In this document: one piece after another, positions 1-64,000 of the stretch
Layout: each line of letters starts with the position of its first letter
Position numbering within the stretch: position 1 is the first letter of the stretch
Assembly (NCBI RefSeq): GCF_003853705.1
Contig: NZ_QTQI01000024.1
Coordinates: 1 to 64,000, forward strand
Source: Burkholderia sp. Bp8992
Lineage (GTDB): Bacteria > Pseudomonadota > Gammaproteobacteria > Burkholderiales > Burkholderiaceae
Length of the DNA: 64,000 bases
Direction: 5' to 3'
The notes under the pieces: generated by a model
The model's input: the letters and a program-made list of their open reading frames with translations, nothing else
Databases searched by the model: none
What the model was told of the DNA's origin: nothing
Position numbers and translations under genes: made by a program

Positions 1-123
1 ACCAGTGTCGTCGAGGGCATCAACAACACCATCAAGGTCATCAAGCGTCGGGCTTACGGGTACCGCGACGAGGAATACTTCTTCCTCAAAATCCGTGCCG
101 CGTTCCCCGGTAATCCGCGATGA
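1..123 (+). CDS. ISL3-family transposase, C-terminal fragment (5' end outside window)
   Basis: The first 40 codons of the window are open from base 1 and end in TGA at 121-123. The peptide contains EGINNTIKVIKRRAYGYRD followed by EEYFFLKIRAAFPG, which matches the conserved C-terminus of ISL3-type DDE transposases (catalytic Glu region, then the basic IKVIKRRAYG stretch). Only the tail is visible, so I cannot say whether the rest of the gene is intact. The stop is at the usual family end point. The terminal inverted repeat of the element should lie just to the right, but I could not define it without the left end. Confidence 0.8.
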   Translation, partial: TSVVEGINNTIKVIKRRAYGYRDEEYFFLKIRAAFPGNPR

Positions 124-366
124 ACCAAAATTTTGCGGCGGGAAGTGATCACATTTCGTTTAAATGTGGACCGTGCCCGCACCGTGAGCCAATGCCCGCA
201 AGGCCTCGCGCTCCGGCCCTTCGAACTCGATGCCTCACGTTCCCACGCGAACACGCAATGATCGTCAAACAGCGGACGCGAAACGCTGCGTGCCGCCTCG
301 CCGCCGCCCAGGCGCGACCGCACCGGTCATGCGCCGCTGGCCCCCGCCCGAGGAGCCGCGACAAAC
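124..366. other. Junction between insertion sequence and chromosome
   Basis: This is the stretch between the transposase stop and the end of the MFS gene. It should hold the right terminal repeat of the ISL3-type element in its first 50 to 100 bases. Bases 128-175 are more AT-rich than the surroundings, as expected of an IS end. I see no convincing gene; short open frames here have no recognisable protein features. Confidence 0.4.
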
Positions 367-1713
367 CTACTGCTCGCGTCGGGTACTCAGGATGTCGCGC
401 GGAATCGACGCGATCAGCACGCAACTGACCAGCAGGCAGGCGCCCAGCGCGTAAGTGCCGTTGTTGATGTTGCCGGTCATTTCCTTCGCGATGCCGGTGA
501 TCATCGAGCCCGTGAAGCCCGACAGGTTGCCCACCGAGTTGATCAGCGCGATACCGGCAGCCGCGGCCGTGCCGGACAGGATCTGCCCCGGAAAGGTCCA
601 GTAGATCGGCATCAGCGCGAGGATGCCGCACGTCGCGACGGTCAGGAACAGGATCGACAGCGCCACGTTCTGCGCACAGGCCGCGCTCGCGATCAGGCAG
701 ACGCCGCCGATCAGCGCAGGAATCGCCGCGTGCAGGCGGCGTTCGCCGGTCCTGCGCGAGTGCGATGCGTTCCACACCATCGCGAAGATGGCGGTCAGGT
801 ACGGAATGGCCGTCAGCAAACCGATATGCACCGGGCTTTGCACGCCCGACGCGCGAATGATCGACGGCAGCCAGAAGGCCAGCCCGTAGAAGCCGGTATT
901 GAACGTGAGCAGGATGAAGGTGAGCAGCCAGACGCGCGGGCTGCGCAACGCGGCGCCGATGCTGTGCGACTTGTGCGCGGCCTCGGATTCGAGGTTGCGC
1001 GACAGCACCGCCTTTTCGTCGGCGGACAGCCATTTCGCCGACTGCGGGCCGTCGCCGAGGCAGGCCAGCACGATGAATGCGACCACGATCGACGGCAGCC
1101 CTTCGAGCAGCAGCATCCATTGCCAGCCGCTCATGCCCGACAAGCCGTGCGTCTGCTGCATCAGCCAGCCGGACACCACGCTACCCAGCGTCAGGCTCAG
1201 CGGAATCGCCACCAGGAAGCCCGACATCGCCACGCTCTGGCGGCGCGCCGGGAACCAGTAGTTCATGTACAGGATGACGCCCGGAAAAAAGCCCGCTTCG
1301 CACAGGCCCAGCAGGAAGCGCAGCGTGTAGAACATGGTGGTCGTCTGCACGTGGAAGAACTGCGCGAGCGGCACGATGAACGCCATCGACGACGACACGA
1401 TGCCCCACGTGATCATGATCCGCGCGATCCAGAAGCGGGCGCCGTAGCGATGCAGCAACAGGTTGCTGGGCATCTCGAACAGGAAGTAGCCCCAGAAGAA
1501 AATGCTGGCGCCGAGCGCATACACGCCGTCGCTCAGATGCAGGTCGTCGAGCATCTGCAGCTTCGCGAAGCCGACGTTGACGCGGTCCAGGTAGGCCACG
1601 ACGTAGCACAGCAGCAGCAATGGCAGGATGCGCCGCATGACCTTGCGATAGAGGGCGTCTTCGGACGAGTCGGCCGCGGCAGGTGCTGCCGCGGCCTGTG
1701 TAATGGATGGCAT
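367..1713 (-). CDS. MFS transporter, anion:cation symporter family; probable pentonate (D-xylonate) importer
   Basis: This 448-residue inner-membrane protein has the 12-helix pattern of the ACS (phthalate/hexuronate permease) family, with YLDRVNVGFAKL in helix 1 and a WGYFLFEMPSNLLL segment in helix 2. The start at 1713 is preceded by a good AGGAGA ribosome site 8-9 bases away; frames upstream lack one. It is transcribed away from a LacI-family gene, and the shared gap holds two copies of the palindrome that also lies before xylD. ACS carriers usually import organic acids. The neighbouring xylD and xylX therefore suggest D-xylonate or a related sugar acid as substrate; that is inference from context. 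Confidence 0.8.
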   Translation of the reverse strand: MPSITQAAAAPAAADSSEDALYRKVMRRILPLLLLCYVVAYLDRVNVGFAKLQMLDDLHLSDGVYALGASIFFWGYFLFEMPSNLLLHRYGARFWIARIMITWGIVSSSMAFIVPLAQFFHVQTTTMFYTLRFLLGLCEAGFFPGVILYMNYWFPARRQSVAMSGFLVAIPLSLTLGSVVSGWLMQQTHGLSGMSGWQWMLLLEGLPSIVVAFIVLACLGDGPQSAKWLSADEKAVLSRNLESEAAHKSHSIGAALRSPRVWLLTFILLTFNTGFYGLAFWLPSIIRASGVQSPVHIGLLTAIPYLTAIFAMVWNASHSRRTGERRLHAAIPALIGGVCLIASAACAQNVALSILFLTVATCGILALMPIYWTFPGQILSGTAAAAGIALINSVGNLSGFTGSMITGIAKEMTGNINNGTYALGACLLVSCVLIASIPRDILSTRREQ

Positions 1714-1772
1714 CGGTCTGTCTCCTGATTGTGTAGGTCTTCTTCGTACCGGCGAGTCCGTTGATGCATCGA

Positions 1773-1786
1773 TGTTACCGATAACA
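1773..1786. promoter_or_regulatory. Putative LacI-regulator operator 1
   Basis: TGTTACCGATAACA is a near-perfect 14-bp palindrome with the central CG typical of LacI-family operators. It lies 59 bp before the MFS start, in the MFS/LacI divergent region. The same motif recurs at 1835-1848 and 3178-3191. Confidence 0.65.
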
Positions 1787-1834
1787 TTTCGTGACAAAAA
1801 AAAGCCGACGAGGCGACGGGAGCGATCGGCACGC

Positions 1835-1848
1835 TGATACCGGTAACA
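1835..1848. promoter_or_regulatory. Putative LacI-regulator operator 2
   Basis: TGATACCGGTAACA differs at single positions from operators 1 and 3 and is centred 62 bp from operator 1, close to six helical turns. This spacing would allow looping across the MFS promoter. Assignment to the adjacent LacI protein is inferred. Confidence 0.6.
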
Positions 1849-2009
1849 AATTCGAAGGTAGCATGCAGCGACAGCCACGTACAAGTCCCGCCGGACGAGT
1901 GCTTTCCCTAGTGCGGTCGCCGCTGCGACGGGCGCGCGCCGACCGGCCTGCACGGTATGCCGCACCGGTATGATGTAGCCTTTCCAGCTTTCTCCCGATC
2001 GCCCTTCCG

Positions 2010-3047
2010 ATGCCCAGTCCCACCGCCGTCCGGCCTGCCGGGCCGCCCCGCATGTCCGACGTAGCGCGCCTTGCCGGCGTATCGAAGATGACGGTGTCGC
2101 GCGTGCTCGCCGGCCACAGCGTGGCCGCGGAGACGCGCGCACGGGTCTGCGAGGCCATCGACCAGCTCGGCTATGTGGCCGACGCTGCCGCCGGTGCGCT
2201 GTCGTCGGGGCGGTCGGAATTCGTCGCGGTGCTGGTGCCGTCGCTGTCGAGTTCCAACTTCTCCGACACCGTGCGCGGCCTGACCGATGCGCTCGAACCG
2301 CACGGCCTCCAGCTGCTGCTCGGCGACACCGACTACGACCTGGAACGTGAAGAACGGCTGGTACGCTCGATGCTGCGGCACCAGCCGCGCTGCATCGCGC
2401 TGACGGGTGCGCAACACACCGATGCGACGCGCAAGGTGCTCGAGCGCTCGGCGATTCCCGTGGTCGAGATGTGGGACCTGCCCACGCGTCCCATCGACAC
2501 CGCCGTCGGCTTCTCGAACGTGCGCGCCGCCCGCGCGATGGTGCGCCACCTGGCCGAGCGCGGTTACCGGCGCATCGGCTTTCTCGTCGGCGCCAGCGAA
2601 CTGGATCGCCGCGGCCTGGACCGGCTCAAGGGATACCAGGCGGAAATCAAGGCGCTGGGGCTGGGCGAACCGCGCGTCGTGCGGCTGGGCGAATCGCCGA
2701 TCACGATGAGCCACGGCGGCCCTGCGATGGCCGCCCTGCTGGAAAAATGGCCGGACACCGATGCGGTGATGTGCGTGAGCGACATGTCTGCATTCGGCGC
2801 GATCATGGAATGTCACCGGCGCGGGCTCGCCGTGCCGGCCGACATCGCCGTGGCCGGCTTCGGCAACTTCGAAGTGGCGACATGCTGCCACCCGACCATC
2901 ACGACCGTGTCGGTCGACGCGTACGGGATCGGGCTACGCACGGGCGAAGCGTTGCTGGCGGCGCTGCAGGCGCGTGACAGCGGCGCGCCGGCCGAGTCGC
3001 ACAGCATCCGTATCGACTACACGATCATCGCGCGGGAAAGCGCCTGA
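2010..3047 (+). CDS. LacI-family transcriptional regulator of the xylonate module
   Basis: This 345-residue protein has an N-terminal LacI helix-turn-helix (MSDVARLAGVSKMTVSRVLAG, residues about 15-35), the hinge region, and a periplasmic-binding-protein-like sugar domain to the end. Family members bind a palindrome with a central CG and are released or tightened by a pathway sugar or sugar acid. It sits between a divergent MFS gene and xylD. TGTTACCGGTAACA-type palindromes lie before both, so it most likely controls both transcripts. The start at 2010 leaves a 14-residue tail before the HTH; ATG 2052 would remove it and is an alternative. The effector is unknown, with xylonate or 2-keto-3-deoxyxylonate likely. 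Confidence 0.88.
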   Translation: MPSPTAVRPAGPPRMSDVARLAGVSKMTVSRVLAGHSVAAETRARVCEAIDQLGYVADAAAGALSSGRSEFVAVLVPSLSSSNFSDTVRGLTDALEPHGLQLLLGDTDYDLEREERLVRSMLRHQPRCIALTGAQHTDATRKVLERSAIPVVEMWDLPTRPIDTAVGFSNVRAARAMVRHLAERGYRRIGFLVGASELDRRGLDRLKGYQAEIKALGLGEPRVVRLGESPITMSHGGPAMAALLEKWPDTDAVMCVSDMSAFGAIMECHRRGLAVPADIAVAGFGNFEVATCCHPTITTVSVDAYGIGLRTGEALLAALQARDSGAPAESHSIRIDYTIIARESA

Positions 3048-3177
3048 CGGGGCGACGGCCGCGCACGTCCCCAGGCGCGACGTGTGCGGCTTCGCACCGC
3101 CCCCGCGCCCTCACCTTCGCCACGCGCGCACGAAATCCCTTCCGCAACGCAAAAACCCCGTGCTAACATCCAATCGA

Positions 3178-3191
3178 TGTTACCGGTAACT
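3178..3191. promoter_or_regulatory. Putative LacI-regulator operator 3 (xylD promoter)
   Basis: TGTTACCGGTAACT is the best copy of the 14-bp palindrome and lies 47 bp before the xylD start, where a repressor would block RNA polymerase. Its match to the two sites by the MFS gene supports one regulon of transporter plus enzymes. Confidence 0.7.
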
Positions 3192-3238
3192 ATCCGGCAC
3201 GCACAAGATCACAAAGGCCCCTTCGGAGACAGCCCGCC

Positions 3239-5020
3239 ATGTCACAGACCCCTCGCCGTCTGCGCAGCCAGGAATGGTTCGACGATCCCGCGCACGCAGA
3301 CATGACCGCGCTCTATGTCGAGCGCTTCATGAACTACGGGCTGACGCGCGAGGAACTGCAGTCGGGCCGCCCCGTCATCGGTATCGCGCAAACGGGCAGC
3401 GACCTCGCGCCGTGCAACCGCCATCACATCGAACTGGCGGAACGCACCAAGGCGGGCATTCGCGACGCGGGCGGCATTCCGATGGAGTTCCCCGTGCATC
3501 CGCTGGCCGAGCAAAGCCGCCGGCCCACGGCTGCGCTCGACCGCAACCTGGCCTATCTCGGGCTGGTGGAAGTGCTGCACGGCTTTCCGCTCGACGGCGT
3601 GGTGCTGACGACCGGCTGCGACAAGACCACGCCGGCCTGCCTGATGGCGGCCGCTACCGTCGACCTGCCCGCGATCGTGCTGTCGGGCGGGCCGATGCTC
3701 GACGGCTGGCACGAAGGCAAGCGGGTCGGCTCGGGCACGGTGATCTGGCATGCCCGCAACCTGCTCGCGGCCGGCGAGATCGACTACGAAGGCTTCATGA
3801 AGCTGACCACGGCTTCGTCGCCGTCGATCGGCCATTGCAATACGATGGGCACCGCGCTGTCGATGAACAGTCTGGCGGAAGCGCTGGGCATGTCGCTGCC
3901 GGGATGCGCGAGCATTCCCGCGGCCTATCGCGAGCGCGGCCAGATGGCTTACGCGACCGGCAAGCGCGCGGTCGAGCTCGTTCGCGAAGACCTGCGCCCG
4001 TCGAAAATCATGACGCGCGCGGCATTCGAGAATGCGATCGTCGTGGCCTCCGCGCTCGGCGCGTCGACCAACTGCCCGCCGCACCTGATCGCGATTGCGC
4101 GCCACATGGGTGTCGAACTGAGCCTGGACGACTGGCAGCGCTTCGGTGAAGCCGTGCCGCTGCTCGTCAACTGCATGCCGGCCGGCGAATACCTCGGGGA
4201 GAGCTTCCACCGCGCCGGCGGCGTGCCCGCCGTGCTGCGCCAGCTCGATGCGGCCGGCCTGCTGCGGCGCGACTGCCCGACCGTGTCGGGCCGCGCGATC
4301 GGCGAGATCGCCGACACCGCGCAGGACGCCGACCGCGACGTGATCCGTACGCCCGACGCGCCGCTCAAGCACGGCGCCGGCTTCGTGGTGCTGTCGGGCA
4401 ACTTCTTCGACAGCGCCATCATGAAGATGTCGGTGGTCGGCGACGCGTTCCGCCGCACCTACCTGGCCGAGCCGGGCGCGGAGAATACGTTCGAGGCGCG
4501 CGCGATCGTGTTCGACGGCCCCGAGGACTACCACGCCCGCATCAACGATCCCGCGCTGAACATCGACGAACGCTGCATCCTGGTGATCCGCGGCTGCGGC
4601 ACGGTCGGCTACCCGGGCAGCTCGGAAGTCGTCAACATGGCGCCGCCCGCCGAGCTGGTGAAGCGCGGCGTGACATCGCTGCCCTGCCTGGGAGACGGCC
4701 GCCAGAGCGGCACATCGGCCAGCCCGTCGATCCTGAACGTGTCGCCGGAGGCGGCGGTCGGCGGCGGCCTGGCCCTGCTGCGCACGAACGACCGCATTCG
4801 CGTGGACCTGAATCGCCGCAGCGTCGACGTGCTCGTCGACGAAGACGAACTCGCGCGCCGCCGCGAGACCGCAAGCTTCACCGTGCCGCAGGCGCAGACG
4901 CCCTGGCAGGAGCTGTATCGCCGGTTCGTGGGCCAGTTGTCCACCGGCGGCTGCCTCGAACCGGCCACGCTGTACCTGAAGGTCATCGAGCAGCGCGGCA
5001 ACCCGCGCCATTCGCACTGA
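3239..5020 (+). CDS. xylD: D-xylonate dehydratase (IlvD/Edd family)
   Basis: This 593-residue enzyme of the IlvD/Edd Fe-S dehydratase family would convert D-xylonate to 2-keto-3-deoxy-D-xylonate in the cytoplasm. The three cluster cysteines are visible at C59 (GSDLAPCN), C127 (TTGCDKT) and C200 (GHCNTMGTA), and the C-terminal swivelling domain is complete. From memory, its length and many blocks, such as GIPMEFPVHP and the N-terminal QEWFDDPAHADMTALYVERF, resemble Caulobacter crescentus XylD closely. The next gene encodes the following Weimberg enzyme 32 bp downstream. A related pentonate such as L-arabonate remains possible as substrate. No xylose dehydrogenase or ketoglutarate-semialdehyde dehydrogenase is adjacent. 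Confidence 0.88.
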   Translation: MSQTPRRLRSQEWFDDPAHADMTALYVERFMNYGLTREELQSGRPVIGIAQTGSDLAPCNRHHIELAERTKAGIRDAGGIPMEFPVHPLAEQSRRPTAALDRNLAYLGLVEVLHGFPLDGVVLTTGCDKTTPACLMAAATVDLPAIVLSGGPMLDGWHEGKRVGSGTVIWHARNLLAAGEIDYEGFMKLTTASSPSIGHCNTMGTALSMNSLAEALGMSLPGCASIPAAYRERGQMAYATGKRAVELVREDLRPSKIMTRAAFENAIVVASALGASTNCPPHLIAIARHMGVELSLDDWQRFGEAVPLLVNCMPAGEYLGESFHRAGGVPAVLRQLDAAGLLRRDCPTVSGRAIGEIADTAQDADRDVIRTPDAPLKHGAGFVVLSGNFFDSAIMKMSVVGDAFRRTYLAEPGAENTFEARAIVFDGPEDYHARINDPALNIDERCILVIRGCGTVGYPGSSEVVNMAPPAELVKRGVTSLPCLGDGRQSGTSASPSILNVSPEAAVGGGLALLRTNDRIRVDLNRRSVDVLVDEDELARRRETASFTVPQAQTPWQELYRRFVGQLSTGGCLEPATLYLKVIEQRGNPRHSH

Positions 5021-5052
5021 TCCCACCGTCCACGACTCCTGCCGAGCTGACC

Positions 5053-6234
5053 ATGCGTACTCCTTCCGTTTCCGATTGCCTGCCGCACGACCTCGCACAC
5101 GCACTGCTGATCGGCCGCGTCTGGCGGCATGACGGTGCCCACGCGGGCCCGAGCGTCGTCGCCGTGCGCGGCGGCGAAGTGTTCGACATCACGCGCACCG
5201 TGCCGACCACCGCCGACCTGTTCGACCGCCCCGATGCAGTCGCCGTCGCGCGCACCGCGTCCGGCGAATCGCTCGGCCGCATCGAGCCGTTGCTGCAGGC
5301 GACGCTGGACGGCACGCCCGGCGCCACGCGCCTGCTCGCGCCGTGCGACGTGCAGGCAATCAAGGCGTGCGGCGTGACCTTTGCCGTGAGCCTGATCGAG
5401 CGCGTGATCGAGGAACAGGCCGGCGGCGATCCAGCCAGAGCGCGGGAGGTACGCGACACCATCGCCGCGACCATCGGCACCGATCTGTCGAAGATCGTGC
5501 CGGGCTCGGAAGCCGCGCTGCGCCTGAAGGCGGAACTCGAGCGCCGCGGCGCGTGGTCGCAATACATGGAAGTCGGCATCGGCCCGGATGCCGAGGTGTT
5601 CTCCAAGGCGCAGCCGATGTCCGCGGTCGGCTTCGGCGCGGATGTCGGCCTGCTGCCCGTGTCGGTGTGGAACAACCCGGAACCGGAGATCGTGCTCGCG
5701 GTCGCCAGCGACGGCAGGCCGGTCGGCGCCACGCTCGGCAACGACGTGAACCTGCGCGACATCGAAGGCCGCTCGGCGCTGCTGCTCGGCAAATGCAAGG
5801 ACAACAACGGCTCCTGCGCGATCGGCCCGTTCGTGCGGCTGTTCGACGACGGCTTCACGCTGGACAGCGTACGGCAGGCCAGCGTGTCGCTGCGTGTCGA
5901 AGGCGCGGACGACGGCTTCGTCCTCGACGGCATCAGCCACATGCGCGAGATCAGCCGCGACCCGGCCGACCTCGTCGCGCAGACCTGCGGCGCGCATCAC
6001 CAGTATCCGGACGGCTTCATGCTGTTCCTCGGCACGATGTTCTCGCCGATCCAGGATCGCGACGCGCCCGGCGGCGGATTCACGCATCACATCGGCGACC
6101 GCGTCACGATCTCCACACCCGCGCTCGGCGCACTCGTCAACACCGTGCGGCTGTGCACGGAGATCGCGCCGTGGACCTTCGGCGTGCGCGCGCTGTATGC
6201 GAACCTGGCCGCGCGCGGGCTGCTTGCCGAGTGA
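5053..6234 (+). CDS. xylX: 2-keto-3-deoxy-D-xylonate dehydratase (FAH family, AraD1/XylX type)
   Basis: This 393-residue fumarylacetoacetate-hydrolase-fold protein would dehydrate 2-keto-3-deoxy-D-xylonate to 2-oxoglutarate semialdehyde. The FAH core is recognisable from NPEPEIVL (metal-binding E...E), through LGNDVNLRDIEGRSALLL and KDNNGSCAIGPFVRL, to FLGTMFSPIQDRDAPGGGFTH. These blocks match Caulobacter XylX as I remember it, and the length fits (about 385 residues). It follows xylD by 32 bp and should share its mRNA. I see no terminator directly after the stop. The substrate follows from family and gene pairing and is not read from the sequence itself. Confidence 0.85.
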   Translation: MRTPSVSDCLPHDLAHALLIGRVWRHDGAHAGPSVVAVRGGEVFDITRTVPTTADLFDRPDAVAVARTASGESLGRIEPLLQATLDGTPGATRLLAPCDVQAIKACGVTFAVSLIERVIEEQAGGDPARAREVRDTIAATIGTDLSKIVPGSEAALRLKAELERRGAWSQYMEVGIGPDAEVFSKAQPMSAVGFGADVGLLPVSVWNNPEPEIVLAVASDGRPVGATLGNDVNLRDIEGRSALLLGKCKDNNGSCAIGPFVRLFDDGFTLDSVRQASVSLRVEGADDGFVLDGISHMREISRDPADLVAQTCGAHHQYPDGFMLFLGTMFSPIQDRDAPGGGFTHHIGDRVTISTPALGALVNTVRLCTEIAPWTFGVRALYANLAARGLLAE

Positions 6235-6519
6235 AAACGGGAAGACGCGACGCCATGCAGCCCTTCGCGAACGACATCGACCAAGCGTAGGCGAAGCGGT
6301 ATGAAACGGGCGTTCGCGCCGGCACGCACGTAGCCGGCCGCCACCTCCCGCCCCGCACGCTCGCCGAGCCGGCACGGCCGCGTCGAGCGGCGCCGCCGGT
6401 TGCTCCCTCGGGCCCGAAGGTCGTTCCGGCGGCGCTCCACGTGTTCGGCGGACGCGATTCGCCCCACCGGCGCCTCGTCGGCTGCGACAATACGGCGGCT
6501 GAGTCAATTCGAGGTGTCG

Positions 6520-7461
6520 ATGGAACTGAGGCAACTGCGCTATTTCGTCAGCGTCGTGGAACACGGCAGCATGGGCAAGGCCGCGCTGGAACTGGGCGTG
6601 GTGACGTCCGCACTGAGCCAGCAGATCAGCCGGCTCGAGAGCGAGTTGTCCACGCGCCTGCTGCAGCGCACCTCCACGGGCGTCGTGCCGACGGACGCCG
6701 GCCTTGCATTCTGGAGACAGGCGCAACTCGCGTTGCGCCACGTCGACGATGCGGCGCTTGCCGCGCGTCAGGCGCGCCTGTCGGGGCACGTCAGCGTCGG
6801 GCTGGCGCCCAGTACGACCGGCGTACTCGGTCTCGCGTTCATGCAGGCGATGCGACAGCGCTATCCGGACGTCCGGCTGCGCATGGTCGAGAGCCTGTCG
6901 GGCTATCTCGGCGCGATGCTGAGTGCGCGGCAAATCGACCTCGCGATCCTGTTTCGTGAAGAACCCGCGCAGCGCTGGAGCGTGATGCCGTTGCTCGACG
7001 AGCATCTGTTCGTGATCGGCGCCCCCGGCCTGCCGGGCATGCCCGCCGGCCCGCACGTCCATCTGGCGGACCTCGGCGCCGTGCCGCTGATCCTGCCGAG
7101 CGGCCCGCATGGCTTGCGCGCGTTGCTGGATGTCGCATTCGCGCGCACCGGCTTCACCCCGCACATTGCCGCCGAAGTCGACGGCCTCGCGATGTTGATG
7201 GATGCGGTGCGCGGCGGCCTCGGTGCGACCATTCAACCGGGCGCGGCGCTCGCGCGGCTGGAAAACGCCGCGCTCGCGAGCGTCCCGGTCGCGGACGCCC
7301 AGGCGACGAGGCCGAACCTGATCGCGAGCGTCTCCGACGACGAGTTGTCGCCCGCCGGGCTCGCCGCGCGGGTCGTCCTCGCCGACGTGGCGCGCGAGAT
7401 CGTCGCGGCCGGCGGGTGGCCCGGCGCCACGCTGCGCGAGCCGCCTCTTCACAAAAACTGA
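6520..7461 (+). CDS. tcuR: LysR-family regulator of tricarballylate genes
   Basis: This 313-residue LysR protein has an N-terminal winged HTH (MELRQLRYFVSVVEHGSMGKAA, then SALSQQISRLE) and an effector-binding domain from about residue 90. The start at 6520 has GAGGTG just upstream and gives the standard MELRQLRYF beginning; a longer frame from 6400 adds an Arg-rich tail without family support. It stands 74 bp before tcuA in the same direction, which matches its assignment as TcuR, the regulator of tricarballylate use known from Salmonella. The assignment rests on position. An inverted repeat, TGCCGC-N10-GCGGCA, lies between it and tcuA. Confidence 0.8.
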   Translation: MELRQLRYFVSVVEHGSMGKAALELGVVTSALSQQISRLESELSTRLLQRTSTGVVPTDAGLAFWRQAQLALRHVDDAALAARQARLSGHVSVGLAPSTTGVLGLAFMQAMRQRYPDVRLRMVESLSGYLGAMLSARQIDLAILFREEPAQRWSVMPLLDEHLFVIGAPGLPGMPAGPHVHLADLGAVPLILPSGPHGLRALLDVAFARTGFTPHIAAEVDGLAMLMDAVRGGLGATIQPGAALARLENAALASVPVADAQATRPNLIASVSDDELSPAGLAARVVLADVAREIVAAGGWPGATLREPPLHKN

Positions 7462-7469
7462 AGACGTGT

Positions 7470-7491
7470 TGCCGCTCCGCTGATGGCGGCA
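7470..7491. promoter_or_regulatory. Inverted repeat before tcuA, possible TcuR site
   Basis: TGCCGC (7470-7475) and GCGGCA (7486-7491) form a perfect interrupted repeat with a 10-base spacer, 44 bp before the tcuA start. LysR-family sites are interrupted repeats of this general shape. It could also be a weak hairpin after tcuR, though no T tract follows. Confidence 0.35.
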
Positions 7492-7535
7492 TGCGAGGCC
7501 GATCCGTAGAGTGCGTCTCAAAGGAGACAACTCAG

Positions 7536-8942
7536 ATGGTCGATGTTCTCGTAATCGGCGGCGGCAACGCGGCGCTGTGCGCCGCATTGATGGCGCGCGA
7601 AGCCGGCGCCTCGGTGCTGCTGCTCGAAGCGGCGCCGCGCGAATGGCGCGGCGGAAACTCCCAGCACACCCGCAACCTGCGCTGCATGCACGACGGCCCG
7701 CAGGACGTGCTGGTCGGCGCCTATCCGGAAGAAGAGTACTGGCAGGACCTGCTGAAGGTCACCGGCGGCATTACCAACGAGGCGCTGGCCCGGCTCGCGA
7801 TCCGCGCGTCGGCGACCTGCCGCCCGTGGATGCGCGCACATGGCGTGCGGTTTCAGCCGCCGTTGTCCGGCGCACTGCACGTGGCGCGAACCAACGCATT
7901 CTTCATGGGCGGCGGCAAAGCGCTCGTGAACGCGTATTACCGCAGCGCCGAAGCGCTCGGCGTGCAGATTCGCTACGACACGCCCGTCGACGCAATCGAG
8001 CTCGACGGCGAACGTTTCGTCGCCGCGCGTAGCGGAAGCCGGCGCTTCGAGGCGCGCAGCTGCGTGCTCGCGGCGGGCGGCTTCGAATCCAACCGCGAAT
8101 GGCTGCGTGAGGCGTGGGGACAAAACGAGCGTGGCGAGTGGCCCGCCGACAATTTCCTCATCCGCGGCACGCGGTTCAACCAGGGCGTCCTGCTCAAGGC
8201 GATGCTCGACGCCGGCGCGGATGCGATCGGCGATCCGTCGCAGTCGCATTGCGTCGCGATCGACGCACGCGCGCCGCTCTACGACGGCGGCATCTGCACG
8301 CGGATCGATTGCGTATCGCTCGGTATCGTCGTCAACCGCGATGCGCAGCGCTTCTACGACGAGGGCGAAGACTTCTGGCCGAAGCGTTATGCGATCTGGG
8401 GCCGCCTCGTCGCGCAGCAGCCGGCGCAGACCGCCTACTCGATCATCGATGCCAAGGCCGTCGGACGCTTCATGCCGCCGGTATTTCCGGGCACCCGCGC
8501 CGATTCGCTGCGGGAACTCGCGCGCCGGCTGGACCTGCCCGAACGTGCGTTCGTCGACACGCTGCGCGCGTACAACGCCGCATGCCGGGCAGGCACGTTC
8601 GATCACACGACGCTCGACGACTGCCGTACCGAAGGCATCAGTCCCGCGAAAACCCACTGGGCACGCCCGATCGATACGCCGCCCTTCTTCGGCTACGCGC
8701 TGCGTCCCGGCATCACGTTTACGTATCTCGGGCTGAAGGTCAACGAACGCGCGCAGGTCCATTTCGGCGGACGGCCGAGCGGCAACCTGTTCGTGGCCGG
8801 CGAGATGATGGCCGGCAACGTGCTCGGCAAGGGTTACACGGCGGGCGTCGGAATGTCGATCGGCACCGCGTTCGGACGTATCGCGGGCACCGAGGCGGCG
8901 AAGGCCGCGCAAACGACCGGAGTTCAACGTGCACAATATTGA
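7536..8942 (+). CDS. tcuA: FAD-dependent tricarballylate dehydrogenase TcuA
   Basis: This 468-residue flavoprotein would oxidise tricarballylate to cis-aconitate, which then enters the TCA cycle. The N-terminal dinucleotide fold [25 protein letters not shown] (read in two parts: [15 protein letters not shown] and the following Glu/Ala helix) and the C-terminal FAD segment [20 protein letters not shown] are those of the fumarate-reductase/TcuA group. The start at 7536 follows AAGGAG at 7521-7526. It overlaps tcuB by 14 bases and heads the tcuABC set. The complete neighbouring set makes the assignment firm. Confidence 0.92.
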
Positions 8943-10131
8943 AGAACACCTTCGCGACGCCCAGGCGCTCGCGCCCGTCGGCCGGCCGTCGAAACGCGCG
9001 AGCGGTGCCGACGTGATTCGCATCGTGCCCGTCACCGACAACGAAGCGGAAGTCGCGCGCCAGATGCAGATCTGCAATGCATGCCGCTACTGCGAAGGAT
9101 TTTGCGCGGTCTTTCCTGCGATGACGCGCCGGCTCGAGTTCGCGAAGGCGGACGTCAACTACCTGGCCAACCTGTGCCACAACTGCGGCGCGTGCTATCA
9201 CGCATGCCAATATGCGCCCCCGCACGAATTCGCGGTGAACGTGCCGAAGGCGATGGCGCAGGTCCGGCTCGATACGTATGTCGAGTATGCGTGGCCCGCC
9301 GCGCTGGGCAAGCTCTACAGGCGCAACGGCCTGACCGTCGCCCTCGCGCTGGCGATCGGCCTGGCGCTGTTCCTGATGCTCGGCGTCGCGATGCACGGCT
9401 CGCTGCTGAACGGCCCGTCGGGCGGCCGTTTCTATGCGGTCTTTCCGCACAACCTGCTCGCCGCGATGTTCGGCGCGGTGTTCGGCCTCGCCGTTCTGGC
9501 GCTCGGTGTCGGCGTGACGCGCTTCTGGCGCGACGTGTCGTCGGGCACGGCAAGCATGCCGGCGGTTGCCGAAGCGGCAAAGCACGCGCTCGCGCTGACC
9601 TATCTCGACGGCGGCCACGGCGACGGCTGCAACGAGGCGGACGATGCGTTCACGCTCGCGCGGCGCCGGTTTCACCACTTCACGTTCTACGGCTTCATGC
9701 TGTGCTTTGCCGCCACGCTCGTGGCGACCTTCTATCACTATGCGCTGGACCTGCACGCGCCGTACGCGTTCCTGAGCCTGCCCGTGCTGCTCGGCACCGC
9801 CGGCGGAATCGGCCTGCTGATCGGGCCTGCCGGCCTCCTGTGGCTCAACCTGCGGCGCGACCCCGCGCGGACCGATCCGGCGCAACGCCCGATGGACCGC
9901 GGCTTCATTGCGCTGCTGATGCTCGTGAGCGCGTCGGGGCTGGCACTGCTCGCGTGGCGCGACAGCAGCGCGATGGCGATACTGCTCGCCGTTCATCTCG
10001 GCATCGTGATGGCCCTCTTCGCGACGTTGCCGTACGGAAAATTCGCGCACGGCATCTTTCGCTGCGCGGCACTGCTCAAGTCGTCGATCGAAAAGCGCCA
10101 GGCCAACCGCCTGCAACTCGGCTCGGACTGA
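8929..10131 (+). CDS. tcuB: Tricarballylate utilisation 4Fe-4S membrane protein TcuB
   Basis: This 400-residue protein would reoxidise TcuA-FADH2 and pass electrons to the membrane quinone pool. Two complete CxxCxxCxxxC ferredoxin motifs are present (C49, C52, C55, C59 and C83, C86, C89, C93), each followed by Pro nearby. About six hydrophobic segments from residue 137 on carry several histidines fit for haem. It starts at GTG 8929 inside the end of tcuA (14-base overlap), which suggests translational coupling. Family and operon agree with characterised TcuB proteins. Confidence 0.9.
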
Positions 10132-10197
10132 ATCGGGCCACACGAAGCAGTCCGGTTTCCGGGCCGCTTCGCACAATACATCCAACGGAGACACCCC

Positions 10198-11514
10198 ATG
10201 CATCCCTCACCGTCAACCGCGCCGGACGGCACGGCCGCAGGCACGTCGAAGCTCGGCGCGGTCCTGCGCGTGACCAGCGGCAATTTTCTCGAGCAGTTCG
10301 ATTTCTTCCTGTTCGGCTTCTATGCGACCAGCATCTCCCGGGTCTTCTTTCCGGCGGCGAGCGAGTTCGCGTCGCTGTTGCTGACGTTTGCCGTCTTCGG
10401 CGCCGGTTTCCTGATGCGCCCGCTCGGCGCGATCGTGCTCGGCGCGTACATCGACGAAGTGGGAAGACGCAAAGGCCTGATCGTGACGCTCTCGATCATG
10501 GCGAGCGGCACGATCCTGATCGCGTGCGTGCCGGGGTACGCGACGATCGGGCTTGCCGCCCCGGCGCTGGTGCTGCTGGGACGCCTGCTGCAGGGCTTCT
10601 CCGCGGGTGCCGAGCTGGGCGGCGTGTCGGTCTATCTCGCGGAAATGGCGACGCCCGGGCACCGGGGCTTCTATACGAGCTGGCAGTCGGCAAGCCAGCA
10701 GGTCGCGATCGTCATCGCGGCGGCCCTGGGCTATCTGCTGAATCATCTGCTGACGAGCCAGGAAATCGGTGCATGGGGCTGGCGCATCCCGTTCTTCATC
10801 GGCTGCGCGATCGTTCCGGTCATTTTCCTGCTTCGCCGGACGCTGCAGGAAACGGCCGAATTCAAGGCGCGCACCCATCATCCGCGTGCACGCGAGGTAT
10901 TCGCGACGATGCTGCGGAACTGGCGCACGGTGTTGGCCGGCATGCTGCTCGTCGCGATGACCACGACGACGTTCTACCTCATCACGGTCTACACGCCGAC
11001 GTTCGGCAGGGCCGTCCTGAAACTGTCCACGGCGGACAGCCTGATCGTCACGCTGTGCGTGGGCGTATCGAATTTCTTCTGGCTGCCGGTCGGCGGTGCG
11101 CTGTCGGACCGCATCGGCCGCAAGCCGATTCTCGTCGCCATCGCCGTCGCGGCCATCGTGACGTCGTATCCCGCGCTCGCGTGGCTTTCGTCCGCGCCCA
11201 GCTTCGGCCGCATGCTGGCCGTGCTGCTGTGGCTCTCCTTCTTCTTCGGCATGTACAACGGCGCCATGGTTGCAGCGCTGACCGAAATCATGCCCGCCAG
11301 TGTCCGCGTGGCCGGTTTCTCGCTTGCATTCAGCCTCGCGACCGCGGTCTTTGGCGGCTTCACGCCCGCGGTGTCGACCTACCTGATCGAGGTGACGGGC
11401 GACAAGGCCGCGCCCGGCTACTGGCTCAGCTTCGCCGCATGCTGCGGGCTGCTTGCAACGCTGTCGCTGTATCGCAAGGGCGGCGCGGCGCAGCGTTCGG
11501 CTTCACCTGCTTGA
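10198..11514 (+). CDS. tcuC: MFS tricarballylate/proton symporter TcuC
   Basis: This 438-residue, 12-helix MFS protein of the citrate/proton symporter group imports tricarballylate for TcuAB. Visible signatures include [17 protein letters not shown] in helix 1, the loop motif [13 protein letters not shown], and [24 protein letters not shown] in helix 4. The start at 10198 follows GGAGACACCCC. It is 66 bp after tcuB. A close paralogue lies on the opposite strand at 14743-16038, so the module has two transporters of the same group. Confidence 0.88.
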
Positions 11515-11604
11515 GCGGCACGGCACGGCCCAGCTTCATCGCAGCACGGTAACGCCGGCAGAATCATGCACAATACGCCGCATCTGACAGGCGGAGACCG
11601 GCCC

Positions 11605-12516
11605 GTGGCAATCAACTTCGATTTAACCGACTTGCAGGCGTTTCGCGCGGTAGTGGAAATGGGGAGTTTCCGCAAGGCCGCGGAGGCGGTCAGCCTCTCC
11701 CAGCCTGCCTTGAGTCGCCGGATCGACAAGCTCGAGGACGCGCTCGGCGTGCGCCTCTTCGAGCGCACCACACGCAGCGTCACGCTCACCACCGTCGGCC
11801 GCGTGTTCGCGCAGAGTGCCGAGCAGTTGCTCGACGATCTCGACGCAGCCCTGCTCGGCATTCGCGACGTTTCGTCGAGCCGACTGGGCCATGTGACCAT
11901 CGCGTGCGTTCCGTCGGTGGCCTACTACTTTCTGCCCACCGTCATCGCGAGCTATCATCAGCGCTTTCCCCGCATCCGGGTCAAACTGCTGGACGCGAGC
12001 GCGAACGAGGTGCTGGGCGCCGTGATCAGCGGCGAGGCCGATTTCGGCGTGAGCTTCATGGGCAGCCAGGAAGCCGAGATCGAGTTCAAGGTGTTGCTGC
12101 AGGAGCGGTTCGTTGCCGCCTGCCGCCGCGACCACCCGCTCGCGCGCAAGAAGCGCGTGACCTGGAGCGAACTTTACGAGCACGACTACGTGTCGGTGGA
12201 CAAGACGTCCGGTAACCGTCTGTTGCTCGACCAGGCGCTGGCCGCCGTGGCGCCGCGCGGGCCGAGCGTCTGCGAGGCGCGCCACGTCACGACGCTGCTC
12301 GGATTGATCGAGGCGGGGCTCGGCGTCGCCGCCGTGCCCTCGATGGCGATGCCCGGGCACGACCATCCGATTCTCACGAGCGTGCCGCTCGTCGAACCGG
12401 TCGTCAAACGACGCGTGGGGATCGTGAAACGACGCGGACGGCCGCTCACGCCGGCGGCCGAAGCCTTTCACCGGATGGTCATCGACGCGAAGCGCGGCGG
12501 TAGCGCACCGGTATGA
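11605..12516 (+). CDS. LysR-family regulator, function unassigned
   Basis: This LysR protein of about 303 residues has the HTH at the start (LTDLQAFRAVVEMGSFRKAA, then ALSRRIDKLEDALGVRLFER) and a CysB/NocR-like effector domain. I chose GTG 11605, which has CGGAG nine bases upstream. The ATG at 11566 in the same frame gives 316 residues but has no ribosome site. It lies 34 bp before the DctA-like gene, so the two are probably co-transcribed, and it may also serve the tcu or ModA-like genes. No effector can be read from the sequence. Confidence 0.85.
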   Translation: MAINFDLTDLQAFRAVVEMGSFRKAAEAVSLSQPALSRRIDKLEDALGVRLFERTTRSVTLTTVGRVFAQSAEQLLDDLDAALLGIRDVSSSRLGHVTIACVPSVAYYFLPTVIASYHQRFPRIRVKLLDASANEVLGAVISGEADFGVSFMGSQEAEIEFKVLLQERFVAACRRDHPLARKKRVTWSELYEHDYVSVDKTSGNRLLLDQALAAVAPRGPSVCEARHVTTLLGLIEAGLGVAAVPSMAMPGHDHPILTSVPLVEPVVKRRVGIVKRRGRPLTPAAEAFHRMVIDAKRGGSAPV

Positions 12517-12550
12517 CAACGACAAAGAAGACGCGAAGGAAGACGGGACA

Positions 12551-13879
12551 GTGAGGTTGGCCAGGCTGCTTAGATCGCTTTACGTGCAGGTCCTGCTCGC
12601 GATGATGCTCGGCGTGACCGTCGGTCACGCGTGGCCGGCGGCAGGCGCCATGCTCAAGCCCCTGAGCGATGCGTTCGTCGGGCTCGTGCGGATGACCATC
12701 GCGCCCATCGTCTTTTGCACGATCGTATCGGGCATCACGTCGCTGGCGAGCGGGCAGGCAATCGGCCGGACGATCGTCCGGGCGCTGGCACTCTTCTACC
12801 TGCTGACCGCCGTCGCGCTCGCGATCGGACTCGTCACTGCGTTCGTGCTGCAACCCGGCGCCGGCATGCACATCGACGTGCACCATCTCGATTCGAGCAT
12901 CATCGCCCGGTATGTGAAGCATGCGCAGCCGCCCGGGCTCGTGACCTTCGCGCTGAGCGTGATCCCCGATACGATGCTCGGCGCGTTCGAGAAAGGCGAG
13001 GTGCTGCCGGTGCTGCTGCTGTCGCTGCTGTTCGGCTTCTCGCTGAACGCACATCCGCGAGCCGGCCGGCCCGTTCTTGCGCTGATCGACGGTATCGGCC
13101 AGGTCGTCTTTCGCGTGCTCGCGATGATCATGCGGCTCGCGCCGCTCGGCGCATTCGGCGCGATGGCTTTCACGGTGGGCCGCTTCGGGATCGGCTCGGT
13201 CGGCTCGCTTGCGAAGCTGATGTTGTCCTTCTACGTGGCATGCGCGCTGTTCGTCGCGCTGGTGCTCGCACCGCTCGCGCGGCTGCACGGCTTCGCGCTG
13301 TGGCGGCTCTTGCGCTACATGCGCGAGGAGTTGCTGATCGTCCTGGCGACGTCCTCCACGGAGCCCGTTCTGCCGCGCCTGATCGTCAAGCTGGAGGCGC
13401 TCGGTTGCGACAAGGGCGTCGTGGGGCTCGTGCTGCCGGCAGGCTACTCCTTCAATCTGGACGGTACGGCGATCTACCTGACGCTCGCGGCGCTGTTCAT
13501 CGCGCAGGCGTGCGACGTGCCGCTCTCCGCGTCGCAGATCGCGGTGATGCTCGCGATCATGCTGCTCACGTCGAAGGGCGCGGCCGGCGTGTCCGGCAGC
13601 GGACTGGTTGCGCTGGTCGCCACGCTCGTCGTCATGCCCGACCTGCCCGTCGCCGGCGTGGCGCTGCTGGTCGGCATCGACCGCTTCCTGTCCGAGGCAC
13701 GCGCGCTGACGAGCGTGATCAGCAATGCCTGCGCGGTGATCTTCGTTTCGTTGTGGGAAGGTGCGTGCGATCGTGCGCGTCTTGCGCAGAAGCTCGCCGC
13801 AGCCGGGCCGGTATCCGCGGACGGGGCCGATGCAGACGGTTCCGCCGGCGATGCCGACGGTGACGGGAAGGCTGTCTGA
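12551..13879 (+). CDS. Dicarboxylate/amino acid:cation symporter (DAACS family, DctA-like)
   Basis: This 442-residue membrane carrier belongs to the DctA/GltP family. The family's core is clear: STEPVLPRLIVKLEALGCDKGVVGLVLPAGYSFNLDGTAIYLT is represented here by the serine-rich STEPVLPR and the PAGYSFNLDGTAIY motif near residues 297-310, followed by LTSKGAAGVSGSG and GIDRFLSEARALTSVISNA. It begins with GTG 12551 after GAAGGAAG. Likely substrates are C4-dicarboxylates or a related acid; its place beside tricarballylate genes hints at a TCA intermediate or tricarboxylate, which is inference. The stop lies inside a strong hairpin. Confidence 0.88.
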   Translation: MRLARLLRSLYVQVLLAMMLGVTVGHAWPAAGAMLKPLSDAFVGLVRMTIAPIVFCTIVSGITSLASGQAIGRTIVRALALFYLLTAVALAIGLVTAFVLQPGAGMHIDVHHLDSSIIARYVKHAQPPGLVTFALSVIPDTMLGAFEKGEVLPVLLLSLLFGFSLNAHPRAGRPVLALIDGIGQVVFRVLAMIMRLAPLGAFGAMAFTVGRFGIGSVGSLAKLMLSFYVACALFVALVLAPLARLHGFALWRLLRYMREELLIVLATSSTEPVLPRLIVKLEALGCDKGVVGLVLPAGYSFNLDGTAIYLTLAALFIAQACDVPLSASQIAVMLAIMLLTSKGAAGVSGSGLVALVATLVVMPDLPVAGVALLVGIDRFLSEARALTSVISNACAVIFVSLWEGACDRARLAQKLAAAGPVSADGADADGSAGDADGDGKAV

Positions 13880-13893
13880 CGCAAGCCTTCCCG
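13864..13893. terminator. Bidirectional hairpin between convergent genes
   Basis: CGGGAAGGCT (13864-13873) pairs perfectly with AGCCTTCCCG (13884-13893) across a 10-base loop. It spans the dctA-like stop and sits between two converging genes, which suits a shared terminator. There is no long T run, so efficiency is uncertain. Confidence 0.6.
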
Positions 13894-13904
13894 CCGATCG
13901 ACGC

Positions 13905-14699
13905 TCAATGAGCGGAAACGGAATCCAGTCCGGTCGATTTCACGTCGGCCTGCACGTCGGGCGACGCGAGATAGTCGAGCAGCGCCTTCGCTTCCTGCGG
14001 ATGCTGCGCGCCGACGGGGATGCCAGCGGCGAAGCGCGTGACCGACTGCAGCGGCTCGGGAATCTTGCCGACGAAGGTCGCCCCCTTGACGGGCAGCAGC
14101 TCGCTGACCTGCTGGAAGCCGATTTCGTAGTCGCCGTTCGCGACGACCGACGCCACCGGAATCCGCGGAATCATCTTCGCCTTCGACTTCACCTGATCCT
14201 CGATGCCGAGCTTCTTGAACAGCTCGCGCTCGATATAGACACCGCTCGCGCTATCCGAGTAGGCGATCGACTTCGCGTGCAGCAGCACCTGCTTGAGGCC
14301 TTCGGCGGTGCTGATGTCGGGCTTGGCCGCGCCGTCGCGCACGACCATGCCGATGCGCGAATCGGCCAGCTCGACGCGCGAGCCGGGGATGACCTTGCCT
14401 TGCTTGATCAGGTCGTCCAGCGCGTAGCCGACCATGATGACGGCGTCGGCGGGCTCGCCGCGCGCGAGGCGGTTCGGAATCGCCTCGGGCGACTTGCCCA
14501 TCGAAGGGCCGAGCGCGGTCGCGAGCGAATTGCCCGTCGTCGACGTGAACCGGGGGCCGAGCACCTTGTAGGCGGCGGTGAAGCCGCCCGAGCTCATCAC
14601 GTGCAGTTCGGCGGCCTGTACGTTGGCCGCCACCGCCGCAGTGGCGACGAGCGCGGTCGCGCAGCATTTCAGGAGCAGATTTCTCATGGTCGTGGTCAT
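13905..14699 (-). CDS. Periplasmic ModA-like substrate-binding protein
   Basis: This 264-residue protein has a Sec signal peptide (MRNLLLKCCATALVATAAVAANVQAAE, read as a basic start, hydrophobic core and AQA-like cleavage site near residue 30). The rest is a type II periplasmic-binding fold of the molybdate-binding (ModA) group (ELHVMSSGGFTAAYKVLGP, then PADAVIMVGYALDDLIKQGKV). No permease or ATPase is nearby; its only partner is the co-directional MFS gene 43 bp upstream. Anionic substrate capture for that tricarboxylate carrier is a reasonable guess, and true molybdate transport is unlikely. ATG 14687 is an alternative start, and neither start has a strong ribosome site. Confidence 0.75.
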   Translation of the reverse strand: MTTTMRNLLLKCCATALVATAAVAANVQAAELHVMSSGGFTAAYKVLGPRFTSTTGNSLATALGPSMGKSPEAIPNRLARGEPADAVIMVGYALDDLIKQGKVIPGSRVELADSRIGMVVRDGAAKPDISTAEGLKQVLLHAKSIAYSDSASGVYIERELFKKLGIEDQVKSKAKMIPRIPVASVVANGDYEIGFQQVSELLPVKGATFVGKIPEPLQSVTRFAAGIPVGAQHPQEAKALLDYLASPDVQADVKSTGLDSVSAH

Positions 14700-14742
14700 G
14701 CGGATGCGTGGGTGGGAGTGAACGTTCCGGATGGGCCTGGCA

Positions 14743-16038
14743 TCAATGCGCCGGCGTCAGCGTCGTTGCGTGGCGACGATAGAGGGCAAACGTCGCGAGC
14801 AGCGCGCACACCGCGGCGAAACTCATCCAGTAGCCCGGTGCGGCCTTGTCGCCCGTCATGTGGATGAGCCCGGTCGAGATGGCCGGCGTGAAGCCGCCGA
14901 ACACGGCCGTCGCGAGGCTGTAGGCGAGCGAGAAGCCCGCGACACGCACCTGTACCGGCATCACTTCCGTCAGCGCGACGACCATCGCACCGTTGTAGAT
15001 CCCGTACATGAACGAGAGCCACAGGAGGACGATCAACATGTTCGCGAACGACGGCGCGTGAGCGAGGAACGAGAGCGCCGGGTAGGCGGTCAGGACGGTG
15101 AGCACCGTCATGCCGACCAGCAGCGGCCGGCGGCCGATCCGGTCGGACAATGCGCCGCCGATCGGCAGCCACACGAAGTTCGACACGCCGACGCAGAGCG
15201 TCACGAGCAGGCTGTCGGCGGTGCTCAGATGCAGCACCGACTTGCCGAAGGTCGGCGCGTAGACCGTGATCAGATAAAAGCTCGTGGTGGTCATCGCGAC
15301 CAGCATCATGCCCGCGATCACGACGCCCCAGTTCTGGACCAGCGTACCGAACACTTCCTTCATGCCCGGACGATGCTTGCGCGCCTTGAACTCCTGGGTT
15401 TCCTCGAGGTTGCGACGCAGCATGAAAATGAACGGCACGATCATGCAGCCGACGAAGAACGGCACACGCCATCCCCAGGCGGCGATCTGCGAGGCGCTCA
15501 GCCACTGATTGAGCGCGAAGCCGAGGGCCGCCGCGATGACGATCGCCACCTGCTGGCTGGCCGACTGCCAGCTCGTGAAGAAGCCCTTGCGGCCGGGCGT
15601 CGCCAGCTCGGCCAGATAGACCGACACGCCGCCCAGTTCCGCGCCCGCGGAGAAGCCCTGCAGCAGCCGGCCGATCAGCACGAGCACGGGTGCGAGCAGG
15701 CCGATCGTCGCGTAGCCCGGCACGAACGCGATCAGGATGGTGCCGCTCGCCATGATCGACAGCGTGACGATCAGGCCCTTGCGGCGGCCGACCTCGTCGA
15801 TGTACGCGCCCAGCACGATCGCGCCGAGCGGCCGCATCAGGAAGCCGGCGCCGAACACGGCGAACGTCATCATCAACGATGCGAACTCGCTTTGCGCGGG
15901 GAAGAAGACGTTGGCGATCTGCGTGGCGTAGAAGCCGAACAGAAAGAAGTCGAACTGCTCGAGAAAATTGCCGGCCGTGACGCGAAAGATCGCGGCGGCC
16001 TTCGAGCGTTCGGCCGGAAGGCTGGACGAGGGGTGCAT
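14743..16038 (-). CDS. MFS transporter, TcuC paralogue (tricarboxylate/proton symporter group)
   Basis: This 431-residue MFS protein matches TcuC at 10198-11514 over nearly its whole length, for instance [35 protein letters not shown] and [20 protein letters not shown] chose the start at 16038, which has CAGGAGAC ahead of it; a longer open frame to 16302 has no such support. It precedes the ModA-like gene by 43 bp on the same strand. The close identity points to a relatively recent duplication within the tcu region, with the copy possibly taking another tricarboxylate such as citrate or aconitate. Substrate is inferred. Confidence 0.85.
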
Positions 16039-16403
16039 CTGGGTGTCTCCTGAAAATCCTGGAATACGCGGGAGGGCTGGTCGATTGTCGTTTTCCGGCA
16101 TGTTCCCTCGATGCCGGCCAAACGATAAGTGCAATTTTTGGAAGAATTGATGTTCTTTCGTTATCAATCGGCGCGCCGGAGGCGCGCGGTGCCGGTTTCC
16201 GCTCCTGGCGGCAGAGCACCCCCATGCAGGGCGTGGCCGCCTGCGCGCTGTGCCGTAGTCGGGGAGGCGCCCCGTTTGTGGCGCGCCGGGGCGCCACGGC
16301 ACGCCTGCTTTTTCAACGTGCCCGATCGACCGCTCGAGAACGGTCCGGGCCTGCGCGGCTCATCGCCCGCGCACGCCCCGATTCTTTCGTCGAAATCCGC
16401 GGA
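16039..16403. other. Intergenic region between TcuC paralogue and chemoreceptor
   Basis: These 365 bases should hold the promoter of the minus-strand MFS gene (the AT-rich part at about 16120-16165) and the end of the chemoreceptor transcript. A perfect 9-bp inverted repeat lies at 16266-16295 and an imperfect one at 16320-16350. I see no gene here. Confidence 0.5.
16266..16295 (-). terminator. Hairpin downstream of the chemoreceptor gene
   Basis: GGCGCCCCG (16266-16274) and CGGGGCGCC (16287-16295) pair perfectly with a 12-base loop, about 110 bp past the chemoreceptor stop. No T tract follows on the minus strand, so a terminator role is only likely. Confidence 0.4.
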
Positions 16404-17942
16404 TCAGGTGCCCAGCCGGAAAACCGACACCGCGGCCCTCAGCCGCGCCGCCTGTTCATCCAGCGACGAAGCGGCCGCGGCAGCCTGCTCGACGAGCGCG
16501 GCATTCTGCTGGACGACCTCGTCCATTTGCGACACGGCCTTGCTGACCTGCTCGATACCGGTGCTTTGCTCGGCAGAGGCCGCCGAGATCTCGCCCATGA
16601 TCCCGGCAACCTGGTCGATCGACCGGACGATCTCTGTCATGCGCGTCCCCGCAGCCGCGACGAGCCGACTGCCGCTGCCCACCCGCTCGACCGACGCCTC
16701 GATCAGTCCCTTGATATCCTTTGCCGCCGCGGCGCTGCGCTGGGCAAGCGAGCGCACTTCCGAGGCCACGACCGCGAACCCGCGCCCTTGCTCGCCGGCT
16801 CGCGCCGCTTCGACGGCCGCATTGAGCGCAAGGATGTTCGTCTGGAACGCGATGCTTTCGATCACGACGGTGATGTCGGCGATGCGCGTCGACTCGTCCG
16901 AAATCAGCCGCATCGTTTCCACGACCTCCTGCACGGCGCCGCCGCCGAGCTCGGTCGCCGCCTTGGCACGGGTCACGAGCGCATTCGCATGATGCGCATG
17001 CTCGGCATTCTGTTTGACCGTCGAAGTGATCTGTTCCATGCTGGCGGCCGTTTCCTGCAGCGACGCCGCTTGCTCCTCCGTGCGCTGCGACAGGTCCAGG
17101 TTGCCTTGCGCGATCTCCCCGGTGCCGACCGCGATCGAATGGCTCGCGGCCTGGATCTCGGCGATCGTGTCGGTCAGCCGCGACTTCATGTCGCTCAGCG
17201 CCACGAGCAAGCTTCCCGGCGCGGCCTTCGCCGCATCGAACTCGACGTCCAGCTCGCCGGCCGAGATGCGGGCCGCAATGCCCGTCGCATGGGCAGGCTC
17301 GCCGCCCAGCGTGCGCATGACGCTGCGCAGCACACCCCACGCGATCGCCCCCAGCACCGCGGAGATGGCAAGCGCAATGGCACCCAGTATCAACGCGAGC
17401 CGCGTGAAAGCCGCATTGATGTCGTCGTAGAAAAAGCCCGTGCCGATCCACCAGTCCCAGTCGGGAATGGCGACCACCCCCTGGAGTTTCGGCTCCAGGT
17501 CCGCTTCGGGACTGCGCTTGATCAGTACGTCGACGAGCGCGAAATGGGCCTGTGCCATCCCCGCGCGGTATGCCTCGCTATCGGTCATGCCGAGGGTCGT
17601 GCGGTTTCCCTTGGCCCGCGTGCCGATGAACTTCGCGTTCGGATGCACCAGATTGACGCCATCGGATGTCGTGACCCAGTAGTAGCTGCGCGTATCCGCG
17701 TTGAGCGCCGACAACGCGGCTTTCGCCTGCTGCTGGGCCTGCTCCCGGGTCAGCGCACCGCTCGCCTGCAATGCGCGGTAGGAATTGACCAGATGTTCGG
17801 CTTTCGTCAGCAGGATGACGATCTCTTCGCGACGGCTGTCGATCAGCGCATCGCGCAACGTATGCAGCGACAGCGCGGCAAGCAACACGATGCCGGTCAG
17901 CGCGGCGGCGACGAGCATCATCAGTTTCGTGGACAATTTCAT
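16404..17942 (-). CDS. Methyl-accepting chemotaxis protein with periplasmic single Cache domain
   Basis: This 512-residue chemoreceptor has an N-terminal membrane helix (residues about 7-27), a periplasmic sCache_2-type domain of about 150 residues ([33 protein letters not shown]), a second helix near 190-210, HAMP, then the MCP signalling coil. The highly conserved hairpin tip appears as [20 protein letters not shown] with [18 protein letters not shown]. sCache_2 receptors often sense small organic acids. That fits the neighbouring carboxylate-uptake genes, though the ligand is inferred. No CheB/CheR pentapeptide tail is present; the protein ends ...FRLGT. Confidence 0.9.
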
Positions 17943-18181
17943 GCAAGGGGACTCGCGACGTTAACCATTTGGTACAGATATCGGCCGAGGCGGCCTCATC
18001 TTGAATGGCATCCCGTTGGTAATTACCCTCGATGCGGGCGCACACGTTTGCGCCCCTGCGGGCGCCGTCGCATGCGCCAGCCGGTTGCCGCGCCGGCCTC
18101 GATTTTTGGCTAACCATGCCGTTAACTCGGATTTGACCCGCGCCGGAGCAATGTCTGCCGGCTTCCCACACGAGCGCGAGC

Positions 18182-19702
18182 ATGGCCGCATTCACTTCGA
18201 TCGAGAAAATTGCCGACTGGGCCGGACGCAACCATCTTGCCGTCGGCGCGTTGGGCACACTGATGTCGCTCGCCGCGCTCGGGATCAGTGCGGCGACGCT
18301 GTGGGCCGCCCGGAGCGAAGTCGTCGAGCATGCGCACGAGACGTCGCGCAACGTCGCGGCCGTGCTCGCGAGCCAGATCGGGAAGACGGTCGAAACGTCG
18401 AACAACGCGCTGGTGGCGCTGGCTGCCGACCTCGGCAAGCCCGCCGTACAACGCATGGACGCCGGGTTGCGGCACGATCTGCTGTTCGAGCGCACCGCGG
18501 CCCAGTATCTCACCGGCATGGGCGTGACCGACGAGCGCGGCCAGTTGATCGACGGATGCTGCGGCACGACCCATCGCTGGGACTTCAGCGATCGCGACTA
18601 CTTCAAGGTCCATCGCGACGCGGACAACGTCGGCCTCTACGTGTCCGGGGCGTATCGCGCACGTTCGCGCGGCGGCAAGGAATCCATCGCGCTGTCGCGC
18701 CGCATCGAGCGGCCGGATCATACGTTCAACGGGATCGCGGTCGTCGCCATCGATCTCGCCTATTTCGAGCACCTCCTGTCCCGCCTCGATGTCGGCCCGA
18801 ACGGCGTCAGCGCGATTGTGCGCTCGGACGGCACGATCCTCGCGAGAAACCCGTCGTTGAACGACGGCCAGATGAACCACCTGCGTCGCTCGAAATCATT
18901 CGAAAGGATGGTGAACAGCGAATCGGGCTTCTATCCCGCGCGCTCGAGCATCGACGGGATCCTGCGGCTGTATACCTACCAGCGGATCCCGGGCACGCCG
19001 CTGATCGCCGTCGTCGCGCCGGCCGAGCACGACGTGCTGGCGGGCATTACACGCCTGTCGTGGACGGTCGGCGTATCGGCTACCGTGATCAGCACGCTGT
19101 TCTGCGCGGTGGTCTGGCTGCTTGCGTTTGCGCTGCGGGACAACCAGCGCAAGCAGACGCTGCTGATGGACCTCACGCGGACCGATCCGCTGACGGGCCT
19201 GCGCAACCGCCGCGCGCTCGATATCGCGCTGGCCGACGAATGGGAACGGCTGCAACGGGGTAGCCACGGCAGCCTGTCGATCCTGTTCATCGATGCCGAC
19301 CACTTCAAGCAGTACAACGACCTGCACGGCCACGCCAAGGGCGACACGGCGCTGCGCTTTCTCGCCGAATGCATCCGCGCGCACACGCGGCGGCGCGGCG
19401 ACCTCGCCGCGCGCTACGGCGGCGAGGAGTTCGTCGCGGTGTTGCCCGATACGGACGAAGCCGGTGCCGCGCGGGTTGCCGAGGCGATCCGCCGCGAAGT
19501 CGAGCGCAACCGGCTCGACGGGTTTGCGGAAACCGTGCCGCCCTTCACCGTCAGCATCGGCTGCACGACCGGCCATCGTGCACGCCCCGCATCCGTGCAC
19601 GCGCTGTCGCATCAGGCGGACATGGCGCTTTATCGGGCGAAGCGCGAAGGCAGAAACCGGGTGTGCTGCTCGGAACCGGAGCCGCTCGCCCGCTCGGCAT
19701 GA
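18182..19702 (+). CDS. Diguanylate cyclase with periplasmic dCache sensor (GGDEF)
   Basis: This 506-residue inner-membrane enzyme would make cyclic di-GMP from two GTP. It has a membrane helix at about 20-45, a large periplasmic dCache-like domain to about residue 285, a second helix at about 293-318 and a C-terminal GGDEF domain. The active site is GGEEF at 413-417. The product-inhibition I-site RRGD lies at 404-407, exactly five residues before it, so both catalysis and feedback inhibition should be intact. No EAL domain is present. It lies divergently from one chemoreceptor and directly before another, so the three form a small signalling cluster. Its ligand is unknown. Confidence 0.9.
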   Translation: MAAFTSIEKIADWAGRNHLAVGALGTLMSLAALGISAATLWAARSEVVEHAHETSRNVAAVLASQIGKTVETSNNALVALAADLGKPAVQRMDAGLRHDLLFERTAAQYLTGMGVTDERGQLIDGCCGTTHRWDFSDRDYFKVHRDADNVGLYVSGAYRARSRGGKESIALSRRIERPDHTFNGIAVVAIDLAYFEHLLSRLDVGPNGVSAIVRSDGTILARNPSLNDGQMNHLRRSKSFERMVNSESGFYPARSSIDGILRLYTYQRIPGTPLIAVVAPAEHDVLAGITRLSWTVGVSATVISTLFCAVVWLLAFALRDNQRKQTLLMDLTRTDPLTGLRNRRALDIALADEWERLQRGSHGSLSILFIDADHFKQYNDLHGHAKGDTALRFLAECIRAHTRRRGDLAARYGGEEFVAVLPDTDEAGAARVAEAIRREVERNRLDGFAETVPPFTVSIGCTTGHRARPASVHALSHQADMALYRAKREGRNRVCCSEPEPLARSA

Positions 19703-19839
19703 CGCACGCGGATCGCAGCCAGATTATTTTTGCCGACAGGTTGCACGCAAACGATTGCCCCTGGCCGCTGCCCTAAATTGTTCATTCACCGTTCCGATAA
19801 TAAGGAAAACTATTTGATACCAACGAACGGAATATCCCC

Positions 19840-21426
19840 ATGAATGATCGACGGTTAACGGTTCGCACGAAGCTGATCATGGCTTTCGGACTTCTTACGT
19901 GCATGGTCGTGCTCGTCTCCCTCCTCGGCGTCGTGTCGCTCGGCAACGCGAACGCGGCATTCGAGAATTATGTCAACGGCACCAACGCCCGCGCGACCCT
20001 GGTGGACCGCGTTCGCGTCGCGGTCGACCGGCGCGCGATCGCCGCCCGCAACCAGGTCCTGGCGACCGGTTCACGCGATGCGGACATCGAGAAGGAAGCG
20101 GCACTGCAGGCCGACCGCGAAGTCGGCGCGCTGCTCGGCGAACTGACGAATGCGGTCCGCGAGGGAAGCGGTGCGTCCGACAAGTCTCGCGAGCTGGTTC
20201 GGCAAATCGGGGCAGTCGAGGCGCAGTACGGCCCCGTGGCGCGCGCCATCGTCGATGCGGCGGCGAACAACCGGCGCGATCAGGCCGTCACGATGATCAA
20301 CGAACAGTGCCGGCCGCTGCTGGCGCAGCTTGTCGCGGCCACCGACGCGTATGCAAAGTACTCGCGCACGATGGCCGACCAGCTGGTGAAGGAATCGGAC
20401 GACCGTTATACCTCGCGACGACTGATGCTGATCGCCATCTGCATCGCCGCCGCAGCAGCGGCCGCGATCTCGGGTCTGTTCATCACCCGCGACCTGCTGC
20501 GCGCGCTGGGCACGGAGCCTGCCGCGCTCAGCGACATCGCGCGTCGTATCGCCGCCGGCGATCTCGGCACCGAATCCACGGCCGGCGCCGCGCCGGTCGG
20601 CAGCGTCCTGGCTTCCATGCGGGAAATGCAGGCCAACCTGGTCCGCCTGATCTCGGAAATGCGTACGGCATCGGGCAACGTCGCGACGGGGGCCGCCGAG
20701 ATCGCGTCCGGCAACCAGGATCTGTCGTCCCGCACGGAGCAACAGGCCGCATCGCTGCAGGAAACGGCGTCGAGCATGGAGCAATTGACGTCCACCGTGC
20801 GCCTGAACGCCGACAATGCGCAGCAGGCGAGCGGGCTGGCCGACAACGCATCGGAGGTCGCCCAGCGCGGCAGCGCGGCGGTCGGGCTGATGGTCGACAC
20901 GATGACGGACATCAGCACCAGCTCCACCAAGATCGGCGAGATCACCGCGATCATCGAAGGCATCGCATTCCAGACCAACATCCTCGCGCTCAACGCGGCC
21001 GTGGAGGCCGCCCGTGCCGGCGAGCAAGGCCGCGGCTTCGCGGTGGTGGCCAGCGAAGTCAGAAGTCTCGCGCAGCGTTCGTCGAACGCCGCGAAGGAAA
21101 TTCGCGAACTGATCTCGCAATCGGTCCGGAAAATCCAGGACGGCTCGCATATCGCGAACAACGCAGGCGATACGATGAACCAGGTCACGCACGCGATCTC
21201 CCGCGTGACCGACATCATGGGCGAGATCGCCGCCGCGTCGAACGAGCAGAGCCGCGGCATCGAGCAGGTCAACCTGGCCATCACGCAAATGGATGAAGTC
21301 ACCCAGCAGAACGCGGCGCTCGTCGAACAGGCCGCCGCCGCATCGAAATCGCTCGAAGAACAGGGAAGCCGGCTTGCCGAGGCCGTCTCGCTGTTCCGGC
21401 TCGACGCGCGCCCGGCCGGCGCGTAG
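19840..21426 (+). CDS. Methyl-accepting chemotaxis protein, four-helix-bundle (Tar-type) sensor
   Basis: This 528-residue chemoreceptor has membrane helices at about 12-32 and 199-217 around a periplasmic four-helix-bundle domain (4HB_MCP), then HAMP and the signalling coil with [20 protein letters not shown] and [18 protein letters not shown]. Its tail shows two repeated Gln/Glu-rich methylation helices. The family senses amino acids or organic acids; the ligand cannot be read here. It follows the diguanylate cyclase by 137 bp and ends just before a strong hairpin, so it probably has its own transcript end. Confidence 0.9.
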
Positions 21427-21453
21427 CGAGTCGATGCGCAGCCAGGGTTGCGC

Positions 21454-21480
21454 GACGGGCGCCTCGAACCGGCGCCCGTC
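21454..21480 (+). terminator. Hairpin after chemoreceptor gene
   Basis: GACGGGCGCC (21454-21463) pairs perfectly with GGCGCCCGTC (21471-21480) over a 7-base loop, 28 bp past the stop. It is a strong stem but lacks a T tract. Confidence 0.5.
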
Positions 21481-21536
21481 ATGTTCAGTACCGGAAATTA
21501 ACCAGATAGTGGGAATTTTCGCGCGCCAACGATGAC

Positions 21537-21576
21537 GCGAAACAATTCCGTAACGGCCGCGTAACGATCGTTCACC
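21537..21576 (+). promoter_or_regulatory. Pho-box-like direct-repeat array before acid phosphatase
   Basis: Seven-base units GCGAAAC (21537), CCGTAAC (21548), GCGTAAC (21559) and GTTCACC (21570) recur every 11 bp with 4-base spacers. This is the architecture of PhoB sites (CTGTNAC-N4-CTGTNAC); the middle two units match best. The array ends 38 bp before the acid phosphatase start. PhoB control is inferred. Confidence 0.5.
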
Positions 21577-21614
21577 ACAATCCTCCATCTTCAACCCTCA
21601 GGATGGAGTCTTGC

Positions 21615-23576
21615 ATGTTTGCGTCACGAAGCCGTTTCCCGCTGCACGTCGCGGCATTGTCGAGTGCGATCGTACTGGCTGCCTGCGGCGGCGGCGACGA
21701 TGTCGCGTCGACCGGCACGATCGCCGCGGCCGTTCCGGCGCCGCCCGCCGACCCCGGCTTCGTCGACAGCGCGCCGATCCCGAGCGCGCCCGCGTTCGTC
21801 GACAACGTCGCGACCAACCAGCGCGGCGACGCGCGCTATGCGACGCTGTCGACCAACGCCGCGGTGCGCGTGACGAGCCGCTTCCTCGATCTCTGGCAGC
21901 CGGCCACGATGCTCGTCGACGCGGGCGTGACCGCGTCGGCCAACGGCGCGTTCCCGGCCGTCTCGCCATCGCCCTGCTCCGGACTGCCGAACAGCGGCGT
22001 TTCGTGCGGCACGATCGTGAACGACGCGGTGCTGTCGGCCAACGTGCAGTACGTGGTCAACGCGACGACCGCCCGTACGCCGCAGCAGGCCGATGCCGCG
22101 TACTACGACGACCGGCGCGGCAAGGGATACAGCGTGACCGACGGCATGGGCCCGCTCACCGCCGCCTGGCGCACCGCGGCCCAGCAGACGACCAGCATCA
22201 CCAGCGTGCCCGCCGACGCCACGACCGTGCTGTACAACGACGCCGGCAACAACGTCGGCGTCGGCAGCAGCAGCGGCAACGCCAGCTTCGGGAAAGTCGT
22301 CGACCTGCTCAACGAAATGGGCAACAACGCGTCGACCGAGCCGACCAAGCGCTTCTACAAATACGCGCGCCCGTACCGCTGGAGCACGAGCGTGGTCGTC
22401 GCGCCGACGCTCGTGCCGGCCGAAAGCACGACGCCCGCGACCGACGGCGGGTTCATCAGCGGCCACACGGCCGAAGCGGTGCGCGATGCGACGACGATGG
22501 CGTGGCTCGTGCCGGAACGCTTCCAGGAAATGGTCAGCCGCGGCCTCGAGCTCGGCGAGAACCGGATCCTCGCCGGCATGCACTCGCCGCTCGACGTGAT
22601 CGGCGGCCGCATGCTCGCGCTGGCCGTCAGCGCGGCGAACCTGACCGCCTACGCCGGCGACGCGCAGGCCGCCTACGCCCAGGCCCATCAGGCGCTGCAG
22701 CAACTGACGGGCACGAGCGCCACGACGTTCGCCGCGTTCGCGCACACCGGCACGACGGCCACCGACCGGTTCGCCGACTATGCGACGAACAAGGCGGCGT
22801 TCCTGCGCCGCATGACGTTCGGCTTCGGCGCGATCGAATCGACCAACGCGCCGCCGGTCGTGCCGAAGGGCGCGGAAATCCTGCTGCAGACGCGCTTCCC
22901 GTACCTGAGCGCCGACCAGCGGCGCGTCGTGCTGAAGACGACCGAACTGCCGTCCGGCTATCCGGTCATGGACGACGCCGAAGGCTGGGGGCGCCTGAAC
23001 CTGTTCGCGGCGGCCGACGGCTACGGCGCATTCAACGGCAACGTGATCGTGTCGATGGATGCATCGCAGGGCGGCCTGAATGCGGCCGACCTGTGGCGCA
23101 ACGATGTCGCGGGCGCCGGCAAGCTGACGCTGCAGGGCACCGGCACGCTGACGCTGGCAGGCAACAACACCTACACGGGCGGCACGCAGGTGAGCGGCGG
23201 CACGCTGGCGGCGGCATCGACGACGGCGTTCGGTACAGGCGACGTGTACGTCGGCTCGGGCGGCAGCATGCGGATCGCGGCCGGCGCGCCCGTGACGATC
23301 GCGGCCCGCTACACGCAGCTCGACAACACGACGCTCGAACTCGACATCGACGGCAACGGCGGAGGACGCCTGCGCGTGGGCGGCCCGCTCACCGTTGCGG
23401 GCGGCACGCTGCACGTGAAGTTCGTGAACGGCTACACGCCGAAAGCCGGCGACACGATCGCGCTGATCGACGGCGCGGCAGCATCGGCCAAGTTCTCGAC
23501 GGTGACGGTCGACGGGTTCAAGGCCACGCCCGTCTATACCGCGACGGGCGTGTCGATCACGCTGTCGGCAGCGTAA
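21615..23576 (+). CDS. Lipoprotein PAP2-type acid phosphatase with C-terminal beta-strand repeat domain
   Basis: This 653-residue exported protein starts with a lipoprotein signal ending in LAAC (C24). A class A/PAP2 phosphatase domain follows, with the three catalytic blocks KYARPYR (about 245-252), SGHT (about 281-284) and NRILAGMHSPLDVIGGR (about 315-331, catalytic His). From about residue 505 it carries a Gly/Thr-rich segment, GTGTLTLAGNNTYTGGTQ, of the autotransporter-associated beta-strand repeat type, but no beta-barrel. It would release phosphate from organic esters at the cell envelope. ATG 21615 has GGAG six bases upstream; ATG 21603 is less likely. A Pho-box-like array stands upstream. 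Confidence 0.85.
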   Translation: MFASRSRFPLHVAALSSAIVLAACGGGDDVASTGTIAAAVPAPPADPGFVDSAPIPSAPAFVDNVATNQRGDARYATLSTNAAVRVTSRFLDLWQPATMLVDAGVTASANGAFPAVSPSPCSGLPNSGVSCGTIVNDAVLSANVQYVVNATTARTPQQADAAYYDDRRGKGYSVTDGMGPLTAAWRTAAQQTTSITSVPADATTVLYNDAGNNVGVGSSSGNASFGKVVDLLNEMGNNASTEPTKRFYKYARPYRWSTSVVVAPTLVPAESTTPATDGGFISGHTAEAVRDATTMAWLVPERFQEMVSRGLELGENRILAGMHSPLDVIGGRMLALAVSAANLTAYAGDAQAAYAQAHQALQQLTGTSATTFAAFAHTGTTATDRFADYATNKAAFLRRMTFGFGAIESTNAPPVVPKGAEILLQTRFPYLSADQRRVVLKTTELPSGYPVMDDAEGWGRLNLFAAADGYGAFNGNVIVSMDASQGGLNAADLWRNDVAGAGKLTLQGTGTLTLAGNNTYTGGTQVSGGTLAAASTTAFGTGDVYVGSGGSMRIAAGAPVTIAARYTQLDNTTLELDIDGNGGGRLRVGGPLTVAGGTLHVKFVNGYTPKAGDTIALIDGAAASAKFSTVTVDGFKATPVYTATGVSITLSAA

Positions 23577-23850
23577 CCGGCACCGAAGATCGATCCTGCA
23601 ACGGCGCCCACGGGCGAGACCGCGTACCGAAGCGCCGTTGCAGCTCGATGATCGTGGGCAGGTTGAAGTCGTGGACGTCCGGCGCGGCGGCGCCCTGCCG
23701 CCGGCTGACCTCGACGCAGAGTTCCAGCGCCCGCGCGCGCGTCTCGGCGAGCAGCCTCAGCGCCTCGCCCAGCAACCCCTTCTCCAGTTCCGACAGCGGG
23801 CCGTCGTGGCCGGTTTCGCCGATCGCCGGCTCGCTCATGCGGGTTTTCAT
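23557..23850 (-). CDS. Small conserved-looking hypothetical protein
   Basis: This 97-residue protein starts at 23850 behind AAGGAG, and an in-frame extension to 23892 lacks a ribosome site. It is polar and predicted helical (SELEKGLLGEALRLLAET, then LELCVEVSRRQ), with no signal peptide or membrane segment. I do not recognise the family. Its end overlaps the acid phosphatase end by 20 bases on the opposite strand. It lies just downstream of uxaA (56 bp separate the two) but reads upstream-to-downstream away from no clear partner. The ribosome site and codon use support a real gene. Confidence 0.6.
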   Translation of the reverse strand: MKTRMSEPAIGETGHDGPLSELEKGLLGEALRLLAETRARALELCVEVSRRQGAAAPDVHDFNLPTIIELQRRFGTRSRPWAPLQDRSSVPVTLPTA

Positions 23851-23905
23851 CGCGGGTTCTCCTTCGCTGTCCGATTGCGCGCGCGGCCGCACGCCGCCTT
23901 GCGCG

Positions 23906-25429
23906 TCACATGATCGCGCCGCGCAGCCACGGCACGAATTCGCGTTCGCCGATACCGTTGTCCTCGCTTCGGGATTTTCGTCCGGATGCGACGTCGAGCA
24001 TCAGCCGGAACAACCGCGCGCCCGCTTCATCGACCGTGAGCGAACCGGCGACGATCCCGCCGCTGTCGAAATCCATGTCCGATTGCATCCGCTCGAACAG
24101 GCCGCTCGTCGTCGCGATCTTGATCGTCGGCACCGGCTTCGAGCCGAACACCGAGCCGCGGCCCGTCGTGAAGCACACGAGATTCGCGCCGCCGGCGATC
24201 TGCCCGGTCGCCGACACCGGGTCGTACCCGGGCGTATCCATGAAAACGAGCCCCGACTGCCCCACCGGCTCCGCATAGTCGTAGACCGCGCGCAGCGTCG
24301 AGCGGCCGCCCTTCGATACCGCGCCGAGCGACTTCTCCAGAATCGTGGTGATGCCGCCGGCGATATTGCCCGGAGACGGGTTGTTGTTCATTTCGCCGCC
24401 GTTGTCGGCGACGTAGTGCTCCCACCACCGCAACCTGCCGAGCAGGCGCTCGGCCACGTCGCGCGAGGCCGCCCGCGCGATCAGCAGATGCTCGGCGCCG
24501 TAGATCTCCGGGGTCTCCGACAGAATCGCCGTGCCGCCGTTGCGGACCAGCAGGTCGACGGCCGCGCCGAGCGCCGGATTCGCGGTGATGCCCGAGTAGC
24601 CGTCGGACCCGCCGCATTGCAGGCCGACCGTCAGCCGCGATGCCGGCACGGCACTGCGCCGCGCGCCGTCGGCCATCTCCAGCAACTCGCGCACGATCGA
24701 CACGCCCTTGGCCACGGTGTCGCGCACGCCGCCCTCGTCCTGGATCACCAGCGTGCGCACGGTGCCGGGCGCTGCCGCGTCGAGCCGTTGCGCGAGCGTG
24801 CCGACCTGGTTGACCTCGCAACCGAGGCCGACGAGCAGCACGCCGGCGAAATTCGGGTTGCGCGCATAGCCGACGAGCGTGCGCCGCAGCAGTTCGATCG
24901 CGTCGCCGGTCGTCGACATGCCGCAGCCGCTCTGATGAGTGATCGCGACGACGCCGTCGACATAACCAAACGCATCGAGCGCGCCGTGCCGGTATGCATC
25001 GGCGATGGCATGACAGACGCTCGCCGAACAGTTGACGCTCGCGATCACGCCGATGTAGTTGCGGGTCCCCACGCGGCCGTCGGGCCGCACGAATCCGTCG
25101 AAGGAATCGCTGCGATCCGTGCGTTCGTCGCTCGCGCCGCCGGCCGGCCCGCCGTCGTGCGCGTGCCGCTCGGGCATCCCGACGTTGTGCACGTGAACGT
25201 GCTCGCCCGCGGCGATGTCGCGCAGCGCGATGCCGATCGGCTGGCCGCATTTGACGATCGCGTCGCCGCGCGCGATCGGCGCCGTGGCGATCTTGTGGCC
25301 TGCCGGCACCGCGGCCGCCAGCCGCAATGGCGCGCCGTGCACGTCGATCGGCACGTCGGGCGCCAGCGCGTCGAGTGCGACGGCGACATTGTCGTCGCCG
25401 TGAAGAATCACGATTGCCGGTTGCGTCAC
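23906..25429 (-). CDS. uxaA: Altronate dehydratase (UxaA family)
   Basis: This 507-residue enzyme would convert D-altronate to 2-keto-3-deoxy-D-gluconate. It has the N-terminal SAF domain (residues about 1-90, including HNVGMPERHAHDG) and the larger UxaA domain with GRVGTRNYIGV, THQSGCGM, LQCGGSDGYSGITANPALG and GSVFGSKPVPTIK motifs. Its ATG overlaps the stop of the preceding dehydrogenase gene (ATGA at 25426-25429). It is the last gene of the operon that begins with the sugar ABC transporter. The family also includes galactarate and other sugar-acid dehydratases, but pairing with a UxaB-like gene favours altronate. Confidence 0.88.
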   Translation of the reverse strand: MTQPAIVILHGDDNVAVALDALAPDVPIDVHGAPLRLAAAVPAGHKIATAPIARGDAIVKCGQPIGIALRDIAAGEHVHVHNVGMPERHAHDGGPAGGASDERTDRSDSFDGFVRPDGRVGTRNYIGVIASVNCSASVCHAIADAYRHGALDAFGYVDGVVAITHQSGCGMSTTGDAIELLRRTLVGYARNPNFAGVLLVGLGCEVNQVGTLAQRLDAAAPGTVRTLVIQDEGGVRDTVAKGVSIVRELLEMADGARRSAVPASRLTVGLQCGGSDGYSGITANPALGAAVDLLVRNGGTAILSETPEIYGAEHLLIARAASRDVAERLLGRLRWWEHYVADNGGEMNNNPSPGNIAGGITTILEKSLGAVSKGGRSTLRAVYDYAEPVGQSGLVFMDTPGYDPVSATGQIAGGANLVCFTTGRGSVFGSKPVPTIKIATTSGLFERMQSDMDFDSGGIVAGSLTVDEAGARLFRLMLDVASGRKSRSEDNGIGEREFVPWLRGAIM

Positions 25430-26604
25430 GATGCACCTCTTCCTGTCGTTGCGACGACCGCCGGTTCACCGGCCGCCGGGTCATAGCGGGCGACAAGTTG
25501 CCGTAACCGCGGTTGTTCGGCCGGCAGCGCCAGCGAATCCGCGAGCGCGAGCAACGGCTCTATCCGCCGCGCGACCTTCTCGCGATGGTTGACCGCGATA
25601 TCGGCGATGCGATGCGCTAGAAACGGATTGAGAAAGCGTTCGCGCACGCTGTCGACGTAGCGTTCGGCCGTCTCGCGCAAGCCCAGTGCCACGAATACCG
25701 GCGCGACTTCTTCGCGCCATACCGCTTCGAGACCGTCGCGCAGCCGCGCATCGTTCATCGCGTCCAGCACCGTCTCCGATGCGGCGCGCCCCGCCCCGAG
25801 CCACTGCTCGGCGAGCCAGCTGTGCCCGAGGTTGAGGAAGAACAGCTTCAGGCGCTCGTGGCTGCGCAAATCGTCGGTGACGACGATCTGCGCGTGCCGG
25901 CACGGCAGCGTCATGCCGGCACGCCGTTCGACGGCCCATAGCGCGTAGGGCTCCGCGATCGCGCCGACCGGGTGAAGCGGCTCGGACACGATGCGGTCGA
26001 CGAGCGAATTGACCCACACGCACCGGTTGCGCAGATAGTCGGCGAACGTGTCGGGCAGCCGCCACCGGCACGCGAGATCCAGCACGATCTCGCGCAGCGT
26101 GTCGCCGTTGTTCGTCACCAGTTCGCACGGCAGGATGGACACGCCATCGTCGGGCCGTGCCTGCCAGCGCGCATGGAGCAGCACGAGCAGCTTCGCCGGA
26201 AAGCCGCGCGGTACCTGCCCCGGCTGATCCGGCAGGCCCGCGGTGTCGTGCGGATCGACGCGATAGCCTGCGTCGCCGGTGTTGGACACGATGACGCGCG
26301 CCGTCTCGATCGCGGCACGGCGGATCTCGGCCCAGTCGCGCTCGGCATCCCACGCGCGATGCACGGCGCGGCACTCGATGACTTCGTCGACGACGATGCC
26401 GCCGTCGCGCCCGCGGATCCGGACCGGATAGCGGCCGGATGCGCGCAGCGCGTCGATTCGGGCGCGACTGGCCGGGTTTCCCGTCGTCTGGACGATGCCG
26501 ATACCGCCGACCGCGTGGCCTTCGTCCAGTGCCTGGGAAACGAACAGGTCGACGTGCGCCAGCAGGAAGCGGCTCGTGCCGAACTGCAGGATCGGCGGCG
26601 TCAT
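25426..26604 (-). CDS. Mannitol-dehydrogenase-family oxidoreductase, probable tagaturonate reductase (UxaB-like)
   Basis: This 392-residue NAD-dependent enzyme belongs to the polyol-specific long-chain dehydrogenases. The catalytic KxxxxNxxH signature is present as K253, N258 and H261 (RLKLFFLNLGHSW), with the nucleotide-binding region near the N-terminus (GIGIVQTTGN). Members reduce D-tagaturonate, D-fructuronate or fructose. Because it sits directly before uxaA with a 4-base overlap, reduction of D-tagaturonate to D-altronate is the best fit. It is shorter than E. coli UxaB (about 480), so the exact substrate is less certain. GGAG lies eight bases before the start. Confidence 0.75.
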   Translation of the reverse strand: MTPPILQFGTSRFLLAHVDLFVSQALDEGHAVGGIGIVQTTGNPASRARIDALRASGRYPVRIRGRDGGIVVDEVIECRAVHRAWDAERDWAEIRRAAIETARVIVSNTGDAGYRVDPHDTAGLPDQPGQVPRGFPAKLLVLLHARWQARPDDGVSILPCELVTNNGDTLREIVLDLACRWRLPDTFADYLRNRCVWVNSLVDRIVSEPLHPVGAIAEPYALWAVERRAGMTLPCRHAQIVVTDDLRSHERLKLFFLNLGHSWLAEQWLGAGRAASETVLDAMNDARLRDGLEAVWREEVAPVFVALGLRETAERYVDSVRERFLNPFLAHRIADIAVNHREKVARRIEPLLALADSLALPAEQPRLRQLVARYDPAAGEPAVVATTGRGAS

Positions 26605-26635
26605 CGCGTGCGCTCCGCGTGCCGGATTCGATCGA

Positions 26636-27646
26636 TCAGCATTCGACGAGCGCCTTCACGACGGTCTGCCCCGCATCGAGCAAACGCGGCAGCGCATCCG
26701 GCACCTCGTCGAGCCGCATCCGGTGCGTATTCAGCGCGCGGTCCGGAATGCGCCCCGCGCGCATTGCGTCGAGCACCGTCGCGAAATCCTCGGCCGTGGC
26801 ATTGCGGCTCGCGAGCAGCGTGGTTTCCCGCTTGTGGAATTCGGGATCCGAAAACGCGACGTGCCCGCGCACGATCGAGATCAACGTGTACTTGCCGCCG
26901 TGCGCGACGAACTCGAAGCCGCGATTCATCGCATCGAGGTTGCCCGTCGCGTCGAACACCGCATCGAAGTACTCGCCGTTCGTCAACGCCGCGAGACGCG
27001 CCGCGTCGTCCGCGCCCACCTCCACTGTCGCATCGACCGCCAGATGCTGCCGGCAGAACGCCAGGCGATCCGCGCGCGTGTCGAGACACGTGACGTCGGC
27101 GCCGCGCAGCTTCGCGAAGATCATCGCGGCCATCCCGATCGGCCCGGCGCCGACGACCAGCGCCCGCTGCCCGGCGCGGATGTCCGCGCGCCGCACCGCA
27201 TGCGCGCCGATCGCGAGAAATTCCAGCATCGCGGCCTGGTCGAGCGAAATGCCGTCGGCCTTGTGCACGAACCGTGCGGGCACGCTGAGGTATTCGGCCA
27301 GCGCGCCGTCGCGATGCACGCCGAGCACCTTGATGTTCACGCAGCAGTTCGTGTTGCCGTGACGGCATGCGACACAGTGTCCGCACGACAGGTACGGCAT
27401 CACGTACACCGCGTCGCCGGCGCCGAGCCCCGACTCGGGTTCCGCCTCGACGACGACCGCGGAAAGCTCGTGGCCCATCACGCGCGGATATTCGAGGTAC
27501 GGCTGGTTGCCGGTGAAGATGTGCAGGTCAGTGCCGCAGATGCCGACGCGCTGCACGCGCAACAGCACTTCGCCGCTGCCGCGCACGGGCGGGTCGCGAT
27601 GCTGCACGCGCAGCACGCCGGGGGATTCGCAAATCACGCTGAGCAT
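26636..27646 (-). CDS. Zinc alcohol dehydrogenase, probable L-galactonate 5-dehydrogenase (LgoD-like)
   Basis: This 336-residue medium-chain dehydrogenase has catalytic zinc ligands C37, H59 and E60, structural zinc ligands C88, C91, C94 and C102, and the NAD fold GAGPIG at 166-171. The C-terminal block FSDPEFHKRETTLLASRNAT and the zinc-lobe order resemble E. coli LgoD/YjjN as I remember it. That enzyme oxidises L-galactonate to D-tagaturonate. With uxaB- and uxaA-like genes immediately downstream, this reaction would feed straight into them. The start at 27646 follows AAGGAA. Related sorbitol or threonine dehydrogenases are the alternative family reading. Confidence 0.78.
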   Translation of the reverse strand: MLSVICESPGVLRVQHRDPPVRGSGEVLLRVQRVGICGTDLHIFTGNQPYLEYPRVMGHELSAVVVEAEPESGLGAGDAVYVMPYLSCGHCVACRHGNTNCCVNIKVLGVHRDGALAEYLSVPARFVHKADGISLDQAAMLEFLAIGAHAVRRADIRAGQRALVVGAGPIGMAAMIFAKLRGADVTCLDTRADRLAFCRQHLAVDATVEVGADDAARLAALTNGEYFDAVFDATGNLDAMNRGFEFVAHGGKYTLISIVRGHVAFSDPEFHKRETTLLASRNATAEDFATVLDAMRAGRIPDRALNTHRMRLDEVPDALPRLLDAGQTVVKALVEC

Positions 27647-27668
27647 GTCGGGTTCCTTTCGTTCTGGT

Positions 27669-28544
27669 TCATTCGTCGTGGCGTGCGGTGTCGATCCGGT
27701 AGAAGCGGCGCGCGTTGCCGCCAAAAAGGTCGGCCAGCGCCGCGGAGCCGAGCAACTGCGCGCAATCGTCCTCGCACGCGGCCAGCCATTCGCCGTAGCC
27801 GCCGCATGCCGACGCCAGCCGCAGCACCGGCCAGTCGCTGCCCCACATCAGGCGCGCCGGCCCGAACAGCTCGGCCAGCGCGTGGACATAGGGCCGCGTG
27901 CGCGCTCGCACGGCATCCGGGCCCGCCGTCGGCCCGGCCTCCGTCCAGAGGCCGGACAGTTTGCAATGAAGGTTCGGCAGGCTCGCGAGCCGGCTCATCG
28001 ACGACAGCCACGGCTGCCACTCGCTGCGCTCGATGAACGGCTTCGCACCGTGGTCGATCACGATCGGCAGATCCGGATGGCGTCGCGCGAACGCAAGCAG
28101 CGCATCGAGATGGCGCGGCATCACCAGTGCATCGAAACGCAGCCCGTGCTCGAGCATCGCAGCGACCGCACGATCCAGCCGCGCGTCGTCGATCCACGCA
28201 TCGTCGGGCAGGTCCTGCAGCATCGGTCGCAAACCGCGCGCCTTCGGCGCAGACGCAAACGCCGCGATTCGCGCCGGCGCGTCGTCGGCCTTCAGGTCGA
28301 CCCAGCCGACCACCGCGCCGACGGTCGGCGTTTCAGCCGCGAGATCGAGCAGAAAGCGCGTGTCGGCTTCGCTCGGCAGCGACTGCACGATGACGGTGGT
28401 ATCGATGCGCGCGGCGTCGAGCAACGGCGCCAGATCGGCGGGGCCGAAATCCCGGTGAATCGCATCGAGTTCGGCCGGCGGCCAGCAGCCGGCCCGCGCG
28501 GCGATTCGCCAGTAGTGCTGATGGGCGTCGATGCGCGGCGTCAT
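27669..28544 (-). CDS. Amidohydrolase-family sugar lactonase (L-galactono/L-fuconolactonase type)
   Basis: This 291-residue TIM-barrel metallohydrolase of the COG3618 lactonase group begins with the metal motif DAHQHYW (H8, H10) and keeps VIDHGAKP, LSGLWTEA and MWGSDWPV (barrel-end Asp). Relatives in Burkholderia hydrolyse L-fucono- and L-galactonolactones. Its ATG overlaps the stop of the aldo/keto reductase (ATGA at 28541-28544), which supports the pair acting in sequence: aldose to lactone to aldonic acid. The choice between L-galactose, L-fucose and similar sugars rests on the operon. Confidence 0.8.
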   Translation of the reverse strand: MTPRIDAHQHYWRIAARAGCWPPAELDAIHRDFGPADLAPLLDAARIDTTVIVQSLPSEADTRFLLDLAAETPTVGAVVGWVDLKADDAPARIAAFASAPKARGLRPMLQDLPDDAWIDDARLDRAVAAMLEHGLRFDALVMPRHLDALLAFARRHPDLPIVIDHGAKPFIERSEWQPWLSSMSRLASLPNLHCKLSGLWTEAGPTAGPDAVRARTRPYVHALAELFGPARLMWGSDWPVLRLASACGGYGEWLAACEDDCAQLLGSAALADLFGGNARRFYRIDTARHDE

Positions 28545-29557
28545 GCGCGCGCTCCCGGAACCGGCGCGTGCGCATCGATCAGACCTTCGTCGCGCAGCGC
28601 ATCCCATAGCCCTGCCGGCGCGGGCCGCTCGAACCATGCGATGTTCTGCTGCAACTGGGCCACGCTGCGCGCGCCGATCACGCACGACACGACGGCCGGA
28701 TGGCCGAACGGGAACTGCAACGCAGCGGCCGGCAGCGGCACGTCGAAGCGGTTGCACAGCGCGCCGAGCCGTGCCGCCTTGTCGATCACGTCGGCGCTTG
28801 CGTCGGCATAGTTGAACTTGCCGTTGCCGGCGAGCAGGCCGGAGTTGAACACGCCGCCGATCACGACAGCCGTCCCTTCACGGGTACACGCGTCGAGCAG
28901 CGGTTCGAGCGCCGCCTGTTCGAGCAGCGTATAGCGGCCGGCCAGCAGCACCGCATCGAGCGCCGCTTCATTCAGCGCATCGGCGGCGACCTCCCATTCG
29001 TTCACACCGAGACCGAACGCACCGATCTCGCCGCCCGCGCGCAGCGCATCCAGCGCGCGAAACCCGCCGCCGCGCGTCAACTGTTCCCAGTAATGGGCGT
29101 GACGATCGCCATGCGTCATCGCGCCGATGTCGTGCACGTACAGCATGTCGATCCGCGCGAGCCCGAGCCGTTGCTGGCTATCGTCGTGCGAACGCATGAT
29201 GCCGTCGTAGCTGTAATCGTAGAACGGCCGGAACGGCAGCGGCTCGGCCCAGCCGTCGTCGCCCGGACGCACGCTCGCGTCTGCACGCATCAGCCGCCCG
29301 ACCTTCGTGCTGAGCGTGAAGGCGCGGCGCTCGCGCGAGGCGAGCCCCGCCCCCACGCGCCGCTCGGACAACGTGTAGCCGTAATAGGGCGCGGTGTCGA
29401 AATAGCGCAGGCCGGCGGCCCACGCGGCGTCGACGAGCGACGCGGCATCGGCGGCCGCCATCGGGCGATAAAGGCCGCCGAGCTGAGAGCAGCCGAGACC
29501 GAGCGCGGACACCGTCAGCCCGCTGCGCGGCAATGTGCGCGTATCGTTTGCGTTCAT
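28541..29557 (-). CDS. Aldo/keto reductase, probable L-galactose/L-fucose 1-dehydrogenase
   Basis: This 338-residue (beta/alpha)8 enzyme has the family catalytic set D54, Y59, K85 and H142 (RYFDTAPYYG, TLSTKVGR, LYVHDI). It belongs to the D-threo-aldose (L-fucose) dehydrogenase group, which oxidises L-fucose and L-galactose at C1 to lactones. I chose ATG 29557 because it matches the family start; a GTG at 29587 in the same frame is possible. It follows the transporter genes by 73 bp and overlaps the lactonase by 4 bases, the expected order for a sugar oxidised right after uptake. Confidence 0.8.
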   Translation of the reverse strand: MNANDTRTLPRSGLTVSALGLGCSQLGGLYRPMAAADAASLVDAAWAAGLRYFDTAPYYGYTLSERRVGAGLASRERRAFTLSTKVGRLMRADASVRPGDDGWAEPLPFRPFYDYSYDGIMRSHDDSQQRLGLARIDMLYVHDIGAMTHGDRHAHYWEQLTRGGGFRALDALRAGGEIGAFGLGVNEWEVAADALNEAALDAVLLAGRYTLLEQAALEPLLDACTREGTAVVIGGVFNSGLLAGNGKFNYADASADVIDKAARLGALCNRFDVPLPAAALQFPFGHPAVVSCVIGARSVAQLQQNIAWFERPAPAGLWDALRDEGLIDAHAPVPGARA

Positions 29558-29630
29558 GAGTCGTGGCTGGATGCTGAAAAAAGGCACGGCCGCCGGTCGC
29601 CGCCCGCGCGCGGGCGGCAGGCGCGGCCGC

Positions 29631-30578
29631 TCAGTACAGGACGTTCTTCGCCGCCTCCGAATCGAGGTTCTGCTTGTCGACCATCACGACGCCGGTATCG
29701 ATCAGCTTCGGTGCGGGCTTGCGCTCGATGACGTTAAGCGCCGTACGCACGCCCTGGTTCCCCATCTGCCACGAGCCCTGGACGGCGATCGCCTGCACGG
29801 TGCCGTCGCGCACGAAACCCTGCAGGTCCTCGTTGCCGTCGAAACCGATCGCCACCACCTTGCCCGCCTTGCCCGACTGCTTCAGCGCGCGCCCCATCCC
29901 CACCGCGGTCGGCTCGTTCGCACCGAAGATCGCCTTCAGGTCCGGGTTCGCCGACAGCACGTCGGTCGTCTGGTTCAGCGCGGTCGCCATTTGCGATTGC
30001 GAGTAGTACGGGCCGACGACCTGCAGCTTCGAATGACTCGCGATGTACTTGCGGAACCCGCCGACGCGGCTGACCTCGGACCCCGCGCCCGGCACGTACG
30101 ACATGATCGCGATCTTGCCGGACTGCCCGACGCGGTCGATCAGCGCCTTTGCGCACAACTCACCCGCCTTCTCGTTGTCGGTCGACAGGAACGACTGGTA
30201 ATACGGCTTGCCGGCATCCGAGATGGCCGAGTCGATCAGCACGACGGGAATGTGCGCTTCCCACGCCTTCTTGATCGCGGGAACCAGCGCATCGGGATCG
30301 GACGGCGCGAGCACGATGCCCGCCACATGACGCGTGACTGCGTTGTCGACCATGTTGACCTGGCCGCTGATGTCCGACTCGGCCGCCGGCCCCTGGAACG
30401 TCATCGTGTAGCCCTTGGCGCCGTCGAGCGCGGCCTTCGCGCCTTTCTGCACGTTCTGCCAGTAGTTCGAATTGACCGTCTTGACGATCACGGCGATCTC
30501 GCCGCCCGCCGCATACGCGCCGCTGCTGCAGGCCGCGAACAGGCACGCCGAGGCCGCCAGCAGGATGGATTTGTTCAT
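29631..30578 (-). CDS. Sugar ABC transporter, periplasmic binding protein (RbsB type)
   Basis: This 315-residue protein has a signal peptide (MNKSILLAASACLFAACSS; a lipobox-like AAC is also present) and the type I periplasmic-binding fold of the ribose/galactose group. Typical features are IAVIVKTVNSNYWQ near the mature start, IVLAPSDPDALVPAI, and FGANEPTAVGMGRAL. It would deliver a sugar to the permease encoded 42 bp upstream in the same operon. L-galactose or L-fucose is suggested by the enzymes downstream, and nothing in the sequence alone fixes the ligand. Confidence 0.88.
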   Translation of the reverse strand: MNKSILLAASACLFAACSSGAYAAGGEIAVIVKTVNSNYWQNVQKGAKAALDGAKGYTMTFQGPAAESDISGQVNMVDNAVTRHVAGIVLAPSDPDALVPAIKKAWEAHIPVVLIDSAISDAGKPYYQSFLSTDNEKAGELCAKALIDRVGQSGKIAIMSYVPGAGSEVSRVGGFRKYIASHSKLQVVGPYYSQSQMATALNQTTDVLSANPDLKAIFGANEPTAVGMGRALKQSGKAGKVVAIGFDGNEDLQGFVRDGTVQAIAVQGSWQMGNQGVRTALNVIERKPAPKLIDTGVVMVDKQNLDSEAAKNVLY

Positions 30579-30620
30579 GTCTCGCTCCGCTTCTCGTTGG
30601 TAGGGACTGCTTCATGCCGG

Positions 30621-31652
30621 TCAGGGCCGGCGATTGCGCAACTGGTCGATCCAGACCGTGCCCAGGATCACGACGCCGATGATGATCTGCTGGATGAAGC
30701 TCGACACGCCGTTCATGTTCAGGCCGTTGCGCAGCACGCCGATCACGAATGCGCCGATCGCCGTGCCCGAAATCGTCCCGACGCCGCCCATCAGCGACGT
30801 GCCGCCGATGACCGAGCTGGCGATCGCGTCGAGTTCGTACATGACGCCTTCGTTCGGCTGCCCGGTGACGAGCCGCGACATCAGCACGCAGCCGGTCACG
30901 CCCGCGAGCGCGCCGGACAGCACGTAGGTGAACAGCTTCACGCCCTGGACGTTCACGCCCGACAGCCGGGCGGCTTCCGCGTTCGACCCGACCGCGTAGA
31001 TATGGCGGCCGAGCGACGTTCTCGACAGCAGCACGGACACCACGACGAACAGCACGACCATGATCACGACCGGATACGGGATGCCGGGAAAGGTCGTGTC
31101 GGGGAACCCGTCCGCGCCGATGCGCGAGATCCGAAGCAGCGCGCCGTTGCCGAGCGCGCCGAACGCGTCGCCGAGATCCGATACCGGCCGGGCGCCCGTG
31201 ATCTGCAGCGCGATGCCGCGCGCGACGAGCATCATGCCCAGCGTCGCGATGAACGGCGGCAGGCCCATCTGCGTCACGCAGATACCGTTGACGAGCCCGC
31301 ACAGCGCGCCGACCAGGATGCCGGCCGCCATCGCGGCAGGCACCGGCACGCCCGCCTTGACCAGCAGCGCGGCGCACACGCCGGCCAGCGCGAGCACCGA
31401 GCCGACCGACAGGTCGATGCCGCCGGTGATGATCACGCAGGTCGCGGCCACGCCCAGATAGGCGATCGACGTGACCTGCAGGCCGACGGTCATCAGGTTG
31501 TCGACCGAGAAGAACGCCGCGCTCGATATCGAGAACGCGAACACGAGCACGACGAGACTGCCCAGCGCCGCGAACTTCTGGATCAGGTCGCGCCGGCGCT
31601 GTCGCGCCGCCCGCTCGTCGGCCTGGCTGCGATCGGATGTCATTTCAAGCAT
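30621..31652 (-). CDS. Sugar ABC transporter permease (RbsC type)
   Basis: This 343-residue inner-membrane protein has about ten hydrophobic segments and the BPD_transp_2 layout of ribose-type permeases. The conserved GGIDLSVGSVLALAG near residues 77-91 and GALVNGICVTQMGLPPFIATLG-type segment (here GLVNGICVTQMGLPPFIA) are clear. Its start overlaps the end of the ATPase gene by 8 bases, which implies coupled translation. It should form a homodimer with the ATPase below the binding protein. Confidence 0.9.
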   Translation of the reverse strand: MLEMTSDRSQADERAARQRRRDLIQKFAALGSLVVLVFAFSISSAAFFSVDNLMTVGLQVTSIAYLGVAATCVIITGGIDLSVGSVLALAGVCAALLVKAGVPVPAAMAAGILVGALCGLVNGICVTQMGLPPFIATLGMMLVARGIALQITGARPVSDLGDAFGALGNGALLRISRIGADGFPDTTFPGIPYPVVIMVVLFVVVSVLLSRTSLGRHIYAVGSNAEAARLSGVNVQGVKLFTYVLSGALAGVTGCVLMSRLVTGQPNEGVMYELDAIASSVIGGTSLMGGVGTISGTAIGAFVIGVLRNGLNMNGVSSFIQQIIIGVVILGTVWIDQLRNRRP

Positions 31653-33189
31653 GGGAACGCCCCGACGCGTAATGCATGATCTCCTCCTGACTGGTGTGTT
31701 GGGTGTCGAGAAATGCGGTCAAGCGACCTTCGTGAAAAACGGCGATCCGGTCGGTCATGCCGAGCAGTTCCGGCAGCTCCGAACTGATCAGCACCACGCC
31801 GACGCCGTCGGCAGCGAGCCGGTCCATCAGCCCGTAGATCGCGAATTTCGCGCCGACGTCGATGCCGCGCGTCGGCTCGTCGAAGAACAGGATCTTCGAG
31901 CCGCGATAGAGCCATTTGCCGATGACGACCTTCTGCTGGTTGCCGCCGGACAGGTTGCGCACGCGCTGGTGCACGGACGGCGTGCGGATCGCGAGGTCCT
32001 GCACGTAGCGGCGCGCCACGTCGAGTTCGTCGTCGAAGCGCAGGAATCCGAAGCGCGATGCGATGCCGCGCACGTTCGCGAGCGTGAGGTTCGCCGCGAC
32101 GGGCATCGGCAGCGCGAGCCCCTCCTTCTTGCGGTCTTCCGACAGATACGCGATGCCGTGCCGGATCGCCTCGCGCGGCGAGCGGATCGTCACGGGGCGG
32201 CCGTGCAGCGCGATCGTGCCGCCGTCGGGGCGATCCGCGCCGAAGATCGCGCGTGCGATCTCGGTGCGGCCGGCGCCCATCAATCCTGCGAAACCGAGGA
32301 TCTCGCCGCGGCGCAGCGCGAACGACACCGGCCCGAACACGCCGTCGCGGCGCAGTTCCCGCACGTCGAGCAGCACGTCGTCCGTCGGCACCGATTGCCG
32401 CGACGGGTACGCGTCGTCGAGCGTCCGACCGACCATGCGCGCGACGATGTCGTCGATGCTCACGTCGGCGAAATCGTCCGTCGAGATGTGGCGCCCGTCG
32501 CGCAGCACCGTCACGCGATCGACGATCTGCGCCATTTCGTCGAGCCGGTGCGAGATGTACAGGATCGCCGCGCCGTCGGCGCGCAGTTCCTCGATGATGC
32601 GAAACAGCTGCACCGTTTCGGCTTCCGTCAGCGACGACGTGGGCTCGTCCATGATCAGCACGCGCGCGTCGTGCGACAGCGCCTTCGCGATCTCGACCAT
32701 CTGCTGCTGCGCGATGGACAGCACGCCGACCTTCGTCGTCGGCGCGACATTCAGGCCGATTCGCGCGATGCAGCGCGCCGCATCCGCGTTCATGCGTTTC
32801 GTATCGACGAACGGCCCGCGCCGCGGCTCGCGCGCGAGGAACAGGTTCTCCGCCACGCTCAGGTGCGGGACGAGATTGAGTTCCTGGTGAATGATCGCGA
32901 TGCCCGCCGCCTGCGCTTCGGAAGCCGAACGAAACTGCACCGGCGCGCCGCGATAGTGGACGGCGCCCTCGTCGGGCAGGTACTGGCCGCTGATGATCTT
33001 CATCAGCGTGGACTTTCCCGCGCCGTTTTCGCCGCACACCGCATGCACCTCGCCGCGGCGCAGGTCGAGGCGAATCCCGTCGAGCGCGAGGACGCCCGGG
33101 AAACGCTTGCGAATCCCTTCCAGGCGCAGGATCTCCCGGTCCGCTTCGTCCTGCGCGGTCTCACCAGGCAGATTGCGAGGCATTGCCAT
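31645..33189 (-). CDS. Sugar ABC transporter ATP-binding protein (RbsA type, two ATPase domains)
   Basis: This 514-residue tandem ATPase has a first domain with Walker A GENGAGKST and Walker B VLIMDEPTSS. The second domain lacks a canonical Walker A (GLMGAGRTE) but has the signature LSGGNQQK and ILFFDEPTRGID, the normal asymmetry of RbsA-type proteins. The start at 33189 follows AAGGAGA six bases away; the open frame reaches 33276 without support. It is the first gene of the eight-gene operon. Its upstream region faces a FadR-type regulator and carries two copies of an operator-like sequence. Confidence 0.92.
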   Translation of the reverse strand: MAMPRNLPGETAQDEADREILRLEGIRKRFPGVLALDGIRLDLRRGEVHAVCGENGAGKSTLMKIISGQYLPDEGAVHYRGAPVQFRSASEAQAAGIAIIHQELNLVPHLSVAENLFLAREPRRGPFVDTKRMNADAARCIARIGLNVAPTTKVGVLSIAQQQMVEIAKALSHDARVLIMDEPTSSLTEAETVQLFRIIEELRADGAAILYISHRLDEMAQIVDRVTVLRDGRHISTDDFADVSIDDIVARMVGRTLDDAYPSRQSVPTDDVLLDVRELRRDGVFGPVSFALRRGEILGFAGLMGAGRTEIARAIFGADRPDGGTIALHGRPVTIRSPREAIRHGIAYLSEDRKKEGLALPMPVAANLTLANVRGIASRFGFLRFDDELDVARRYVQDLAIRTPSVHQRVRNLSGGNQQKVVIGKWLYRGSKILFFDEPTRGIDVGAKFAIYGLMDRLAADGVGVVLISSELPELLGMTDRIAVFHEGRLTAFLDTQHTSQEEIMHYASGRSHA

Positions 33190-33225
33190 TGCGTCTCCTT
33201 TGGGGCGGATCGACCTCGGCTTCGC

Positions 33226-33281
33226 TTGGTCAGTCCAATTTGGATGAATTACAGCAATCAAACCAATTTTGGTCAAGCCAA
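33226..33281. promoter_or_regulatory. Paired operator-like sites, UxuR/ExuR type
   Basis: TTGGTCAGTCCAATTT starts at 33226 and TTGGTCAAGCCAATTT at 33269. Each is an interrupted palindrome TTGG-N5-CCAA, and the copies are 43 bp apart, close to four turns. A further CCAATTTTGG palindrome lies at 33263-33272. The E. coli hexuronate regulators bind ATTGGTATACCAAT-like sites, so binding by the adjacent FadR-family protein is likely. Confidence 0.65.
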
Positions 33282-33423
33282 TTTAACTATTCGCATCCGA
33301 TCTTACCAATAGTGAAAACCCGGACATCCGGACGAACCCGCCGCCGCAAGGGGCGATGTGATGGGCGTGATAGACTCCGCGACACGCGCTTGCGCCCAAA
33401 GCGCATTGATCCCTATCAATCGG

Positions 33424-34131
33424 ATGAAATCGACAGAACCCAAGCGGCTTTACCAATCGGTCGCGGCCCAGATCGTCGCGTTGATTCGTCAGGGCGAATT
33501 CGCGATCGGCGAGCGCCTGCCGCCCGAGCGCGAGCTGGCGCTGACGCTCGGCGTATCGCGCCCGTCGCTGCGCGAGGCGCTGATCGCGCTCGAAATCGGC
33601 GGGCAGATCGAAATCCGGATGGGCTCCGGTGTCTATGTGCGCGACACGGCGGCCGACGACGTCGGCACGATGGTCACGCTCGGCGACAGTCCGTCGGAAT
33701 TGATGCAGGCCCGCGCGGCCGTCGAAGGCAGCGTGGCCGCGCTGGCCGCCGCGCGGATGACGGCCGCGATGCTCGACCGCCTGCGCCGCACGGTGCAGCG
33801 CATGAAGCGGCTAGCGGAGGCCGGCAAGTCCCCCGTCGAAGCCGACCGGCAGTTCCACATGCTGATCGCGGAAGCCGCCGGCAATTCGGTGCTCACGCGC
33901 TTCGTCGGCGAGCTGTTCGACAGCCGCCACGATCCGATCGCGACCGCGATGCGCGGCCACGCGGAAAATCCTCAGACCTGGACCGCCGCCGTGCGCGAGC
34001 ACGAGGACGTGCTGCTCGCGCTGCAGGCCGGCGACCCGATCGCGGCCCAGACGGCCATCCGCGCGCATCTTCGCGCGTCCGAAGCGCGCTGGATCGAGGG
34101 CGGGCTGAAAGCCGATCCCGATCCGGATTGA
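33424..34131 (+). CDS. GntR/FadR-family regulator of the sugar-acid operon
   Basis: This 235-residue regulator has a winged HTH (KRLYQSVAAQIVALIRQGEF, then GERLPPERELALTLGVSRPSLREAL) and an all-helical FCD effector domain with its metal-binding His/Asp positions (DRQFHMLI). FCD proteins such as UxuR and ExuR bind sugar acids. It is divergent from the ABC/enzyme operon, whose control region has paired TTGG-N5-CCAA sites. Control of that operon with a hexuronate or aldonate as ligand is therefore likely. ATG 33424 gives the usual family length; the open frame extends to 33358. Confidence 0.85.
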   Translation: MKSTEPKRLYQSVAAQIVALIRQGEFAIGERLPPERELALTLGVSRPSLREALIALEIGGQIEIRMGSGVYVRDTAADDVGTMVTLGDSPSELMQARAAVEGSVAALAAARMTAAMLDRLRRTVQRMKRLAEAGKSPVEADRQFHMLIAEAAGNSVLTRFVGELFDSRHDPIATAMRGHAENPQTWTAAVREHEDVLLALQAGDPIAAQTAIRAHLRASEARWIEGGLKADPDPD

Positions 34132-34155
34132 CCGCGCACGGGTCCCGGCAACGCG

Positions 34156-35484
34156 CTATTCAGCGCCTTGCAACGCTGCCCGTTCGCTGGCCCTACGGCG
34201 CGGCGGCAGCGTGCGCGGCACCAGGCGCGTCACCAGCACCGAGCCGACCACCAGCAGCCCCGCAACCACCGCGAGCCCGGCATACGGCGCGCCGGTACGC
34301 GCGAACAGGACGCCGACCAGCCACGAACTGAACGCGCCGCCGAGCGAACCCAGCATGCTGATCACCGCGATGCCCGCCGCTGCCGCCCGGCCCGTCAGTT
34401 GGGCAGCCGGAATCGTCCAGAAAACGATCGGCACGGTGAACGCGCACAGCTGCGCGATCGCCAGCAAGGTCACGGTGATCCACACATGGCCGACCGAGAA
34501 GCGCAGGAGCAGCAGACTGCACGCGGTGACGAGCATGCAGACCACGGTATGCCACCGGCGCTCGCCGTATTGGTCGGAACTCCATGCGATCGCCACGTTG
34601 CCGATCATCGTGAATACGGAAATCAGTCCGGACAACCAACCGATTCCGGTGACGCTCGCCACCCCGGCCGATTTCAGCACCGTGGGCGACCAGAACGTCA
34701 CCGTACCCATCCCGACGTAGACGCAGAAATAGATCGCCGCAAACCCGAGCACGCGACCGTTGCGAACGATGTCGAGCACGCCGACCCGGCCATGGCCGAC
34801 CACGGCCGAGGCCCGCTCCGCGTCCAGATCGCGCAAGAGCGCCTGCCGGTCCGCAGGCGACAGCCATGCCGCCTGTTCCGGCCGGTCGCTCAGCATCAGC
34901 GGCGCGACCAGCCCGAGCGCGATGGCCGGCAATCCCTCGATCAGAAACAGCCACTGCCATCCGCGTAACCCCATCGCGTCCTGCAGGTGCGCCATGATCC
35001 AGCCGGACAATGGTCCGCCGATCATCCCGGCGACGGGAACGGCGAGCAGCAGCACGCTGTTGACCCGGGCGCGCACCGTATCCGGAAACCAGTACGACAG
35101 GTACAGGATCAGGCCCGGAAAGAAGCCGGCCTCGGCGGCGCCGAGCAGAAAGCGCACCACGTACAGTGACACGCTGCCGGTCACGAACATCTGCGCCACC
35201 GTGCAAAGGCCCCACAGCACCATGATTCGCATCAGCGTGCGGCGCGCGCCGATGCGCGCCAGCACGAGATTGCTCGGCACCTCGAATGCGGCGTAACTGA
35301 TGAAGAAGATGGCCGTCGCGGAGCCGAATACGGCTTCGCTCAAGCCGAGGTCCTGCAGGAACTGCAGCTTGGCGAACCCGATGTTGACGCGGTCGATGAA
35401 ATTGACGACGTAGCAGAGGAACAGAAACGGAATCACGCGCAGCGCGATCCGACGATACAACAAGGCAGGGGGTGACTCGGACAT
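34156..35484 (-). CDS. MFS transporter, anion:cation symporter family
   Basis: This 442-residue, 12-helix ACS-family carrier has FIDRVNIGFAKLQFLQDL in helix 1, the R-x-L-L-G-x-x-E-A-G-F-F-P-G helix-4 motif (FLLGAAEAGFFPGLILYLSYWFP), and GWQWLFLIEGLPA. I chose the start at 35484, behind GGGAG. It is convergent with the FadR-type gene and stands alone on its strand. Its promoter region carries the palindrome AAATCCCG-N5-CGGGATTT (35547-35567), which recurs only before the nine-gene operon ending at 55190. It may therefore import that pathway's substrate, probably an aromatic or other organic acid. That is inference. Confidence 0.83.
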   Translation of the reverse strand: MSESPPALLYRRIALRVIPFLFLCYVVNFIDRVNIGFAKLQFLQDLGLSEAVFGSATAIFFISYAAFEVPSNLVLARIGARRTLMRIMVLWGLCTVAQMFVTGSVSLYVVRFLLGAAEAGFFPGLILYLSYWFPDTVRARVNSVLLLAVPVAGMIGGPLSGWIMAHLQDAMGLRGWQWLFLIEGLPAIALGLVAPLMLSDRPEQAAWLSPADRQALLRDLDAERASAVVGHGRVGVLDIVRNGRVLGFAAIYFCVYVGMGTVTFWSPTVLKSAGVASVTGIGWLSGLISVFTMIGNVAIAWSSDQYGERRWHTVVCMLVTACSLLLLRFSVGHVWITVTLLAIAQLCAFTVPIVFWTIPAAQLTGRAAAAGIAVISMLGSLGGAFSSWLVGVLFARTGAPYAGLAVVAGLLVVGSVLVTRLVPRTLPPRRRASERAALQGAE

Positions 35485-36030
35485 GGACCGCTCCCGGTAT
35501 GTGGACATGCGTCACGAGCAAGCGAGGCGTTGCGAGGCAATTATACAAATCCCGTATTTCGGGATTTATTGGCAGTTAACACGAGAGAAGCCGCCGGGCG
35601 CCGACCAGGCCATTCCGTCGATCTAAATTCGTCAGAATTGTAAGATAATTATGAAATTCCTTGATCGCTCGGACGACTATGCCCTCATCGCAAGGTATCT
35701 CGCGACACCCTATGTATACCCCACCTCAAAAATAAATATAATCCCTTATAATGAGATTTATAAAAACAGATCGCCAACGACGGTCGTGTGTCGATATCGC
35801 CCGGTACCCCCGGATTTCTTTCGGTTCGGTTACGCACCGTCGCCTTTCGCGGCGTGCTCGCTCGACGCGCGCCAACGGGGTTTTCGAACGCGTCACCCGG
35901 TGTTTTTTTTCTGCATATGATCGTCGGCAGCCCTGGCCGCGTTGCATGGCGCCTTCGGAAGCCATCCAGCGGACAGCATGAACCGGCCTCAGCCGGCATC
36001 GAATTTGAGACGGAATGCATTAGCAACGCC
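35485..36030. other. AT-rich divergent promoter region
   Basis: These 546 bases separate the minus-strand MFS gene and the plus-strand AraC gene. They contain the AATCCCG palindrome near the MFS end and an unusually AT-rich stretch at about 35720-35770, where promoters for one or both genes probably lie. Short open frames here, including 89 codons from 35651, have no family features and I do not count them as genes. Confidence 0.5.
35547..35567. promoter_or_regulatory. Palindromic operator copy A (AATCCCG-N5-CGGGATT)
   Basis: AAATCCCG and CGGGATTT flank a 5-base spacer in a perfect 8-5-8 inverted repeat, 63 bp before the MFS start. The same 7-base arms and spacer length occur at 55230-55248. 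A dimeric regulator, perhaps the IclR protein at 45326-46054, is the likely binder. Confidence 0.65.
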
Positions 36031-36975
36031 ATGAACCTGCACGCTGAAACACTGTGCTTCTCGGATGTGTTCCTCCATTCCCAGGCGATCGTGAACTGGT
36101 CGCAGCACTACGACCAGATCAGTCCGGGCACCGCGACGACCACACTGCGCCAGGTCGCCGGCCAGCGTTTCCACGTCTTTCGCGAACGCATCAACCAGCG
36201 CGTGATGCAGCACGGCCTCGCGCCGCGCGACCGGCTCTGCTTCGCGCTGCCGATCGCCAGCGCGGTCGCGCCCGTGGTCCAGGGGCGCGCCGTCGAGCGC
36301 CCGAGCCTGCTGACCCTGCGCGGCGGCGAGGAGTTCGTCGCCCATCTGCCGTGCGACACCGAGGTGCTCGCCTTCACGATCGACCGCACGCTCACGGCCG
36401 ATCGCGAACTGGACGAACTCGCGAACCTGCCCGCACGCATCCTGAAGCAGCCGGTGCTCCCGATCTCGCCCGCACGCTACGGCAATGCACTGGACGGCCT
36501 CGAGCGCGTGCTTTGCCAGGCGCTCGACAGCGGCTCGCTCACCGCGCGCGATGCGTTCGACGAACGCGTGCTCGCGCACAGTGTCGTCGGCATCCTGCTC
36601 GATCTCGTGCAGTCCGACGACCCGGATGCCGGCGCGCTGCCGTCGGCCTCGACGCAGAGCTACATCGTGCGCCGCAGCCAGGAAATCGCGCTGGAATGCG
36701 ACGACGTGCCGACGGTCATCGATCTCTGTCACCACCTCCGAATCAGCCGCCGCACGCTGCAATACAGCTTCCAGAACGTGGTCGGCACCACGCCGACCGC
36801 CTACCTGCGCTCGATCCGGCTGAACGCCGTGCGCCGCTTCCTGATGACGACGCCCGACACGATGCGGATCGGCGACGCGGCAGCGCAATTCGGCTTTTGC
36901 CACTTCGGACGCTTCTCCGCGTACTACCACCAGCATTTCCACGAGTTGCCGTCGCACACCCCGCGCCTGAGCTGA
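36031..36975 (+). CDS. AraC-family regulator (EutR/FeaR-like)
   Basis: This 314-residue protein has a C-terminal AraC double HTH (DLCHHLRISRRTLQYSFQNV, then IGDAAAQFGFCHFGRFSAYYHQHFHELP) and an N-terminal sensor domain of the type seen in regulators of ethanolamine and amine catabolism. It precedes an amino acid/amine permease, an aldehyde dehydrogenase and an aminotransferase, all on the same strand, and is likely their activator. A shared sequence before the permease and the dehydrogenase (37037 and 38833) could be its binding site. ATG 36031 begins the family-like part; the longer upstream frame is not supported. Confidence 0.82.
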   Translation: MNLHAETLCFSDVFLHSQAIVNWSQHYDQISPGTATTTLRQVAGQRFHVFRERINQRVMQHGLAPRDRLCFALPIASAVAPVVQGRAVERPSLLTLRGGEEFVAHLPCDTEVLAFTIDRTLTADRELDELANLPARILKQPVLPISPARYGNALDGLERVLCQALDSGSLTARDAFDERVLAHSVVGILLDLVQSDDPDAGALPSASTQSYIVRRSQEIALECDDVPTVIDLCHHLRISRRTLQYSFQNVVGTTPTAYLRSIRLNAVRRFLMTTPDTMRIGDAAAQFGFCHFGRFSAYYHQHFHELPSHTPRLS

Positions 36976-37036
36976 GCCCCCCCGGACGCATGGCGGCGTC
37001 GCATCCGGGTAATCCCCTGCCGCCCCCGCGCATGCG

Positions 37037-37065
37037 GATTGCCGATTACGGACAACGCCCGTTTT
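37037..37065 (+). promoter_or_regulatory. Shared upstream element before the permease (copy 1)
   Basis: GATTGCCGATTACGGACAA, then CGCCCGTTTT, recurs with few changes at 38833-38863. The first 19 bases match at 17 positions. It lies 200 bp before the permease start. A binding site for the adjacent AraC protein is the likely reading. Confidence 0.5.
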
Positions 37066-37264
37066 TTCGGCACCGTAAATTTTGTCGTCGGCCCTGCTCG
37101 CATGCGCGCTGCACCGCATCGAGCGGCCGTCCAAGCGCATACCCGTGTCGTCGACGAAGGTCGGCATCGATTGCCGGCTCGTCAGGATCGGCCGCGGCAC
37201 GGGGATATCGATCAGGCATGCCGGTGTCGACTCCTGACGGACGAGCCGGCCAGCGGGACCACTC

Positions 37265-38704
37265 ATGAACGAATCGTCACCCCGGTCCGAAGCGGGGCTC
37301 AGCAGGAACGCCGTCGGACTCTCCCACATCGTCTTCTTCGTCGTCGCCGCGGCCGCGCCGCTCACCGCGATGGTCGGCGCGACGCCCGCGGCATTCTCGC
37401 TCGGCAACGGCCCCGGCGTGCCCGGCGTATTCGTGCTGGCGGGCGTCATGTACCTGATCTTCAGCATCGGCTATGCGGCGATGAGCCGGCACATCTCCAA
37501 TGCGGGCGCGTTCTACGCGTACATCGCGAACGGGCTCGGACGCCCCGCCGGCGTGGGCGGCGCGTTCGTCGCAATCGTCGCGTACAACGCGGTGCAGATC
37601 GCGATCTACTGCATGTTCGGCTTCTTCCTGAACGACAGCATCCAGCGGCACTACGGCGTCGACGTGCCGTGGTGGGCGTTCGCGCTCGCGTGCGTCGTCG
37701 CGGTCCACTTCTGCGGCGCGCGGCGCATCGAGTTCAGCGGCCGGCTGCTCGGCATGCTGATGATCGGCGAAATCGCGATCGTGATGCTGCTCGATCTCGC
37801 GATCGTCGTGCACGGCGCGAGCGCCGGCGGCTTCAGCGCGAAACCGTTCAGCCCCGCGCTGGTGTTCGCGCCCGGGCTCGGCACCGCGCTCGTGTTCGTG
37901 CTCGGCTCGTACATGGGCTTCGAGGCGACGGCGATCTTCTCCGAGGAGGCGCGCGATCCGAAGCGCACGATTCCGCGCGCGACCTACCTGGCCGTAATTC
38001 TCATCATGGCGTTCTACGCGCTGTCGTCGTGGGCGATCGTCGAGGCCTGGGGCGAAGGCCAGATCGCCGCGCAGGCGGCCCACGATCCGGCCAATCTGTG
38101 GTTTGCCGTCAGCGGCCGTCTGCTCGGCGGCATCGCGACGGACGCGATGAACGTGCTGCTCGTCACGAGCCTGTTCGCGGCCATCCTGTCGTTCCACAAC
38201 ACGATCACGCGCTATTTCTATGCGATGGGCCGTGAACGCGTGCTGTGGCGCAAGCTCGGCCATACGTGCCCCGTGCATCGTTGCCCGGACGTCGCCGGCA
38301 AGGTGCAGACGCTGATCGCGCTCGCGGCCATCGTCGGGTCGGCCGCGTTCCGCCTCGATCCGTTCGCGGTCGTGTTCTCGTGGATGAGCGCACTGGCCAC
38401 GATCGGCATCATCGCGGTGCAGATCCTGGTGGCGGCGTCAGTGATCGCGTTCTTCGGGCGCGATCACCGCGACGCCGGCGTCGTGCATCGGCTGATCGCG
38501 CCGCTCATCAGCGTGATCGCGCTCGGCGCGTGCCTCGTGCTGGTCGTGCGCAACCTGTCCGTGCTGAGCGGATCGGATTCGACCTTCGTCGCGATGTTTC
38601 CGTATTTCCTCGTCGCCGTCGGCGCGCTCGGCATCCGCGCCGCGCTGCGCTTGAAGCGCAGCGACCCCGACCTGTATCGCGAACTCGGGCGCGCCGCCCA
38701 GTAG
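37265..38704 (+). CDS. APC-family amino acid/amine permease
   Basis: This 479-residue inner-membrane protein has about 12 hydrophobic segments of the amino acid-polyamine-organocation family. The conserved helix-1 region is VVAAAAPLTAMVGATPAAF, followed by YAAMSRHISNAGAFYAYIA and, in the middle, SYMGFEATAIFSEEARDPKRTIPRA in two visible blocks. It would import an amine or amino acid for the dehydrogenase and transaminase encoded next. The substrate cannot be read directly. A good hairpin follows the stop, so its transcript may end there. Confidence 0.87.
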   Translation: MNESSPRSEAGLSRNAVGLSHIVFFVVAAAAPLTAMVGATPAAFSLGNGPGVPGVFVLAGVMYLIFSIGYAAMSRHISNAGAFYAYIANGLGRPAGVGGAFVAIVAYNAVQIAIYCMFGFFLNDSIQRHYGVDVPWWAFALACVVAVHFCGARRIEFSGRLLGMLMIGEIAIVMLLDLAIVVHGASAGGFSAKPFSPALVFAPGLGTALVFVLGSYMGFEATAIFSEEARDPKRTIPRATYLAVILIMAFYALSSWAIVEAWGEGQIAAQAAHDPANLWFAVSGRLLGGIATDAMNVLLVTSLFAAILSFHNTITRYFYAMGRERVLWRKLGHTCPVHRCPDVAGKVQTLIALAAIVGSAAFRLDPFAVVFSWMSALATIGIIAVQILVAASVIAFFGRDHRDAGVVHRLIAPLISVIALGACLVLVVRNLSVLSGSDSTFVAMFPYFLVAVGALGIRAALRLKRSDPDLYRELGRAAQ

Positions 38705-38714
38705 TCGCTGCCCG

Positions 38715-38736
38715 GACGGTGCCGCGCCGCACCGTC
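38715..38736 (+). terminator. Hairpin after permease gene
   Basis: GACGGTGC (38715-38722) pairs perfectly with GCACCGTC (38729-38736) over a 6-base loop, 11 bp past the stop, followed by a modestly T-rich stretch. Confidence 0.55.
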
Positions 38737-38832
38737 GTCTCGTTGTTCACGCCCCGCGCATTTCCCGCTGCCGGCGCGACGCGCCATGCATCGCGCCGGC
38801 ACGGGTATTCCCTATTCCGATCGCGCCGCAAC

Positions 38833-38863
38833 GATTGCCGATAGCGGACAAGGCGCGCGTTTT
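38833..38863 (+). promoter_or_regulatory. Shared upstream element before the aldehyde dehydrogenase (copy 2)
   Basis: GATTGCCGATAGCGGACAA, then GGCGCGCGTTTT, is the second copy of the element at 37037. It ends 108 bp before the dehydrogenase start and suggests that the two transcripts share an activator. Confidence 0.5.
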
Positions 38864-38971
38864 CATCGACATACAGTGAATGCGACGTCGAAGCCTGACG
38901 GTGGCAGCGGTAGTTGCCATCGCCCTCACCCGTTCGGCCCGACGATTCGCCCCTGGGAAACACGGAACACC

Positions 38972-40417
38972 ATGATGAAAATTCAGAATCTGATCGACGG
39001 CAGGCATTGCGACGCAGCGGCCGGCCGTACCTTCGAAAAACTGGCGCCGGCGACCGGCGACTACGTGGCCGCCGTGCCCGCATCGACCGCCGAAGACGTC
39101 GATCGCGCGGTGCGTGCCGCGCACGCCGCGCTGCACGGCGACGCGTGGGCCCGTGCAGGCGGACCGGCCCGGGCCCGCTGGCTGCTTCGGCTGGCGGACC
39201 TGGTCGAGCGCGACCGTGACGGGCTGGCGGAATGCCTGGCCGTCGAACAAGGGCGCCCGCTTGCCGAGATGCGGATGATGGACCTGCCGATGTGCATCGA
39301 CACGCTGCGCTACTTCGCCGGCTGGGCCGACAAGCTCGAGGGCCGCACGATTCCGACCGACGGCTTCATGGGCCGCCCGACCCTCAGCTACACGCGGCGT
39401 GCGCCGGTGGGCGTCGCCGGTCAGATCATCCCGTGGAACGCGCCGTTGATGATCGCGGTGTGGAAGCTCGCGCCGGCGCTGGCGGCCGGCTGCCCGGTGG
39501 TCATCAAGCCGTCGGAGGACACGCCGCTGGCCGTCGCCCGGCTCGGCGAACTCGTCTGCGAAGCCGGCATACCGGCGGGGGTCGTCAACATCGTCCACGG
39601 CGTGGGCGCGGAAGTCGGCGCCGCGCTGGTCGCGCACCCGCTCGTGAACAAGATCAGCTTCACGGGCAGCACCGAAGTCGGCCGCGCGATCGCAGGCGTC
39701 GCAGCGAAGACCTTCAAGCGCGTCACGCTCGAACTCGGCGGAAAGGCCGCGCAGATCGTGTTCGCGGATGCCGATCTCGACCGTGCGATTCCTTCGCTGA
39801 TGGCCGGCATGTTCGCGAACCAGGGGCAGACGTGCGCGGCCGGCTCGCGCGTGCTCGCGCACCGCTCGATCGCCCCCGCACTCGAAGAGCGGCTTGCCGA
39901 CGCGGCCCGGGCGATGCGCGTCGGCCCGCCATCGGAGCCCGGCGTGCAGATGGGCGCGCTCATCAACCCGCGCCACCTCGCGCGCGTCCGCGCGCTCGTC
40001 GACGGCGCGCTCGCCGAAGGCGCGGTGCTGCTCGCCGGCGACGAGCAGGTGCCGCCGCGCGGCTGCTTCATGCGCCCGACGATTCTGGGCGGCGTCCACC
40101 CGGGCATGCGGATCGCCCGTGACGAGGTGTTCGGCCCGGTCGGCATGGTCATGCCGTTCGAGACCGAGGACGAGGCGGTCCGCATCGCCAACGACACGCC
40201 GTTCGGTCTCTCCGCGTCGATCTGGACGCAGGACGTCGGCACCGCGCACCGCGTCGCCGAGCGGCTCGACGTCGGCGCCGTCGCCATCAATGCATGGAGC
40301 CCGATCGACGCGCGCCTGCCGTGGGGCGGCACCAAGCAAAGCGGGATCGGGCGCGACCTGTCGAAGGCCGCGCTCGATTCGTACCTCGAGGAAAAGATCA
40401 TCACCGCAGCCCTGTAA
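38972..40417 (+). CDS. NAD-dependent aldehyde dehydrogenase
   Basis: This 481-residue enzyme has the catalytic Cys in NQGQTCAAGSR (about residue 289), the general-base Glu in TLELGGKA, the nucleotide loop FTGSTEVGR and the entry motif IPWNAPL. It would oxidise an amine-derived aldehyde to the acid, probably the product of the transaminase encoded 55 bp downstream. Family resemblance is to gamma-aminobutyraldehyde/betaine-aldehyde types but not specific. Two adjacent ATGs (38972, 38975) can serve as start, and the ribosome site is weak. Confidence 0.88.
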   Translation: MMKIQNLIDGRHCDAAAGRTFEKLAPATGDYVAAVPASTAEDVDRAVRAAHAALHGDAWARAGGPARARWLLRLADLVERDRDGLAECLAVEQGRPLAEMRMMDLPMCIDTLRYFAGWADKLEGRTIPTDGFMGRPTLSYTRRAPVGVAGQIIPWNAPLMIAVWKLAPALAAGCPVVIKPSEDTPLAVARLGELVCEAGIPAGVVNIVHGVGAEVGAALVAHPLVNKISFTGSTEVGRAIAGVAAKTFKRVTLELGGKAAQIVFADADLDRAIPSLMAGMFANQGQTCAAGSRVLAHRSIAPALEERLADAARAMRVGPPSEPGVQMGALINPRHLARVRALVDGALAEGAVLLAGDEQVPPRGCFMRPTILGGVHPGMRIARDEVFGPVGMVMPFETEDEAVRIANDTPFGLSASIWTQDVGTAHRVAERLDVGAVAINAWSPIDARLPWGGTKQSGIGRDLSKAALDSYLEEKIITAAL

Positions 40418-40472
40418 TCCCGCGGCGCACGTCGCGCCGCACTGTGTTCAAGCACTTCGTGAGAGAACTACC

Positions 40473-41837
40473 ATGGACTACCAACAGCGACAAAAGCGAT
40501 TCTGGCACCCGATGAGCTCGGCGGCCGCCGGCCATACGACCCCCACCGTGATCATCGAGCGCGGCGACGGCAACTACGTATACGACGTCGAGGGCCACCG
40601 CATGCTCGACGGGGTCGGCGGCCTGTGGAACGTCAACGTCGGCCACAACCGGCCGGAAGTGAAAAGCGCGATCGCCCGGCAGATGGACGAGCTGTCCTAC
40701 TACCAGACCTTCGACGGCGTCGCCCATCCGCGCGTGTACGACCTGGCCGACCGCCTGTGCGCGATGTTCGCGCAGGAAGACATGCAGCGGGTGATGTTCG
40801 GCAGCGGCGGTTCCGACGCGGTCGAGACCGCGCTCAAGATGGCGCGCCAGTACTGGGTCGCCGCGGGCGAGCCGTCGCGCACGAAATTCCTGTCGCTGCG
40901 CAACGGCTACCACGGCGTGCACATGGGCGGCACGTCGATCGGCGGCAACGGTGTCTACCATTACAATCACGGCCCGCTGCTGCCCGGCTGCGTGCTGCTC
41001 GACACGCCGTGGCTCTATCGCAATCCGTGGAACTGCGACGATCCGCACCAACTCGTCGAGCACTGCATCCGGCAGCTCGAGGAAACGATTGCGTTCCACG
41101 GCCCGCAGACCATTGCCGCGTTCGTCGCCGAACCGGTGCAGGGCGCCGGCGGCCTGATCGTCCCGCCGGCCGATTACTGGGCCCGCGTGCGGGCCGTATG
41201 CGACCGCAACGGCATCCTGCTGATCGCGGACGAGGTAGTCACCGGCTTCGGCCGCACCGGCAGCTTGCTCGGCAGCCGCGGCTGGGGCGTCGCCGCCGAT
41301 ATCCTGTGCGTCGCCAAGGGCATTTCCGCCGGCTACGTGCCGCTCGGCGCGACGCTGTACAACGGGCGGATCGCCGACGCGATCGAACATGGCGCGGGCT
41401 TCTCGCACATGGTCATGCACGGCTATACGTACAGCGGGCATCCGCTCGCCTGCGCCGCGTCGCTCGCCGTGCTCGACATCGTCGAGGCCGAGGATCTGCC
41501 GGGCAATGCGGCACGGGTGGGCCAGCGCCTGCTCGAGCACCTGCTGCCGCTGAAAGCCGACTTCGAGACCGTCGGCGATGTCCGCGGCAAGGGGCTGATG
41601 CTGGCGCTCGATCTCGTGACCGACAAGGCCAGCCGCACGCCGCTCGATCCGGGCAAGGGGTTCGCGGCGCGCGTGGCGGATGCGGCGCGCAAGCGCGGCG
41701 TGCTGGTCCGGGCGATCGCCAACAAGGTCGTGATGTCGCCGCCGTTGACGCTGCAGCAGGACGAGGCAGACTTCATCGCGGTGACGCTGCGCGAGGCGCT
41801 GCAGGAGTGCTGCGCGGATTCGCGATCGATCACCTGA
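40473..41837 (+). CDS. Class III omega-aminotransferase (pyruvate type)
   Basis: This 454-residue PLP enzyme begins with KRFWHPMSS, shows GSGGSDAVETALK, the NGYHGVHMGG block, FVAEPVQGAGGLIVPP, the DEVVTGFGRTG motif and the PLP-binding lysine in CVAKGISAGYVPLGA (about residue 282). It groups with beta-alanine/putrescine/taurine:pyruvate transaminases. With the permease and aldehyde dehydrogenase it makes a short pathway: amine in, aldehyde, acid. Which amine is used cannot be told from the sequence. Confidence 0.88.
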   Translation: MDYQQRQKRFWHPMSSAAAGHTTPTVIIERGDGNYVYDVEGHRMLDGVGGLWNVNVGHNRPEVKSAIARQMDELSYYQTFDGVAHPRVYDLADRLCAMFAQEDMQRVMFGSGGSDAVETALKMARQYWVAAGEPSRTKFLSLRNGYHGVHMGGTSIGGNGVYHYNHGPLLPGCVLLDTPWLYRNPWNCDDPHQLVEHCIRQLEETIAFHGPQTIAAFVAEPVQGAGGLIVPPADYWARVRAVCDRNGILLIADEVVTGFGRTGSLLGSRGWGVAADILCVAKGISAGYVPLGATLYNGRIADAIEHGAGFSHMVMHGYTYSGHPLACAASLAVLDIVEAEDLPGNAARVGQRLLEHLLPLKADFETVGDVRGKGLMLALDLVTDKASRTPLDPGKGFAARVADAARKRGVLVRAIANKVVMSPPLTLQQDEADFIAVTLREALQECCADSRSIT

Positions 41838-41986
41838 CCGCGCGGAACAGCCGGGCGCACGGACTTTTCGTCGAAGGTTCGTGCGCCGCGATCCGGCCTC
41901 GGTTCGACGAAGATCGCCGCGGGACGTCGAAGTCGACGATCGGCATCCCGCCTGTCGCAGTTTCGTTTTAAAGGAAGACAAGTCAA

Positions 41987-42550
41987 ATGGAAAACCAGGC
42001 CATTGCATTCTCGGTGGAGAAATATCCGCTCGCACTTCGGCTGCTTCACTGGGTCAGGGCGATCCTGATCGGCGCGCAGCTCTGGACCGGATGGACCATG
42101 GTCCGGCTCGACGACAACCTGCCGGCCAAGTTCGACTGGTACTACCCGACCCACAAGGAGTTCGGCGTGCTCACGCTGCTGGTGGTCCTGACGCAACTGG
42201 CAATTCGCTCGATGAAGCCGTTGCCGCCACTGCCGTCGAGCCTGCCGAAGCTGGACCGGAAGCTCGCCAAGATCGGGCACTACCTGCTGTACGCGCTGGC
42301 GATCATCGTGCCGCTGATGGGTTATTCGATGTCCAGCACGTATACGCAGAGCGACGGCGTGCCGTTCTTCTTTTTCCGCGTGCCCGAGTTGCTGCCGAAG
42401 AACGACCACTGGTTCGAGGCATTCCAGTGGCTGCACAAGACGCTGGCCTACACGCTGCTTGTGCTCGTCGTCCTGCATATCCTCGCCGCTCTGAAACACC
42501 GGTTCTTCGACTCGAACCGAGAAAACGACGTATTGCGGCGCATGCTGTAA
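41987..42550 (+). CDS. Cytochrome b561
   Basis: This 187-residue membrane protein has four helices and the haem-ligand histidines of bacterial cytochrome b561: RLLHW (helix 1), PTHKE, KIGHYLLY, WLHKTL and VLHILA. It would pass electrons between quinol and a periplasmic acceptor, or detoxify superoxide like E. coli CybB. AAAGGAAG lies just upstream of the start. It is 149 bp after the transaminase and 195 bp before a porin, with no obvious functional link to either. Confidence 0.85.
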   Translation: MENQAIAFSVEKYPLALRLLHWVRAILIGAQLWTGWTMVRLDDNLPAKFDWYYPTHKEFGVLTLLVVLTQLAIRSMKPLPPLPSSLPKLDRKLAKIGHYLLYALAIIVPLMGYSMSSTYTQSDGVPFFFFRVPELLPKNDHWFEAFQWLHKTLAYTLLVLVVLHILAALKHRFFDSNRENDVLRRML

Positions 42551-42745
42551 CGCCACGGCAATACAGGGCCGCGATCCCGGCGACGCTCCGCATTCGGGTC
42601 GCTCGACCACAGCGGCCCGGTTTCTTTCATTTCAAATATTTCGTTTTACTAATTACTGACGGACCGTTTCGAGCGTCCGGCGCGCCCGCACGCCCCTCGA
42701 AAACGGCACCGCACGGCCCTACCGGCCCTCACCTGGAGATCGACG

Positions 42746-43894
42746 ATGAAGAAGATGATCGCGGCCGTATCGGCCGCCGGCGCCATGGGATTCAGCCTGA
42801 CGGCCCACGCGCAGAGTACCGTGACGCTTTACGGGTTGATCGACGAAGGCGTCAATTTCACGAGCAACGCGGGCGGCAGCAGGGCCTACCAGATGGTCAG
42901 CGGCGACACCGTCGGCAGTAACTGGGGGCTGAAAGGCACGGAAGACCTCGGCGGCGGGCTGAGAGCGCTGTTCCAGCTCGAGAACGGCTTCAACGCGAGC
43001 ACGGGTGCGCTCGGCGTGACGTCCAGGATGTTCGGCCGGCAGGCGTACGTCGGGCTCGATTCCGACCGGTTCGGCACGCTCACGTTCGGCCGTCAGTACG
43101 ACCCCACGCTCGACATGTGGAGCCCTTTCACGGCCACCGGAAACTGGCTCGGCGACTTCGGCGCGCACCCGTACGACAACGACAATGCCGACTGGGATTA
43201 CCGCATCCAGAACAGCGTCAAGTATGTGTCGCCCGCATACGGCGGCTTCAAGGGCGAAGTGCTCTACGGGCTCGCGAACCAGGCGGGCGGCTTTGCGCGG
43301 AACCGCGTGTACAGCGCCGCGGTGCAGTACCAGATGGGCGCATTCTCCGCCGCCGTCGCGTACCTGAAGGCCAACAACGGCGGCGCGACCGCGAGCGGCG
43401 CGCTGTCGAGCGACGATACGGTCTTCAGCGGCCGCTCGCAGCAGAACATCGATGCCGGCGCATCCTACAAGTTCAGCGACAAGCTGACGCTGTCCGCCGC
43501 GTATTCGCACGTCGACGTGTACAGCCCCGAATCGAATCTCTACTTCACGAACCAGCCGGCGGCAGGCTCGCAGAACGCGTGGAAATTCGACAACTTCGAG
43601 GTCAACGGCCAGTATTACTTCCGGCCTGACTTCTGGTTCGGCGCCGCCTATACGTATACGCGCGCACACGTCGCGACGGCGGCGGACGATGCATCGCCGA
43701 GCTGGCACCAGGTGTCGATGATGCTCGATTACGATCTCAGCAAGCGAACCTCGACGTACATCCAGGGCGCGTATCAGCATGCGACCGGCAATACCGGCAC
43801 CGACTTCGACTACGCGCACGTGCTCGGTACGGCCGGGCAGTCGTCGGGTCGCAATCAACTGGCGTTGCGCGTCGGGATGATGCATCGCTTCTGA
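42746..43894 (+). CDS. Outer-membrane porin (Gram-negative, OmpC-like)
   Basis: This 382-residue protein has a signal peptide ending in AHAQS (residue about 22) and the standard beta-porin opening STVTLYGLIDEGVNFTSNAGG, given here as STVTLYGLID and the following strand. It also has GSNWGLKGTEDLGGGLRALFQLENGF, an internal SRMFGRQAYVGL and the C-terminal barrel residue Phe (GMMHRF). It forms a trimeric diffusion pore for small solutes. GGAG lies before the start. A strong two-way terminator separates it from a second porin. Confidence 0.92.
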   Translation: MKKMIAAVSAAGAMGFSLTAHAQSTVTLYGLIDEGVNFTSNAGGSRAYQMVSGDTVGSNWGLKGTEDLGGGLRALFQLENGFNASTGALGVTSRMFGRQAYVGLDSDRFGTLTFGRQYDPTLDMWSPFTATGNWLGDFGAHPYDNDNADWDYRIQNSVKYVSPAYGGFKGEVLYGLANQAGGFARNRVYSAAVQYQMGAFSAAVAYLKANNGGATASGALSSDDTVFSGRSQQNIDAGASYKFSDKLTLSAAYSHVDVYSPESNLYFTNQPAAGSQNAWKFDNFEVNGQYYFRPDFWFGAAYTYTRAHVATAADDASPSWHQVSMMLDYDLSKRTSTYIQGAYQHATGNTGTDFDYAHVLGTAGQSSGRNQLALRVGMMHRF

Positions 43895-43901
43895 ACCCGG
43901 C

Positions 43902-43949
43902 GGAAAAACACGGGCTCGCGTGCGGCATGCGCGGCAGCCCGTGTTTTCC
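43902..43949. terminator. Bidirectional terminator between convergent porins
   Basis: GGAAAAACACGGGCT (43902-43916) pairs with AGCCCGTGTTTTCC (43936-43949), with one unpaired A. The A/T-rich stem base supplies T tracts in both directions, so the element can end both porin transcripts. Confidence 0.8.
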
Positions 43950-43956
43950 CGCACCG

Positions 43957-45012
43957 TCAGAACTGATGCCGCACGCCGAGCCGAACCGCGGTCTGCGTCG
44001 AGCCGGACGCCGCCCCGCCGAGGGCCGCCTCGACCTGGGCGCCGTAGGCACCGTCGTGCCCGCGTGCGAATACGGCATAAAGGCCGGTACGTTTCGACAG
44101 TGAATAATCGGCGCTCAACGTGACCTGATTGGCCGAGCCGATATCGCCGCCGCGCTGCTGGTACTGGAACCCGCCGCCCAGTTGCAACGACGGCGTGAGC
44201 GCATAGGTCAAGCCGCCGTCGTAGGTCGTTGCCCGCAGCGGTGCGGCGGCACTGATCCGCACGTCCGACACCATGCCGAAAACGCGGAACTGGCCGAAGT
44301 TGTAGCCGGCCCCGCCCGAGAAGTTGCGCAGATTGCCGCCGGACGTCACGTCGTGCTGGCCGAAATAGGCGAGCGCGGCGCTGAACGCGCCTTGCGTGTA
44401 GGACAGCATCGCGCTTTGCACGCTGCTGTGCGCAAGCGTGCCGGGCACGTTGCCGAATCCCCACATGCCGCCGAACGCCACGCCGCCGAATGTCGGGCTC
44501 ACGTACTTCACCGCATTGTTCACCTGGACGCCCCACACGCGGTTGTCGAGCGCACCGCCTGCCGACGCATTCGCCGGCAACCCCCACGCGAGCAGGCCGG
44601 CCGGCGTGTTCGCGCCGATCGCGAAAGCCGGCAGGAGATCGCCGACGAAATCGAACTGTCGCCCGAGCGTCACGGTCCCCCAGTCGCCGCCGAGCCCGAC
44701 GTACGCTTGCGAACTGAACGCGGAGCCCGGCACGGTCAGCGTGCCGTCGGAGGTCTGGAACTGGCTTTCGAGCCGGAACACCGCATAGTTGGCGCCGCCG
44801 AGATCCTCCCTGCCCGTCAAGCCCCACACGTCGTTGCGCGACACGCCGGCCTGCAACGCGAGCTGGCGCCCGCCATGCGGGGCAGACGCCACGTCGCTCG
44901 TATAGGTCACACCCGTGTCCAGCGAACCGTAGAGCGTCACGCTCGATTGCGCGAATGTCGGTGCAACGGCACCGCAGCCGCACAATGCCACCATCCGGAA
45001 CCACACTTTCAT
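43957..45012 (-). CDS. Outer-membrane porin (Gram-negative, OmpC-like)
   Basis: This 351-residue porin has a signal peptide ending at TFAQ (about residue 21), the opening SSVTLYGSLDTGVTYTSD, WGLTGREDLGGANYAVFRLE, SSQAYVGLG and a terminal Phe (LGVRHQF). It is only a distant relative of the porin at 42746-43894. It converges with that gene on a shared terminator and diverges from the IclR regulator, so the 313-bp gap may control both. Uptake of the substrate of the nearby catabolic operon is possible. Confidence 0.9.
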   Translation of the reverse strand: MKVWFRMVALCGCGAVAPTFAQSSVTLYGSLDTGVTYTSDVASAPHGGRQLALQAGVSRNDVWGLTGREDLGGANYAVFRLESQFQTSDGTLTVPGSAFSSQAYVGLGGDWGTVTLGRQFDFVGDLLPAFAIGANTPAGLLAWGLPANASAGGALDNRVWGVQVNNAVKYVSPTFGGVAFGGMWGFGNVPGTLAHSSVQSAMLSYTQGAFSAALAYFGQHDVTSGGNLRNFSGGAGYNFGQFRVFGMVSDVRISAAAPLRATTYDGGLTYALTPSLQLGGGFQYQQRGGDIGSANQVTLSADYSLSKRTGLYAVFARGHDGAYGAQVEAALGGAASGSTQTAVRLGVRHQF

Positions 45013-45325
45013 CTTCTTCTCCTCAGCAAATTTTCCCGGTCAATACGCCTGTGAACCGACCGGCGCGCCGGCGGCATCGAGCCGCCATGATTCATTTCAC
45101 GAACATAGGAATCCATATCGATGGAGGGCGGCATGCATCACGATGCCGCCACCGGCCTGCATCCTGCTCATTTGTCGACGCGGTTCCGGCCGCCGCGTAC
45201 GCGACTTAAGTTAGACTACGGCCCAGCCGCCGCCGCTGCCGCAGTCGTCTCGCAGCCGGGCTGCCCGAACCGCTGCCGATCTTCCCGTTCCATTGCCGCA
45301 AGCCGCCTGAATCCCGGATCACGTC
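45013..45325. other. Divergent control region between porin and IclR gene
   Basis: These 313 bases must hold both promoters. TCCAT-N4-ATGGA (45112-45125) is a small palindrome, and AATCCCG at 45310-45316 is a half-copy of the 35547/55230 operator, 9 bp before the IclR start. I see no gene here. Confidence 0.4.
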
Positions 45326-46054
45326 ATGTCGAGCCTCACCAAAATGCTGTCCATCCTCGACGTCTTCTCTTCGTCCGCGACGTCGATGACCGCCGAGGAA
45401 ATCGCCGAGCACATGGGCTTTTCGCGCACCACGTGCTATCGCTACGTGAAGGAACTGGCTTCCGTCGGCCTGCTCGTCGGCACCAACGGCCGCTATACGC
45501 TGGGCCCGCGCATCATCCATCTCGACTACAACATGCGGCAGTCGGACCCGACGCTCATCGCCGCGAAGCCCGTCATCCAGAAACTGGTTCAGGTCACCGG
45601 CGGCGATGCGCTCGTCTCGACGCTGTTCGACGAGCAGATCATCAACGTGATGCACGAAACCGGCGCCGAGAACCTGCAGCTGGGCTTCGGCCGCGGCCGC
45701 ATCATGCCGCTGTTCCAGGGCGCTTCGTCGAAAGTGATCGTGGCTGCGATGTCGCGCGCGCGGCTGAAGCGCCTGCACGAACGGCACAACGCCGAGCTGG
45801 GCGAGTTCGCGGCCGACTGGACACAGTTCTGGCGCGCCTGCCAGCAGATTGTCGACGCGGGCTACTGGATCTCGCGGGGCGAGCTCGACGCCGGGTTCGT
45901 CGGCATCGCCGCACCGATTCGCACCGCCAGCAGCGGCGAGGTCAACAGCAGCCTGTCGCTGATCTTCCGCGCCGAACACTTCGCGCTGTTCGACGAACAC
46001 GTCCTCGGCAAGCTGCTGATCGACGCCACCGCGCAGATCGGCGGCGCCACCTGA
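45326..46054 (+). CDS. IclR-family transcriptional regulator
   Basis: This 242-residue protein has an N-terminal winged HTH (SMTAEEIAEHMGFSRTTCYRYV) and the C-terminal IclR ligand domain (FQGASSKVIVAAMS, then GELDAGFVGIAAPIR). IclR proteins usually control catabolism of aromatic and small organic acids. It converges with the nine-gene operon ending at 46109 and is the only regulator near it, so it is the best candidate to control that operon and the MFS gene at 34156 through the AATCCCG palindrome. A half-copy of that palindrome overlaps its own leader. Confidence 0.85.
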   Translation: MSSLTKMLSILDVFSSSATSMTAEEIAEHMGFSRTTCYRYVKELASVGLLVGTNGRYTLGPRIIHLDYNMRQSDPTLIAAKPVIQKLVQVTGGDALVSTLFDEQIINVMHETGAENLQLGFGRGRIMPLFQGASSKVIVAAMSRARLKRLHERHNAELGEFAADWTQFWRACQQIVDAGYWISRGELDAGFVGIAAPIRTASSGEVNSSLSLIFRAEHFALFDEHVLGKLLIDATAQIGGAT

Positions 46055-46108
46055 GCATTCGACCGTCGTCACATCCAACGCCGCGCCCGACGGTCCACGT
46101 GCCCACGG

Positions 46109-47566
46109 TCAGTTCATCTGCGTGATGAACTTGGTGACCAGATAGCCGTCGAACGTCTCCGTTCCGCCCTCACTGCCGAAGCCGCTGTCCTTCACGCCGC
46201 CGAACGGGATCTCCGCCGGCCCCATCCCGAAGTGATTGATGTTGACCATGCCGGCTTCGAGCGCCCGGCCGATCCGGTGTGCATTGCGCGCCGAAGCGGT
46301 GAACGCGTACGACGCGAGGCCGAACGGCAAGCGATTGGCCTCGGCCAGCGCATCATCGAGTTCTTCGAACGGCACGATCCCGACGATCGGGCCGAACGGC
46401 TCCTCGTTCATCAGGCGCGACTCGCGCGCCGGGCCCAGCACGACCGTCGGCGCGAAGTAGTGCCCCGGCCCCGCCGCCGGCACGCGCGCCCCGCCTGCGG
46501 CAATCTCCGCCCCTTTCGCTTTCGCGTCGGCGACGAACGCGTCGATTTCGGACACGCGCCGCGCGTGCGCGAGCGGCCCCATCGTGGTCCCCTCTTCCAG
46601 CCCGTAGCCGACGCGGATCTTGCCGACCGCTTCGAGATACGCGGCGACGAACCGGTCGAACACCGGACGTTGCACGAAGAAACGCGTCGGCGATACGCAC
46701 ACCTGCCCGGCATTGCGAAACTTGTACGCTGCCAGCATCGTCGCCGCGCGTTCGATTTCGGCGTCCGCGCAGACCAGCACCGGCGCATGTCCGCCCAGCT
46801 CCATGGTCATGCGCTTCATGTGCGACGCGGCCAGCGCGGCCAGTTGCTTGCCGACCGGCACCGAACCCGTGAACGAGATCTTGCGCACGAGCGGCGACTC
46901 GATCAGCTGCGTGGACACGTCGCCCGGCACGCCCCAGACGACGTTCAGGCAGCCCGCGGGCAATCCGGCATCGTGAAAGATGCGCGCGAGCGCGACGATC
47001 GCGCTCGGCGATTCCTCGGGCCCTTTCAGCACCAGCGTGCAGCCCGACGCCAGCGCGGCCGCAATCTTGTGCATCGCCTGGCTGAACGGGAAATTCCACG
47101 GCGAGAACGCCGCGCACACGCCGATCGGTTCCCGCAGCACCGTCTGCGCGACGTCCGGGGAACGCGCTGGAATGACGCGGCCGTAGGTGCGGCGCCCCTC
47201 CTCCGCATGCCATTCGAGCTGCTCGGCGGACGACGCGACCTCGGCGATCGCCTCGCGAAGCGGCTTGCCCTGGTCCATCGTGATGCGACGGCCGATGGTC
47301 TCGGCACGCTCGCGCACTAGCGCAGCCGCGCGGCGCAGGATGTCCGAACGGGCGAGCGGCGACTCGCGGCGCCACGTCGCGAACGCGCGATGCGCGGCGC
47401 GCACCGCCGCGTCGAGATCGTCCGGTGTCGCATGGGGCAAGTCGCCGAGCACGTCGCCGGTTCCCGGATCGAGAACGGGCTGCGTGCGCCGGCCGTCGGC
47501 CTGCAGGAACCGGCCGTCGATATACAGGTGGAGCGACGCGTAATCGCGTTGCGCATCAGACGCCAT
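46109..47566 (-). CDS. NAD(P)-dependent aldehyde dehydrogenase (succinate-semialdehyde type)
   Basis: This 485-residue enzyme has the catalytic Cys in [12 protein letters not shown] (about residue 289), Glu in [20 protein letters not shown] and [10 protein letters not shown]. It groups with succinate-semialdehyde/glycolaldehyde/benzaldehyde-like dehydrogenases. It is the last gene of the operon starting at 55190, and oxidation of an aldehyde made by the ThDP enzyme is its likely role. ATG 47566 has a poor ribosome site; an in-frame TTG about 15 codons upstream follows GAGG and may be the true start. Confidence 0.85.
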
Positions 47567-47649
47567 GCGGGAAGTCAGGGGCGTAAACGGGATCAAGACG
47601 GATACCTCGGTAGAAACTGCACGATGAGCCGGACGGTGCGACGATCGCA

Positions 47650-47982
47650 TCACGCGGCCTGGCTCGGCGCACGCAGCAGGCCGCCGATTTCCTGCCGGAG
47701 GATCTGGTTGTCCTGCCGGACAAGCAGATGCCGGACCTTGCCGCGAAACGTCCTGAACTCGGGATCGGCCATCAGCACCGCACGACGCCGGGCGCGATCG
47801 TCCAGCGAATCGAACGCCCACAGATAGACGAGCTGGTTCAGCGGCCCGATTTCCGTCGCAAAACAACCGACCATCGTGCCGAGCGCCTGCTCCTGCGCGG
47901 CGCGCCCGCATTCCGCGTACAGCCGCAGATATTCGGCGACGCCGCCCGGCACCAGCGTGTAGGTGCGTTGCTCAACAAACAT
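47650..47982 (-). CDS. NIPSNAP-family protein
   Basis: This 110-residue protein has the dimeric ferredoxin-like fold of NIPSNAP proteins: an [19 protein letters not shown] strand-helix opening, a [17 protein letters not shown] centre and a helical end. Such proteins often accompany catabolic operons, but their biochemical role is mostly unknown. It may act as a small-molecule-handling or accessory protein. Its start overlaps the end of the flavin monooxygenase gene by 11 bases. It has no signal peptide. Confidence 0.8.
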
Positions 47983-49603
47983 GTGCTTCCTCCGGTTGTC
48001 GCGGCGCGAACGCCTGAAAGGCTGCGCTCACGCGGGCCATGCCCACGGCATCCGTCTGCGCCGCGACGTAGCGATCCGGGCGCACCACCACGAGCGGGCC
48101 GGCGTGCCGGTCGAACCAGTCCGCCAGCGCGTTGTCGACATCCTCGACGCACGTGCTGCCGTGGGTGCTGGTCACCCGCCGCGCGCGGCCGATGCCGCTG
48201 CGCGAACGACTGACCTGGACGAACGTCGCGCCCAGCGCCGCCCAGTACGCACGATCGTCGTCGCTCAGGCACGCCTGCGGATCGCATTGCCAGCCGACGA
48301 TCGAGAACCACGGGCCCAGCACGTCGTCGAGCTTGCGGCGCACGCCGTCGGCCGTTTCGACGTCGGGCTGCGTGATCATCCTGCCGACTGAATCGCCCGG
48401 AGCCCCCGGCAGCACGATGCCCCGCGTATAGCTCGGCATCGGCTTGAAACGCATCTGCAGGATGTAGTCCTTCAGGCCCGGCGCATACCGCGCGAGCCCG
48501 AGAAAGCAGTCGCGCAGGAACGCGACGAGCCGGTTGGTCGGCATCAGCATCGCGCCGAACGCGTCCGCCAGGTCGATCATCGCCTTCGCATGGTCGCGCC
48601 GCTCCGATTCGTAGCTGCCGATCACGCCGGGATGCAATGTGCCGTTGACGACGCCCGCCAGTTTCCACGCGAGATTGCCCACGTCGCGCAAGCCCGCATT
48701 CAGGCCCTGGCCGACCCACGGCGGCGTCAGGTGGGCGGCATCGCCGACGAGCGCCACGCGACCGACCAGGAAACGTTCGGCGAGGCGCGAATGGTGCGTA
48801 TAGGTTCGCGCGCGCACGATCTCGATGCGATCGACGTCGTCGACGTACGGCGCGATCAGCGCGCGGATCGAGTCCGGTTGCGCGATCGCCTCTTCGTCCT
48901 CATGCGGGAACACGAGAAACTCCCAGCGCCGGAAATTGAACGGCAGATAGATGCAGACGTTCGGGCGGCGCGGGTCGCAGTTCAGCGCCGTGCACGGCTG
49001 GTCGAGCCCCGCGTTCTTCACGTCGACCACGACCCATTTGATCGGATGCGTCGTGCCGGCCAGCTTGACGCCCAGCAGCTCGCGCATCGGGCTGCGCCCG
49101 CCGTCGGCCGCCACCACGTAGTCGGCCTCCAGCGCATACTGCTGCCCGTCGGTGCGGCGCACCTGCAACGTGACGCGCGCGTCGTCCTGTTCCACGCCGA
49201 CCACTTCCTCGCTGGTCCGCAGCGACACGTGCGGATAACGGGCCAGCCCGTCGCGCAGCGTCCGCTCGGCCAGTTGCTGCATGAAGATGTTGCGCCGCCA
49301 CCAGCCGAATTCGCGTCTCGACGGGCGGATGTCGGCAAAGCATTCGCCGTTCGCCTTGAACATGCGCAGCGGCACGTTCTGGATGATGTCACGGCTCAGT
49401 TCGTCGGCGAGGCCTGCGGTCTGAAACATCCGCAATGCTTCATCGTCGATGCCGACCGCGCGCGGAAATTCGACGATCTGCGGCGCCTTCTCGATGATCA
49501 CCGTCGCGACGCCATAGAGGCCCAGCAGGTTCGCCATCGCCACGCCGTTCGGGCCCGCGCCGACGATCGCGACCGAGGTCCGCTCCGGATTGTTCGCTTT
49601 CAT
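47972..49603 (-). CDS. FAD-dependent aromatic hydroxylase (MhpA-like)
   Basis: This 543-residue class A flavoprotein monooxygenase has the FAD-binding VAIVGAGPNGVAMANLLG (residues 12-29), the DG motif YVVAADGGRSPMRE, and GDAAHLTPPWVGQGLNAGLRD. It is closest in layout to MhpA, which hydroxylates 3-(3-hydroxyphenyl)propionate to the catechol. The actual ring substrate here is unknown, because no other mhp gene accompanies it. GGGAGG precedes the start. It lies 3 bp after the alpha/beta hydrolase, and a VOC protein that could cleave a catechol is encoded in the same operon. Confidence 0.83.
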   Translation of the reverse strand: MKANNPERTSVAIVGAGPNGVAMANLLGLYGVATVIIEKAPQIVEFPRAVGIDDEALRMFQTAGLADELSRDIIQNVPLRMFKANGECFADIRPSRREFGWWRRNIFMQQLAERTLRDGLARYPHVSLRTSEEVVGVEQDDARVTLQVRRTDGQQYALEADYVVAADGGRSPMRELLGVKLAGTTHPIKWVVVDVKNAGLDQPCTALNCDPRRPNVCIYLPFNFRRWEFLVFPHEDEEAIAQPDSIRALIAPYVDDVDRIEIVRARTYTHHSRLAERFLVGRVALVGDAAHLTPPWVGQGLNAGLRDVGNLAWKLAGVVNGTLHPGVIGSYESERRDHAKAMIDLADAFGAMLMPTNRLVAFLRDCFLGLARYAPGLKDYILQMRFKPMPSYTRGIVLPGAPGDSVGRMITQPDVETADGVRRKLDDVLGPWFSIVGWQCDPQACLSDDDRAYWAALGATFVQVSRSRSGIGRARRVTSTHGSTCVEDVDNALADWFDRHAGPLVVVRPDRYVAAQTDAVGMARVSAAFQAFAPRQPEEAHVC

Positions 49604-49606
49604 GCG

Positions 49607-50488
49607 TCAGCCTCCCGTGCGCCACGCCGGATCGTCGAGACGATCGAGCCACGTGCGCAATGCGTGGTTGAACGCAGCCGGCTGATCGTCGTGCACGTAA
49701 TGCGTCGCGCCGGGAATGTCGATCCGTTCGATTTCCGCATTGGCGGCCGCCATTTCGGCCGCCACGTCCGCGGACAGGAAATCCGAGTCACCGCCGCGCA
49801 ACAGCAGCGTGGGCACGTGCAGGTTCAGGACCAGCGGCCACAGATGGACGAGTTGCTCCGGCGTCGCGGCCAGCCGGGCCGCCGCGATCCCTTCCGCGTC
49901 GTGCCGCCACACGATCCGCCCGTGCGCATCCTCTTTCAGCGAGTGAGCGATACGCGAATCGAGCGCGGATTCCGCGATGTTCGGCCGCTGGCGCCGCCAG
50001 AACGCGCGCGCGTCGTCCCACGATGCGAACGCGTCCGGCGTGTCCTGCAGCTCGCGCTTGATGCGCTCCGAACCCGGCGAGCCGGCCGACGCACCGGGGC
50101 CCATGTCCTCGATCACGAGACCCGCGAGCCGTTCCCGCTGTGCCGCCGCGTAGACGAACGCATTGGCGCCGCCCATCGAGTGCCCGACCAGCACGAATCG
50201 TCGCAGGTCGAGCGCCTGCACCAGCGCGTCGAGATCGCGCACGTAGGTGGCCGCGTAGTAGTCCCGGCGAGGATCCCAGTCGCTCAGCCCGCGCCCGCGC
50301 TGATCGAGCGCGACGACCCGGTAGCGGTCGACCAGCATAGCGGCGACGGGCGCCCAGGTCTGCGCATAACTGCGCAGACCGTGCAGCATCACCACGGTCG
50401 GCGCGTCGTCGCGCCCCCAGCTTACGAAGTGCAGCCGCAGCCCATCGTTGTCGACCCATCCATCCCTGGCGGATGCCGTGTTCATCAT
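49607..50488 (-). CDS. Alpha/beta hydrolase
   Basis: This 293-residue hydrolase has the oxyanion HGL motif near residue 36, nucleophile S104 in VGHSMGG, an acid in GGDSDF and a late His in GATHYVHDD. In a ring-cleavage operon it could hydrolyse a C-C bond like MhpC, or open an enol-lactone. The sequence does not decide between these. The start at 50488 (ATGATG) follows GGGGAG. It is tightly spaced between the AA_synth gene (24 bp) and the flavin hydroxylase (3 bp). Confidence 0.82.
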   Translation of the reverse strand: MMNTASARDGWVDNDGLRLHFVSWGRDDAPTVVMLHGLRSYAQTWAPVAAMLVDRYRVVALDQRGRGLSDWDPRRDYYAATYVRDLDALVQALDLRRFVLVGHSMGGANAFVYAAAQRERLAGLVIEDMGPGASAGSPGSERIKRELQDTPDAFASWDDARAFWRRQRPNIAESALDSRIAHSLKEDAHGRIVWRHDAEGIAAARLAATPEQLVHLWPLVLNLHVPTLLLRGGDSDFLSADVAAEMAAANAEIERIDIPGATHYVHDDQPAAFNHALRTWLDRLDDPAWRTGG

Positions 50489-50512
50489 GTGCTCCCCGGC
50501 TGGCATGCGCAC

Positions 50513-51118
50513 TCAGACCAGACCGTCGCGACCGACGATCTCGCTCGCCTTCAGGCCGCCGAGCCGCGCGTGCAGCCGGCCGCGCGTCGCGAACGCGAAG
50601 ATCACCAGCACTTCGTCGTCGTTGGGCGCATCGGGAAACAGGCACGTCACCGTGTCGTAGTGCGAGCGCACGTAAAGCGCATCCTTGTGCGCGAGCGGCA
50701 CGTCGATCACCGTATTGATCGGGCCGCGCTTGCCGCTCGACGGCACCCACGATTTCCCGCCGCCCAACGCCGCCCGGATCGGCTCCGCGAAGATCGACGT
50801 GAGGAACGCGTTGCCGTGTTCGTATTCGCCGGCCGAGCCGACCAGGCAGGCCTTGCCGTAGCTTTCGATCGCGCGGCCGTCGGCGAGCGTCTCGATGCGT
50901 CGCGCAAACTCCTTGCCGAGTGCGGGCGACGGGCGCACGAGATCGTCGAGGTTTTCGCTGAATCGCCCCGCATACGGGTTGTGAACGGCCGCGGCGATCA
51001 CGATCTTGCGCAGCGGCTCGCCATCCGCGAGCTGGCCGGATTCGTTCGCGAGCGAATCCTCGATCTGCGTGTACCACTTGCGGATATGAAAACCTTCGAA
51101 ATTGGCAGTCTTGTTCAT
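50513..51118 (-). CDS. AA_synth-family protein (DUF1185)
   Basis: This 201-residue protein matches the AA_synth family (PF06684): RKIVIAAAVHNPYAGRF, the central GKACLVGSAGEYEHGNAFL and the C-terminal AFATRGRLHARLGG. The family name is historical; its fold is known but I know of no settled reaction. It often sits in catabolic operons next to amidohydrolases or oxygenases. I chose ATG 51118, which follows AAGGA at the best distance, over ATG 51124. It may be a hydrolase or isomerase of the pathway, and that is a guess. Confidence 0.78.
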   Translation of the reverse strand: MNKTANFEGFHIRKWYTQIEDSLANESGQLADGEPLRKIVIAAAVHNPYAGRFSENLDDLVRPSPALGKEFARRIETLADGRAIESYGKACLVGSAGEYEHGNAFLTSIFAEPIRAALGGGKSWVPSSGKRGPINTVIDVPLAHKDALYVRSHYDTVTCLFPDAPNDDEVLVIFAFATRGRLHARLGGLKASEIVGRDGLV

Positions 51119-51166
51119 CAGCATTCCTTTATAAAATGTCTATGATGCGTACTGAAAGGCAGCGGC

Positions 51167-51682
51167 TCAGTCGAACAACGGCTCGAGCTCGACAGGATCG
51201 CTTGGCGCGTTGTAGCGATGCAGCACGCGCTTGCCCTCTTCGTCGTCCGTGACGGTTTCGCAGAAGAATTCGAGCCGGTTGCCGTCGGGGTCCGTGAAAT
51301 ACACGCCGATCCCGACCTTGTGATCGGTGATCTTGACGATCGGCACGTGGCGGCGGAGCAGCATCCCGTACAGGCGGCGCAGTTCGGTCAGGCCGCCGGC
51401 GATTTCGAGGCCGTAGTGCTGCAGGCCGATCGTGCCGAGCTCCGCATCCGACGCCGCGCGAATCAGCGCGATGTCGTGGTGCTTCTGGCCGAACGACATG
51501 AACACCCACTGCTCGCCGCGCGCGGTTTCCGTCATGCCGAGCACCTCGGCGTACCAGGTGCTCGAGTGAACGGGATCGCGCACGAACAGCGACAGGTGGG
51601 TGCGCTGCACGCACGGAATCGGCAGCGGCAGGCCGCTCGCGTTCGCACGTTCGGCGTATTGCTGGATATCGGACGGTGTCAT
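51167..51682 (-). CDS. VOC-family protein, possible extradiol dioxygenase
   Basis: This 171-residue protein has the paired beta-alpha-beta-beta-beta units of the vicinal-oxygen-chelate superfamily. The usual metal triad is visible: H29 (RTHLSLFV), H89 (LQHYGLEI) and E138 (GNRLEFFCE). In a single-module protein of this size it could be a small extradiol dioxygenase, a glyoxalase-type isomerase or a resistance protein. The presence of an MhpA-like hydroxylase and an alpha/beta hydrolase in the same operon favours ring cleavage. GGAG lies before the start. Confidence 0.8.
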   Translation of the reverse strand: MTPSDIQQYAERANASGLPLPIPCVQRTHLSLFVRDPVHSSTWYAEVLGMTETARGEQWVFMSFGQKHHDIALIRAASDAELGTIGLQHYGLEIAGGLTELRRLYGMLLRRHVPIVKITDHKVGIGVYFTDPDGNRLEFFCETVTDDEEGKRVLHRYNAPSDPVELEPLFD

Positions 51683-51694
51683 CGCTCGCTCCGC

Positions 51695-52732
51695 TCAGTG
51701 GGTCGACTGCGCGTGGGCCACGAGCGGCGCTTCGAACGGGGTCCACGCCACGGCCGTGATCTCGCTGAAATCGCGCCATTCCTTGGTCCAGTTCCGGCCG
51801 CCGTCGCGCGATCGGAACAGGTGTCCGTACTTGGTGCCCGCATAGACGAGCGCCGGCTCGGCCGCATGGACGCCGAACGCCCAGAACGTGGAGTTCGGCG
51901 GCGTGTGCAGGTCCGTCTCGCGCCACGCGTAGCCGCGATCGACCGAGCGGTAGATGCGGCTGCGGGTGCCCGGCGTGCCGTCGCCGATCGCCATCAGCAG
52001 GTCGCCCTCCGGCTCCGGCAGTTGCACGACCGTCCGTGTGTAGTAAAGCCCGTCGAAGCGGTCGCGCGACAGCTTGCCGTCCCACGTCAGGCCGTCGTCC
52101 TCGCTCACGTACACCGCGTTGACCGTCAGCAGCACCGTGGTCTTCGGCCGGCCCGGCGTGGCGGGCAGCACGGCGATCGCGTGAATGTCGCTGTTGCGGA
52201 TCGCGCTGCCCGGGCCGTCCACGCGCGTCCAGCTCGCACCGGCATCCCGGCTGCGCCACGCGCCGCCCTCCTCCACGCCGTACCAGACGTTGCGACCGTC
52301 TTCCGGGTCCACGCAGATCGTCAGCAGCCGCGGACGATTGACGCCCGAGCAGAACTCCGGAAACTCGGGCGCCGTTCTCGCCCAGGTCACGCCCGCGTCG
52401 CTCGACTTGTAAAGCGCGGCGCGCGACGGTGCGCCGGTGCCCGCATAGAGCACCGCCGGGTTCGCGGGATCGATCGCGATGGACCAGACCGTCTGCCCGT
52501 TCAGCAGGTTCTCGGGCCGGAACCAGTGCGCGCCGCCATCCTCGCTGATGCACAGCCCCGAATCGGCGCCGGCATAGACGCGCGACGGCGTCGCGGGGTC
52601 CACCGCGAGCGCGCGCACGATGCCGTCGAACTCGATCGGTTCGGCGAGCCCGAGGCGATGCCAGGTCTTGCCGTCGTCGTTCGAGCGCAGGATGCCTTGC
52701 CCGGCCGTGGCGACCAGTACGGTTGCGGTCAT
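51695..52732 (-). CDS. BNR-repeat beta-propeller protein (sialidase-like fold)
   Basis: This 345-residue protein holds at least five SxDxGxTW-type Asp-box repeats: SNDDGKTWHRL, SEDGGAHWF, SSDAGVTWAR, SEDDGLTWDG and SRDGGRNWTKE. It has no signal peptide, so it should be a cytosolic beta-propeller. Sialidase catalytic arginines are not evident, and a glycan role makes little sense in this operon. A lactonase or other propeller hydrolase is more plausible. AAGGAG lies seven bases before the start. It is 15 bp after the SDR gene and 12 bp before the VOC gene, so it is firmly inside the transcript. Confidence 0.8.
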   Translation of the reverse strand: MTATVLVATAGQGILRSNDDGKTWHRLGLAEPIEFDGIVRALAVDPATPSRVYAGADSGLCISEDGGAHWFRPENLLNGQTVWSIAIDPANPAVLYAGTGAPSRAALYKSSDAGVTWARTAPEFPEFCSGVNRPRLLTICVDPEDGRNVWYGVEEGGAWRSRDAGASWTRVDGPGSAIRNSDIHAIAVLPATPGRPKTTVLLTVNAVYVSEDDGLTWDGKLSRDRFDGLYYTRTVVQLPEPEGDLLMAIGDGTPGTRSRIYRSVDRGYAWRETDLHTPPNSTFWAFGVHAAEPALVYAGTKYGHLFRSRDGGRNWTKEWRDFSEITAVAWTPFEAPLVAHAQSTH

Positions 52733-52747
52733 GAAGTGCTCCTTGTG

Positions 52748-53560
52748 TCAGAGAAAAATGCCGCGCGTGAGCCCGCCGTCGCAGCCGATCGATTCGCCGG
52801 TGATCGAGCCGGATTTCGGCGACGCGAGAAACGCGACGATCCACCCCATCTCTTCCGGCTGCAGCACGCGGCGGATCGGCGTGACCTTCACGTAGTTGGC
52901 CTCGACCTCCGCGGCCGTGAGCCCCTGCTTCTGCGCTTCCTTCTCGTAGAGCTCGTGGATGTGCGGCGTCTCGACGACGCCCGGGTGAATCGTGTTGACC
53001 GTGATGCCGAACGGGCCGAGCTGGTCGGACAGCGTCTTGGTCAGATGCACGATCGCCACGTTGCGCATGCCGGACAGTTGCTTGCTGCCGCGGCCGGTCA
53101 GGCCGCCGATATTGACGATCCGGCCGAAGCCGTTGCGCCGCATGTAGGGCGCGGCCGCCTTCGCGCAACGCAGGTAGCCGACCACCTTGATATCGATGTC
53201 CTGCAGCAGCCCCTGCGGGTCGGCGTTTTCCAGCTCGGCCCGTACGAGCCCGCCCGGGTGCGCGGCGCCGTTCAGCAGGATGTCGAGCCGGCCGAAGCGC
53301 TCGACGCTCGCGGCCATCGCCGCTTCGACGGACGCCATGTCGGTCGTGTCCAGCGTGACGGGCAGGATTGCGCCGGCCGCGCTGCCCAGCGGCGCGAGCG
53401 CCGCGCGAATCTCGGCGGCCGCGACTTCGAGGTGTTCCATGCGTCGCGCGGCGATCGTGACGTTGACGCCTTCGCGCGCCAGTTCGAGCGCGACCGCCTT
53501 GCCGATGCCCATGCTGCCGCCGGTGATGAGCGCGGCTTTTCCGTGCAGTTGCAGATCCAT
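52748..53560 (-). CDS. SDR-family protein lacking the catalytic Tyr and Lys
   Basis: This 270-residue short-chain-dehydrogenase fold has the NAD-binding TGGSMGIGKA (14-23), NGAAH (usual NNAG) and HPGVVETP. The active-site YxxxK is absent: where Tyr and Lys should stand before HLTKTL the sequence is SGMRNVAIV, and the serine position is Gly (NIGGLTG). The protein is therefore either a non-redox relative using the fold for another reaction or an enzyme with an unusual catalytic set. It lies 49 bp after the ThDP gene. No strong ribosome site precedes ATG 53560. Confidence 0.85.
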   Translation of the reverse strand: MDLQLHGKAALITGGSMGIGKAVALELAREGVNVTIAARRMEHLEVAAAEIRAALAPLGSAAGAILPVTLDTTDMASVEAAMAASVERFGRLDILLNGAAHPGGLVRAELENADPQGLLQDIDIKVVGYLRCAKAAAPYMRRNGFGRIVNIGGLTGRGSKQLSGMRNVAIVHLTKTLSDQLGPFGITVNTIHPGVVETPHIHELYEKEAQKQGLTAAEVEANYVKVTPIRRVLQPEEMGWIVAFLASPKSGSITGESIGCDGGLTRGIFL

Positions 53561-53609
53561 GTCGATGAAAGGTGAGAGTCGGGATTGAAGAAAGGAGCGC
53601 GTTGCGCGA

Positions 53610-55190
53610 TCAGGACAACTGCATTTCGATGAGCGTCGGCCCGTCGGTGCGCGCGAGCGCGCCTTCGAGCGCCTGCGCCAGCGCCTGCGTCGTGCTCGCG
53701 CGTTCGGCCGGCACGCCATAGCCGCGCGACAGCGCGAGCCAGTCGATCGGCGGGTCGTCCAGCAGCGTCAGGCGGCTGGCGTGCGGCGTGTCGGCCGGCA
53801 GGCCGCTGCGCGCGAGCTCGGTCTGCAGGATCCCGTAGCGCCGGTTCGATGCGATCAGCATCACGATCGGCAAGCGCTCGCGCGCCATCGTCCACAACGC
53901 CTGGATCGTGTACTGCGCACTGCCGTCGGACTGCAGCGCGAACACGCGGCGTTCCGGGCACGCGACGGCGGCGCCGAGCGCGACCGGCAAACCCTGGCCG
54001 ATCGCACCGCCCGTGTTCGTGAGAATGGTGTGGCGACGCGCGCGCGCCGAGGCGGTCACGAACGGGTAGCCGCACGTGCCGCCTTCGATCGACACGATCG
54101 CGTCGTCGGGCAGCGCATTCGCGAGCACGCGGCCGACGGCCTGCGGCGCGAGCGGCCCGTCCTCGATCGACCAGCACTCGACTGGCACGCCGTCGGCGTG
54201 CTCCGGCGCGCCGATGCGATCCGCCAGCGCTTCGAGCGCATCGTCGGCCGCGTCGCCCGGTGCGGCGAGCGTCATGATGTCTTCAGGCCGCGCGAGTTCG
54301 CCCGGAATGCCTTCGTAGCCGAAGTACGTGACGGGCGCGAGCGCGCCGGCCAGCACCACGCGCCGGCCGGCCAGCGCCGCGAGCGCCGGCTCGGGGAAAT
54401 AAGGCAGGCGGTCGATGTCCGGCAGGCCGCCGCCACGCTCGGCGCGCGCCGGAAAGGTTTCGCTGAAGCAGGTCGTATCGGTGGCCGCCGCGATGCGCGC
54501 CGCCGAGCGCTGCCCGCGCGCCGACAGTGCACGGCCGCCCATCAGCAGCACCGCGCGATGGCCGCTGAGCAGCAGATCCGCGACCCGCTCGACCTGCGCG
54601 CGGTCGAACGTCATCGCGGCAGGACGAACGACGGCGGGCGACACCGCATCGCGCACCTTGACCGACTGGAGATCGACCGGCAGCACGAGCGTCGCGACGC
54701 CGCGCTGCGTGCCCATCGCAGCAGAAATCGCGTCGGCCGTATCGGTTGCAAGGTCCGTGTCACGCGCCACGCTGCGATACCACACCGACACCGGGCGGGC
54801 GAGCGATTCGATGTCGGACGTCAGCGGTGCGTCGTACTTCAGATGCTCGCGCGTGTGATCGCCGACGATGTTCAGGATCGGCGTGCGGGCGCGGCGCGCA
54901 TTGTGCAGATTGGCGATGCCGTTGGCGTGGCCGGGCCCGAGGTGCAGCAGCGTCATCGCGGGCTTGCCGGCCATGCGGCCATAGCCATCGGCGGCGCCCG
55001 TGCACACGCCCTCGAACAGCCCGAGGATCGAGCGCATGCCCGCCACGGTGTCGAGCGCACCGACGAACGGCATCTCGGTCGTGCCGGGATTGGCGAAACA
55101 GACGTCGACGCCGGCGTCTCGCGCCGTGGTGAGCACGACGCTCGCCCCGCTGCTTGCTTCGGTCACGCTGTCCAACTGTGGGATGTTCAT
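53610..55190 (-). CDS. Thiamine-diphosphate enzyme (acetolactate synthase/benzoylformate decarboxylase family)
   Basis: This 526-residue enzyme has the three-domain ThDP layout. The N-terminal Glu that activates the cofactor is E60 (LFEGVCTGAADGYGRM), the middle domain is degenerate, and the C-terminal ThDP motif is SDGSAQYT...SNRRYGI. The size and lack of an FAD-binding mid-domain suggest a 2-oxo-acid decarboxylase such as benzoylformate decarboxylase, not an acetolactate synthase. It is the first gene of the nine-gene operon. The operon promoter carries AATCCCG-N5-CGGGATT at 55230-55248. Its aldehyde product could be oxidised by the terminal ALDH. Confidence 0.83.
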   Translation of the reverse strand: MNIPQLDSVTEASSGASVVLTTARDAGVDVCFANPGTTEMPFVGALDTVAGMRSILGLFEGVCTGAADGYGRMAGKPAMTLLHLGPGHANGIANLHNARRARTPILNIVGDHTREHLKYDAPLTSDIESLARPVSVWYRSVARDTDLATDTADAISAAMGTQRGVATLVLPVDLQSVKVRDAVSPAVVRPAAMTFDRAQVERVADLLLSGHRAVLLMGGRALSARGQRSAARIAAATDTTCFSETFPARAERGGGLPDIDRLPYFPEPALAALAGRRVVLAGALAPVTYFGYEGIPGELARPEDIMTLAAPGDAADDALEALADRIGAPEHADGVPVECWSIEDGPLAPQAVGRVLANALPDDAIVSIEGGTCGYPFVTASARARRHTILTNTGGAIGQGLPVALGAAVACPERRVFALQSDGSAQYTIQALWTMARERLPIVMLIASNRRYGILQTELARSGLPADTPHASRLTLLDDPPIDWLALSRGYGVPAERASTTQALAQALEGALARTDGPTLIEMQLS

Positions 55191-55229
55191 GCGGATGCTC
55201 GACGGATTTGGCTGAAGTATTTTTACTTT

Positions 55230-55248
55230 AATCCCGAATTACGGGATT
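55230..55248. promoter_or_regulatory. Palindromic operator copy B (AATCCCG-N5-CGGGATT)
   Basis: AATCCCG-AATTA-CGGGATT lies 40 bp before the ThDP gene start, a repressor-like position. The arms and spacer length equal those of copy A at 35547-35567. Confidence 0.65.
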
Positions 55249-55468
55249 TGTCAAACAACCCATTTCATTTTCGAGATCTACCGAGGTCGGCAATCACCCG
55301 ATATTTCGCGCACTTTTTCCGCCATACCGAGGCGAATACGCTATCCGATCTCCCCCACGTCACAATTAATTTCCCACAATTCGGAATTTCGCAAAATTTA
55401 CACACCAGATCGATCGTGGCCTTGCGTCTCACCGTTTCGCTTCGCCCTCCGAATCTCAAAATTACGAT

Positions 55469-55489
55469 TGCAAATGCCTCTCATTTGCA
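55469..55489. promoter_or_regulatory. Fur-box-like palindrome before TonB receptor
   Basis: TGCAAATG-N5-CATTTGCA is a perfect 8-5-8 inverted repeat 95 bp before the receptor start. Its AATG/CATT arms resemble Fur boxes of proteobacteria, as expected for an iron-siderophore receptor. Confidence 0.5.
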
Positions 55490-55583
55490 TTAAATTGCCG
55501 CGCAAATGTACTGTTTGGAACACAGATGCCGGCGCCAGGCCGCCCGCCGTGCCCGAACGCGAATCACACAAAAAAGGAGGGGT

Positions 55584-57689
55584 ATGAGCAGGAGGAACTG
55601 GGCGGCCGCACCGATGGCCATCGTCGTCGGCACGGCCGGCATGGGCGCCGCCGACGCGCAGGAAACGGCGCTGCCCACCATCGAGGTGTCCGCGCAACGC
55701 GCGACGGCGCCGTTCCGCACGCGCGAATCGACGAGCGCGACGCGCAGCGAGGCCGACGTGATGGAGATTCCGTTCGCGGTCAGCAGCGTCGATACGAAGC
55801 TGATCCAGACCGTGGCCGCGACGCGCGGCGACGATCTTTACGACTGGGTCGCGGGCGTCTCGCGCCAGAACAACTTCGGCGGGCTGTGGGACAACTACGC
55901 GGTACGCGGCTTCGCCGGCGACGGCAACACGTCCGGCACCGACTACCTGGTCAACGGCTTTTCGTGGAACCGCGGCATGAGCGTGCCGCGCGACACCGTC
56001 AACCTCGAGCGCATGGAAGTGCTCAAGGGGCCGGCGTCCGCGCTGTACGGCCGCGGCGACCCAGGCGGGATCATCAGCTATACGACGAAGCAGCCGCAAT
56101 TCGCACGCGCGAACACGATCGGCGTGTCGGCCGGCAGCTACGGCGCATTGCGCCAGACCCTCGATTCGACCGGCCCCGTCACAAAATCGCTGGCGTACCG
56201 CTTCGTCGCGATGAACGAGAACAACGGCAGCTTTCGCGACACGGTGTCGAGCAAACGCTACCTGTTCTCGCCGTCGTTCACGTGGGACATCGGCGCGGAC
56301 ACGACGCTCCACTACGAGTTCGAGAGCGCGCGTCAGAGCGCGCCGCTCGATCGCGGCGTGCTGGCGGTCAACGGCCAGCTTGGCGTGATCCCCGCATCGC
56401 GCTTTCTCGGCGAGCCGCGCGACGGCGACTACGACGTGCGCAACACGGGCCACCAGTTCACGCTCGAGCATCGCATCGATTCGGCCTGGTCGATCAACGC
56501 CGGCGTCGCGCAGCGCAACACCGACCTGTCGGGGCGCTCGTCCGAGGCGTTCGCGTTGCAGCCGGACGGCCGCACGCTGTGGCGCCGCTACCGGCAAGTC
56601 GCGTTTCACTCGAACGACCTGCAAGGCCGCCTCGAGACGACCGGCACGTTTCGCACGGGCGGCATCGGCCATACGCTCGTGATGGGCGTCGATGCGTATC
56701 GCTTCAACTACGACCAGTTCGTCACGCGCTCCACGCCGACCGCCGCGGCGCCTTATGCGATCGACATCTTCGATCCGGTCTACGGCCAGCCCGCGCCGAC
56801 GCCGCGCACCGCGACCAACCTGCTCGAACGCGACGACGGTCAGGGCGTCTACGCGCAGGACACGCTCGCATTCGGGCCGCACTGGAAAATCCTGGCCGGG
56901 CTGCGCTGGGATCGCTTCCACCAGTCGATCGACAACCGCCTGAAGGGCGTGACGACCAGCCAGTTGCAGACCGCGGTGAGCCCGCGTATCGGTGTCGTGT
57001 ACGAAATGAGCCCCGCGTGGTCGCTGTATGCGAACACCGCGTATTCGTTCCGGCCGAACAACGGCGCCGACATCAACGGCAACGCGTTCGATCCCGAGAA
57101 GGGCCACGGCTACGAAGCCGGCGCGAAATGGGCCGGCGCGCGCTGGCTCACGACCGTCTCGGCGTTCTACGTGACCAAGCGCAACGTACTGACCGCCGAT
57201 CCGGCGAATGCGGGCTTCTCGCGCGCGGCCGGCGAAGTACGCAGCCGCGGCGTCGAATTCGAATGGAGCGGCGACCTTGGCCACGGCCTGCGCGGCATCG
57301 CCAACTTCGCGTACGTCGACGCCGAGGTCACGCGCGATTCCGTGCTGGCGTCCGGCTCACGCCTCGTCGACGTTCCGCGGCTGAGCGGCAGCGCGCTGCT
57401 GATGTACGAGACCACGCTGCCGTTCGCGGACAAGGCCGGCGCCGGTGCCGGCGTGATCTATGTCGGGCGCCGAGCCGGCAACACGGCCAACACGCAGGAC
57501 GGCTTCGAGCTGCCTGCCTACGCGACCGTGCAGCTCAACGGCTACCTTCAGGTCAACAAGCACTTGCGTGCGTCGGTCGTGCTGAACAACCTGTTCAATC
57601 GCACCACCTACGTCAGCTCGTACAACAGCCTGTGGGTCACGCCGGGCGCGCCACGCAGCCTGTTCGCGTCGCTCGCCTACTCGTTCTAG
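55584..57689 (+). CDS. TonB-dependent siderophore receptor
   Basis: This 701-residue outer-membrane receptor has a signal peptide (to about residue 25, GAADAQE), a TonB-box-like start (LPTIEVSAQ), the plug domain (IPFAVSSVDTKLIQ through VNLERMEVLKGPASALYGRGDPGGIIS) and a 22-strand barrel ending in the required aromatic (SLAYSF). AAAGGAGG lies four bases before the start. A Fur-box-like palindrome stands upstream. No siderophore synthesis gene is nearby, so it probably takes a foreign siderophore. It converges with the ArsB-like gene with a gap of only 31 bp. Confidence 0.9.
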   Translation: MSRRNWAAAPMAIVVGTAGMGAADAQETALPTIEVSAQRATAPFRTRESTSATRSEADVMEIPFAVSSVDTKLIQTVAATRGDDLYDWVAGVSRQNNFGGLWDNYAVRGFAGDGNTSGTDYLVNGFSWNRGMSVPRDTVNLERMEVLKGPASALYGRGDPGGIISYTTKQPQFARANTIGVSAGSYGALRQTLDSTGPVTKSLAYRFVAMNENNGSFRDTVSSKRYLFSPSFTWDIGADTTLHYEFESARQSAPLDRGVLAVNGQLGVIPASRFLGEPRDGDYDVRNTGHQFTLEHRIDSAWSINAGVAQRNTDLSGRSSEAFALQPDGRTLWRRYRQVAFHSNDLQGRLETTGTFRTGGIGHTLVMGVDAYRFNYDQFVTRSTPTAAAPYAIDIFDPVYGQPAPTPRTATNLLERDDGQGVYAQDTLAFGPHWKILAGLRWDRFHQSIDNRLKGVTTSQLQTAVSPRIGVVYEMSPAWSLYANTAYSFRPNNGADINGNAFDPEKGHGYEAGAKWAGARWLTTVSAFYVTKRNVLTADPANAGFSRAAGEVRSRGVEFEWSGDLGHGLRGIANFAYVDAEVTRDSVLASGSRLVDVPRLSGSALLMYETTLPFADKAGAGAGVIYVGRRAGNTANTQDGFELPAYATVQLNGYLQVNKHLRASVVLNNLFNRTTYVSSYNSLWVTPGAPRSLFASLAYSF

Positions 57690-57720
57690 GGCGGCCGGGG
57701 CGGCTGACCGGCTTCGCGCG

Positions 57721-58974
57721 TCAGCCGCCGACCGCGAACCGCGCGGCCAGTGCGAGCAGCAGCGCCGGCAGCATCACGCACGCACCGACCGCGAGGAATT
57801 CGCCGAAACCGACCTTCAACCCTTCGCGCCGGATCGCCGCAAGCCACAGAATCGTCGCGAGCGACCCGGTAACGGACAGGTTCGGGCCGAGATCGACGCC
57901 GATCAGCATCGCGTCGATCACCGCTTGCGGGCTGTGCGCGGCGTCGATCGTCGAGCTCGCGATCAGTCCGGCAGGCAGGTTGTTGATCAGGTTCGACGCC
58001 AGCGCGACCGTGACGCCCGCCGCGGCCGCGGCAGCTTGTTCGCCGCCTTGCGTCAGCTCGCGCAACAGCTCCGCCAGCACGCGCACCGCGCCGGTGCGGT
58101 CGAGCGTCTCGACGACGACGAATAACCCCGCGACGAGTGGCAGCACGCTCCATGAAATCGCACGAACGATCGGCACGCATGCCGCACGATCCCGCATCAG
58201 CACGCACGCGAGCGTGACGACACCCGCGAGCGCCGTGGGCAACCCGAGCGGGCGATCCAGGACCGACACCACCATCAGTGCGACGGCCGTTGCCGCGATC
58301 CCCGCCAGCGCGATGCGTCCGCCGCTCGTCAGCGGCTGCACCGGCAGCCCGGATTCGCAATGCCCGGCAAGCGCACGTCGCTGCACGATCCGCAGCATGA
58401 CGAACGTGCACGCGATCGACACGACGGACGGCACCGCGAAATGCGCGAGCCATACGCCGAGCGACGGCATGCGCGCGCCGTACAGCACCAGGTTCGCCGG
58501 ATTCGAAATCGGCAGCACGAAGCTCGCGGCATTGGCGACGAATGCGCAGCTGTACAGCAGCGGCATCGGATCGGCCTTCGCGCGGCGCGCGGCCGCGAAG
58601 ACGGCGGGCGTCAGCACGACGGCGGTCGCATCGTTCGACAGGAACACCGTGGTGCCGATCCCGACCAGGTAAACCAGCGCGAACAACCGCCGGGGCGAAC
58701 CGTGCGCGAGATTGACGACGTGCGTCGCGACCCAGTCGAACAGCCCCTCGCGACGAGCCACCTCGGACAGCAGCATCATGCCCGTCAGGAACAGGTACAC
58801 ATCGCCGCCTTTCGTAACGGCTTCCAGCGCCTGTGCGACGGGTAGCAAGTTCAACACGACGAGCAGCAGCGCGCCGCTCACGGCCCACGTGGCCTCGGGC
58901 CAACCGAAGGGGCGCGTGATGACGCCCGCGGTGGCGAGCGCGGAAATCAGCCAGGCAAGCGAAACAGGATTCAT
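57721..58974 (-). CDS. SLC13/ArsB-type ion transporter
   Basis: This 417-residue membrane protein has about 11 helices of the ArsB/NhaD (ion transporter) superfamily. The two pseudo-symmetric signature regions are FLSNDATAVVLTPAVFAA and ASNLINNLPAGLIASS, plus SNPANLVLYG. It could export arsenite or antimonite, or move another oxyanion or dicarboxylate. No ars genes accompany it. It is the last of four co-directional genes following a sigma-54 promoter (gap of 37 bp to the MFS gene). ATG 58974 is used; the frame opens at TTG 58980. Confidence 0.83.
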   Translation of the reverse strand: MNPVSLAWLISALATAGVITRPFGWPEATWAVSGALLLVVLNLLPVAQALEAVTKGGDVYLFLTGMMLLSEVARREGLFDWVATHVVNLAHGSPRRLFALVYLVGIGTTVFLSNDATAVVLTPAVFAAARRAKADPMPLLYSCAFVANAASFVLPISNPANLVLYGARMPSLGVWLAHFAVPSVVSIACTFVMLRIVQRRALAGHCESGLPVQPLTSGGRIALAGIAATAVALMVVSVLDRPLGLPTALAGVVTLACVLMRDRAACVPIVRAISWSVLPLVAGLFVVVETLDRTGAVRVLAELLRELTQGGEQAAAAAAGVTVALASNLINNLPAGLIASSTIDAAHSPQAVIDAMLIGVDLGPNLSVTGSLATILWLAAIRREGLKVGFGEFLAVGACVMLPALLLALAARFAVGG

Positions 58975-59011
58975 TGGCAAGTCGACAGAGGCATGAGAAT
59001 CGAAGCGGCTT

Positions 59012-60277
59012 TCAAGACGACGTCGCCGACAGGTCGGCCGGCTTGCCGCACACGTTGCTCAGCGCGCGCGCATGACCGAGCCACAGCGCGAGCGAGCCGG
59101 TCGACACGGCACCGAGTACGACGAACGCGGCCGGATAGCCGAAGTGCTGGGCGAGCACGCCGCCGAGCACGGGACTGAGCGCCGCGCCGATCCCCTGCGC
59201 GGTCGCGACGGCGCCCTGCCCGGCATTCACGCGGCCGGAGCCATGCAGCAGGCGAACGACGAGCGCGGGCACGACCACGCTTTGCAGGCCGGCGCCGATG
59301 CCGTCGAGCACCTGCACCGGCCATACGCCCGCTTCGCTCATCCACAGCGCGGCGACCACGCCGCGTACCGGCAGCACGAGGTACGAGAACAGCAACACGC
59401 GCCAGTAACCGTGCGAGCGAATCAGCCGGGGCGCGAGCCAGGCCGCCGCGATCATCACGCACTGCGCGATGACGATGGTCTGTGCGGTGAACGCGCTCGC
59501 GTTGCTGCGATGCGTGACGACGACGCCCATCCCGTAGAGCGGCAGCATCGCGGCATTGCCGAGATGAAACAGCGCGAGCGATGCGCCGAGCAGAACCAGC
59601 GGCCGGTTTTCGGCGAGCGTGCGCAGGCCGCCGACGCGCGACGTCGACGCCGTGTCGAACGCATCGGGATGCGCAGCCTCCGTTCCCGGCGCGGCGCCGG
59701 CGGGATCGAGTCCGCGCGCGCACGCATGATCGATCGCCTGCCCGGGAATCGCCAGCGTGCTCGCGATGGCGAGGACCGTAAACACACCGACGAGCGCGAA
59801 CACCGCGTCGAATCCGACATGCCAGCCGAGCCATCCGGCGAGCGCCGCACCGGCGACGTTGCCGGCGTGGTTCGCCATCTGGTTGCGCGCGAACTGCCGA
59901 TCGAAACCCTGCCGGCGCACGATGCCGAGCGTCACGCCCGCGACGGCCGGCGCGAGCGCCGCGCCGCTGACCGCGGCCAGGATCTGCGATGCCGCCACCG
60001 CCGGATAGCTGTGGACGAACATCATCGCCAGCGACGCGAGCGCCGTCGCGGCAGTCGCCACGAAGATCAGCGCCCGCTTCGCGCGTACCGCATCGACGAG
60101 CGCGCCGGCCAGCGGCGTCGCGGCCATCGCGGCGAGCCCGGCCAGCGTCATGACCGAGCCGATCGCATCGGCGCCCCAACCGCGCGACAGCAGGATGACG
60201 CCGACGAACGGGCCGAGGCCCGCCTGCACGTCGGCCAGGAAGAAGTTGAGCGATTCGAGCGCGCGCGCCGGTCTCAT
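59012..60277 (-). CDS. MFS transporter
   Basis: This 421-residue, 12-helix major facilitator has helix-1 LESLNFFLADVQAGLGPFVGV, then RGWGADAIGSVMTLAGLAAMAATPLAGALVDA, read here as several hydrophobic blocks. The family is that of drug/metabolite exporters such as YfcJ-like carriers, but no substrate is indicated. Loop signature GALVDAVRAKR lies between helices 2 and 3. It is 21 bp after the 183-residue domain protein and 37 bp before the ArsB-like gene, so it should share the sigma-54-driven transcript. A role in moving whatever the two domain proteins sense or bind is speculative. Confidence 0.82.
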   Translation of the reverse strand: MRPARALESLNFFLADVQAGLGPFVGVILLSRGWGADAIGSVMTLAGLAAMAATPLAGALVDAVRAKRALIFVATAATALASLAMMFVHSYPAVAASQILAAVSGAALAPAVAGVTLGIVRRQGFDRQFARNQMANHAGNVAGAALAGWLGWHVGFDAVFALVGVFTVLAIASTLAIPGQAIDHACARGLDPAGAAPGTEAAHPDAFDTASTSRVGGLRTLAENRPLVLLGASLALFHLGNAAMLPLYGMGVVVTHRSNASAFTAQTIVIAQCVMIAAAWLAPRLIRSHGYWRVLLFSYLVLPVRGVVAALWMSEAGVWPVQVLDGIGAGLQSVVVPALVVRLLHGSGRVNAGQGAVATAQGIGAALSPVLGGVLAQHFGYPAAFVVLGAVSTGSLALWLGHARALSNVCGKPADLSATSS

Positions 60278-60298
60278 GGTCGTGTCACCGTCGCACGC

Positions 60299-60850
60299 TC
60301 ATTCGGCATCCGCATCGACGAGCTCGGCGATCTCGCTCACATCGAGCGTCGTGCCGTGCGGCGTGACGACGCCGTGCCCCCACGCCTGCACATGGATACC
60401 GGGACGCAGGTAATCGTGCAGTGCTTCAGCCGCATGCGGCGGCACCCGCAGCGCGACGCCGCTGGTCAGCAACGCGCCGTTCAACTCGCCTTTCGGGCCG
60501 TGCAGCGCGAACGCGACTTCGCCGCTCAGGTCCATCGGCTTTCGATCCGGTTGCGGCGGCTTCGGGGCGGCGTGCGGGGGCGCGGGCCCGTCGTCGACGA
60601 TGTCGACGCCGTCGCGCCCGGTCAGTTGCACGGCCGCGATCATCTCTGCGCGACGCGGCTTGACGCCGCGCACGCGGATGCGGTCGCCGACCGCGATATG
60701 GCGCGCCAGTTCGCGGCCCAGGTGCGGCGGCACGTGAACCTGCAGGTCGCCGTTCAGGATCACGCCGTCGATGTCTCCGTGCGGATTGAGCAGGAACTGC
60801 GTGACGCGGCCGCGCGTTTCGGGCAGGCAGGCGGGATCGATCCAATGCAT
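60299..60850 (-). CDS. Protein with two copies of an unrecognised beta-rich domain (cytosolic)
   Basis: This 183-residue protein contains two similar segments of about 50 residues: residues 14-65 (GRVTQFLLNPHGDIDG, then VPPHLGRELARHIAVGDRIRV) and 109-158 (GEVAFALHGPKGELNG, then VPPHAAEALHDYLRPG). The pattern is G-x-V-x6-P-x-G-x2-DG-x2-L, V-P-P-H, G-x-R-V. It suggests a small beta-barrel, perhaps OB- or DUF5666-like, but I do not recognise a named family. No signal peptide is seen. A paralogue with a signal peptide is encoded 42 bp upstream. AAAGGAG precedes the start. Function is unknown. Confidence 0.75.
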   Translation of the reverse strand: MHWIDPACLPETRGRVTQFLLNPHGDIDGVILNGDLQVHVPPHLGRELARHIAVGDRIRVRGVKPRRAEMIAAVQLTGRDGVDIVDDGPAPPHAAPKPPQPDRKPMDLSGEVAFALHGPKGELNGALLTSGVALRVPPHAAEALHDYLRPGIHVQAWGHGVVTPHGTTLDVSEIAELVDADAE

Positions 60851-60892
60851 GGCAGGACTCCTTTCGATGGATTTCGGAACAGCACCGCGCGA

Positions 60893-61648
60893 TCAGCGCG
60901 CGACATCGTCATAGAGATTCACGACATGACCCGGCGCGCCGAACGCCGTCGCCTGCAGCGCTTCGCCGTATGCGTTGCGCGTGCCGTAGCCGACGGCGGC
61001 CACGCGCTCGCCGGGTACGAGCAAGTCGCCGAATTGCCGGGCGGCCGGAACGGTCAGCTTGACGACCGCACCGCTGTCGAGCATCACGCCGTCCGGCTCG
61101 CCGCGCGGCGCACGCATCACGCGGCGCACGACGCCGGACACGCTCAAGCGGGCGAGGTTGACGCTGCGCAGCATGGGCGGCGCGGGCGCGGCGGGCACGG
61201 GCGGCCGATCGGACAACGATGCGCCGGTGCCGTCGTTGCGGACCACGCTGGCGCGGATTTCATCGTCACCGCGCCGTTCGCCGGCAACCGTGACGCGCTC
61301 GCCCGCTCGCACGAGCGCAGCCAGTTGCGAACCGAGATGCGGCGGCAGACGGACCAGCGTGCCGTCGGTCAACACGAAGCCGTCGACGGTCCCTTCCGGA
61401 TTGATCGTCAGGCGCGACAGCGTGCCGGAAACCAGCGCATCCGATGCGGTGTCGGTGTCGTTGCCGGGGCCGGCAGGCAAAAGCGCGCGCGGCCGAGGCG
61501 GCGGCGGTGGTGGCGGCATGGCGCCGGCCGGGTCTTCCACACGCGGCGCCGGTGGCACCTGCGCGACGCTGACCGTTGCGACGGCAACGAGCGCGGCAGC
61601 GCAGAGCGTGCGAAACGATCGGCGAACGACGGGCAGGGTGAGCTTCAT
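60893..61648 (-). CDS. Exported protein with two copies of the same unrecognised domain
   Basis: This 251-residue protein has a Sec signal peptide (RR near the start, a hydrophobic core, cleavage near SVAQ at about 29), a linker with a run of prolines (PPPPPPPRPR), then two copies of the domain. Residues about 74-123 hold GTLSRLTINPEGTVDG, then RLPPHLGSQLAALVRAGERV; residues about 172-222 hold GVVRRVMRAPRGEPDG, then GERVAAVG. It should be periplasmic. It lies 27 bp downstream of the expected start point of a canonical sigma-54 promoter, directly after the sigma-54 response-regulator gene. Function is unknown. Confidence 0.75.
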   Translation of the reverse strand: MKLTLPVVRRSFRTLCAAALVAVATVSVAQVPPAPRVEDPAGAMPPPPPPPRPRALLPAGPGNDTDTASDALVSGTLSRLTINPEGTVDGFVLTDGTLVRLPPHLGSQLAALVRAGERVTVAGERRGDDEIRASVVRNDGTGASLSDRPPVPAAPAPPMLRSVNLARLSVSGVVRRVMRAPRGEPDGVMLDSGAVVKLTVPAARQFGDLLVPGERVAAVGYGTRNAYGEALQATAFGAPGHVVNLYDDVAR

Positions 61649-61686
61649 GACGGACTCGGGCGACGGGTTGCGATACATCGATATTT

Positions 61687-61701
61687 GCAATACCCGTGCC
61701 A
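61687..61701 (-). promoter_or_regulatory. Sigma-54 promoter
   Basis: On the minus strand the sequence reads TTGGCACGGGTATTGCA (61686-61702), matching the sigma-54 -24/-12 consensus TGGCAC-N5-TTGC at every position. It lies 39 bp before the start of the exported domain protein. Transcription should begin about 12 bp past the GC element, near 61675. Confidence 0.85.
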
Positions 61702-61752
61702 ACCCGCGGCGCCCCATGTGGCCAAGGGCCGAACGATGAAGCGCGCCGGACA

Positions 61753-61769
61753 TGTCGGATTTCCCGACA
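61753..61769. promoter_or_regulatory. Upstream activator palindrome 1
   Basis: TGTCGGATTTCCCGACA is a 17-bp inverted repeat about 52 bp upstream of the sigma-54 promoter. A near-identical repeat follows 32 bp away. It is the expected place for an NtrC-type activator dimer. Confidence 0.65.
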
Positions 61770-61784
61770 CGTTGCTTCACTGGG

Positions 61785-61801
61785 TGTCGTCAATCCCGAC
61801 A
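61785..61801. promoter_or_regulatory. Upstream activator palindrome 2
   Basis: TGTCGTCAATCCCGACA is a 17-bp inverted repeat with arms TGTCG and CGACA, centred 32 bp (about three turns) from palindrome 1 and placed just past the response-regulator stop. Two sites on one helix face would support activator hexamer formation. Confidence 0.65.
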
Positions 61802-61816
61802 GTCGAAACGGCCCTA

Positions 61817-63174
<1,358 letters not shown>

Positions 63175-63193
<19 letters not shown>

Positions 63194-64000
63194 GGAATTT
63201 CAATCACGAATGCGGCGCCCTCGTCGAGGCGCGCCTGCCCGCCGTGGGCCGCCGCCACTTCGCGGACGACGACAAGACCGAGACCCGTGCCGTCCGCGCG
63301 CCCCGTCACGAAAGGCTCGAAAATCCGCTCGCGCTGCGCGGCCGGCACGCCGGGGCCGCTGTCCGACACGGTGATGCACAGCCAGTCGCGCCCGGCGATC
63401 GGACGCCGCTCGGCGGCGAGCGTGACCGCTCCGCCGTCGCCCGCGTGGTGCAACGCGTTGAGCAACAGATTGTCGAGCGCCCGCCGCATCTGGTCGGGAT
63501 CGAAGGCGGGAAAATCCGACGGCCACGCGAGCCGCTCGCCCTGCCCCGCGAGCGACAACGTCAAGTCGATCGCCTGCTGCTGCGCAAGCTCGCGGTGTGC
63601 TTCGACGACCTGCGCGAGCCACGCGTCGACGTCGACGCGTGTCGCATGCGGGCGCACCGGCTGCGTCAGCGCGAGCAGGCTCGACAACTGCGCATCGATG
63701 CGCTCGATCTGCGCGAGGATCACGCGCAGCGCGTCCTGCTGCCGCCGGCCATCGCCGGCCAGCGCGTTTTCAGCCTTCAGCCGCATCGCACCCATCGGAT
63801 TGCGAATCTCGTGCGCGACCTGCGCGGCGAGTTTGCCCAGCATGCCGAAACGCTCGGCCTGCGCGAGGCGCGTACGGAGCTCGTCGGCCTGCTGTTGCAG
63901 TTGATCAGCGCGCCGCGCCCGCTCGTTGAACGCATCGATGACGCGATCGAGATCGGGTTCGCCGACGTACGGCAGGTGATGCTCGCGACCGTCGGGGCCC
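63175..64000 (-). CDS. Sensor histidine kinase (N-terminal part outside window)
   Basis: The open frame runs off the right edge; 275 codons plus the stop are visible. A coiled HAMP/linker region (RVIDAFNERARRADQLQQQ) leads to the phospho-acceptor H-box (LAAQVAHEIRNPMGAMRLK), the N-box (DNLLLNALHHAG), the D/F region (VSDSGPGVP) and the G-box (GTGLGLVVVREV). All catalytic blocks are present. The sensor domain lies outside the window, so the signal cannot be judged. It overlaps the response-regulator gene by 19 bases, so the two form one operon and a cognate pair. Confidence 0.92.

Follow-up and report, generated by a model that had tools for sequence, protein, structure and literature searches.

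A group of genes at the end of the window, which is the whole 64,000-nucleotide stretch of Burkholderia sp. Bp8992 DNA analysed here, encodes a sensor kinase, an NtrC-type response regulator, an exported and a cytosolic protein with two OB domains each, and two transporters. Together these probably constitute a dedicated sigma-54 two-component circuit; from sequence comparison, the probability of this reading is put at roughly three in four. The initial annotation had proposed a single signal-response unit made of the same genes, and this is borne out by conserved gene sets and by the geometry of enhancers and promoter. The chief evidence is that the same type of enhancer-promoter region precedes transporter operons which are divergent from the regulator gene or unlinked to it. 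The gene set, the wiring and the membership of the transporters in the regulon are supported by the comparison of relatives; phosphorylation, the signal, the direction of transport and the function of the OB proteins are presumed. A description of a kinase-regulator-OB-transporter system was not found in the open-access literature.

The OB domain occurs in 67 of 299 sampled Burkholderiaceae genomes, and through the circuit their 'hypothetical protein' genes become a regulon open to testing, whose promoter and binding sites are defined and whose targets are few. If the reading is true, OB-fold proteins in two compartments together with pumps would be a new effector set for sigma-54 switches; since the regulon is small, its signal should be findable with one reporter.

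Table 1. Genes and control elements of the predicted circuit in the window.
Feature	Position	Strand	Remarks
Sensor histidine kinase, C-terminal 274 aa; gene continues beyond window end	63175..63999	-	HisKA + HATPase_c
NtrC-type response regulator	61817..63193	-	PF00072, PF00158, PF02954; GAFTGA in translation
Upstream enhancer palindrome TGTCGTCAATCCCGACA, TGTC-N9-GACA	61785..61801		centre about -118 from predicted start
Downstream enhancer palindrome TGTCGGATTTCCCGACA, TGTC-N9-GACA	61753..61769		centre about -86 from predicted start
Putative sigma-54 -24/-12 promoter TGGCACGGGTATTGC, TGGCAC-N5-TTGC	61687..61701	-	predicted start near 61675
Exported protein, 251 aa; signal-like N-terminus, Pro-rich linker, two OB domains	60893..61648	-	
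Cytosolic protein, 183 aa; two OB domains, His-rich	60299..60850	-	
MFS transporter	59012..60277	-	PF07690
ArsB/CitMHS-type anion transporter	57721..58980	-	PF02040, PF03600

The kinase, regulator, OB and transporter genes and the control region all lie on the minus strand. The receiver, sigma-54 AAA+ and Fis helix-turn-helix domains of the regulator are all above their Pfam cut-offs, which together with the GAFTGA motif confirms the earlier assignment of a GAFTGA-type NtrC regulator before the control region. The N-terminus of the exported protein was judged hydrophobic by eye and from the alignment, and membrane calls are based on hydropathy; an alternative, longer frame for this protein runs from a GTG at 61780. 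The 6.3 kb from 57700 to 63999 align along their whole length (100%) with a Burkholderia cenocepacia record of 1.1 Mb, at 91.4%. Relatives of the exported protein are found in B. puraquae, B. sp. MS389, B. anthina, B. stagnalis, B. seminalis and B. ambifaria. In two cases the record is named chromosome 3. The window stretch itself has two long DNA matches, both in records of 0.87-1.1 Mb filed as plasmids. We place the window in the Burkholderia cepacia complex. A gene for a TonB-dependent siderophore receptor (55584-57689, plus strand; TIGR01783 280.2, cut-off 223.5) is convergent with the end of the operon.

The two 17-bp palindromes after the regulator gene, with starts 32 bp apart, and the TGGCAC-N5-TTGC promoter are present where the initial annotation had placed them. 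Because the predicted start is near 61675, the palindrome centres fall near -86 and -118. TGTCG-N7-CGACA occurs twice in the 64 kb against 0.22 expected (none of 100 shuffles reaches two), and TGGCAY-N5-TTGC also twice, against 0.23 expected (one of 100 shuffles reaches two). The looser TGTC-N9-GACA is weak alone, with three occurrences against 0.76 expected and seven of 100 shuffles reaching three; a chance origin of the motifs is ruled out by the shuffles together with the fixed spacing. The other TGGCAC-N5-TTGC match in the window (25677-25691, minus strand) lies inside a minus-strand ORF (26604-25426), and the window scan gave no TGTC-N9-GACA near it; this sigma-54-like match is probably due to chance.

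The same layout recurs in related loci. Searching 88 sources for a sigma-54 motif preceded by a palindrome at 50-130 bp gave 66 sites, against 0.4 per shuffled set (five sets). In 56 of the 66 sites the palindrome is located at 66-71 bp, compared with none in the shuffles; the whole layout is far rarer by chance than the single motifs. A mapped module gene starts no more than 350 bp downstream of 65 sites and 1320 bp downstream of the last (L109), only module genes having been mapped in this check. The spacing between palindrome and promoter is 68-70 bp for 53 of the 57 palindromes located 60-75 bp upstream. Palindrome pairs (n=52) are 22-23 bp apart in 44 cases and 31-32 bp apart in eight, which corresponds to about two or three turns of DNA.

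Among the 52 loci linked to a regulator gene, the sigma-54 motif is present in 50, a palindrome in all 52, both palindromes in 40 and the strict composite, defined by a palindrome lying 66-71 bp before the sigma-54 motif, in 44. Palindromes and promoter are thus kept in most relatives, and the proposal withstood the conservation check suggested for it. Each of the eight loci without the strict composite (L051, L061, L082, L083, L087, L107, L108 and L117) has one element shifted or altered. The 18 loci with a cytosolic gene and neither regulator nor exported gene have no sigma-54 motif, a palindrome in one case and no strict composite.

A scan of the 299 whole genomes for the TGTC form of the composite gave 52 sites, of which 43 are at module genes; the reversed-pattern control gave none. 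As the nine others are away from the module (eight in genomes without the OB domain, one in genome G204), the composite pattern alone is not fully specific. A scan for a CGTC form in 25 genomes, 19 of which lack the TGTC form, gave 13 sites; 12 of them are at loci already collected, and the thirteenth is at the end of a contig holding kinase and regulator.

The transporters can be assigned to the regulon because the composite fronts module genes in those 43 of 52 cases, unlinked transporter operons included. In six loci the transporters are divergent from the kinase, and five of these have a sigma-54 motif and palindrome before a phosphoesterase, MFS or ArsB gene. The strict composite precedes the divergent MFS gene in L083, L094 and L095; in L010 and L104 a phosphoesterase or ArsB gene is preceded by the sigma-54 motif with the farther palindrome alone, and the transporters of L102 lack such a site upstream. 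Genome G097 contains an unlinked phosphoesterase-ArsB-YdcZ operon (L171), 94 kb from the module, with a strict composite; in G239 a second operon, on another contig, has the composite and a broken exported-type gene. Regulation by the predicted enhancers and promoter is well supported by this comparison, and we infer that transcription of the targets depends on rpoN.

From 63 of the 67 domain-bearing genomes, 76 loci were collected as stretches of at most 20 kb; the exported gene is present in 51 and the cytosolic gene in 67. The regulator is in the same stretch as 45 of the 51 exported genes, although this co-occurrence is not blind because the loci share descent and were mostly fetched via the OB gene. 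Five of the remaining six exported genes are in genomes with the regulator elsewhere (in L173 for G210, in other loci for G116, G073 and G093); the sixth, in L100, stops at a contig end. The kinase is found at threshold in 50 of the 52 regulator-linked loci. Both OB types are present in 42 of them, only the cytosolic type in seven and only the exported type in three; the pairing of an exported with a cytosolic protein, as initially annotated, is therefore usual but not universal. The same 52 stretches contain an MFS gene in 45 cases, an ArsB gene in 29, a YdcZ-type exporter in ten and a phosphoesterase in eight. MFS and ArsB genes are consequently not obligatory within these stretches. L001-L007 and Caballeronia (L009) share all six genes in one order; in L010 all six are present, with divergent transporters.

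Distance correlations with the regulator, uncorrected for kinship, are 0.97 for the kinase, 0.93 for the exported protein, 0.81 for ArsB, 0.76 for the cytosolic protein and 0.72 for MFS. In even samples, the cytosolic profile is found in one of 321 genomes of the class, which is the centre genome itself (G001); the exported profile is found in five of 300 genomes of the order and six of 349 of the phylum, G001 and G012 being within both. The cytosolic and MFS genes are not tied only to the circuit, since 18 loci are cytosolic-only and two of these (L079 and L080, with no regulator, exported gene or composite) keep a module-type MFS gene beside the cytosolic gene. The cytosolic OB copies of L058, L066, L074, L075, L079-L081, L088-L090, L093, L096-L099, L103 and L106 lie in diverse gene contexts that lack the regulator, the exported gene and the composite.

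The same wiring recurs across Burkholderiaceae and on plasmids of Alphaproteobacteria. Methylocystis and Bradyrhizobium plasmids carry kinase, regulator, OB protein, MFS and an anion transporter, the last only 26-27% identical; an Acidiphilium plasmid has kinase, regulator and OB genes, and a Methylocapsa plasmid has, of the whole set, just an OB gene. As most loci were found through OB genes, a blinder test is to query plasmids with the sensor domain of the kinase. This returned 14 records, and all 14 also have an OB gene; six of the 20 OB-bearing plasmid records have no sensor-domain match.

Full-length relatives of the kinase are about 490-503 aa long, and in nine examples two main hydrophobic regions flank the periplasmic part. 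This part contains the motif EGGFW...AY.FPTY.GSG.K.D.P.AE. Cys51 is present in 53 of 53 kinases and Cys159 in 52, the remaining one having a gap; no other cysteines are found in the L001 columns of the periplasmic part across the 53 kinases. The first 239 residues of the L001 kinase have no PDB match at E <= 1 by sequence. The periplasmic domain is distinctive and has a near-invariant cysteine pair, which could form a disulfide with a switching or a structural role, or else a metal site or a thiol-reactive one.

The two proteins of the output pair share one domain in two copies each, as had been annotated: in profile comparison the first repeats of the exported and cytosolic proteins match with 99.7% probability and the second repeats with 98.7%, and repeats within one protein match with 96-98%. 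AlphaFold models (pLDDT 90.8 and 86.2) show, twice per protein, a small barrel in which strands 3 and 4 are joined by a helix. As modelled, the shared domain is an OB fold. The description of this domain as unrecognised holds only in part: neither window protein reaches any Pfam or NCBIfam cut-off, but the fold is recognisable and some of the exported relatives weakly match DUF5666. VIA-align structural comparison, mainly of one domain per model, gave lists filled with SSB/PriB-type OB proteins.

At E <= 0.01, DUF5666 (PF18914), a family of unknown function, matches 21 of the 40 exported relatives, with 8e-6 as the best value, and the window protein is not among them; the exported-side OB domain thus appears weakly related to it. 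In contrast to DUF5666, the proteins here have a tandem double-domain architecture and a cytosolic paralogue. BOF/YgiW is a periplasmic OB family; at E <= 0.01 its Pfam model matches none of the 40 exported and none of the 67 cytosolic relatives. Matches to Cuticle_1 in 22 of 40 exported relatives were taken as chance, as were PDB sequence matches to ribosomal S11 and a designed trefoil; no convincing PDB relative was found by sequence. In one genome, a cytosolic OB protein is fused to a calcineurin-type phosphoesterase in a single 588-residue frame (L101:2873-4636, minus strand).

In the proposed mechanism, the membrane kinase would sense a signal through the periplasmic domain with its conserved cysteine pair and phosphorylate the regulator. 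The regulator would then bind the two TGTC-N9-GACA sites, 22 or 32 bp apart on the same face of the DNA; from the nearer site, which starts about 68-70 bp upstream of the -24/-12 promoter, it would remodel sigma-54 polymerase. Phosphotransfer, oligomer formation and an ATP-driven sigma-54 open complex are expected from the protein families. The output would comprise the exported and cytosolic double-OB proteins, the MFS carrier and the ArsB-like anion carrier, joined in some relatives by a calcineurin-type phosphoesterase and a YdcZ-type exporter. The purpose would be to export or detoxify a harmful small molecule, metal or oxyanion encountered in the periplasm; on either side of the inner membrane, the OB proteins would bind this compound or its target. 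Efflux is tentatively favoured as the purpose because export-type carriers (MFS, ArsB-like, YdcZ-like) are co-regulated and no catabolic gene was seen to accompany them in annotated relatives.

Both OB versions may bind one ligand or metal on the two sides of the membrane; the only features that point this way are the many histidines of the cytosolic protein and the sensor's two conserved cysteines. A fuller version of this reading, which is rather unlikely in all its parts, is a system spread horizontally through Beta- and Alphaproteobacteria. In it, an ancestral double-OB protein would have been duplicated into a matched periplasmic and cytosolic pair that senses or buffers the same thiol-reactive metal, oxyanion or ligand, and a Cys-pair kinase of its own family would switch the pair and the exporters through a private sigma-54 enhancer code. 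The matched-pair reading is lowered by the ten of 52 regulator-linked loci which have one OB type.

Several known circuits resemble parts of this system. At glnA, the -24/-12 promoter is preceded by two palindromic NtrC sites separated by about three helical turns, and the 32-bp spacing in the window is similar; however, signal, kinase and targets are different, and the NtrC model scores 408.3 against a cut-off of 558.6. ZraP is a periplasmic Spy/CpxP-type protein. A ZraPSR-like role in envelope stress is possible, if doubtful: the exported OB protein would be a periplasmic chaperone or a feedback inhibitor of the kinase, and the pumps would give general relief and not be compound-specific. 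The logic is shared, since in enterobacteria, according to an excerpt of PMC4987338, a membrane kinase and a sigma-54 activating regulator (ZraSR) likewise drive the sigma-54 promoters of zraSR and of the gene for the periplasmic accessory protein; the catalytic part of the kinase also scores with AtoS and ZraS models. However, the ZraR and ZraS scores are far below the curated cut-offs (365.5 against 760 for ZraR; 135.6 against 479 for ZraS, with only the C-terminal 274 aa of the truncated kinase scanned). Neither the exported protein nor its relatives give a Spy/CpxP match; the accessory protein here is modelled as a double OB fold, usually has a cytosolic twin, and has transporters in its regulon. 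Regulator and accessory protein are outside ZraSR-ZraP. GlrK-GlrR likewise has a sigma-54 activating regulator, and the GlrR site, given as TGTC-N10-GACA in part of PMC4987338, is close to the TGTC-N9-GACA found here, although the spacer is one base shorter, the targets are others and the GlrR score is 341.2 against 763.

The transporters allow a different purpose for the circuit. DctBD represents a type of carboxylate or anion uptake circuit, and on this pattern the CitMHS-type carrier and the MFS protein would import a substrate sensed by the periplasmic domain. The best Pfam score of the carrier is indeed CitMHS (145 bits; ArsB 104), and part of PMC3162934 links sigma-54 to carboxylate transport and assimilation. 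Import is nevertheless unlikely: by sequence, the solved protein nearest to the carrier is an arsenical pump membrane protein with 120.7 bits, compared with about 33 bits for dicarboxylate carriers, and no substrate-degrading or catabolic genes were seen travelling with the module in annotated relatives. The carrier is above the PF02040 and PF03600 cut-offs of the ArsB/CitMHS ion transporter superfamily; in contrast to ArsB, it misses the curated NCBI subfamily cut-offs (NF011980, 170.9 against 457; TIGR00935, 149.6 against 415), and the translated ORFs at 52-64 kb showed no obvious arsR or arsC. Binding of nucleic acid or nucleotides by the OB proteins, which would then process a nucleotide signal together with the phosphoesterase, is quite improbable. 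The SSB-like structural matches show no more than that the OB fold is shared, one member of the pair is exported, and the phosphoesterase, present in eight regulator-linked loci, is absent from the window locus.

Some individual loci depart from the general pattern. L139 and L140 have distant exported-type relatives in two small genomes (2.0-2.5 Mb), with no other module part in about 20 kb. In B. cenocepacia CMCC(B)23006 (L007:16176-17548) the regulator matches as two overlapping pieces, in the manner of a frame shift. In B. stagnalis YJ-2 (L008:12001-12255) the ArsB-like gene at the operon end is matched over only 85 residues, compared with 405 of 419 in L004. In Methylocystis (L135:8699-9325) the module adjoins genes for a cation transporter and a CHASE3-domain protein, a weak hint at metals. 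Another B. cenocepacia plasmid (NZ_CP091015.1, 188466-189490) carries a second ArsB-like gene with 84.6% DNA identity to that of the window.
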